Positions 1-33,611 of a DNA stretch of 33,611 nt are shown here, piece by piece (positions within the stretch are counted from its first letter, which is position 1; each line of letters opens with the position of its first letter). Source of the stretch: Lewinellaceae bacterium (lineage in GTDB: Bacteria; Bacteroidota; Bacteroidia; Chitinophagales; Saprospiraceae). The translations under genes and the position numbers were made by a program. The DNA is taken from contig CANJPT010000047.1 in assembly GCA_947476195.1 (NCBI GenBank), positions 1 to 33,611 on the forward strand, given 5' to 3'. The notes below the pieces were generated by a model. The model did not search any database and was not told where the DNA came from. It was given only the letters and a program-made list of their open reading frames with translations.

Positions 1-164
1 CTAGTGCCGCGCCTGTCCATTAAGGTATGAATTGGGGAGGCAAATTTTTTCTTTATCAAGGCGTGAGAAGGGCGCAATGCGGGACATTTTAACCGACGAA
101 CAACGCAGAGAAAGGAAAAATTAGACCGCCATATTCACACCTTAATGGCCGGACGCGGCACTAG
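1..164. mobile_element. MITE-like imperfect palindrome (terminal inverted repeats, no transposase)
   Basis: The first 32 bases (starting CTAGTGCCGCG) and bases 133-164 (ending CGCGGCACTAG) are inverted repeats differing at only 4 of 32 positions. The similarity continues weakly inward for roughly 25 more bases on each side, so the whole 164 bp is close to one long palindrome. No open reading frame fits inside. This is the shape of a MITE or a shrunken insertion-sequence remnant. Because the first base of the window is also the first base of the repeat, a target duplication cannot be checked, and the edge may be a contig break at a repeat. Confidence 0.5.
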
Positions 165-192
165 AATAGCACACCGACGCGGTGTGCCATTC
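164..192. terminator. 13-bp hairpin downstream of the minus-strand secreted-protein gene
   Basis: The arms GAATAGCACACCG and CGGTGTGCCATTC pair with one mismatch around a 3-base loop. It lies 30 bases beyond the stop codon of the minus-strand gene ending at 222, so it could end that transcript. There is no T-run after the stem on either strand. It may instead belong to the adjacent palindromic element. Confidence 0.3.
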
Positions 193-221
193 TAATTTAA
201 ACCGGTATGTACAAACACAAG

Positions 222-911
222 CTATTGTTTATGGATTTCCACGGCCTGAAACAGCTGGCCATTCTTATCCTCAAAAGAAAGCACGTAGTTGCCAGCGGGC
301 TGGTTTACAATGGAATAAGTATTGTCTGAAGAGTGCTCAAAACGTGCTACGATCCGCCCATCAATGCTAAAAAGCCGCATAGAAGCTACTTCTTCTGCAT
401 TGGTCAGGGTAAAATAATCTGTGGTTGGATTGGGGTATAGCTTTACGTTGGCCACTGGCAGGTCATTAGTACCTGAAAGCGTATTGTAGGTATAAATTAC
501 CGTCAATGTATCCGCGGAATTGTTCTGGTTGGTCAGCTTGAGGTGTACAATCCCTGAACCTGCTTGTCCAGGCGCCGGATCAGATGCGGAATTATAAAAG
601 TGCACTGTAAGTTGGCCAGAAGAATCTTTTTGAAGTTGAAAGGTTTTGGAACTCACCCCTGGAAACCAGCAAGTGACTGGATCACATACTTGTGTCGTGA
701 TATTTGGAGTGAGAAAAATTTCATGACGCTCCCATTTTACCGTAATGATGCTATTGGATACGTTTTTAATTTCTCCATGTGCCGGAGAATCATAGGTATC
801 CATCGTGGTTATGGTGTCACAAGGATTGGGGTGTACTTTGTACGCTGATTGTGCATGGGCCACTTGGAAAAGGCCAAGCGCAAAAAAGAGGGCAAAGAGA
901 AGTTTTTTCAT
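222..911 (-). CDS. Secreted protein with T9SS type A sorting domain
   Basis: A 229-residue protein beginning MKKLLFALFFALGLF, a clear Sec signal peptide that probably ends at AHA-Q near residue 20. The middle part (about 25-145) is a beta-rich domain that I do not recognise. The last ~80 residues carry a type IX secretion sorting domain: VKLYPNPTTDYF, then SIDGRIVARF and a QPAGNYVLSF turn, as in the Por_Secre_tail family. The protein is therefore expected to cross the outer membrane by T9SS and be anchored or released at the cell surface. An in-frame extension back to position 1070 exists but would overlap the divergent gene and precede the signal peptide, so the ATG at 911 was chosen. Its function beyond export is unknown. 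Confidence 0.85.
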   Translation of the reverse strand: MKKLLFALFFALGLFQVAHAQSAYKVHPNPCDTITTMDTYDSPAHGEIKNVSNSIITVKWERHEIFLTPNITTQVCDPVTCWFPGVSSKTFQLQKDSSGQLTVHFYNSASDPAPGQAGSGIVHLKLTNQNNSADTLTVIYTYNTLSGTNDLPVANVKLYPNPTTDYFTLTNAEEVASMRLFSIDGRIVARFEHSSDNTYSIVNQPAGNYVLSFEDKNGQLFQAVEIHKQ

Positions 912-962
912 AACGGAAATGTCTCGCATTAGCAGGTTCGTGAAATAATTTAAATATTTAAA

Positions 963-970
963 CAAAGGTA
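963..970 (-). promoter_or_regulatory. Candidate -7 box (TACCTTTG) for the 222-911 gene
   Basis: On the minus strand this reads TACCTTTG, matching the Bacteroidota -7 consensus TANNTTTG, 52 bases upstream of the ATG. No good TTG -33 element stands at 19-20 bases, so the assignment rests on the -7 box only. Confidence 0.35.
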
Positions 971-995
971 CACCCAACTGGACTTTGCCCCTACC

Positions 996-1003
996 TAAAT
1001 TTG
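996..1003 (+). promoter_or_regulatory. Candidate -7 box (TAAATTTG) for the 1047-2585 gene
   Basis: TAAATTTG matches TANNTTTG and lies 43 bases before the ATG at 1047. The -33 element is not convincing. The two divergent T9SS cargo genes appear to share this ~135 bp region. Confidence 0.3.
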
Positions 1004-1046
1004 CTCCTCGGTACAGTTTTGTATCGAATCGGCCAAAATTAGCAAA

Positions 1047-2585
1047 ATGAATTGGAAAAAATGGTTGCATTCCTGCTTGTTACTTGCCTTTGCAATTCGT
1101 CTTTCAGCACAGTTGCCGGATGGTACGGTGGCACCTGATTTTGCAGCGCAAGACATTCAGGGGCAAACGCACCACCTCTACAACCTACTTGACTCAGGCA
1201 AAATTGTCATTTTGGAATTTAGTGCTACCTGGTGCCCGCCTTGTTGGGTCTACCATACCAGCCATGCTTTACAAGACCTTTATGCAGCACATGGACCTGC
1301 CGGTGATAATAAATTACGAGTCCTTTTTATAGAAGGGGATCCTTCTACCAACCTTAATTGCCTCTATGGGTCTTCAGGCTGCAATGGAGGTTCGGCAGGT
1401 AATTTTGTGGAGGGAACGCCGTATCCGATCCTGGATAATTCATCCATTGCAAATGCTTATCAGATTGCCTATTATCCTACACTTTTCGTCATTTGTCCCA
1501 ACAAAAAAATCTATCAGGTCGATCCGCTGAATGCTGACGGTCTTTGGGAAAAAGCCAATCATTGTCCATTGTCCATGGGAATCAACAACGCTGGAATTTT
1601 TCAGTACAAACCGGGCAGCGAACTCCTCGAACTTTGTGGCATTCAAGACCTCGCCCCCAGTTTTGCACTTACCAACCTCGGGAGTGCACCACTTACCTCC
1701 GCGACCCTTGAACTAAAATGGAACAATAATACGCTGCAAACCCTCCAATGGGAGGGCAGTTTGCCTACGTATGGAGAAGCCACCATCACTTTTGCAGATC
1801 AAAGTATAAGCAATACAGGCATACTGAAAACAACCATTACTAACATCAACAACGGCACAGGGGATGATGATTTTTCAAACAATGTACGAAATGATAATTT
1901 TTCCCTTGCCCCACAGTTCAATACCACGCAAGTGCTGCTAAAGATCAGAACCGACAATTATGGCCAAGAGATCTATTGGGAAGTGCATGATGACCTGGGT
2001 GTTGTACTTGAACACGGTGGTAATCAGGATGTAGGACCTGCCGGAGGCGGAAACTTTCCACTTGGCACACCCATTGGTCCGGGTAGTTACCCCAGTATGA
2101 GCATTATTCGTGACACACTCCAATTACCTGCCATCGGCTGTTATTCGATCCATTTTTCGGATGCTTATGGCGACGGGATTTGCTGCGATTTTGGGACTGG
2201 CTACTACAGACTTTATAACCTTGATAATCCTACAACATCCGTTATTTCGGGCGGAGACTTTAAGGAGTATGATCGTCGTGCTTTTGGGGCTGGCAAGCTT
2301 TCAGGTACTGCAGATTTGATACAAAATGCGGGTATAGATCTATTTCCTAACCCTGCTTCTGATCTTTTGAATATTGAAATTGAAGCTGCCGTTGATTGCG
2401 AGCTTTCTGGTTTGGTCTTCAACTCCCTTGGCCAGGTACAGCACTGTTTTCCTCCTGAAAAAACGGTTCTAGGGGGTAATAGCTGGCAACTGCCTCTTTC
2501 TGCCTGGTCGGAAGGCGTCTATTTTTTGCAGATTAACCTGAATGGAAAGGTTATGACCAAAATATTTCTGGTTCAAAGAAATTAG
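1047..2585 (+). CDS. Secreted thioredoxin-fold (TlpA/AhpC-TSA-like) protein with T9SS sorting domain
   Basis: A 512-residue protein. Residues 1-21 are a signal peptide (MNWKKWLHSCLLLAFAIRLS-AQ). Residues ~25-170 are a thioredoxin-like domain: APDFAAQDIQGQ, then VILEFSATWCPPCW with the redox pair Cys63 and Cys66, and a later AYYPTLFVICP strand containing the cis-proline position typical of the fold. Residues ~190-420 contain beta-rich modules, including a segment with GDGICCDFGTGYY. The last ~80 residues (LFPNPASDLLNIEI, then SEGVYFLQI) form a T9SS sorting domain. It is probably a surface or extracellular disulfide oxidoreductase or redox-fold protein, but its substrate is unknown. The architecture (redox domain plus sorting tail) is known in this phylum. 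Start: first ATG, directly before the signal peptide. Confidence 0.85.
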   Translation: MNWKKWLHSCLLLAFAIRLSAQLPDGTVAPDFAAQDIQGQTHHLYNLLDSGKIVILEFSATWCPPCWVYHTSHALQDLYAAHGPAGDNKLRVLFIEGDPSTNLNCLYGSSGCNGGSAGNFVEGTPYPILDNSSIANAYQIAYYPTLFVICPNKKIYQVDPLNADGLWEKANHCPLSMGINNAGIFQYKPGSELLELCGIQDLAPSFALTNLGSAPLTSATLELKWNNNTLQTLQWEGSLPTYGEATITFADQSISNTGILKTTITNINNGTGDDDFSNNVRNDNFSLAPQFNTTQVLLKIRTDNYGQEIYWEVHDDLGVVLEHGGNQDVGPAGGGNFPLGTPIGPGSYPSMSIIRDTLQLPAIGCYSIHFSDAYGDGICCDFGTGYYRLYNLDNPTTSVISGGDFKEYDRRAFGAGKLSGTADLIQNAGIDLFPNPASDLLNIEIEAAVDCELSGLVFNSLGQVQHCFPPEKTVLGGNSWQLPLSAWSEGVYFLQINLNGKVMTKIFLVQRN

Positions 2586-2592
2586 GATCTGG

Positions 2593-3189
2593 CTATCGGA
2601 CCTTGTGCACCTCCATCTGCCTGGCAATGTACTTTCCGAGGATATCAAACTCGATGTTCACCTGATCACCGGCTGCGAGTATTCTGAAGTTTGTGTGTTC
2701 CCAGGTATAAGGAATAATGGCAACGGAGAACAAATCTTCACCCGGAGATACCACCGTAAGACTTACGCCATTGAGGCAAACGGAGCCTTTGTCCACCAGC
2801 AAACCACCCTGTTCCGGACGAAACCGAAAAGTATATTTCCAGGAGCCGCCAGTTTCTGCCACAGCTACACATTTAACTAATTCATCCACATGCCCCTGAA
2901 CAATATGACCGTCCAGACGCCCGCCTGTGGGCAGGCAGCGTTCCAGATTTAGTAGGGTACCCGGCCGCCATTCACTTAGGTTAGTGCGACTCAACGTTTC
3001 CGCTACGGCAGTCACCTGATGCCAGTCAGTCCCAACTTCTACTACGGTGAGACAAACACCATTGTGGCTCACACTCTGATCGATCTTTAATTCCTTCGAA
3101 ATTGGACTTTCGATACTGAAATGGACGTTAGAGCGGTCTTTTTCTATTGCTTTGACTTTGCCCAGAGATTCTATTATTCCAGTGAACAT
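2593..3189 (-). CDS. ribE: Riboflavin synthase, alpha chain
   Basis: A 198-residue protein starting with the hallmark MFTGIIESLG. It has two tandem lumazine-binding domains: about residues 1-95 (with VSHNGVCLTV) and about 96-198 (with GHIVQGHVDE and KGSVCLNGVSLTVV). The enzyme converts two 6,7-dimethyl-8-ribityllumazine molecules into riboflavin and a pyrimidinedione, the last step of riboflavin synthesis, as a cytoplasmic trimer. Length is normal for the family. An upstream in-frame extension to 3300 would overlap the preceding gene, and the conserved MFTGII fixes the start at 3189. It lies 34 bases after the flavoprotein reductase gene on the same strand and is likely co-transcribed with it. 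No FMN riboswitch was recognised. The symbol ribC is used for the same enzyme in some species. Confidence 0.95.
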   Translation of the reverse strand: MFTGIIESLGKVKAIEKDRSNVHFSIESPISKELKIDQSVSHNGVCLTVVEVGTDWHQVTAVAETLSRTNLSEWRPGTLLNLERCLPTGGRLDGHIVQGHVDELVKCVAVAETGGSWKYTFRFRPEQGGLLVDKGSVCLNGVSLTVVSPGEDLFSVAIIPYTWEHTNFRILAAGDQVNIEFDILGKYIARQMEVHKVR

Positions 3190-3223
3190 TTGTTGATGAT
3201 TGGTAAGTATAAGTAATAATCGA

Positions 3224-3949
3224 TCACCCATAAAGTTCGTAATGGATCTGTTTGCGATCATAACCCAGTTTAACAACCAGATTATCCACAGCTTCGTCAA
3301 TCATATTACGCCAACCGCAGAGGTAAAAAGTAACATCGGGGTGCGGGCAGGAATATTGCTCCAAATAAATTTGATGGATATGGCCTTTCCTGCCAGGCCA
3401 ATCCGCTTGCCGGGAAAGCGCTACATCATATTGAAAACCAGGCATTTCGCTGGCAAGTTTTTCAAATTCATCCCGATAAAGAATACCAGTTTCCACCTGT
3501 GTTCCGAAAATAAGGTGAAGTTTTCGGTGGGTTTTGCCTGATTTTTGGAGCGCATGGATCATACTGCGAAAAGGGGCGATTCCAGTGCCTGTGCAAATGA
3601 AAACGAGGTCCTTTTCAATTTTTTCAGGCAACACAAATCCACCATCCGGGCCTTTAAATTTCAACATAGAACCCTCCTGAATTTCATCAAAAAGGTAGGT
3701 TGAACCCAGGCCTTCAGGAGCATTTACGATACAAAGTTCCAGCTGGTTAGAGCCATTGGGGGCATTTGCGATGGAATAACTCCGCCAACGTTGCAGGCGT
3801 TTTTCGCCAATAGGCAAATCCAGGGTGATAAATTGCCCAGCTACAAAATCAAAGGATGGAACACCCAGCACTTCAACCTGAAAGTGCCGAACATTTGGGG
3901 AAACCAATTCTATTTTTCGGACGATGCCGTCGTGCCAGGTGGTAGGCAT
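3224..3949 (-). CDS. FAD-binding ferredoxin-NADP reductase-type oxidoreductase
   Basis: A 241-residue flavoprotein of the ferredoxin-NADP(+) reductase superfamily. The FAD domain (about 1-105) carries the RSYS motif at 56-59. The NAD(P)-binding domain (about 113-241) begins with VFICTGTGIAPFRSM (GTGIAP at 121-126) and includes the late FYLCGWRNMI motif. No 2Fe-2S cysteine cluster or membrane segment is visible, so it is a stand-alone soluble reductase moving electrons between NAD(P)H and a partner such as ferredoxin or flavodoxin. The real acceptor cannot be told from sequence. It is followed at 34 bases by riboflavin synthase, so a flavin-dependent enzyme and a flavin biosynthesis enzyme probably share a transcript. 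Start: ATG at 3949, which gives the normal family length. Confidence 0.88.
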   Translation of the reverse strand: MPTTWHDGIVRKIELVSPNVRHFQVEVLGVPSFDFVAGQFITLDLPIGEKRLQRWRSYSIANAPNGSNQLELCIVNAPEGLGSTYLFDEIQEGSMLKFKGPDGGFVLPEKIEKDLVFICTGTGIAPFRSMIHALQKSGKTHRKLHLIFGTQVETGILYRDEFEKLASEMPGFQYDVALSRQADWPGRKGHIHQIYLEQYSCPHPDVTFYLCGWRNMIDEAVDNLVVKLGYDRKQIHYELYG

Positions 3950-3999
3950 TTTATACGTTGATATGGATTTCTGCTTAGGCGCTTGTTCGATTTTTTTGC

Positions 4000-4030
4000 T
4001 CGGGCCCCAAAAGTGTGTTTTCAGGCCCGA
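4000..4030. other. Stable hairpin between two minus-strand genes
   Basis: TCGGGCC (4000-4006) pairs with GGCCCGA (4024-4030). Inside, AAAA pairs with TTTT around a GTGTG loop. A T-run precedes and an A-run follows the stem on the plus strand, which is the reverse of the usual terminator order on both strands. It separates the dehydrogenase gene (4097-5251) from the downstream reductase gene and may stabilise a 3' end or attenuate readthrough. Confidence 0.45.
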
Positions 4031-4096
4031 TAAAAAATTCTCAAATACGCCTACTAAACAGCAAGCGAGGCAAAGAGTTGAAAAACAGCTTCTTCT

Positions 4097-5251
4097 TCAC
4101 AATTTAACCCATTTTGCTTTACTTTTTCCGCTCGCAATCACTTTTTCAATAAAGCGCATCCCTCGAACACCATCATGAATGCCCGGAAAATCCGAATGGA
4201 TCGTGTCGGGAGTACGCCCTTCCTGATGCGCCCGAATGCAGTGTGCGAAGTTTTTGTAGAGATTAGCAAAGGCTTCCAGATATCCTTCCGGATGCCCTGC
4301 TGGAATACGAGCAGCCGCTTGTGCCTCTGGATAGATCGGGCCAACACCACCCGTCCGATAGATCTGCATCGGTTTATCAAGCCATTTTACGACCAATGAG
4401 TTTGGCTCCATCTGCCGCCATTCCAAACCGCCTTTTTCGCCATACACCCGTATATTCAGATTGTTTTCTTCTCCGGCTGAGATCTGACTGGCATGCAGGA
4501 TGCCCTTTGCACCGCCTTCGAAACGGAGCAATACATTGCCATCGTCATCGAGCAAACGGCCAGGCACAAAGGTGCTGATGTCTGCGCAGAGCTCGGTGAT
4601 CTTGAGCCCCGTGATATATTCAGCGAGATTTTCTGCATGTGTGCCGATATCTCCCATCGCCCCGGCGATACCACTTTTGCTGGGGTCAGTGCGCCAGGCA
4701 GCTTGCTTTTGACCAGAAGCCTCGAGATGGGTACTCAGCCAACCTTGAGGATATTCTACCACCACTTTTCGGATTTTCCCCAGTTCCCCGTGCCGGATCA
4801 TCTGACGGGCTTGTTTTACCATGGGGTAGCCAGTGTAGTTGTGGGTCAGTGCAAAAACGCATTCCGACTTGGCTACAATCTTTTCCAGTGCCAGTGCTTC
4901 TTTTAGGCTAAAGGCTACGGGCTTGTCGCAGATGACGTGAAAGCCGTTTTCAAGGGCCATTTTGGCCGGCGCAAAATGCACGTGGTTGGGCGTGACGATG
5001 CTTACAAACTGCATCCTACGGTCCGGTCGATGGCGTTTTTCGCGCTGTATCATTTCGCGAAAGGTACCGTAACATCGATCAGGTGCTAAGCCAAGATCTG
5101 CTCCGGAAGCTTTTGATCTTTCAGGATCACTGCTGAACGCACCACAAACAAGTTCGATCTCGCCATCTAAGGCAGCTGCCATACGGTGTACTGCGCCGAT
5201 AAAAGCACCCTGGCCACCGCCAACCATTCCCATGCGGAGTTTATGTTTCAT
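4097..5251 (-). CDS. Gfo/Idh/MocA family oxidoreductase
   Basis: A 384-residue NAD(P)-dependent dehydrogenase. The N-terminal Rossmann fold starts [13 protein letters not shown] (7-19). [10 protein letters not shown] (84-93) and the ICDKP motif (107-111, equivalent to the usual EKP lysine-proline pair) follow. The C-terminal alpha/beta domain contains [12 protein letters not shown], the conserved GDIGxH motif that places the catalytic histidine. Family members oxidise or reduce sugars, inositols and related polyols; the substrate is not predictable here and no sugar-uptake genes are adjacent. The longer reading frame to 5365 adds an unlikely N-terminus, so the ATG at 5251, four residues before the conserved strand, was chosen. 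A hairpin lies between this gene and the downstream reductase gene. Confidence 0.9.
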
Positions 5252-5270
5252 GCTAAAAAAATTGTTGCGG

Positions 5271-5278
5271 CAAACATA
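5271..5278 (-). promoter_or_regulatory. Candidate -7 box (TATGTTTG) for the Gfo/Idh/MocA gene
   Basis: On the minus strand the bases read TATGTTTG, matching TANNTTTG, 20 bases before the ATG at 5251. A TTG lies about 24 bases further upstream, which is longer than the usual 19-20 spacing. Confidence 0.35.
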
Positions 5279-5385
5279 GTAAAGCCTTTGACTAAAATTG
5301 AACAATTGAATAATATAACGTATATTTATCAGGACAATTCTATAGAAAGATTCAGACCTTTGCACAAAATATTCCTTCCCAACCG

Positions 5386-6159
5386 ATGCGCATAGACGAC
5401 TCCAAACTCATCCCTTCCATTCACAACTACTGCGACCGATGGTGTGCGTGCTGTGCATTTGTTCAACGCTGCGCAGTGGGCGTAGAAGAACTCGAACGTT
5501 GGACCAGCGCGCCGATGACAGATGAAGAAATGTGGGGGACTGTAAGTAATAATTTCAAAGAATCCTTGCGCATGCTTGACGATATGCTTCGCGAAGCAGG
5601 GATCGATCCTGCTGAAATTGAAGAGAAGCATGATTCCGACAATGAAAAACTGGAAGAAGAGATCTTTGAACGGGGCCTGGCCTATTTCAAGCTCAGCGAT
5701 TCATTTTTTAAAAGCAACCAGCAGCTGTTAAAAATACAGGAAATTGAGGCTAAACAAATGGCCGATATGGAGCTGCCCATTGATCTGGAAAATCTCGAGC
5801 AAAGTCGGGAGGCTATTGAAATTATCCATCAATATGCTGCGTTCCTCGGCATCAAGGCTCGTCGCGCAGTTTCGGGCATGTCAGATATGCACAACACAGA
5901 GCTTTGGGGCAATCCTCCTTACCAAAGCGATGCAAATGGCAGCGCAAAAGCCTGTATTCTTTGTATCGAGCGAAGCTTGGGCGCTTGGGAAATGCTTCGA
6001 AAAACCTGGCCTGAAAAAACAGACGAAATCATTGATATGCTCCTGGCACTTAGCCGTTTTCGGAAAGAAATGGAACGACTTTTCCCGGATTGGCAAAAAT
6101 TTGTACGCCCTGGTTTTGATACTGAAGGAGTGCATCATTTGCCATTGGAAGAAATTTAA
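5386..6159 (+). CDS. Conserved-type protein with N-terminal cysteine cluster, function unknown
   Basis: A 257-residue soluble protein with no signal peptide or membrane segment. The N-terminus carries a tight cysteine cluster, YCDRWCACCAFVQRC, with Cys16, Cys20, Cys22, Cys23 and Cys29; C-x3-C-x2-C-x5-C would suit a zinc site or iron-sulfur cluster. A second pair, CILC, sits at residues 190-193. The rest is acidic and predicted helical (for example the stretch around DDMLREAGIDPAEIEEKHDS). I recall similar cysteine-cluster proteins from environmental bacteria as uncharacterised, but I cannot name a family. It is divergent from the Gfo/Idh/MocA gene and 84 bases upstream of the aldehyde dehydrogenase gene, so it may be co-transcribed with the latter. 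Start: the first ATG, four residues before the conserved-looking region. Confidence 0.75.
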   Translation: MRIDDSKLIPSIHNYCDRWCACCAFVQRCAVGVEELERWTSAPMTDEEMWGTVSNNFKESLRMLDDMLREAGIDPAEIEEKHDSDNEKLEEEIFERGLAYFKLSDSFFKSNQQLLKIQEIEAKQMADMELPIDLENLEQSREAIEIIHQYAAFLGIKARRAVSGMSDMHNTELWGNPPYQSDANGSAKACILCIERSLGAWEMLRKTWPEKTDEIIDMLLALSRFRKEMERLFPDWQKFVRPGFDTEGVHHLPLEEI

Positions 6160-6243
6160 CCCATGTCCAAAAGCTTCCGTCAGAAGTACGTATTTTAAAA
6201 AACAGACGCTTTAATACCTAAAAAAGCCCAATTCTCTCTAAAT

Positions 6244-7695
6244 ATGTCCATCCTAAAAGATTCCACCCTTTTACACCGCGAATCGTTCATTAATAACGAA
6301 TGGATTGCCTCCGATTCCGGCAAAACATTCCCTGTTACGAATCCAGCCACAGGCGAGGAGCTTGCCAGTGTAGCCGATTGCGGGGCAGATGAGACCCGCC
6401 GGGCCATTGCCGCCGCTGAAGCCGCCTTGCCTGAGTGGCGGGCCAAAACGGCTACTGCCCGCGCCACCATTTTGCGCAAGTGGCATGATCTGATCCAGGA
6501 AAACGTCGAAGATCTCGGCCTGCTCCTGACCCTCGAACAGGGTAAACCTGTGCCGGAAGCCAAAGGGGAGATCCTATTCGGCGCATCGTTTATCGAGTGG
6601 TTTGCCGAAGAAGGCAAACGGGCTTATGGCGATATCATTCCGCCGCATTTGCCAGGGATGCGCCTGCTGGTGGTCAAACAACCCATTGGTGTCATTGCCG
6701 CTATCACGCCTTGGAACTTCCCTAACGCAATGATTACCCGCAAGGTCGCCCCAGCCCTCGCGGCGGGATGTACCGTGGTCCTGAAACCCTCTGAGGAAAC
6801 CCCCTTATCGGCATTAGCGTTGGCAGAACTCGCCTTGCGCGCCGGATTTCCTCCAGGCGTACTCAACCTGATAACGGGTATGGACGCCCCAACAATTGGC
6901 AAAGTGCTGACCGATAGTCCGGTCGTGCGCAAAGTTTCTTTTACGGGCAGTACAGAAGTAGGTAAACTACTCATGCGTCAAAGTGCCGACACCGTTAAAA
7001 AGATTTCGCTCGAACTCGGCGGCAATGCGCCTTTCATAGTATTCGATGATGCCGACCTGGATGCCGCGGTCAGCGGAGCTATCATTGCCAAATACCGGAA
7101 TGCCGGACAGACCTGCGTGTGCGCCAACCGGATCTTTGTTCAGGATGGTATTTATGAGGCTTTTCTGGAAAAATTTACGGCTGCTGTATTGAAGCAAAAG
7201 ATAGGTCCTGGAACAGAACAAGGCGTAAACATTGGCCCGCTGATCAATGCAGAAGCACTGGAAAAAGTGCAGCGACTTGTCGGCAATGCCACCCAAAAAG
7301 GAGCCAGGATTATGACCGGTGGCAATGCTTTAAAGGGCACTTTTTATGAAGCGACCGTACTCGCCGATGTGACTACAAGCATGGATATCATGCATGAAGA
7401 GATCTTTGGCCCGGTAGCCCCGGTTATCCGTTTTTCGGAAGAACAAGCGGTGATCAAAATGGCAAATAATACGCCATACGGGCTGGCCGCTTACTTCTAC
7501 GGACGCGATATCGGGCGGGTTTTCCGCGTGGCTGAAGCCCTGGAATATGGGATGGTAGGCGTAAATACCGGCTTGATCGCAACCACGCTTGCCCCCTTTG
7601 GCGGCGTGAAAGAAAGCGGCATCGGGCGTGAAGGATCGAAGTATGGACTGGAGGATTTTATGGAGGTGAAGTATATCTGTTTGGGGGGGATTTAA
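6244..7695 (+). CDS. gabD: NAD(P)-dependent succinate-semialdehyde dehydrogenase-like aldehyde dehydrogenase
   Basis: A 483-residue aldehyde dehydrogenase, the same size as Escherichia coli GabD. It shows the TPWNFPNAMITRK cofactor motif, KPSEETPLSALALAELA, the GSTEVGK nucleotide motif, the general-base glutamate Glu257 in LELGGNAPF, and the catalytic Cys291 in GQTCVCANR. The EEIFGPVAPV and GGVKESGIGREG motifs near the C-terminus are as in the GabD subfamily. It would oxidise succinate semialdehyde to succinate, feeding 4-aminobutyrate or related carbon into the TCA cycle. Closely related semialdehyde dehydrogenases share these motifs, so the exact substrate is an inference. No aminotransferase (gabT) is adjacent. 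Confidence 0.88.
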   Translation: MSILKDSTLLHRESFINNEWIASDSGKTFPVTNPATGEELASVADCGADETRRAIAAAEAALPEWRAKTATARATILRKWHDLIQENVEDLGLLLTLEQGKPVPEAKGEILFGASFIEWFAEEGKRAYGDIIPPHLPGMRLLVVKQPIGVIAAITPWNFPNAMITRKVAPALAAGCTVVLKPSEETPLSALALAELALRAGFPPGVLNLITGMDAPTIGKVLTDSPVVRKVSFTGSTEVGKLLMRQSADTVKKISLELGGNAPFIVFDDADLDAAVSGAIIAKYRNAGQTCVCANRIFVQDGIYEAFLEKFTAAVLKQKIGPGTEQGVNIGPLINAEALEKVQRLVGNATQKGARIMTGGNALKGTFYEATVLADVTTSMDIMHEEIFGPVAPVIRFSEEQAVIKMANNTPYGLAAYFYGRDIGRVFRVAEALEYGMVGVNTGLIATTLAPFGGVKESGIGREGSKYGLEDFMEVKYICLGGI

Positions 7696-7766
7696 AATGC
7701 GGATTGCACGGATAGGGTAGATTTTTGCGAATTTTTCCCACGGATTTGAGTAGTCGTGCTTTGGCA

Positions 7767-7806
7767 GAGTTGTCTTCCTGACCGGGACCTGTCAGGAAGA
7801 CAACTC
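7767..7806. repeat. Perfect 16-bp inverted repeat (REP-like or bidirectional terminator)
   Basis: GAGTTGTCTTCCTGAC (7767-7782) and its exact reverse complement (7791-7806) flank an 8-base loop. It lies between the convergent gabD-like and lipoprotein genes, where it could end both transcripts, but no T-run follows on either strand. Its perfection suggests a repetitive palindromic element. The preceding bases (from about 7700) hold a loose CACGGATT-type duplication. Confidence 0.6.
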
Positions 7807-7886
7807 ACGTTTGGCTGGAAAATGGAAATGCCATACAGGCAAAAAATAAGCCTTGGGAATAGGTTTGGACAAAATTAGGAACTACG

Positions 7887-9002
7887 TCACCGCACCAACA
7901 ATGCCTTCTTCAACTCCTCACTCAGATCCCCTTCCACATCATCAGCCACCCGATAGATCATTCCCCAATAGGTCGGTGCTGAGGGAGGACTTAGTTCCGA
8001 ACTTTCGTCAAAAAAGTGTTTGCCCTGGACAGACTGGCTGATCAGCACCTGCCCGGTATGTTCATCGATCAATTCAAGCAGCACTGTTCCATAGGCGCTG
8101 CGGCTTGCATGATAAGTGGTGATGGTAGTCGTTTCGGTTTTGTATTTCACCGTGCGTGAAAGTACATGGCCAGATGAATCTACTTTTTCATCATAGCCGT
8201 CTTCGACCTGTTTTGTCTCCGTTCTTTCGGTACTGGAAGTGCTTTCACTGCCCACGTAAAGCGATACGAGCCGGCATTTTGCGCGATAATCAAATTTGGT
8301 TCTGGACGCAGTATCGGCGTAAAACACCAGCCAATCGTTTTTGACAAAACCCGGCCCGAGGCTTAAACCCGCCCAAAAGGTGCTCCCATCCGACACCCCA
8401 TTTTCTACACTCCTTTCAAAAAGTATATGTGCTTTACCTGCCTGATATGCACTGTCTAAAAGTGTATTCGTGTGCTCCCAGTAGAGAAAGTAATTGACTT
8501 TCAGGTCCCGTAGCGCGGCGTAGGCATCCCGGGCAGGTTGACGTTGGCCGGTAGCATCTGTGAGTGCCAGCAGATTTTGGGCTTTATCGTATATGTAAGC
8601 TGCTGCATTTCTGCGGCTCCCCGCCTGGAGTGCAGCAATACCATTTACCATGGAAAAATGAGGTACATACCCGTTCCGACTTCGGAGCGGCTGAAGCGCA
8701 GCCACCTTTTGTTGACGGGTCTGGATCTGGCGATGGATTGCGTTGATCCGGAGCCAGTTTTCAGCATTTTCAGTGAATTCAAGCCCTGCTATTTCGATAG
8801 AATCTCGTCTTTGTGCCGATGAAAAAGCATATTCCAGGCCAAGGAGGTCTTCAATACTTTTCCTGTTCTTTTTTTGGCGCCGGAGGTTCGAACTAAAGCC
8901 TTCAATAGCTTTATCATAACTACCTTTTTCTGCGAAATATTGGGGCGTATGACAGGCTGACACCAGGATTAGCAGGAGGAAAAAGATGTAAGTTTGTTTC
9001 AT
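7887..9002 (-). CDS. Putative lipoprotein with TPR-like N-terminal segment
   Basis: A 371-residue protein that starts MKQTYIFFLLLILVSAC: a signal peptide II with lipobox ILVSAC and the lipidated cysteine at position 17. Residues ~20-130 are helical, with a tetratricopeptide-like pattern (AEKGSYDKAIEGFSSNL) common in lipoproteins of this phylum. The C-terminal half is beta-rich and contains a segment dense in Ser, Thr and Glu (around SESTSSTERTETK) that looks like an exposed loop or linker. It is expected on the periplasmic or surface side of a membrane. No specific family was recognised. The start at 9002 rather than 9059 is fixed by the lipobox. Confidence 0.8.
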   Translation of the reverse strand: MKQTYIFFLLLILVSACHTPQYFAEKGSYDKAIEGFSSNLRRQKKNRKSIEDLLGLEYAFSSAQRRDSIEIAGLEFTENAENWLRINAIHRQIQTRQQKVAALQPLRSRNGYVPHFSMVNGIAALQAGSRRNAAAYIYDKAQNLLALTDATGQRQPARDAYAALRDLKVNYFLYWEHTNTLLDSAYQAGKAHILFERSVENGVSDGSTFWAGLSLGPGFVKNDWLVFYADTASRTKFDYRAKCRLVSLYVGSESTSSTERTETKQVEDGYDEKVDSSGHVLSRTVKYKTETTTITTYHASRSAYGTVLLELIDEHTGQVLISQSVQGKHFFDESSELSPPSAPTYWGMIYRVADDVEGDLSEELKKALLVR

Positions 9003-9015
9003 GGTTTTTATTTTT

Positions 9016-9160
9016 AAGTAGCAAGTTAAAAGTTTCAAGGGACATGTTTCAAGTGGCAAGTTTCCGGTAACAAAGAATACGTTTACAAGACATGACCAGA
9101 TTTGCCCTTCTTAAAACTTTTAACTTGAATCTTGCCGCTTGTAACTTTTGACTTGAAACT
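9016..9160. repeat. Short-word repeat block in the divergent intergenic region
   Basis: Bases 9016-9063 carry repeated CAAG/AAGTT words (AAGTTAAAAGTTTCAAG, then TTTCAAGTGGCAAGTTT). Bases 9112-9160 carry the complementary form (CTTTTAACTTGAATCTTG, then ACTTTTGACTTGAAACT). The two blocks are therefore inverted relative to each other across a ~50-base gap and could fold into a long imperfect stem. They lie just upstream of the lipoprotein start and inside the 428-bp region between it and the giant protease. Confidence 0.5.
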
Positions 9161-9430
9161 CCCCACTCAAAGGTTTGTGCAAACGACATGACTTTGCAAT
9201 GAACGGGGTGTTAAATGAGCCTCAGAATTGCGTTAAATATTTCAAAAACCACTTTTTTTCTTAATACTTCGACTTTTTTGCCACGATTTGCCAAACCCTT
9301 ATAATCTTTAGCATTCAAAAGCTAAAGGTGGCTACTTTCGCCACTCGTTTTAAGCAGACAAAATTTGTCCAAAATCGAGGCTGTCCACTGCTCTACTTGT
9401 TTGTTAAATTAAAAACTTTCCTTCTTTCTA
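9161..9430 (+). promoter_or_regulatory. Upstream region of the giant metalloprotease gene
   Basis: No gene is visible here. Two adjacent hairpins occur: CTTTAGC (9306-9312) with GCTAAAG (9321-9327), and GTGGC (9328-9332) with GCCAC (9340-9344). They are followed by a 13-bp palindrome GACAAAATTTGTC at 9357-9369, which could be an operator. I found no convincing TANNTTTG promoter. The hairpins may belong to a long 5' leader of the protease mRNA. Confidence 0.3.
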
Positions 9431-12400
9431 ATGTTAAAGAAACTCCTCACTTTATTCTGTGCGCTGATGTTTGTCGGCGTTTCTTTTGCCCAATCGATCT
9501 GGAATGACATTCCGGAGAGCGGCATCCCAGCGGTAGGCGAACGTCGCATTCAACCGGCTAAATTCCGTTCCATTCGCATGGATGTTTCGGCCTTGCATGC
9601 GGTACTGGCCACGGCACCTGAACGTTTTATGCCGGCAGCAGAGTCTGGCAACTTACCCATTCTGACGCTGCCCTTGCCGGATGGAGGTACGGGCCGTTTC
9701 CAATTAGAAGAAACGCCTGTATTTCACCCCGATCTGCAAGCCAAATATCCGCAGATTCGCAGTTATACGGGTCGGGGTATGGACGATCCAACCGCGGTTT
9801 TAAAATGTGATCTTACCCCTTGGGGATTCCATGGTATGATCCGTTCAGGAAAGTACAACACGGTTTTTATTGATCCTGCCGTACATGGGAACACCGAATA
9901 CTATGTCGTTTACAACAAGAAAGATTATCTCCGTAAAAAAGACGACGCAATTTGGACCTGTACCACGGCCAGCCCGGATGGCGCTCAGGAATTGGACCTG
10001 GTTAAGCCTTTGACAACAGCACAATTGGCTGAATTCCAAGGGGACACCAAGCTCCGTCGTTACCGTCTCGCGCTGGCTTGTACTGGCGAGTATGCGGCAT
10101 TTTTTGGCGGTACAAAACCGCTGGTGCTTGCAGCCATGAACACTTCGATGAACCGGGTAAACAGCGTATACGAAACTGATTTTGCTGTGACCATGCAAAT
10201 GATTGCCAATAATGACCTCATCATTTACCTCAACGCTGCTACCGACCCCTATACTAATAATGACGGAGGGACTATGCTGGGGCAAAACCAGACCACTTGT
10301 AACAACGTGATTGGCGTTGGAAACTACGACATGGGCCACGTATTCAGTACCGGTGGTGGTGGTATCGCAGGACTCAACGTAATATGCGGCACAAGTAAAG
10401 CCAATGGCGTAACCGGCTCAGGTTCCCCTGTAGGCGATCCATTCGACATCGATTATGTCGTCCACGAGATGGGCCACCAATTTGGTGGAAACCATACGTT
10501 CAATCACTGCGGATCTTATAACAACCAGCCTTCAGGGGTAGAGCCTGGAAGTGGCACTACGATCATGGCTTACGCGGGTATCTGCGGTGCTGACGACGTG
10601 ACCGCTCATAGTGAAGATATCTTCCATGGGTATAGTATCAAGGAGATGGGTGCTTTCATTTACACAGGTGGCGGAAATACCTGTCCTGTAAAGATCTCGA
10701 CGACCAACCACAACCCGGATGTGAATGGTGGCCCTAACCGAATTATCCCAAAATCAACGCCTTTTGAGCTTACCGCAATTGGCACCGATATAGATGGCGA
10801 TACCCTTACATATACCTGGGAACAAATCGATCCGGGTAATGCAGTCTCCCCTCCGACGCCTACGTCGGCAGCAGGCCCGCTTTTCCGTTCCTATAAAGGC
10901 GGCACCTCACCCACCCGTGTTTTTCCACGGTTACAGGACCTGATCAACAACGTCAATCCGACTTGGGAAGAACTCCCAGGGGTAGCACGCAACATGAATT
11001 TTCGGGTGGTAGCCCGGGACAACGACTGGCAAGCAGGATGTACCGATGAAGATGATGTACAGATAACTGTATCAGCTGCTTCCGGGCCATTTGTGGTCAC
11101 GGTTCCTAATACCAATGTAACCTGGCTTGTTGGTGCACCTGAAAATGTAACCTGGAATGTAGCAAACACAACTGCGGCGCCAGTTTCCTGTGCCAATGTG
11201 CGGATCACCCTTTCGACCGATGGTGGTTTTACATACCCTGTGGTTTTGGCGTCCAGTGTCCCGAATAATGGTTCTGCTGCCATCACGGTTCCAAATAATA
11301 TATCCAGCACCTGTCGGGTACGGGTAGAATCCGTGGGCAATATCTTTTTTGATATTTCAAATACTAATTTCAGGATTCAACTTCCATCTGCGCCAACTTA
11401 CCTGCTCAATACTTCTGCAAGTAGCCTGAATATTTGCTCGGGTACAAACGGCACTTTCACCACGAACCTAACGTCTATTTCTGGTTTCAATGATGCTGTA
11501 ACGATGAGTGTGTCTGGCGCTCCCGCCGGAGCAACTGTAGACATTTCTCCCAATCCAGTGATGCCAACCGGAACCGCAACTGTTACAATTTCTGACCTGA
11601 CCGTTGCCATGGCAGGCAACTATACGCTCATTATAACGGGTGTAGGTGGCACGGTAACTCAAACAGCAAGCGTGGCGCTGACTGTATTGCCAGGCGCTCC
11701 AGGCGCAACCGCTACAAGCAGCCCGGCAAACGGCACTTCTGGCATTGCAACTTCAACCTCCCTGAATTGGGCTCCAACAGCTTTTGCAGTTTCCTACCTG
11801 GTAGAAGTGGCTACAAGCCCTTCCTTTTCAGCAGGCTCAATCGTTTTTACCCAAATAACGGGCAACGCAAGTGTGTCGGTTAGCGGGCTTCAGATCGAAA
11901 CGGTGTACTACTGGCGTGTTCGTGCAAACAATGACTGCGGTGATGGTATTTATTCGCTGACAGCAGCTTTCCAAACCGGTAAAAATCTCTGCGGACAGAA
12001 CTTCAGTAGCACGAATGTACCAAAAGATATTAGTGTCACTGTTGTCGGAACTATTTCGTCCAACTTGGGCGTGCCAACCAACAAACCGATCAACGATGTA
12101 AATGTGAGTATGATGATCAACCATACTTACACTGGCGATCTGCTTGCTTATCTAATTTCCCCTGTTGGCGACACCAGCTTACTTTTTGATCAGCCAGGGG
12201 TTCCTTCTGATCCATACGGATGCGCTGGCGATAATGCCAATCTTACTTTTGACAGTGAGGGAGGGCAAGACGCAACTATACTGGAGGCTCAATGTAACGG
12301 CGTAGCGCCTTCTCTGAGTGGCACATACAAATCCATTGAATCACTCAACACCTACAATGGCCAAAACGCAGCCGGAACCTGGAGACTCCTGATCTCGGAT

Positions 12401-14818
12401 AATTATCCGGATGACGGCGGTGCACTTACCGCATGGAGTCTGTCATTCTGCTTTCCAGAGGTGATTGCTGCAGGGAATCTTTTGGTGAATAGCCCGCTAA
12501 GCGTTTACACTAGTCAAAGTGTAGCCCTTGACCAAAGCAATTTAAACCTCGCGATCAGTGGCACTGCCGTGCAGGGTGTATTCGTACTTCTCAGTCTTCC
12601 GAATCACGGAACACTGGCTTTAAGCGGTACTCCGCTTGACATTGGCGGCACTTTCACGCAAGCAGATATCAACAGCGGCGCACTGGTTTACACCAATAAC
12701 GGAGATGGCAACCTTACGGATGCTTTCAACTTCGATGCCATCGATCAGAACAATGACGCATGGGTACATGACGCAGTTTTCAACATCAACATTATCCCCA
12801 GCAACCTCGCAGTATCCGCTACAGAAACGGGAAGTGTCCTTTGCAACGGTGGAACAAGTGGCCAGATCACGGTAGCGGCTACAGGACTGAACGGAACCTA
12901 CACTTACAGCCTGAATGGTGGAGCAAGCCAAAGCAGTAACGTGTTTGTCGGACTCTCTGTTGGGACTTATACCGTGGTGGTAACCGGCCAATTCGGTTTT
13001 ACCGCTTCTGCCAACCCGATTACACTTACGGCACCGGCTGTTATTGTTGTAAGCACTTCTGTCGTAAGCAATAACATTACGGTAACTGCATCTGGTGGTA
13101 CGGGCACCTTATCGTATAGCCTCGACGGCATTGCTTTTCAACCTGAAAACGAATTCCTAGACCTGGCAAATGGTATTTATACGGTAACGGTAAGGGATGA
13201 AAATGGCTGTATCACTACTGCTGATGCTATTGTGGCTGTAAATTCTTTATTGTTGACCACCAATATTCAACATCAGGTCAGTTGTTCCGGAGGGAATGAT
13301 GGTGAGATCATCGTGATGGTCGGTGGCGGAGAAATGCCATTTACGTATAGCCTCAATGGCGCTGCGGGCCAGGCCTCTAACGTTTTCAGTGGCCTGACTT
13401 CGGGCACTTATACGGTAGTAGTTACGGATAATGTAGGTTTGAGTGCCACGTCTTCAGACCTGGTGCTGAACGACCCGACAGCACTGCTCAGCACTGCCAG
13501 CGCACTGCTCAACGTAGTTACTGTGACGGCCTCTGGTGGTACTGGATCTTTGGAATACAGTATTGATGGGATCAATTTTCAAAGTAGCAACCAGTTCCTC
13601 AATCAGCCTAACGGTACTTACCTCGTGACGGTCCGCGATGCAAACGGATGTGCCCAAACTACAGAGGTCACTGTTTTTGTAACTCCTTTGTCGGGTAGTC
13701 TTCAAACAACGGCAATTCTTTGCTTTGGAGGCACAAGCACACTTGTTGTAGACGCGGCCAATGGAATTTCACCTTATGAATACAGTCTGAATAACGGACC
13801 ATTCCAAAGTAATAATAGTTTTAGCGGAATAATTGTGGGTAGCTATACCGTCGCAATTCGGGATGCGAGCGGCACGACGCTTCTTCTGGGGCCAACCACG
13901 ATCGATCAACCAACCCCATTGAATGTTGCTGTGTTCGTATCCGGCAACGATGGAACGCCTATTATTTCAGGCGGCACTTCTCCTTATAACTTCAGCAGTA
14001 ACGCCCCTAATGCTGATCTGCTGAATTTGTCAAATGGCACTTACGATGTCACTGCCACTGATGCGAACGGCTGCTCTGCTACCACATCATTCACGGTGAA
14101 TGTAGCGCCACTTAGTCTAAGTTTTGTAACAGGTAATCTGTTGTGCCATGGCGACAATGATGGTTCTGTAACAGCAACGGGCACTGGAGGTATTCCTCCG
14201 TATCAATATAGCCTCAATGGATCATCGTTTCAAAGTAACAATGTATTTGGCAACCTTTCGGCAGGGACCTACACCCTGATCGTCCAAGATGCCGAGGGAA
14301 ATCAAATAGCTCTTCCCGCAACGGTACAGGAGCCGAATGTTCTGAACCTCGTGGCAACGCCAAACAGCAATAAAATTGTAGCATTAGCTTCTGGTGGGAC
14401 TCCAAACTACCAATATAGCCTGAATGGTGGTACCCCGCAAAACAGCGGTACTTTCAACAACCTGACACCGGGTACTTATACCGTCGTGGCCATCGATGCG
14501 AACGGCTGCACAGCCTCTGCTACAAATCTGGTGATCATAAGTGGCACAGTAGAACCTACCGAAGTTTGGGGCCTGGAAGTATCGCCCAATCCAAGCACTG
14601 GTTTGTTTGTCCTGACGCTTCAAAACGCACCGGATGCACTTCGCGCAGAGGTCTTTGATGCTACCGGACGTTTGCTTCGGTCGCTGACTTTGCAACCCCA
14701 GGGTGGCCAGGTGAGCACTACACTCGATCTTCAGGATCTGCCGCAAGGCACTTACCTGCTCCGAATGAGTGACGGTCAAAATTGGGGCGGTGTACGCCTA
14801 AGCAAAACAGGTGGATAA
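9431..14818 (+). CDS. Giant secreted reprolysin-like zinc metalloprotease with SprB-type repeats and T9SS domain
   Basis: A 1795-residue exported protein. Signal peptide 1-20 (MLKKLLTLFCALMFVGVSFA). A propeptide-like region runs to ~205. The M12B/reprolysin-type catalytic domain spans ~210-430, with HEMGHQFGGNH giving zinc ligands His345, His349 and His355 and catalytic Glu346, and a Met-turn at Met379. Beta-sandwich modules follow, then a fibronectin III-like module (~755-850), a proprotein-convertase P domain from about Cys854 to ~1015, and a cadherin-like module (~1023-1120). Eight SprB-type repeats occupy 1126-1705 and alternate between two types. The C-terminal sorting domain is 1711-1795 (LEVSPNPSTGLF). 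Likely role: a cell-surface or released protease that cleaves proteins outside the cell; substrate unknown. It has its own terminator downstream and appears monocistronic. Confidence 0.92.
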   Translation: MLKKLLTLFCALMFVGVSFAQSIWNDIPESGIPAVGERRIQPAKFRSIRMDVSALHAVLATAPERFMPAAESGNLPILTLPLPDGGTGRFQLEETPVFHPDLQAKYPQIRSYTGRGMDDPTAVLKCDLTPWGFHGMIRSGKYNTVFIDPAVHGNTEYYVVYNKKDYLRKKDDAIWTCTTASPDGAQELDLVKPLTTAQLAEFQGDTKLRRYRLALACTGEYAAFFGGTKPLVLAAMNTSMNRVNSVYETDFAVTMQMIANNDLIIYLNAATDPYTNNDGGTMLGQNQTTCNNVIGVGNYDMGHVFSTGGGGIAGLNVICGTSKANGVTGSGSPVGDPFDIDYVVHEMGHQFGGNHTFNHCGSYNNQPSGVEPGSGTTIMAYAGICGADDVTAHSEDIFHGYSIKEMGAFIYTGGGNTCPVKISTTNHNPDVNGGPNRIIPKSTPFELTAIGTDIDGDTLTYTWEQIDPGNAVSPPTPTSAAGPLFRSYKGGTSPTRVFPRLQDLINNVNPTWEELPGVARNMNFRVVARDNDWQAGCTDEDDVQITVSAASGPFVVTVPNTNVTWLVGAPENVTWNVANTTAAPVSCANVRITLSTDGGFTYPVVLASSVPNNGSAAITVPNNISSTCRVRVESVGNIFFDISNTNFRIQLPSAPTYLLNTSASSLNICSGTNGTFTTNLTSISGFNDAVTMSVSGAPAGATVDISPNPVMPTGTATVTISDLTVAMAGNYTLIITGVGGTVTQTASVALTVLPGAPGATATSSPANGTSGIATSTSLNWAPTAFAVSYLVEVATSPSFSAGSIVFTQITGNASVSVSGLQIETVYYWRVRANNDCGDGIYSLTAAFQTGKNLCGQNFSSTNVPKDISVTVVGTISSNLGVPTNKPINDVNVSMMINHTYTGDLLAYLISPVGDTSLLFDQPGVPSDPYGCAGDNANLTFDSEGGQDATILEAQCNGVAPSLSGTYKSIESLNTYNGQNAAGTWRLLISDNYPDDGGALTAWSLSFCFPEVIAAGNLLVNSPLSVYTSQSVALDQSNLNLAISGTAVQGVFVLLSLPNHGTLALSGTPLDIGGTFTQADINSGALVYTNNGDGNLTDAFNFDAIDQNNDAWVHDAVFNINIIPSNLAVSATETGSVLCNGGTSGQITVAATGLNGTYTYSLNGGASQSSNVFVGLSVGTYTVVVTGQFGFTASANPITLTAPAVIVVSTSVVSNNITVTASGGTGTLSYSLDGIAFQPENEFLDLANGIYTVTVRDENGCITTADAIVAVNSLLLTTNIQHQVSCSGGNDGEIIVMVGGGEMPFTYSLNGAAGQASNVFSGLTSGTYTVVVTDNVGLSATSSDLVLNDPTALLSTASALLNVVTVTASGGTGSLEYSIDGINFQSSNQFLNQPNGTYLVTVRDANGCAQTTEVTVFVTPLSGSLQTTAILCFGGTSTLVVDAANGISPYEYSLNNGPFQSNNSFSGIIVGSYTVAIRDASGTTLLLGPTTIDQPTPLNVAVFVSGNDGTPIISGGTSPYNFSSNAPNADLLNLSNGTYDVTATDANGCSATTSFTVNVAPLSLSFVTGNLLCHGDNDGSVTATGTGGIPPYQYSLNGSSFQSNNVFGNLSAGTYTLIVQDAEGNQIALPATVQEPNVLNLVATPNSNKIVALASGGTPNYQYSLNGGTPQNSGTFNNLTPGTYTVVAIDANGCTASATNLVIISGTVEPTEVWGLEVSPNPSTGLFVLTLQNAPDALRAEVFDATGRLLRSLTLQPQGGQVSTTLDLQDLPQGTYLLRMSDGQNWGGVRLSKTGG

Positions 14819-14862
14819 TAATTGAGATCCAGCACCCGGTTTTACCGGCCGTGATACAAAAT

Positions 14863-14904
14863 AAAAAATGCCCGGGTAGCCATCAGCTGCGCCGGGCATT
14901 TTTT
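14863..14904. terminator. Rho-independent terminator, bidirectional in form
   Basis: AAAAAATGCCCGG (14863-14875) pairs exactly with CCGGGCATTTTTT (14892-14904) around a 16-base loop. The T-run completes the signal for the giant protease gene, 45 bases after its stop codon. Confidence 0.9.
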
Positions 14905-14942
14905 ATTGTAATATTTCATGCTTTTAGGACGAGCGCAAATGG

Positions 14943-14950
14943 TACTTTTG
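14943..14950 (+). promoter_or_regulatory. Candidate -7 box (TACTTTTG) for the DUF3467 gene
   Basis: TACTTTTG matches TANNTTTG, lies after the preceding terminator and is 70 bases before the ATG at 15021. A TTTT stretch at the -33 distance is only a partial match to TTTG. Confidence 0.45.
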
Positions 14951-15020
14951 TGGCGCAAAGACCCTGTGCCCTTTGGCATTTGATTCTTAAAAACATTTGA
15001 TTTTAAAACTACAGCACAAC

Positions 15021-15341
15021 ATGTCTAAAGACAACATCGTACAGCCGCAGCCCGCTATCAATATCGAGATCTCGGAAGAAGTGGCTGAAGGAATCTACTC
15101 GAACCTTGCCATCATCTCGCATTCTAATGCAGAATTTGTCGTGGACTTTATCCGTCTCATGCCCAACCTTCCAAAAGCCAAGGTAAAATCCCGCATCGTA
15201 CTCACGCCACAACACGCCAAACGACTTCTCTACGCCTTGCGCGATAACGTTCAGAAGTTTGAAATGCAGTTTGGTAAAATCGAAGAGCCTGACCAACCCC
15301 TGCCGCCAATGAATTTTGGTGCACCGGTTGCGCAAGCCTAA
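15021..15341 (+). CDS. DUF3467 domain-containing protein
   Basis: A 106-residue cytoplasmic protein. The conserved core runs from INIEISEEVAEGIYSNLA through ISHSNAEFVVDFIRLMP to VLTPQHAKRLLYALRDNV, as in the DUF3467 family of small Bacteroidota proteins. Their biochemical function is not known. The reading frame can be extended upstream to 14997 only through a TTG, so the ATG at 15021 (MSKDNIVQPQ) is preferred. The short proline-rich tail ends PVAQA. The gene follows a terminator and stands alone. Confidence 0.88.
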   Translation: MSKDNIVQPQPAINIEISEEVAEGIYSNLAIISHSNAEFVVDFIRLMPNLPKAKVKSRIVLTPQHAKRLLYALRDNVQKFEMQFGKIEEPDQPLPPMNFGAPVAQA

Positions 15342-15352
15342 TTGGTGGAATT

Positions 15353-15444
15353 GTATATTGGTATACCTAAGCCAGATGGTTGTATGTTCAATCTGAAAAA
15401 TACAAAAATCACGCTTAGGTATACCAATATACCAACATACCAAA
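15353..15444. repeat. 20-bp perfect inverted repeat with ATACCAA triplet
   Basis: The left arm begins GTATATTGGTATACC and occupies 15353-15372. Bases 15413-15432 are its exact reverse complement, with 40 bases between. The right arm runs into three tandem 8-base units, ATACCAAT, ATACCAAC and ATACCAAA (15421-15444), so half of the palindrome is also a direct repeat. It follows the DUF3467 stop codon by 11 bases and may act as a 3'-end stem, but it has no T-run. Confidence 0.65.
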
Positions 15445-15459
15445 AGGGGGGGTACCAGC

Positions 15460-15549
15460 CTAAGGCCCAGACTTGATGAGCCAAATGGCTTTTCCGTCCG
15501 GCTCAAAGGAAAGTACCTTGTCTCTGCAGTTGGTACAACGGACGGTAGT
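15460..15549 (-). pseudogene. Possible remnant of a small CxxC zinc-ribbon protein
   Basis: Reading the minus strand from 15549 gives 29 codons then a stop: TTVRCTNCRDKVLSF followed by EPDGKAIWLIKSGP. The CTNC pair and the hydrophobic-polar pattern look protein-like. There is no in-frame start codon: a TGA immediately precedes, and the nearby ATG is in a different frame. It is either a decayed gene, a gene with a frame error at its start, or chance. The rest of 15445-15613 shows nothing else. Confidence 0.2.
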
Positions 15550-15613
15550 TCATTGCATTTGTTTTCCCCATTGTAAAAAAGCAACAGATCTGGTAAAAAA
15601 TGCCCTAAACGCG

Positions 15614-16312
15614 CTAAACTAGTCCTTCATCGGCAAAACTATAATACCCTCTTTCTGAAATGATCAGATGATCGAGTAAGGGAAGGTCAAGTACTTTGCC
15701 AGCTTCTTTCATTTTTCTTGTCAACTCTTTATCGGCATCGCTCGGCTTTAAATTGCCGGAAGGATGGTTGTGTACCGCAATGATAGCAGATGCGCGTGCG
15801 TCGAGCGCTTTTTTAAAGGCTAATTTTACATCGGCGACTGTACCGGCAGATCCTCCAATGCTGAGTTTTTCTCGGGAAATTACTTCGCAGGCTTTATTCA
15901 AAAAAAGCAGCCAAAATTCTTCGTGGTGAAGATCGGTCAAAAAAGGCGCAATGACGTTAAAAGCATCCCGACTGCTGCTGATGCGAGGGCGTTCACGCAG
16001 ATCCGTAATCTGCCGTCGGCGACCTAATTCCAAGGCTGCGGCAATACTGATGGCTTTGGCCTCGCCCACGCCTTTAAATCGCTGGAGATCCTGAAGAGAG
16101 CGTTTGCCGAGTTCGTGCAGATTATTCTCTACTGATCCAAGAATTCGTTGGGCTAGTCCAACTGCACTTTCGCCAATACTCCCGGAGCCTAATAAGATGG
16201 CGATTAACTCTGCATCAGATAGCGAATGACAACCTTTCAGGAGCATTTTTTCGCGGGGTCGGTCTTCTTCGGCCCAATCCAGGATGGACCGATAATTTGT
16301 TTCATTTGGCAT
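15614..16312 (-). CDS. radC: RadC family protein (JAB/MPN domain)
   Basis: A 232-residue protein of normal RadC length. Residues ~25-100 hold the N-terminal helix-hairpin-helix region (FKGVGEAKAISI at 79-90). The C-terminal JAB/MPN metalloprotease-like domain carries the zinc motif AVHNHPSGNLKPSDAD, with His181, His183, Ser191 and Asp194. RadC was once linked to DNA repair but its role is unresolved; members also occur as DNA-uptake or mobile-element associated proteins. Here no mobile element is adjacent, so it is likely the chromosomal copy. The ATG at 16312 (MPNETNYRSILDW) is preferred to the extension to 16366. A divergent promoter region for the signalling operon lies upstream. Confidence 0.92.
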   Translation of the reverse strand: MPNETNYRSILDWAEEDRPREKMLLKGCHSLSDAELIAILLGSGSIGESAVGLAQRILGSVENNLHELGKRSLQDLQRFKGVGEAKAISIAAALELGRRRQITDLRERPRISSSRDAFNVIAPFLTDLHHEEFWLLFLNKACEVISREKLSIGGSAGTVADVKLAFKKALDARASAIIAVHNHPSGNLKPSDADKELTRKMKEAGKVLDLPLLDHLIISERGYYSFADEGLV

Positions 16313-16438
16313 GATTGGGTGTTTGATCTTTAATAATGGGTTTACAAAGTTAATACTTTGGAACATAAAATTAGCATCCTTGGCTTAAACACTTATTTTA
16401 GGAAATAACTTTTATGTCTGTACTTCGATGCTTTCGGT

Positions 16439-16453
16439 TTTCCCATTTTGGGA
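16439..16453. promoter_or_regulatory. Palindrome upstream of the NtrC-FIST-kinase operon, shared with 22391-22405
   Basis: TTTCCCATTTTGGGA contains the perfect palindrome TCCCA-TTT-TGGGA. A word identical at 14 of 15 bases, TTTCCAATTTTGGGA, occurs at 22391-22405 in the gene-free region downstream of the operon. Sharing between the two ends of a regulatory operon suggests a binding site for the operon's own activator. It lies 25 bases before the TTGGCA element at 16479. Confidence 0.45.
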
Positions 16454-16478
16454 CACGTTTATTCGGTAAGCACTGAAT

Positions 16479-16494
16479 TTGGCACTTTATGTAT
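16479..16494 (+). promoter_or_regulatory. Sigma-54-like element TTGGCA-N7-TAT
   Basis: TTGGCAC matches the sigma-54 -24 element well. At the -12 position the bases are GTAT rather than TTGC, so it is not a canonical promoter. The same TTGGCA-N7-TAT pattern is found at 22479-22494 behind the shared palindrome. It lies 83 bases before the NtrC-type ATG. Confidence 0.3.
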
Positions 16495-16524
16495 TAATTT
16501 GTCTTTTTATACCGCTTTCATTTT

Positions 16525-16532
16525 TACATTTG
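16525..16532 (+). promoter_or_regulatory. Candidate housekeeping -7 box (TACATTTG)
   Basis: TACATTTG matches TANNTTTG and lies 45 bases before the ATG at 16578. The -33 region lacks a TTG at 19-20 bases. It is an alternative to the sigma-54-like element for basal transcription of the operon. Confidence 0.35.
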
Positions 16533-16577
16533 CTTTGGCGAACACCTTTAAATGGTCTTTGTAAAAGGAAAATAATC

Positions 16578-17927
16578 ATGGCAAGAGACCCAGTTATTCG
16601 AATTTTTGTAGTGGAGGATGATCCCGTTTTTCAACGGTTGGTCAAGTATGTCGTTGAGATGGATACTGATCATGAAGTACACGTTTTTACCACTGGGAAA
16701 GAATGTTTGTCTAATCTTAGCCTGAAGCCTGATATCGTGTCGTTGGACTACTCCCTTCCGGATATGACGGGAGAAGAAGTGCTGAAGCGGATCAAAGCAT
16801 TCGACCCGGAAATTGGCGTTATCATTTTATCTGGTCAACAGGATATTGGTACAGCAGTGAAATTGCTTAGGGAGGGTGCGTATGATTACCTGATTAAGGA
16901 TGCTGAAACAAAAGAACGGCTTCAAAACGCCCTTGTCAACATCAAGAAGCAAATTGGCTTAAGAAGGGAGGTGGACACGCTAAAGGCTGAACTGGTAGAA
17001 AAATATGATTTTAGCAAGCATCTCATTGGCCAGAGTCCGCCCATGCTTCAGGTGTATCAACTAGTCGAAAGAGCAGCCAGATCAAATATCAATGTTTCTA
17101 TTCAGGGTGAATCTGGTACCGGCAAGGAAGTAGTTGCTAAAAGTATTCACCATAATTCTGTACGCCGTAATGGGCCATTCATTGCGCTTAATATGAGTGC
17201 TATTCCCAAAGAACTCCTTGAAAGTGAGTTGTTTGGTTACGAAAAGGGAGCTTTTACCGGAGCTTTGGCCCGAAAAAAGGGGCAATTTGAATTGTCCAAT
17301 GGCGGCTCACTATTCTTGGATGAAATAGCAGACCTTGATATCACTATGCAGGCAAAATTGCTTCGTGCTTTGCAAGAGCGGGAATTCATCAGGGTGGGCG
17401 GTGAAAGTCTTATCCCATTTGATACACGGCTGATTGTTGCCACCCATAAAAATCTGGCTGAAGAGGTTCAGAAAGGAAATTTTCGGGAAGATCTTTACTA
17501 CCGGTTGCTTGGCTTGAGCATTCATCTCCCTCCCTTGCGCGAACGCAGCAACGACATACTATTACTGGCTAAAACTTTTCTATCCAACTTTGCCAGACAG
17601 CATGGCGCAAAACCATTGGAATTATCTAAAGAAGCCAAAACCAAGCTGTTAGAGTATCCGTTCCCAGGCAATGTCAGGGAGCTTATGGCAGTAATTGAAT
17701 TGGCTTCTGTGATGGCTGAAGGGAAATTTATAGCGGCAGAAGACATTCAATTCAACAGCATTTCAAAAACTACCGAATTTCTCCAGCAGGAGCATACGCT
17801 GGAAGAATACAAAGACCAGATCATTCATTTTTACCTCCGAAAATACAATGAAAATGTACAGGTGGTAGCAGATAAATTGGATATCGGGAAATCTACCATC
17901 TATAGACTTTTACAAATTAAAAGGTAA
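16578..17927 (+). CDS. NtrC-type sigma-54-dependent response regulator
   Basis: A 449-residue transcription activator. The receiver domain is ~8-125, with acidic residues in VVEDDPVF and phospho-acceptor Asp57 in SLDYSLPDMTG. The AAA+ domain is ~150-385: GESGTGKE Walker A at 177-184, GAFTGA loop at 224-229 that contacts sigma-54, and LFLDEIADL Walker B with Asp248 and Glu249. The C-terminus (VVADKLDIGKSTIYRLLQIK) is a Fis-type DNA-binding helix-turn-helix. The intact GAFTGA loop implies activation of sigma-54 promoters. It is followed after one base by the FIST gene and then by a hybrid kinase, which is its probable cognate sensor. The in-frame stretch from 16479 uses TTG and lacks domain content, so the ATG at 16578 (MARDPVIRIF, preceded by an A-rich leader) was chosen. 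Confidence 0.93.
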   Translation: MARDPVIRIFVVEDDPVFQRLVKYVVEMDTDHEVHVFTTGKECLSNLSLKPDIVSLDYSLPDMTGEEVLKRIKAFDPEIGVIILSGQQDIGTAVKLLREGAYDYLIKDAETKERLQNALVNIKKQIGLRREVDTLKAELVEKYDFSKHLIGQSPPMLQVYQLVERAARSNINVSIQGESGTGKEVVAKSIHHNSVRRNGPFIALNMSAIPKELLESELFGYEKGAFTGALARKKGQFELSNGGSLFLDEIADLDITMQAKLLRALQEREFIRVGGESLIPFDTRLIVATHKNLAEEVQKGNFREDLYYRLLGLSIHLPPLRERSNDILLLAKTFLSNFARQHGAKPLELSKEAKTKLLEYPFPGNVRELMAVIELASVMAEGKFIAAEDIQFNSISKTTEFLQQEHTLEEYKDQIIHFYLRKYNENVQVVADKLDIGKSTIYRLLQIKR

Positions 17928-17928
17928 T

Positions 17929-19047
17929 ATGCTACTCAAGCCCAGTTCCGTTTCGATATTGGTTGAACAGATAGAATCACTCCATACAGCAGCTGGAGAA
18001 GTAGTTATATTGCTTTTTGCGGAACAGGATACTCCGGATATTCCCGCGCTTATTGAAGCCTTGAATGCAAGAAAGATTCATTTTTTTGGCGGTATTTTCC
18101 CTGCCTTAATTTACGGAAATCAGCGCATTGAAGCAGGCTGCATCCTAAAAAAATTCAAGTACTTATTGCCGCCATTTTGTGTCTCTGGCATTACTTCAGC
18201 CTACTTTTCCGGACTCCCTTCCGTAGACGATACAGAGCACCTTAAAAACGGAACAGCGATCATATTGCTGGACGGACTCGCCAATAACCTGTACCATTTT
18301 CTGGAAACCTTGAATGTTTTATTGGGAGAAAGTTGCAGTTTTATCGGGGGGGGAGCCGGTTCCATCAGTCTCCAGCAATCGCCTTGTATTTTTTCTTCTG
18401 AAGGATTCCTGGTAGATGCCGCAGTAGTCTGTGTAATCGATCAGCAGGTCAGTTTGGGTATCAGGCAAGGTTGGGAGCGCCTGGCAGGTCCTTTTGTTGC
18501 GACCAAAACAGCCGGGAATGCGATTCTACAACTAAACTGGCGGAATGCCTTCGATGTGTATAAGGATATCGTAGAAAAGGACAGCGGGATTACCCTGGAG
18601 CAGCATAATTTCGGAGGAATCGCACAGGGTTACCCATTCGGCATCCTGCGCGAAAAAGAAGATGACATTGTACGCGATCCATTGACCATTGGTACGAATG
18701 GATCAATCGTCTGTATCGGAGAAGTTCCGCCAAATACCGTATTATATATTCTGAAAGGACGCCCTGAAGCATTACTCCAGGCTACGCAAAAGGCTATCAG
18801 CGAGAGTTCAGAAAAGGACGGAATACCATTTGAAGCAAAAGGAACCTTTGTCGTTGATTGCATCACCCGCACCACGTTTCTGAACGAACAATTTGCCGAA
18901 GAATTGAATATCATCCGGAATGGAGTGGTCATAAACTCGGATGAGCAGGAGCCCTATGGTATTTTAAGCCTTGGCGAGATCGCTTCCTATGGCGAGGGTT
19001 TATTAGAACTTTTCAATAAAACCATTGTAATAGGCGCATTCCATTGA
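17929..19047 (+). CDS. FIST domain sensor protein
   Basis: A 372-residue cytoplasmic protein matching the FIST_N plus FIST_C arrangement. The N-terminal half has alternating strands and helices around HFFGGIFPALIYGNQ and the glycine-rich FIGGGAGSISLQ. The C-terminal half has GIAQGYPFGI and EQEPYGILSLGEI, typical of FIST_C. FIST modules are predicted to bind small ligands, perhaps amino acids, and act as input domains for kinases, cyclases or chemoreceptors; a direct ligand is not shown here. No kinase or methyl-accepting domain is fused. It starts 1 base after the regulator's stop and ends 13 bases before the kinase, so it likely works as a separate input subunit of that pathway. Confidence 0.85.
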   Translation: MLLKPSSVSILVEQIESLHTAAGEVVILLFAEQDTPDIPALIEALNARKIHFFGGIFPALIYGNQRIEAGCILKKFKYLLPPFCVSGITSAYFSGLPSVDDTEHLKNGTAIILLDGLANNLYHFLETLNVLLGESCSFIGGGAGSISLQQSPCIFSSEGFLVDAAVVCVIDQQVSLGIRQGWERLAGPFVATKTAGNAILQLNWRNAFDVYKDIVEKDSGITLEQHNFGGIAQGYPFGILREKEDDIVRDPLTIGTNGSIVCIGEVPPNTVLYILKGRPEALLQATQKAISESSEKDGIPFEAKGTFVVDCITRTTFLNEQFAEELNIIRNGVVINSDEQEPYGILSLGEIASYGEGLLELFNKTIVIGAFH

Positions 19048-19060
19048 ATCTACCATCCTT

Positions 19061-22000
19061 ATGAAAACTCAGGTCAAGATAATTCAGGATATTTCACTGC
19101 TTTATGAGCTCTCTCTTTCCGTGGGCAGTACGCTCGATCCGCAGGATAATTGTCTCCAATTCCTACGAACCTTGATTCAGCGGAAAAGCCTAAGCTTTGG
19201 CTCTGTTTGGCTGTATGATAAGACCTCGACAAGACCAGAAACAAGCTGCAGGATCTTTTATACCTATCCTAATTTTCGGCGTACCACAAGCGCTGTAGTT
19301 TGCCCCACTTTTATACGGGATGAACTCTCGTCCAAACCGTACTTCAGTCTAAAGAGTCAAACGCCCCATTTTGGAAACACTTTTCAGGAAAAAAAGATCA
19401 AAGACGGATCATTTGCCATTTTCAGACTGGGTGACCTGGGATTTTTAAAACTATGCGCTACAAACCGTCCGGATGGTTTTTCTATCCTAGAGATGGAGCA
19501 GTTAAAACAAGTAGTAGACAAGCTAAAAGTCTCTCTGGAAGGCTGTTTTGCCCATATTCAATTAAAGGAAGAGACAGAGAACCGATTAACGGCTCAAAAG
19601 GCGCTGGAAGAAAGTGAAAACAAATTACGTCGCATTATTGACTCCTCTCTGGACGCGGTCGTTTCGGCAGATGAAGCAGGAATGGCCATTGAATGGAATG
19701 CTCAGGCAGAGAAGATGTTTGGATATACGCGCCACGAAGTTTTGGGGAATCGACTGCTGGATATGTTCATTCCCGAGCGGCACTGGCATTCGTTCCAGAC
19801 CTCGTTTGAAGAATATCTCCGGACTTCCGATGAACACCAGATCAGCAGACGTTTTGAAACCAAATGTATTCGAAAAGACAATACTGAATTTCTGGCCGAA
19901 TTGAGCATCAATGTAGACATAAACAAAAAAAATGTATTATATGTAGGCTTTGTACGCGATATCACGGAGCAAAGAAAAGCAGAGAAGGAACTGGAACAGG
20001 CCCATATTCGAATGGAAACGCTGATTTCCAATTTACAGTCAGGTATTTTGCTTGAAGGGAAAGACAATAAAATAGCACTGGCCAATCAGGCCTTTTGCAA
20101 CCTTTTTTCTTTTGCGATAACGCCGGATTCATTGATCGGTTTGGATGGTGGTTTGGTGGTCGAACAATCTAAAAACCTTTTTACCGACCCCGAAGCATTT
20201 TCCAGAGGTATCGAACAGGCTGAAAAGAACAAAGTCCTGATCACCAATGATGTTGTAACCATGACCAATGGCAAGGTGTTAGAGCGAGACTATATGCCAT
20301 TAGCTTCCGGTCACGAACAACTCGGGCATCTTTGGCAATATCACGATATTACTGAACGCCAAAACACGGAGCAGGCCATTCGGGAGAACGAAGAAAAATA
20401 TCGGGATGTATTACAGAACATGGACTTAGGACTGCTGGAAGTTGATTTGGAAGACAATATCCTCCGTGCGAACAACGCATTTTGCCGAATACTGGGTTAT
20501 ACTCCAGAGGAACTGATCGGGAAAAATGCAGGAAACACCTTTTTATCGCCTTCTTCCAGAAAAATTATAGATGACCGGTTGAAAGAGCGTAAGGAGAATC
20601 TGTCCAGTGTATATGAGTTACAGATGAAAAGGAAAGACGGAACCCTAATCTGGGGGCTTATCAGTGGTGCACCAACCAAAAATACACAGGGCCAGGTGAA
20701 TGGCTCCATTGGGATTCAATTTGATCTGACCGATCGAAAAAAACTGGAAACGGAATTGGCGGAAGCTAAGCAAGTAGCAGAGCGGGCAAGATTAGCCGAA
20801 CGGCAGTTTCTTACGCACATGAGCCATGAGATCCGGACACCCATAAATGCTGTGATTGGGATGACCCACTTGCTGGATACAACATATCCGGATGAGACAC
20901 AAAGGGATTACCTCAACAGTCTGCGCTTTTCTGCGGATAGCCTCCTGGGTATTGTTGATAACATTCTAGACCTTTCAAAGATTGATGCAGGAGAAATAGA
21001 ATTTGAAAAGAAGCCTTTTGATTTAAATTATCTGCTGAAATCTTTGATGCAGTCTATTCAGTACAAAAAAGACCCTAATACCCTTGCTATTCTTGAAAAA
21101 ATTGACCCGGACGTTGAAAACCTGGTGATTGGAGACCCTACCAGGCTCAACCAGATTCTTACCAACCTTTTGGGGAATGCCTTAAAATTTACAAAAAAAG
21201 GAGAGATTGCTCTCCAAACAACGGTGCTCTCCAAAACAGAATTGGAGTACCACATCGAGTTTAGAGTGCATGATACCGGAATAGGTATCCCTGAAGATAA
21301 ACACGAAACGATTTTTGAATATTTCAAACAAGCCGATGTACAGACGAATCGTATTTTTGGGGGTACCGGATTGGGGCTCACCATTGTAAAGCAGCTGGTT
21401 GAAATGATGGACGGCAGCATTCGGGTAGAGAGTAAACTTGGTATAGGCTCTGACTTTATTTTTGTCTTAAGCTTTGGCAACTCCGGGATTCCATTTGCCG
21501 GTATGAATGCCCCAGGGGTATTGGATGGGCAGCAAAACAAACACTTGCTTAAAGGCCTACACTTTCTAATTGTTGAAGATAATCTACTGAATCAAAAACT
21601 CATCTGTAAAACCATAGAGACCTGGGAGTGCAGCTTCGAACTTGCGCGAAATGGGCGGGAGGCCTTAGAAAAAACGGCTAAATCACTTTTTGATCTAATT
21701 TTGATGGATTTTCACATGCCAGAGTTAGATGGTTGCGAAGCTACCTGGGCAATCCGTAATGATTTGCAGAACCCCAATAGAAATGTCCCGATCATAGCGC
21801 TCACTGCTGCTGCTATGTTAGATGATAAAAAAAGGGCCTTTGAGGCCGGTATGAATAGCTTTCTCACCAAACCAATTTCCCCCAAAAATCTTCAGGAACA
21901 TATTTTACGTGCTATACTTGAATTTGGTAGAAAGGATGGATCTGATACCGTAAACGTAATCCATCCCGCTTCCAAGATCGTAAGCACTGTTGATTTAGGC

Positions 22001-22333
22001 TATCTTTTAAACCTGAGTAATGGGGATATTCTTTTTGTAACTGAAATTATAGAGTCTTTTCTGACGGAAACCCCCAATTACTTAAAGGCTTTGCAAGTGG
22101 TTGCCCAAAAACAGGAATGGGATCAGTGCTACTTTATCGTACATCGCTTGAAACCCAATTTTGATATGTTTGGCATGAAGCTACTGGCAGATAAATCGGC
22201 ATTTTTAGAAGAATATTTTAAAAAAGGCAGCCTCGCCGTAGATCAACTATCCGAGTTAATCACTCAATTAATCGAAGGCGCTAATCTTGCTTTACCGCTG
22301 CTTGCTCAGGAGAAAAAAGCTTTGCTTTTGTAA
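19061..22333 (+). CDS. Hybrid sensor histidine kinase (GAF-like, three PAS, HisKA, HATPase, REC, Hpt)
   Basis: A 1090-residue soluble hybrid kinase with no membrane segment. Domains in order: GAF-like region ~1-170; PAS1 ~188-300; PAS2 ~318-435; PAS3 ~446-565; HisKA with FLTHMSHEIRTP and phospho-acceptor His589; HATPase_c with Asn706 in the N box, DTGIGIPED and GGTGLGL; receiver ~830-955 with Asp883 in LILMDFHMPELDG and Lys in FLTKPIS; and a C-terminal Hpt domain with His1028 in VHRLKPNFDMFG. This gives a full phosphorelay ending on the Asp57 of the NtrC-type regulator two genes upstream (inferred partner). PAS1 to PAS3 could bind flavin, haem or small ligands; none of their cofactors can be called from sequence. 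Input may also come from the FIST protein. Confidence 0.93.
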   Translation: MKTQVKIIQDISLLYELSLSVGSTLDPQDNCLQFLRTLIQRKSLSFGSVWLYDKTSTRPETSCRIFYTYPNFRRTTSAVVCPTFIRDELSSKPYFSLKSQTPHFGNTFQEKKIKDGSFAIFRLGDLGFLKLCATNRPDGFSILEMEQLKQVVDKLKVSLEGCFAHIQLKEETENRLTAQKALEESENKLRRIIDSSLDAVVSADEAGMAIEWNAQAEKMFGYTRHEVLGNRLLDMFIPERHWHSFQTSFEEYLRTSDEHQISRRFETKCIRKDNTEFLAELSINVDINKKNVLYVGFVRDITEQRKAEKELEQAHIRMETLISNLQSGILLEGKDNKIALANQAFCNLFSFAITPDSLIGLDGGLVVEQSKNLFTDPEAFSRGIEQAEKNKVLITNDVVTMTNGKVLERDYMPLASGHEQLGHLWQYHDITERQNTEQAIRENEEKYRDVLQNMDLGLLEVDLEDNILRANNAFCRILGYTPEELIGKNAGNTFLSPSSRKIIDDRLKERKENLSSVYELQMKRKDGTLIWGLISGAPTKNTQGQVNGSIGIQFDLTDRKKLETELAEAKQVAERARLAERQFLTHMSHEIRTPINAVIGMTHLLDTTYPDETQRDYLNSLRFSADSLLGIVDNILDLSKIDAGEIEFEKKPFDLNYLLKSLMQSIQYKKDPNTLAILEKIDPDVENLVIGDPTRLNQILTNLLGNALKFTKKGEIALQTTVLSKTELEYHIEFRVHDTGIGIPEDKHETIFEYFKQADVQTNRIFGGTGLGLTIVKQLVEMMDGSIRVESKLGIGSDFIFVLSFGNSGIPFAGMNAPGVLDGQQNKHLLKGLHFLIVEDNLLNQKLICKTIETWECSFELARNGREALEKTAKSLFDLILMDFHMPELDGCEATWAIRNDLQNPNRNVPIIALTAAAMLDDKKRAFEAGMNSFLTKPISPKNLQEHILRAILEFGRKDGSDTVNVIHPASKIVSTVDLGYLLNLSNGDILFVTEIIESFLTETPNYLKALQVVAQKQEWDQCYFIVHRLKPNFDMFGMKLLADKSAFLEEYFKKGSLAVDQLSELITQLIEGANLALPLLAQEKKALLL

Positions 22334-22379
22334 TATCAGCAACCCTGGGCCACCGTACAATCCATTATTTACAAGTCAT

Positions 22380-22426
22380 TTGGAAACCATTTTCCAATTT
22401 TGGGAATTATATTCCAATAATTGGAA
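22380..22426. promoter_or_regulatory. Cluster of TTGGAA/TTCCAA palindromes (operator or enhancer)
   Basis: Within 47 bases there are two palindromes: TTGGAAA-CCAT-TTTCCAA (22380-22397, perfect 7-bp arms) and TTCCAA-TAA-TTGGAA (22412-22426, perfect 6-bp arms). Between them lies the word TTTCCAATTTTGGGA (22391-22405) that is shared with 16439-16453. Repeated palindromes 50-100 bases upstream of a sigma-54-like element are the usual layout of enhancer sites for NtrC-type activators. Confidence 0.5.
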
Positions 22427-22449
22427 ATATATTATATTTTGTAAATTTG
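22421..22449 (+). promoter_or_regulatory. Alternative housekeeping promoter TTG-N18-TAAATTTG
   Basis: TTG (22421-22423) and TAAATTTG (22442-22449) are spaced 18 bases apart, close to the Bacteroidota consensus of 19-20. The TTG is part of the second TTGGAA palindrome, so bound protein could block this promoter. Confidence 0.35.
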
Positions 22450-22478
22450 TAAATTATTAAAAATCAATAATTTAATTG

Positions 22479-22494
22479 TTGGCATGTTTTTTAT
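22479..22494 (+). promoter_or_regulatory. Sigma-54-like element TTGGCA-N7-TAT heading the gene-free region
   Basis: TTGGCATG is an excellent -24 match. The -12 position reads TTAT rather than TTGC, as in the parallel element at 16479-16494. It lies about 52 bases downstream of the last TTGGAA palindrome. Confidence 0.35.
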
Positions 22495-22922
22495 ACTTTA
22501 AACATTAATCCTACGCTGAATAGGATTTCAAAACACGCTTTTCAATTTACGTTAATCCTTCGCCTGTATCCGTAGTGTTAAGCCATAAATTTAAGCAAAT
22601 CAATTGATTTAGATTTTAGTGGTTGTTTTTTGTTGAACTTGTTCTTTAATCGTTACTATCGCACTTGGCTAAGGTTGTAAAATTTGCCCAATGGAAACAA
22701 AATTTGCTCGTTTTCCCTTCTAATCAAAATCCAGAATAAGTTCATAATCCTTACGCGCTTCCTAATTTTTATTTAATCCCTACACGCTTTTTTTAATCTT
22801 TTAGCAGTCCATCTTAGTATTTAAAGTTCCGAATGTGCCAATTTTTTTTGTATTTTGCATTTCGGGTCTTTTTTTGTGGTGTTCGGAATGGCGAACATTT
22901 CAAAGTTGTTGTAAGCCTTTAA

Positions 22923-22993
22923 AGCATGTTGGATTTTTTTCCTGGACGCAAAAATTAGTACCTTTTTTGACACAGTAAAAAAACCAACATGCT
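22923..22993. repeat. Inverted repeat AGCATGTTGG / CCAACATGCT with A/T-run arms
   Basis: AGCATGTTGG (22923-22932) pairs with CCAACATGCT (22984-22993). The stem is extended by T7 (22934-22940) against A7 (22977-22983), with a one-base bulge and a 36-base loop. It could be an RNA stem or a decayed mobile-element end. Confidence 0.45.
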
Positions 22994-23206
22994 CATAGGT
23001 CATTGAAATACGGCGATTTAAAGTTGGCCATTGAGCAATACTCATGGCTTTTTTGGTTGAATTCTTGTTCCTTTAATCCATAAAAATTACGCTTCTTGGT
23101 CTAGTCAGCATGTGCTCGTTTTTTAATTTTAACCAAGGCGTAATTTTTTTCCGCATTAAAACATATTCAAATTTATTTTTGACCACGTGAATACTTTTCT
23201 TTATTA

Positions 23207-23243
23207 GGGTGCTACTATGTCCGAGTAGCACCCTTGTTTTTTT
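23207..23243 (+). terminator. Strong Rho-independent terminator with no gene directly upstream
   Basis: GGGTGCTACT (23207-23216) pairs perfectly with AGTAGCACCC (23224-23233) around a 7-base loop, and is followed by TTGTTTTTTT. Orientation is plus strand. The nearest plus-strand stop codon is at 22333. Confidence 0.9.
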
Positions 23244-23540
23244 GATAAAATCTGCGTAAAGGAATAGAATAAGAGCCTCGAGGGATCTCTAAGCACTTTT
23301 TTTTGGATTTTAGAGCTTATTCGGGTTTGAACCGACAAATTGCAGCTCACTTTTTCTTTGTTTTTTCGCCATATAATCCAATATAGTACTGAAAATTGCG
23401 CCTAAACTAAAGCAATATTTCATCAATTCCAGTTATAACCCAAACCCAGAACAAGCTCTAATCCCAAATTTGTTGTCTCTGGACGGACAAATTATCCCGT
23501 ACAAAATTTAAAACAATTCGTTTTTTTTCCTCAAACTCTC

Positions 23541-23548
23541 TACTTTTG
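23541..23548 (+). promoter_or_regulatory. Candidate -7 box (TACTTTTG) for uvrA
   Basis: TACTTTTG matches TANNTTTG and lies 46 bases before the ATG. The -33 region is a T-run without a clear TTG. Confidence 0.5.
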
Positions 23549-23594
23549 TCTTTTCGCGAAAACACGATCGCAATTCCATTGTTTTCAAGCTCAA

Positions 23595-26549
23595 ATGGCA
23601 AAAGCAAAGACACAAACAACCTCGCACGATAGTAATTCGGATCAGGTATCCGAATTACCCCAATCTACGATCAGTAGATCTTCGAATGCCCAAGCATATA
23701 TAGATGTCATCGGCGCTCGTGTCCACAATCTGAAGAATGTGGACGTTCGAATCCCACGCAATCAATTGGTCGTCATCACTGGTGTAAGCGGTTCGGGAAA
23801 ATCAAGTTTAGCCTTCGATACCATTTATGCCGAAGGCCAACGGCGTTTTATGGAAACCCTTTCTAGTTATGCCAGGCAGTTCATCGGCGAGATGGAACGA
23901 CCTGATGTAGACCAGATCACAGGCCTTTCCCCCGTCATTTCCATCGAGCAAAAAACGACTGGCCGAAACCCTCGGTCTACGGTTGGCACTGTTACCGAGG
24001 TGTACGATTTTTTGCGGTTGCTGTTTGCCCGAGCGGGTGAAGCATACTCCTATTCGACGGGAAAAAAAATGGTAAAATATACCGAAGAACAGATCGTGCA
24101 AAACATCACGGAACGGTATTCGGGACGTAAGATTGCCTTGCTCGCTCCCGTGGTTCGCTCCCGAAAAGGCCATTACCGGGAACTTTTTGAACAGATCCGC
24201 AAACAGGGTTATACCCGTGTTAGAGTAGATGGCGAGCTCCTGGAGATCACCCCAGCCATGCAACTGGACCGATATAAGATCCACGATATCGAAATCGTGG
24301 TTGACCGATTGAAAGTCGGTGACGACCGAAATGAGCGACTGGCAGAAAGTCTAAGTATGTCACTTAGATTAGGCGATGGCCTGGTTCAGGTGTTAGATAT
24401 GGAAGGGAACGAAGAAGGTGAAACGCCAAAGGAGGAGCAACCCTCTGCAATTTCTGCCTTTTCCAAGAACCTGATGTGCGCCGACACTGGCCTTTCTTAT
24501 GACGAACCTTCCCCTAATTCATTTTCTTTTAACTCACCCTATGGGATGTGCCCACAGTGCAAAGGCCTGGGTGAGATCCATGAGGTAGACATGGTGCGGG
24601 TAATTCCAGACCACTCAAAGAGTATCAATGAAGTAGCAATCGTTCCGCTGGGCGAAGTGCGTGAGAATATGGTGTTTAAACAACTCCGTGCCCTGGCCAA
24701 AAAACATAATTTTTCGTTTATCACCCCCGTAAAAGATCTGCCTGAAGCAGTGCTGAAGGCTATTTTATTTGGTGGAGACGAGATCAAGGTAGACATCGCC
24801 TGGGGCAGCGAAGAGTGGAGCTACGACATGGCCTTTGACGGCTTGGTAAATGTGCTCAAACGCCAATACGCCGATGCCACCAGCGAAAAAGCCCGTCAAT
24901 GGGCAGAAGATTTTATTGCCATCGTGCCTTGCCCGGATTGTAATGGCACCCGCCTGAAAAAAGAAAGCTTGTGGTTTAAAATTGCCGAGTACAACATCGC
25001 CGAACTGGCTAAAATGGACCTGGCAGAACTGCACGCTACCCTGGAAAATATAGATGAAAAATTGAGCGAACGCCAGCGTGTCATCGCTAAAGACGTACTG
25101 AAAGAGATTCGCTTCCGGCTTAAATTTCTCCTGCAGGTGGGACTTGATTATCTCGCATTAAATCGCCCGGCACGCTCACTTTCCGGCGGCGAAGGGCAAC
25201 GCATCCGCCTGGCTACTCAAATCGGCTCGCAATTGACAGGAATTACCTATATCCTTGATGAACCAAGTATCGGCCTGCACCAACGCGACAACCACCGACT
25301 CATTGAAGCCCTCAAAAACTTGCGTGACATCGGCAATACAGTGCTTGTGGTGGAACACGATCGCGATATTATGCTGGAATCCGATTATCTTATTGATCTC
25401 GGACCGGGTGCCGGCAAACATGGTGGCCAGATCGTAGACATAGGCAAACCTTCCGATTTTCTAAAAAAACCTACCGCTACTTCCGACTACCTCGCAGGCC
25501 GTTCAAAACTTGATATTCCGATGGTCCGCCGAACCGGCACAGACCAATGGCTGGAACTGGAAGGCTGCGTTGGGCACAATTTGAAAGCGGTATCCCTCCG
25601 TATACCGCTTCGCACATTTGTCTGCATCACGGGCGTAAGCGGCTCCGGAAAGTCCTCGCTGATCAATGAAACGCTCTATCCCATCCTCCAAAGCCATTTC
25701 CACAATAGCCTCAAACGACCGCTTAAATACCAGGAGATCAAGGGCTTGGATTTTCTCGATAAGGTCATCGAGATCGATCAGAGTGCCATTGGACGTACGC
25801 CACGCAGCAACCCTGCCACGTATACCAATGTATTTGGCGACATACGCAAACTCTTTGCGGACACGCCGGAAGCAAAGATCCGGGGCTATGCCAACGGTCG
25901 GTTCTCCTTCAATGTGAAAGGGGGGCGTTGTGATGTATGTGAAGGCGCCGGACTGCGTACCATCGAGATGAATTTCCTGCCTGACGTACAGGTGCACTGT
26001 GAGCGCTGCCAAGGCCGCCGCTACAACCGCGAAACCCTGGAAGTCCTGTACAAAGGTAAAAGTATCAGCGATGTGTTGGACATGACCATCAATGAGGCCG
26101 CAGAATTCTTCCAGCCTATTCCGAATATATATCGGAGGATTAAGACTTTACAGGATGTTGGACTCGGCTATATCACGCTTGGTCAGCAGGCTACCACCCT
26201 CTCTGGTGGTGAAGCTCAAAGGGTGAAGCTCGCTGAAGAGCTCTCCAAAAAAGACACTGGCCGAACGATCTATATCCTGGACGAGCCTACCACTGGCCTC
26301 CACTTTGAAGATATCCGCCAATTATTAAAAGTGTTAAACAAATTGGTAGAAAAAGGAAACACCGTCATCGTCATCGAGCACAACCTCGATGTGATAAAAA
26401 TGGCTGACTATGTGATTGATGTGGGGCCGGAGGGCGGTTTCCGGGGAGGTAGGATTGTGGCGGCTGGTACACCAGAAGAGGTGGCCACGGTGGAAGGGAG
26501 TTGGACTGGTTTGTTTTTGAAAGAAGAACTCAAGCTTGTTCCAGAATAA
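23595..26549 (+). CDS. uvrA: Excinuclease ABC subunit UvrA
   Basis: A 984-residue DNA damage recognition ATPase of nucleotide excision repair, which loads UvrB onto lesions as a dimer. It has two ABC modules: Walker A GVSGSGKSS at 63-71 and again in the C-terminal half (CITGVSGSGKSSLINE), with signatures SLSGGEGQRIRLA and TLSGGEAQRVKLA and Walker B ILDEPSIGLHQRD and ILDEPTTGLHFED. The C-terminal zinc finger is complete (Cys779, Cys782, Cys802, Cys805). The first zinc module has Cys295, Cys319 and Cys322 but lacks the fourth cysteine, since CADT stands in place of CxxC; I believe this is common in related bacteria. A ~30-residue polar N-terminal extension precedes the core. The 3' end overlaps the convergent antitoxin gene by 20 bases. 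Confidence 0.97.
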   Translation: MAKAKTQTTSHDSNSDQVSELPQSTISRSSNAQAYIDVIGARVHNLKNVDVRIPRNQLVVITGVSGSGKSSLAFDTIYAEGQRRFMETLSSYARQFIGEMERPDVDQITGLSPVISIEQKTTGRNPRSTVGTVTEVYDFLRLLFARAGEAYSYSTGKKMVKYTEEQIVQNITERYSGRKIALLAPVVRSRKGHYRELFEQIRKQGYTRVRVDGELLEITPAMQLDRYKIHDIEIVVDRLKVGDDRNERLAESLSMSLRLGDGLVQVLDMEGNEEGETPKEEQPSAISAFSKNLMCADTGLSYDEPSPNSFSFNSPYGMCPQCKGLGEIHEVDMVRVIPDHSKSINEVAIVPLGEVRENMVFKQLRALAKKHNFSFITPVKDLPEAVLKAILFGGDEIKVDIAWGSEEWSYDMAFDGLVNVLKRQYADATSEKARQWAEDFIAIVPCPDCNGTRLKKESLWFKIAEYNIAELAKMDLAELHATLENIDEKLSERQRVIAKDVLKEIRFRLKFLLQVGLDYLALNRPARSLSGGEGQRIRLATQIGSQLTGITYILDEPSIGLHQRDNHRLIEALKNLRDIGNTVLVVEHDRDIMLESDYLIDLGPGAGKHGGQIVDIGKPSDFLKKPTATSDYLAGRSKLDIPMVRRTGTDQWLELEGCVGHNLKAVSLRIPLRTFVCITGVSGSGKSSLINETLYPILQSHFHNSLKRPLKYQEIKGLDFLDKVIEIDQSAIGRTPRSNPATYTNVFGDIRKLFADTPEAKIRGYANGRFSFNVKGGRCDVCEGAGLRTIEMNFLPDVQVHCERCQGRRYNRETLEVLYKGKSISDVLDMTINEAAEFFQPIPNIYRRIKTLQDVGLGYITLGQQATTLSGGEAQRVKLAEELSKKDTGRTIYILDEPTTGLHFEDIRQLLKVLNKLVEKGNTVIVIEHNLDVIKMADYVIDVGPEGGFRGGRIVAAGTPEEVATVEGSWTGLFLKEELKLVPE

Positions 26550-26919
26550 AAGCCGCATCAATTTTTAAAACGGAATGGAGTCGTTTAGCCAGATCCATAT
26601 TCACTTTTCGCTTGCCTTGCATCACTTCTGAGAGGCGGGTGGCGGAGACTCCAAGTAAGTCTGCAAGTTCTTTTTGTTTGAGTTTGCGCTCGTACATTTT
26701 CAGTTCAAGCATTTCTACCAGCGTTTTAGGCTTGCGGATTGGCATGAGCGGAATGCCGTCTTCCCAAGCCTCAGCAAGTATGGAGAGGTGCTGCAACTCT
26801 TCTTTCTCGATGGATGATAGCGTACTAAAGCCACCTTGTGCCTTAGATTTACTCAGATAAGATTCTACCCGATCCATAACTTCCAGATATTCTGCTTCGG
26901 AATTGATTTTGTATTGCAT
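26530..26919 (-). CDS. higA: HigA-type antitoxin (XRE-family helix-turn-helix)
   Basis: A 129-residue antitoxin. The N-terminal ~65 residues are helical and are the probable toxin-neutralising part. The C-terminal XRE helix-turn-helix is KQKELADLLGVSATRLSEVMQGKRKVN split over the two helices, followed by LAKRLHSVLKID. It starts 5 bases after the toxin gene, giving the toxin-first order typical of higBA. The protein should bind the toxin and repress the shared promoter. Its 3' end overlaps the end of uvrA in the opposite direction by 20 bases, so the transcripts converge with no terminator between them. Confidence 0.88.
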   Translation of the reverse strand: MQYKINSEAEYLEVMDRVESYLSKSKAQGGFSTLSSIEKEELQHLSILAEAWEDGIPLMPIRKPKTLVEMLELKMYERKLKQKELADLLGVSATRLSEVMQGKRKVNMDLAKRLHSVLKIDAAFILEQA

Positions 26920-26924
26920 ATAAA

Positions 26925-27218
26925 TTAGATTGTGGTCACATCCATCTTGGCATATTCGGCGTGCGTGCCAGCAAAGCGAATGAAAACAGTGCGTATATCA
27001 AAGAAGATCATAACAACGACTCGGTAACGATTCCCACGGATATTGAATACAAAGCGGTCATTGCCAACATAATCTACTGAGTTGAACATTTTCCGAACAT
27101 CACCTGGTGCACCCCAATCAGCCTCTTTTACGAGGCAATACCAATCGTTCAGTGCGTCGATTGCTTGAGGATATTCGGCTCCAAAATCCCGCAGTTTAGT
27201 TTTGCTGATAATGATCAT
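26925..27218 (-). CDS. higB: HigB-type toxin (RelE-superfamily mRNA interferase)
   Basis: A 97-residue protein with the HigB_toxin pattern: MIIISKTKLRDFGAEYPQA, then LNDWYCLVKEADWGAPGDVRK, and a C-terminal sheet with RFVFNIRGNRYRVVV and FIRFAGTHAEYAKMD. HigB toxins of this group cut ribosome-bound mRNA when freed from HigA. Key basic residues of the core (Arg in NIRGNRYR, and the GTHAEYAK segment with His) are intact, so the toxin looks functional. The reading frame extends upstream to 27419, but the conserved start MIIISKTKLRDF and the promoter at 27227-27257 favour the ATG at 27218. Confidence 0.88.
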   Translation of the reverse strand: MIIISKTKLRDFGAEYPQAIDALNDWYCLVKEADWGAPGDVRKMFNSVDYVGNDRFVFNIRGNRYRVVVMIFFDIRTVFIRFAGTHAEYAKMDVTTI

Positions 27219-27258
27219 TTGAAATGCAAAAATAGCCAATAAAATTACACATTTCAAA
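27218..27258 (-). promoter_or_regulatory. higBA promoter framed by a 9-bp inverted repeat (candidate HigA operator)
   Basis: On the minus strand TTG (27257-27255) and TATTTTTG (27234-27227) are spaced 20 bases apart, a good Bacteroidota promoter. TTTGAAATG (27218-27226) and its exact complement CATTTCAAA (27250-27258) flank it, with centres about 32 bases apart, roughly three helical turns. The -7 box ends only 9 bases before the toxin ATG, so the message would have almost no leader. Confidence 0.6.
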
Positions 27259-27359
27259 ATTAAATTCCAAATAGAGCTAAGTTTTGATCGCTTCTTACTT
27301 CCCGTTTCAACATTCCGACATATATTTTTGCCCCGAAACGAAATAGTTTTCAACTTTCC

Positions 27360-27390
27360 TTTGCCAAAAAGATAAGAGTTCATACTTTTG
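27360..27390 (+). promoter_or_regulatory. Consensus promoter TTTG-N19-TACTTTTG for DUF177-rpmF
   Basis: TTTG at 27360-27363 and TACTTTTG at 27383-27390 with 19 bases between them give a textbook Bacteroidota sigma-A promoter, 28 bases before the ATG at 27419. Confidence 0.75.
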
Positions 27391-27418
27391 CCGCCCGTTT
27401 TGAAAAACTTCCTAGTCA

Positions 27419-27940
27419 ATGGACGCTTTTGTTGCGTACGCCTTACCCATTCAAGGGTTAAAAACTGGCCTACATCATTTTAAATTTGAAGTTGACAGCG
27501 CTTTTTTCGCTCAGTTCGAAGATTCGCCCGTAGAAGAGGGCAAAGTTCAATTTGAACTCGAACTGGACAAACGGCCTGATATGATGCTTTTCGATTTTAC
27601 AATGGAAGGTTTCATAAAAGCTGAGTGTGACAGATGTACCGCCGCCATTGATTTGCCGATCGAAGATGAACGACAACTCATAGTGAAATTTGGAGAAGAA
27701 GACATAGAACTGGACGATGAGGTGATTTTTATGCACCGAGATGCTCCGGTTTTCAATGTGGCAAAGTATCTGTACGAATTTATTGTGCTCGCTTTGCCCA
27801 TTACGAATATCTACGATTGCGAGAACGACCCAGAGCCGCCTTGCAATTTTGAAGTGCTGAAGCACTTAAAATCAGAAACAGACGAAGGAGATACCAATTC
27901 AGTTTGGGACAGCCTTCGAGACTTGAATAGCGATAATTAA
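27419..27940 (+). CDS. DUF177 (YceD-family) protein
   Basis: A 173-residue acidic protein of the YceD/DUF177 family. The core includes GFIKAECDRCTAAIDLPIED with a CxxC pair and EDIELDDEVIF, and a second cysteine pair in YDCENDPEPPC near the C-terminus. In many bacteria this gene precedes rpmF, as it does here (90 bases upstream). The family is linked to ribosomal RNA processing or large-subunit maturation, but a precise activity is not established. It has its own strong promoter, so it and rpmF probably form one transcript that ends at 28264-28300. Start: the first ATG, giving the usual N-terminus. Confidence 0.88.
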   Translation: MDAFVAYALPIQGLKTGLHHFKFEVDSAFFAQFEDSPVEEGKVQFELELDKRPDMMLFDFTMEGFIKAECDRCTAAIDLPIEDERQLIVKFGEEDIELDDEVIFMHRDAPVFNVAKYLYEFIVLALPITNIYDCENDPEPPCNFEVLKHLKSETDEGDTNSVWDSLRDLNSDN

Positions 27941-28029
27941 TTGAATCACAACCGGTTGTTTGAAGACTTTTTAAAGTACAGCAAACAATCCTCCTGCTTT
28001 TCGGCAGGTGAATAAAGGAATACAGCGTC

Positions 28030-28233
28030 ATGCCAAATCCAAAATGGCGGCACTCCAAGCGCCGCAAACGCGCTCGCCGCACACACGACCATGCATTAAT
28101 GCCTACACTCGGCACTTGCAAGACTACTGGCGAAGTTCACATGTTCCACCACGCTTATACCGTGGATGGTGACCTGTTCTATCGCGGTCAGGTATTGGTG
28201 CCGGGGAAAGCCCGAGCATCAGCTGAAGAATAG
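28030..28233 (+). CDS. rpmF: 50S ribosomal protein L32
   Basis: A 67-residue basic protein starting MPNPKWRHSKRRKRARRTHDH, the standard L32 N-terminus. It is a component of the large ribosomal subunit. Only one cysteine (in GTCKTTGEVH) remains, so it is the zinc-free type rather than the four-cysteine form, which is normal in this phylum. It follows the DUF177 gene and is followed by a terminator. Confidence 0.95.
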   Translation: MPNPKWRHSKRRKRARRTHDHALMPTLGTCKTTGEVHMFHHAYTVDGDLFYRGQVLVPGKARASAEE

Positions 28234-28263
28234 TCACGCCTTTTTTATCAGGCAATTGAGGAG

Positions 28264-28300
28264 GCTCCAATCCCGCTAGTCGGGATTATTGGGGCTTTTT
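28264..28300 (+). terminator. Rho-independent terminator after rpmF
   Basis: GGCTCCAA-TCCCG pairs with CGGGATTATTGGGGC around CTAGT, followed by TTTTT. The stem has a small bulge. The ridA ATG lies only 19 bases beyond the T-run, so ridA must use a promoter overlapping this region or rely on readthrough. Confidence 0.85.
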
Positions 28301-28318
28301 CTGTTATTTTACTACAAT

Positions 28319-28699
28319 ATGAAGCAACTCGTCAATACCCCCAACGCTCCATTGCCCATTGGACCCTACAATCAGGCTGTTGCATACAACGGACTGCTTT
28401 TCGTATCAGGCCAGATTGCTATTGATCCGCCTACCGGCGACTTAGTGTTAGACAACATCGAAGCCGAAACCCATCAAGTGCTGCAAAACGTGAAAGCGAT
28501 TGTGGAAGCAGCTGGTAGCTCCCTTGAAAAAGTGTTAAAAGCCTCTGTCTTTGTAAAAGACATGAACCTTTTTGGTCGAATCAATGTAGTGTATGGAGAA
28601 TACTTCAAACCAGAATTCGCGCCAGCCCGCGAACTGGTACAGGTGTCAGAACTTCCTAAGTTTGTGAACATCGAGATCTCTGTGATCGCCCATCAATAA
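28319..28699 (+). CDS. ridA: RidA family enamine/imine deaminase
   Basis: A 126-residue protein with PIGPYNQA, VSGQI and the C-terminal FAPARELVQVSELP, in which Arg104 matches the catalytic arginine of RidA. It hydrolyses reactive enamine/imine intermediates released by PLP enzymes such as threonine dehydratase, protecting other PLP enzymes from damage. Length and motifs are normal. The frame is open upstream to 28289 without an ATG, so the ATG at 28319 (MKQLVNTPNAPL) is used. A terminator lies immediately upstream. Confidence 0.92.
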   Translation: MKQLVNTPNAPLPIGPYNQAVAYNGLLFVSGQIAIDPPTGDLVLDNIEAETHQVLQNVKAIVEAAGSSLEKVLKASVFVKDMNLFGRINVVYGEYFKPEFAPARELVQVSELPKFVNIEISVIAHQ

Positions 28700-28774
28700 A
28701 GTGTATGGGCGAACATCAGGGTCTTCAAAGATTCCCTTGATGCATTCACTCATTTGCTCAATACCTCATTGGTT

Positions 28775-29770
28775 ATGAAAAACGTACTCTCTTGCGTGCA
28801 GCCTACGGGCGACCTACATCTTGGCAATTACTTTGGGGCAGTACAAAACTGGGTTAAGCTCCAAGATGAATACAACTGCCTTTACGGCGTGGTGGATTAC
28901 CACTCCATGACCATGCCTTATAACGCAACGCTTCTCAGAGAGAATACCTGGAAAATGGTTTTCTACCTCTTGGCTTGCGGGATCAAACCAGAAAACCTGT
29001 TTATCCAGAGCCTCATACCAGAACACATCGAACTTTCGTGGATACTTGGTTGTACCACAAGCTATGGTGAACTAACGCGCATGACACAGTTCAAAGATAA
29101 AGTAGATCAACTCCATGAAACGGACAAAGATGCCTTTGTGAGTCTTGGACTTTTTGCCTATCCCGTGCTCCAGGCGGCGGATATTCTGATCTATCATGCT
29201 GATTACGTCCCAATTGGCAAAGACCAAGAGCAACACCTCGAACTTTCGAGGAATATTGCGCAGCGTTTCAATCACCAATTTGGGAAAGAATATTTTGTCC
29301 ATCCAGCGCCACTGTATACGGAAACGCCCAAAATCCTTTCTCCTGCTGACCCCAATAAGAAGATGAGCAAAAGCCTCGGCGAAAAGCACTACATCAATCT
29401 ATTTGGGGAGGAAGACCGCGTCCGCAAACAAATTAAATCGGCCGTAACCGACACTGGCGAGGCTGTGGAAGGAGAAATGAGTGCCGGCGTAAAAAATCTG
29501 TTTGAATTACTCCGTGCCAGCAAAGAAATGGATGCCCATGATTCACTGATGGCAGACTACTTGTCAAACGCACTTCGATACAGCGACTTGAAAGAAGGCG
29601 TGGCCAATGCAGTTATAAAGCTCATCAATCCATTCCGGGAGCGTCTGGCTATATTACAGGTGGATGAAAAAAATGTAAAAAACCAAATCCATGAGGCCAG
29701 TGCTGAAATACGAAAACGCGCCCAGCAGACGCTTCGTGAAGTTAGGGACATTACGGGATTGATTGTTTGA
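28775..29770 (+). CDS. trpS: Tryptophan--tRNA ligase
   Basis: A 331-residue class I aminoacyl-tRNA synthetase that attaches tryptophan to tRNA-Trp. The HIGH-type motif is HLGN at 15-18 in PTGDLHLGNY, and the KMSKS motif is at 196-200 (NKKMSKSLGEK). Family-specific blocks MTQFKDKVDQ and YPVLQAADILIYHADYVPIGKDQ are present. The start at 28754 would be a TTG, so the ATG at 28775 (MKNVLSCVQPTGDLHLGNY), directly before the conserved region, is used. Length is normal for bacterial TrpS. A terminator follows 47 bases after the stop. Confidence 0.96.
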   Translation: MKNVLSCVQPTGDLHLGNYFGAVQNWVKLQDEYNCLYGVVDYHSMTMPYNATLLRENTWKMVFYLLACGIKPENLFIQSLIPEHIELSWILGCTTSYGELTRMTQFKDKVDQLHETDKDAFVSLGLFAYPVLQAADILIYHADYVPIGKDQEQHLELSRNIAQRFNHQFGKEYFVHPAPLYTETPKILSPADPNKKMSKSLGEKHYINLFGEEDRVRKQIKSAVTDTGEAVEGEMSAGVKNLFELLRASKEMDAHDSLMADYLSNALRYSDLKEGVANAVIKLINPFRERLAILQVDEKNVKNQIHEASAEIRKRAQQTLREVRDITGLIV

Positions 29771-29817
29771 AAGAAAAATAGGTGCAATTTTTGAATTGCA
29801 AGTACGCACAGGCCTGC

Positions 29818-29856
29818 AAAAAAGCCGCTTAGAGAATACTCTGAGCGGCTTTTTTT
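29818..29856. terminator. Bidirectional terminator between trpS and the Cys-rich gene
   Basis: AAAAAAGCCGCTTAGAG (29818-29834) pairs with CTCTGAGCGGCTTTTTT (29839-29855) with one G-U-type mismatch and a 4-base loop. A-run and T-run arms let it serve both convergent genes. Confidence 0.9.
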
Positions 29857-29875
29857 ATGCGTTGAACCATAATAA

Positions 29876-30286
29876 TTACTGCTCAGCTTTTTTATCCCCA
29901 GCACCTGGCTTGGCGCAGCAGGATTTGCCACCAGCAGCAGCACCCCCAGCACAGCAGGCTTTCTTTTCACCAGCAGTGCAAGACTTTTTAGTCATGCCTT
30001 CTGTGGAACAGGCAGCTGTTTTTGGTGCAGCATTAACAAAGGCATTAGAAGCCTCATCATATTGTACACTTACAAACTTGACGCTACCCTGAGCATCAGC
30101 TTCTTTGCGAACGTACGCGATAGAGCCGTCTTCAGCCTGACGTTTTTCTATGCTGGCATCAGAAGTTGCCGCTTTGGCTGCTTTGCTTGCGCAACAGGAT
30201 TTACCAGCAGATGCAGTGCATTGAGCGTTTGCCGATACGATACCAACGGTAAGGAAGAAGGCGAAGAAAAAAATTGCTTTTTTCAT
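29876..30286 (-). CDS. Cysteine-rich exported protein of unknown function
   Basis: A 136-residue protein. Residues 1-22 are a signal peptide (MKKAIFFFAFFLTVGIVSANA, then QC). The mature protein begins with a cysteine cluster (CTASAGKSCCASK). A short domain follows (~45-90, SIAYVRKEADAQGSVKFVSVQ). It ends in a second cluster: CSTEGMTKKSC, then KKACCAGG and GKSCCAKPG. Nine or more cysteines, many as CC pairs within Gly-Ala-Lys-rich sequence, suggest metal binding or a heavily disulfide-bonded surface protein, but I recognise no family. It has a signal peptide and no T9SS tail, so the periplasm or outer membrane is the likely location. The signal sequence fixes the start at 30286. Confidence 0.75.
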   Translation of the reverse strand: MKKAIFFFAFFLTVGIVSANAQCTASAGKSCCASKAAKAATSDASIEKRQAEDGSIAYVRKEADAQGSVKFVSVQYDEASNAFVNAAPKTAACSTEGMTKKSCTAGEKKACCAGGAAAGGKSCCAKPGAGDKKAEQ

Positions 30287-30343
30287 GAGTCAAAAAGTGA
30301 GTGATTTTAAAGTGAGAAAAGTACGTATTTACAATAACGAATT

Positions 30344-30371
30344 CAAAAGTAAAGGGTTTAAAGCAATTCAA
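30344..30371 (-). promoter_or_regulatory. Candidate promoter for the Cys-rich gene
   Basis: On the minus strand TTG (30371-30369) and TACTTTTG (30351-30344) are spaced 17 bases apart. The -7 box matches the consensus; the spacing is slightly short. It is 57 bases before the ATG. Confidence 0.45.
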
Positions 30372-30400
30372 AACATTTTTGAGAAAACCTTAACTAGAAA

Positions 30401-30523
30401 AATGTGGTCAATGTGAATAAATGTGGTCAATGTGTTTTTGATCCGAAGGGCAGCATAACTGATTACACACCCTTTAATGTGGTCAATTCTGCCCGGTCGA
30501 GCCCAAATCACATTGACCACATT
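30401..30523. repeat. Four copies of AATGTGGTCAATGTG, three direct and one inverted
   Basis: Direct copies lie at 30401-30415 and 30420-30434, and a shorter one (AATGTGGTCAA) at 30476-30486. An exact inverted copy is at 30509-30523. The second and last copies can form the outer stem of a hairpin, and GGGCAG (30448-30453) with CTGCCC (30489-30494) forms an inner stem. The block occupies the space between the S41 protease stop codon and the Cys-rich gene's promoter. It may end the S41 transcript or be a repetitive element. Confidence 0.65.
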
Positions 30524-30536
30524 AAACACATTGCCC

Positions 30537-32159
30537 TCATTTACCAGATAAGATCAAATTATACCGCACTTTATCATTGAGGAGTTTGACTGCCTCTTTT
30601 ACTTCGGGGTCATTCACCAGGTTTTTACGCACTTTGCCTCTATGAAAATAGTAACGGCCCACGATTTCCTGTTCGATTTCATGGAGGATCAGGTCACGTT
30701 GTTTGACTAATTCGCTCTTTTTTTCTGCCTTTATTTTATCTTCCAGTGCTTGAATTTCTGCATCTAAATTCCAGTGCTCATGCGTGGCAGTTTCGCGCAA
30801 TTCTGACAATTTTTTCTCTGAATGAGTCTGATAATCAAATTTTTTGGATTGCACATAGGTTGAAAAGTCATCAAAATCCGTGAACTCAAAAATCTCTATC
30901 GAATCAATAGAGGTCCGTTTTTGAGCAAATTGTGTGGCGTAGTCAAAAATTATGTTTTGATCAAGCAGGGCTTTTGCCACCCCCGAAAGGGTATCGTGTG
31001 GCAAATAGATGTCAGGCTTGATACCACCGCCGTCGAGCACGGTACGACCATTACGGGTTTTGAACTGCGCCCGCTCTGATTCCGGAATCTCCACGGGTAC
31101 ACCATCTTTATAACGCACCGATTGAATGCAGCGACCAGACGGGACATAATACTTAGCGGTGGTAAGCTTGATGCGGGCATTGTAGCCGAGCTCTTTCATG
31201 TTTTGCACAAGCCCCTTGCCGTAGCTGAGCTGTCCCATCACCACGGCGCGATCCAGGTCCTGTAAAGCACCCGCCGTAACTTCACTGGCAGACGCACTCA
31301 TTTTATTCATCAGTATCACGAGGGGGATTTCTTTATCTATAGGCGAGCCCTGAGTATGCAAGTTAAGGTCCCATTCCGTCACTTTTCCACGGGTACTGGC
31401 CACGAGTTCGCCTTTGGGTACAAAAACGTTGACCAAATTGACCGCTTCGTTCAAAAGGCCACCACCATTGTTGCGCAGGTCGAGAATTACGCCCTTGAGC
31501 CCGGGATTTTTCTGTTTGAGGCTGGTCAAAGCATCCCCTACATTTTGAGCGGCTTTTTCCGTAAACGTCGTCAGATTTATATACCCGATCCCATCAGCTA
31601 CCAGACCTGAGTGCGGCACATTAGGGATGATGACCTCGCCGCGTTCGAGGGTGATTTTCAGGTCTTTAGTTTCGCCTGGACGTTGTACCACCAGATTGGT
31701 TTTTGTGCCGGGGAAACCACGGAGAAATTCTTGCACCTCTTGTTCTGTTCGGCCCTTTGCATTTTGACCGTCAATACTGATCAATACGTCACCAACTTTT
31801 AGGCCAGCCTTATGTGCCGGACTGTTTTCGATGATCTCTACCAGCACCACGTAATCGCCTACGCGCTCGCCGGTAGCTCCCAAACCATTGTATTTGCCGT
31901 CCACCTGGATGCGGTAGCTTTCGACGTCGGTTTCAGAGATATAGTTGGTAAATGGATCAAGCCCCTCCAGCATCGCATCCATGCCCCGGCGCATCAGCTG
32001 GTTGGGGTCGAGTACATCCACATAAGAGTGGTTCACCTCCCGGTAGGCATTGGCAAAGATCTCCATGTTCTTCGCGATATCGAAGTAGTTGGCCTGCGCC
32101 TGCGCAAAGGACAGCACGTAGAAAGGAGAGAGCAGTAGTAATTTGAGTTTGTTGTTCAT
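30537..32159 (-). CDS. S41 family carboxy-terminal processing peptidase
   Basis: A 540-residue exported serine protease of the CtpA/Prc family. Signal sequence 1-22 (MNNKLKLLLLSPFYVLSFAQA). PDZ domain ~85-180 (GLGATGERVGDYV, then NSPAHKAGLKVGDVLISIDG). Protease domain ~185-400: the catalytic serine lies in MSASASE (287-293) and the catalytic lysine is Lys315 in QLSYGKGLVQ. A C-terminal helical region of ~140 residues follows. It trims the C-termini of periplasmic or envelope proteins. The frame extends upstream to 32279 without signal-peptide character, so the ATG at 32159 is preferred. Downstream lies the AATGTGGTCAATGTG repeat block. Confidence 0.92.
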   Translation of the reverse strand: MNNKLKLLLLSPFYVLSFAQAQANYFDIAKNMEIFANAYREVNHSYVDVLDPNQLMRRGMDAMLEGLDPFTNYISETDVESYRIQVDGKYNGLGATGERVGDYVVLVEIIENSPAHKAGLKVGDVLISIDGQNAKGRTEQEVQEFLRGFPGTKTNLVVQRPGETKDLKITLERGEVIIPNVPHSGLVADGIGYINLTTFTEKAAQNVGDALTSLKQKNPGLKGVILDLRNNGGGLLNEAVNLVNVFVPKGELVASTRGKVTEWDLNLHTQGSPIDKEIPLVILMNKMSASASEVTAGALQDLDRAVVMGQLSYGKGLVQNMKELGYNARIKLTTAKYYVPSGRCIQSVRYKDGVPVEIPESERAQFKTRNGRTVLDGGGIKPDIYLPHDTLSGVAKALLDQNIIFDYATQFAQKRTSIDSIEIFEFTDFDDFSTYVQSKKFDYQTHSEKKLSELRETATHEHWNLDAEIQALEDKIKAEKKSELVKQRDLILHEIEQEIVGRYYFHRGKVRKNLVNDPEVKEAVKLLNDKVRYNLILSGK

Positions 32160-32203
32160 GTATGATAAGTGTGCCCCGAATTTCAAAATCCGGGATCGGC
32201 TGG

Positions 32204-32211
32204 CAAAGATA
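32204..32211 (-). promoter_or_regulatory. Candidate -7 box (TATCTTTG) for the S41 peptidase gene
   Basis: On the minus strand this reads TATCTTTG, a TANNTTTG match 44 bases before the ATG. The expected -33 TTG is missing. The rest of the 317-bp region 32160-32476 holds the divergent promoter below and nothing else that I can see. Confidence 0.35.
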
Positions 32212-32403
32212 CAGCGATTGCCCAATCCGAGCGAATCGCGCAAAGTGTTGACTACTCTTTGACAATTTTTGCTCTGCATGGTCTTCTCCCCGCCGCGCTC
32301 GGGTCTTTTTCGGAAAAGAAAAATTGATCTAAATTTTCAGAAACAAGGATAAAAGGCGTGAACCTCGTGTTATGCAGGGTTCGCGTTTGTTTTTACTCCT
32401 TTG

Positions 32404-32432
32404 TTGCAATCAACAAAATATCCCTATATTTG
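32404..32432 (+). promoter_or_regulatory. Promoter for the M43 protease gene
   Basis: TTG (32404-32406), 18 bases, then TATATTTG (32425-32432) resemble the Bacteroidota sigma-A consensus. The ATG follows 44 bases later. Confidence 0.5.
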
Positions 32433-32476
32433 ATGCCTGAAGTTCATACAAATTTTTCACCTAAAAATATCAACCT

Positions 32477-33301
32477 ATGCAAAACGTCTCTACCTTTTTT
32501 AAATCTGTTCTTCCCACCATAGTTCTGTGCTTCCAATTGAGTCTGTCTTTGACAGCACAGCCAAATTATTGTGCCACAACACTACCGACCCATCCCGAAC
32601 CTGCCCCATCTAATTTGGAGTCTGGTTGCTACCCAGACGTATCCGGGCCATTCTACATTCGAATATTCCTCCATGTTATTCGAGCTGCCCCCAATGGATC
32701 GGGTGGACAATCAGATGTAGCCATTAAACAAGCCGTTGATATCATGCGTGCCGATTTCGCAGCGCACAATATTTTCTTTGTTTGGGATGCCTGTAAAATC
32801 GATGTAATCGCCAACAATATCCTATACACCGCAATTTTCCCTTCACTTGCCGATTTATTCACCAACTATGGTAATCCTAATGGCATAAACATCTTCTTTT
32901 TCCCAACTGATCAAGGTATGGGCGAGTTTGCACTTGGCAAAGCAACTTTGCCTGGCACGGCATTGTACATTGGTGGTGAAGAAGAACAATGGGACGGCGA
33001 GGTATATTCAGCTATGGAAAGCCGAACCCTTTCGCATGAAATGGGGCATTGTTTAGGATTGTATCATACATTTGAACAACTTCCAGACAGGTTTCCGGAT
33101 AACGATATTTATTGTTGTGACAGCCCGGAAGGAGAAAGAGCAGATAGTTCAAATGGGTGTGAATGTGGCGATTATGTACAAGACACCCCAGCATTTTATC
33201 AGTGGGTAAAAAACAGCGTCTCCTATCCAAATTGCAATTTTATAACTACAAAGGTAGATTGTAATAACGACCTATATAATCCCGACGAAAAAATATTATG
33301 A
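32477..33301 (+). CDS. M43 (pappalysin-like) secreted metalloprotease, 5' part ahead of a frameshift
   Basis: A 274-residue reading frame that stops in the middle of the catalytic domain. Residues ~1-28 are a signal peptide (SVLPTIVLCFQLSLSLTAQ). The zinc motif HEMGHCLGLYHTF gives His187, Glu188, His191 and His197. The frame ends at a TGA just after NPDEK. In M43 proteases this site is followed by a Met-turn, and that sequence is found intact in the -1 frame (next entry). Restoring one A in the A6 run at 33288-33293 would give the joined sequence DEKNIMNYT, which fits the family exactly. A sequencing or assembly error, transcriptional slippage, or a real mutation are all possible. Its likely role is an extracellular protease. 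Confidence 0.85.
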   Translation: MQNVSTFFKSVLPTIVLCFQLSLSLTAQPNYCATTLPTHPEPAPSNLESGCYPDVSGPFYIRIFLHVIRAAPNGSGGQSDVAIKQAVDIMRADFAAHNIFFVWDACKIDVIANNILYTAIFPSLADLFTNYGNPNGINIFFFPTDQGMGEFALGKATLPGTALYIGGEEEQWDGEVYSAMESRTLSHEMGHCLGLYHTFEQLPDRFPDNDIYCCDSPEGERADSSNGCECGDYVQDTPAFYQWVKNSVSYPNCNFITTKVDCNNDLYNPDEKIL

Positions 33302-33611
33302 ATTACACCTACCTCCCATGCAGGGCGTATTTCTCCCCTGGTCAAGGAGCAAGAATGCGCTGGGTAATTAGTCAGGGAGGAATTGACCCGGCAGAACCAA
33401 CGCTAAATGGCGTGATAGCGACTGACATCTTCGATAATTTAAGTGTTACTACTTCAGATACCTGGGATTTAAATGACTTTCCCACCGGTTACGTTAATAT
33501 AAATCAATCGCTCACCATAGAACCCGGCGTAAGCTTATCCATATCTCCTGTCATTACAGTACAGTTTGCTGCCAATGCTTCCTTGCACATCAAACCGAAT
33601 GCTTTACTCGA
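33298..33611 (+). CDS. M43 metalloprotease, 3' continuation in the -1 frame (cut by window end)
   Basis: From 33298 the frame reads MNYTYLPCRAYFSPGQGARM, which is the Met-turn and the following conserved block of M43 proteases. It then continues open to the last base (about 104 codons) into a beta-rich segment (ending SLHIKPNALL). It overlaps the stop of the first part by ATGA. It is not an independent gene; it is the rest of the interrupted protease, and probably continues toward more modules and a T9SS tail outside the window. Confidence 0.75.
   Translation, partial: MNYTYLPCRAYFSPGQGARMRWVISQGGIDPAEPTLNGVIATDIFDNLSVTTSDTWDLNDFPTGYVNINQSLTIEPGVSLSISPVITVQFAANASLHIKPNALL

What the first reader, a model, noticed from the sequence alone, without database searches (positions are those of the whole stretch)
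16439..22494. A regulator operon and the gene-free region after it share the same palindrome and promoter-like element
TTTCCCATTTTGGGA (16439-16453) precedes the NtrC-FIST-kinase operon; TTTCCAATTTTGGGA (22391-22405) lies just after it. They are identical at 14 of 15 bases and palindromic. Each is followed by TTGGCA-N7-TAT (16479-16494 and 22479-22494), close to a sigma-54 -24 element with an unusual -12. Spacing differs (25 vs 73 bases), which weakens the case. Inference: the NtrC-type activator controls its own operon and a neighbouring transcript.
Basis: partly seen in the sequence, partly recalled or inferred. Interest (0 to 1): 0.7.

Follow-up and report, generated by a model that had tools for sequence, protein, structure and literature searches.

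The report
Regulator operon with adjacent RNA promoter
Just after a bacterial sensor-regulator operon lies a promoter of a layout that recurs beside related regulators in the same order of bacteria, and here it seems to switch on a stretch of RNA that codes for no protein.

Summary
The shared word is one version of TTCC-N7-GGAA, an operator-like palindrome that recurs beside homologues of this NtrC-type regulator: 45 exact non-coding sites in 72 loci against 0-8 for nine other spacers. It lies 67-70 or 86-89 bp before a TGGCAY sigma-54 -24 element. After the operon the window has both operators in place (22392 and 22412, 88 and 68 bp before TGGCAT at 22480) plus an IHF-consensus site. This is very probably an enhancer-dependent sigma-54-type promoter fired by the adjacent regulator, although its -12 is AT, not G-C/T. 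It points into 1.1 kb without a credible gene, with a terminator-like hairpin at 23206-23234. Two congeners have the promoter, intact or half-decayed, in the same place, then about 220-260 nt without a shared open frame and a terminator-like hairpin. I infer a small RNA made beside its activator, as with CrcZ, GlmY or Qrr. The upstream copy (16440 to 16480, 40 bp) misses the conserved spacing; self-control is unproven. The RNA itself is a prediction and its sequence is hardly conserved.

The parts
16440..16454 (.).
   Evidence: One mismatch to TTCC-N7-GGAA; 40 bp before TGGCA, not the canonical spacing
16479..16494 (+). Upstream TTGGCA-N7-TAT, -24-like; role doubtful
   Evidence: found in 14 of 3000 shuffles of the intergenic stretch
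16498..16532 (+). TTTG (16498-16501), 23 bp, TACATTTG (16525-16532): vegetative Bacteroidota-type promoter candidate for the operon
   Evidence: the consensus TTTG / TAnnTTTG is recalled
16578..17927 (+). NtrC-type response regulator: receiver, sigma-54 activation domain with GAFTGA, C-terminal helix-turn-helix by eye
17929..19047 (+). FIST-domain protein
   Evidence: Pfam FIST and FIST_C over cut-off
19061..22333 (+). Hybrid PAS histidine kinase with receiver and Hpt domains
22392..22406 (.). Operator 1, TTCCAATTTTGGGAA, 88 bp before TGGCA
22412..22426 (.). Operator 2, TTCCAATAATTGGAA, 68 bp before TGGCA
22462..22474 (+). IHF-consensus site AATCAATAATTTA in the linker
   Evidence: consensus recalled
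22479..22494 (+). Sigma-54-type core promoter TTGGCA-N7-TAT; -24 intact, -12 AT instead of G-C/T
22506..23240 (+). Predicted non-coding transcript; start inferred from the -24 position, no RNA data
22505..23092 (+). Five TTAATCC/ATAATCC motifs (22505, 22552, 22744, 22773, 23073); four are followed by ACGC within 14 nt, the one at 22552 by TTCGC
   Evidence: motif noticed by eye before testing
23206..23234 (+). Terminator-like hairpin, 11 pairs, then a T run

Best explanation
The array after the operon (22392-22494) is an enhancer-dependent sigma-54-type promoter. The activated NtrC-type regulator of the same operon binds two palindromes TTCC-N7-GGAA two helical turns apart, an IHF-like protein bends the AT-rich linker, and the activator opens RNA polymerase-sigma-54 at TTGGCA. 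Transcription starts near 22506 and ends at the hairpin 23206-23234, giving a non-coding RNA of about 730 nt as the local output of the system; the FIST protein and hybrid kinase would supply the signal. Shown: the elements, their recurrence and fixed geometry around homologues, presence of rpoN, absence of a shared open frame, terminator-like hairpins. Inferred: binding, phosphorylation, use of sigma-54 despite the non-consensus -12, transcription, and a regulatory role of the RNA.
For: Exact TTCC-N7-GGAA in non-coding DNA of 72 loci: 45, against 0-8 for nine other spacers; in coding DNA 19 against 7-23. Before 71 regulators: 17 exact sites in 14 loci, against 0-4 for 13 other spacers. 22 of 84 non-coding TGGCAY words, in 19 loci, have an operator at 67-70 or 86-89 bp. 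IHF consensus in 9 of 22 linkers, shuffle mean 0.29, maximum 3 of 300 shuffles, at two fixed positions. The 75 other NtrC homologues show no N7 excess (1 against 0-4). Operator plus TGGCAY at the canonical spacing: 0 of 5000 shuffles of the region, one hit in the own genome. In the genus, 4 of 7 pattern hits in genomes with the regulator are intergenic, against 2 of 23 in genomes without it, 30 of 33 hits examined. G010 has the same promoter 90 bp after its kinase and G030 a half-decayed one, each followed by a stretch without a shared open frame and a terminator-like hairpin. rpoN present.
Against: The -12 is AT; 19 of 22 promoters have G at that place, and this genus supplies the three exceptions, with AC in G030. 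No RNA data. The three congeneric transcripts do not align except for the G010/G030 terminator, and their lengths differ (about 220, 260 and 730 nt). The G030 operator keeps only its left half, has 3 of 8 mismatches, overlaps the end of the kinase frame and is missed by the script at 2 mismatches. G026 has the operon without the promoter, and the kinase end of G365 has none either. The reversed-string control is weak in coding DNA. Homologous loci are not independent by descent. In most other genomes the promoter precedes protein genes.
Confidence: 0.6

Rival explanations
1. Vestigial promoter: the regulator once drove a protein gene here, such as the exopolysaccharide or CheY-like genes of relatives; the gene was lost, repeat relics moved in, and the promoter is decaying without a functional product.
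For: In other genomes the first open frame is often a protein gene close to the promoter. The -12 is off consensus in this genus, the G030 operator is half lost, the transcripts are not conserved in sequence, and the window's region holds relics of a dispersed repeat.
Against: Two exact operators, IHF site and -24 are kept in the window; three congeners keep the promoter position with a terminator-like hairpin; repeated motifs in the window transcript.
Confidence: 0.22
2. The promoter drives uvrA, 1.1 kb downstream, through a long untranslated leader.
For: uvrA is the next gene in the same direction.
Against: A terminator-like hairpin lies between; in G030 the next frame is convergent and in G010 the next long frame is on the other strand; a conserved stretch just before uvrA (23504-23586) may hold its own promoter.
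Confidence: 0.08
3. The palindrome at 16440 is an autoregulatory operator of the operon, repressing or activating from a non-canonical distance.
For: 14 of 15 identity with a true operator, 0 of 3000 shuffles; operators are common before homologous regulators, though several of them serve the divergent gene; a distant homologue in G012 has a similar word before its regulator.
Against: Spacing of 40 bp, single site, not kept in the four closest orthologues. TTCC-N7-GGAA with one mismatch occurs in 66 of 1000 shuffles.
Confidence: 0.3
4. Chance: AT-rich intergenic DNA produces such words.
For: The words allowing mismatches are at chance frequency in the window.
Against: Spacer- and distance-specific excess over 72 loci and 0 of 5000 shuffles for the downstream layout.
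Confidence: 0.03

Closest known systems
CbrAB-CrcZ of Pseudomonadaceae (PMC8871633, PMC6296734; passages read)
   Same: Regulatory RNA encoded just downstream of a two-component operon, with a sigma-54 promoter activated by the NtrC-type regulator, sites 20-25 bp apart, IHF between sites and promoter.
   Different: CbrB subsites are non-palindromic; CbrA is a different kinase and no FIST protein appears in the passages; the RNA here has no Rfam match.
QseE/QseG/QseF-GlmY of Enterobacteriaceae (PMC6075780; passages read)
   Same: sRNA gene next to the operon of its activator, sigma-54 promoter, IHF, upstream activating sequences; the operon itself is not autoregulated.
   Different: glmY lies upstream of the operon; the sites are TGT-N12-ACA.
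VpsV(FIST)-VpsS-LuxU-LuxO-Qrr of Vibrio (PMC4398556, PMC10162802; passages read)
   Same: FIST protein and hybrid kinase feed an NtrC-type regulator that activates sigma-54-dependent small RNAs through two palindromic sites.
   Different: Site TTGCAWWWTGCAA; separate LuxU phosphotransfer protein; Pseudomonadota; the regulator here scores far below the LuxO cut-off.
Sigma-54 promoters of Flavobacterium psychrophilum (PMC9723704; passages read)
   Same: Same phylum; -24/-12 promoters inferred from mapped transcription starts, one confirmed by promoter mutagenesis.
   Different: No activator site is assigned in the passages read; the genes differ (envelope stress, gliding).

Membership tests
Sigma-54 enhancer-dependent promoters | -24 element TGGC | tested here: met
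   TGGCAT at 22480
Sigma-54 enhancer-dependent promoters | -12 GC | tested here: not met
   AT in the window; G at this place in 19 of 22 related promoters
Sigma-54 enhancer-dependent promoters | Upstream activator sites at fixed distance | tested here: met
   Two exact operators at 68 and 88 bp
Sigma-54 enhancer-dependent promoters | Activator with sigma-54 interaction domain, and rpoN in the genome | tested here: met
Sigma-54 enhancer-dependent promoters | Transcription that depends on sigma-54 and the activator | not testable with these tools
   No expression data
Activator-linked regulatory RNA (CrcZ, GlmY, Qrr type) | Transcript without a conserved open frame, ending in a terminator | tested here: inconclusive
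   No shared frame, terminator-like hairpins in 3 congeners; transcript not observed
Activator-linked regulatory RNA (CrcZ, GlmY, Qrr type) | Match to a curated RNA family | tested here: not met
   No Rfam match in the region at E up to 1
Activator-linked regulatory RNA (CrcZ, GlmY, Qrr type) | Post-transcriptional function | not testable with these tools
   None
NosP nitric-oxide sensors | NCBIfam NF041558 cut-off | tested here: not met
   23.9 bits against 450
NtrC and LuxO equivalogs | NCBIfam cut-offs TIGR01818 and NF041946 | tested here: not met
   384.4 against 558.6; 348.1 against 800

The most novel reading that the evidence does not exclude
A family of Bacteroidota NtrC-type regulators has its own operator and a rigid enhancer geometry (TTCC-N7-GGAA twice, 20 bp apart, IHF site, TGGCAY). 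In one lineage, fed by a FIST protein and a hybrid kinase, it has exchanged protein targets for an adjacent RNA, in the window with five TTAATCC motifs that could titrate a protein: an independently evolved counterpart of CbrAB-CrcZ and LuxO-Qrr in a phylum where my searches listed none.
Probability: 0.35. Interest if true: 0.8.

Novelty: new variant of a known kind. Interest (0 to 1): 0.62.

Why it matters
It gives a testable DNA code (operator, spacing, IHF position, -24) for a widespread set of NtrC-type regulators: 101 of 396 genomes of the order searched hold a homologue at E 1e-125 or better. Their targets can then be read from sequence: exopolysaccharide-type genes, CheY-like regulators and, here, an RNA. 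An RNA made beside its activator, in a system with a FIST protein and hybrid kinase, would extend the CrcZ/GlmY/Qrr design to Bacteroidota.

Tried and rejected
Known RNA: no Rfam match in the gene-free region (the one match at E up to 1 in the window, 15349-15435, is far below its cut-off); no tRNA or tmRNA in the window. Shared small peptide: frames of 14 residues or more were listed in the three congeneric transcripts and none is common; G010 has a 34-residue ATG frame, the window only TTG-started ones, G030 none. Whole region as conserved DNA: its matches in relatives are dispersed repeats, an AT-rich word and a stretch before uvrA. Strict consensus TTGGCAYNNNNNTTGCW in the own genome: 3 hits, control 3, one of the 3 intergenic, so it says nothing about the usual -12. 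Two-operator scan of 60 relatives without the -24: hits in 55 of 60 genomes, the four loci read were three coding-like and one intergenic, so it was too loose. The reversed-string control of the pattern tool is biased: 38 against 14 sites, yet 32 of 37 examined sites are coding; I relied on spacer and distance controls.

Results against the reading are listed in the Against line; in addition, offset 80 bp holds 3 operators (2 exact) outside the two main peaks, and exact N7 sites 300-600 bp before the regulators are also raised (6 against 0-1).

In one search the row for L066 is an artefact because its gene start is off the contig;-36 locus L069 was fetched and not used.
Full report
What was checked. 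The operon is an NtrC-type response regulator, a FIST protein and a hybrid PAS kinase with receiver and Hpt domains, between a divergent radC and a downstream uvrA. The window lies in a 4.76 Mb, 224-contig assembly; it is probably Saprospiraceae-like Bacteroidota, judged only from the nearest named hit (L070). The word TTTCCMATTTTGGGA has two exact matches genome-wide, these two. RpoN is encoded, and the regulator has the GAFTGA loop.

Finding the motif. I collected homologues of the regulator: 7 of 42 genomes of the genus at E 1e-100 and 101 of 396 genomes of the order at E 1e-125. That listing shows 117 places by my count, of which 59 were fetched with flanks. With 7 of the 8 loci, 5 of the 80 loci and the window this makes 72 loci. 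By eye, upstream sequences showed a recurring TTCC-N7-GGAA. In the 300 bp before 71 regulators there are 17 exact sites in 14 loci, against 0-4 for 13 other spacers. Over all non-coding DNA of the 72 loci there are 45, against 0-8 for nine other spacers; in coding DNA 19, against 7-23. The remaining 75 loci, mostly from other phyla, show no excess (1 against 0-4). Coding and non-coding were told apart by a simple longest-ORF mask, and the loci are not independent by descent.

Fixed geometry. From exact non-coding operators, 44 downstream TGGCA-like words were found within 200 bp, 15 of them at 67-70 bp and 10 in the bin 80-89; the control palindrome CCTT-N7-AAGG gave 2. Starting from all 84 non-coding TGGCAY words, 22 in 19 loci have an operator (at most one mismatch) at 67-70 or 86-89 bp; outside these peaks only offset 80 holds more than one (3). 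Some promoters have both operators, about 20 bp apart. The first base of the -12 pair is G in 19 of 22; the exceptions are the window (AT), G010 (TG) and one G012 promoter (TA), all of this genus, although another G012 promoter has GC. An IHF consensus (WATCAANNNNTTR, recalled) occurs in 9 of 22 linkers against a shuffle mean of 0.29, centred 12-13 bp (one orientation) or 24-25 bp (the other) before TGGCA. This is the layout of an enhancer-dependent sigma-54 promoter.

The window against this layout. After the operon the window has TTCCAATTTTGGGAA at 22392 (88 bp), TTCCAATAATTGGAA at 22412 (68 bp), an IHF-like site at 22462-22474 and TGGCAT at 22480. Operator plus TGGCAY at the 67-70 spacing occurred in 0 of 5000 shuffles of the region and once in the own genome. 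Of 38 TTCCMN5KGGAA sites in the genome 37 were examined: 5 are intergenic, namely this pair, two between convergent genes and one between tandem genes. Among 30 of the 33 genus hits of the operator-TGGCAY pattern, 4 of 7 in genomes with the regulator are intergenic, against 2 of 23 in genomes without it. The upstream copy at 16440 is single, has one mismatch and sits 40 bp from TGGCA. The orthologues in G013, G030, G026 and G010 have only 4-6-mismatch matches, and a distant homologue in G012 a 2-mismatch one. A TACATTTG vegetative-type element lies closer to the gene. I therefore do not support self-activation through the TTGGCA at 16479. An autoregulatory role of the palindrome stays possible: in L234 and L235 the canonical promoter points at the regulator gene.

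What is transcribed. In other genomes the first open frame after such promoters is often a glycosyltransferase of one recurring type (L068, L181, L183, L193), a polysaccharide-export-like lipoprotein (L181; one more by eye in L193) or a CheY-like regulator (L071, L197, L213, L230, L231, L233; L228 by eye). These names are my reading of translations, not a family search. In the window there is no credible open frame before uvrA and an 11-pair terminator-like hairpin at 23206-23234. The predicted 735-nt RNA folds better than all of 20 shuffles (z -3.66), in part because of hairpins of the terminator and of inverted repeats. Five TTAATCC/ATAATCC motifs lie in it; AATCC followed by ACGC within 14 nt occurs 4 times against a shuffle mean of 0.02, a motif noticed by eye before it was tested. 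In G010 the promoter lies 90 bp after the kinase, then about 217 nt to the end of a terminator-like hairpin. In G030 a half-operator (3 of 8 bases off) overlaps the end of the kinase frame at exactly 68 bp from TGGCAC, then about 256 nt to the end of a similar hairpin, then a convergent frame that matches no Pfam family. G013 is cut by a contig end and G026 lacks the promoter. The RNA sequences do not align beyond the G010/G030 hairpin.

Comparison. The design matches regulatory RNAs encoded beside, or driven by, a sigma-54 activator: CrcZ downstream of cbrAB, GlmY next to qseEGF, and Qrr RNAs under LuxO, which is also fed by the hybrid kinase VpsS with its FIST partner VpsV (passages read). 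It is not a member of a curated RNA family, nor of the NosP, NtrC or LuxO equivalogs. Full-text searches for sigma-54, Bacteroidetes or Bacteroidota, small RNA, exopolysaccharide and Saprospiraceae terms listed nothing that describes it by title and abstract; of the listed papers I read passages of PMC9723704 and PMC12316311. Subscription papers are mostly not covered.

Verdict. Promoter and regulator link: about 0.8 likely. Functional non-coding RNA: about even.

Noticed in passing
window 22661-22747 (match) and 23310-23461; L002, L004, L007, L013, L020: A dispersed palindromic repeat of roughly 150-170 bp with ends like AGAGCTTGTTCGGGATTTTGG: own genome 3 places including the window, and 6 of the other 59 relatives searched; arms in L002 21 nt at 95% and in L004 77 nt at 70%. 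It looks like a MITE or REP-type element; the window holds one decayed copy and, by its inverted ends, perhaps a second.
   Followed up: partly
L068, L181, L183, L193 and others: The same promoter precedes exopolysaccharide-type genes and CheY-like regulators in other genomes: a likely order-wide regulon of these NtrC-type regulators.
   Followed up: partly
L273/L304 (G012:C2:71662-71756): Two exact operators 20 bp apart; a TGGCAC at the canonical distance points one way and an open frame starts on the other side: a possible bidirectional target.
   Followed up: no
window 22505-23092: Recurring TTAATCC motif, mostly followed by ACGC, in the predicted transcript; meaning unknown.
   Followed up: partly
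window 26925-27419, - strand: HigB-type toxin domain (Pfam HigB_toxin, 98.2 bits against a cut-off of 27); an antitoxin was not looked for.
   Followed up: no
window 23504-23586: Stretch just before uvrA similar to DNA in 4 congeners (G033, G010, G021, G017), perhaps the uvrA promoter region.
   Followed up: no
window 22446-22474; L008, L011, L018: AT-rich word around TTTGTAAATTATTAAAAATCAATA shared with other places in congeners that show no TTGGCA beside it.
   Followed up: partly
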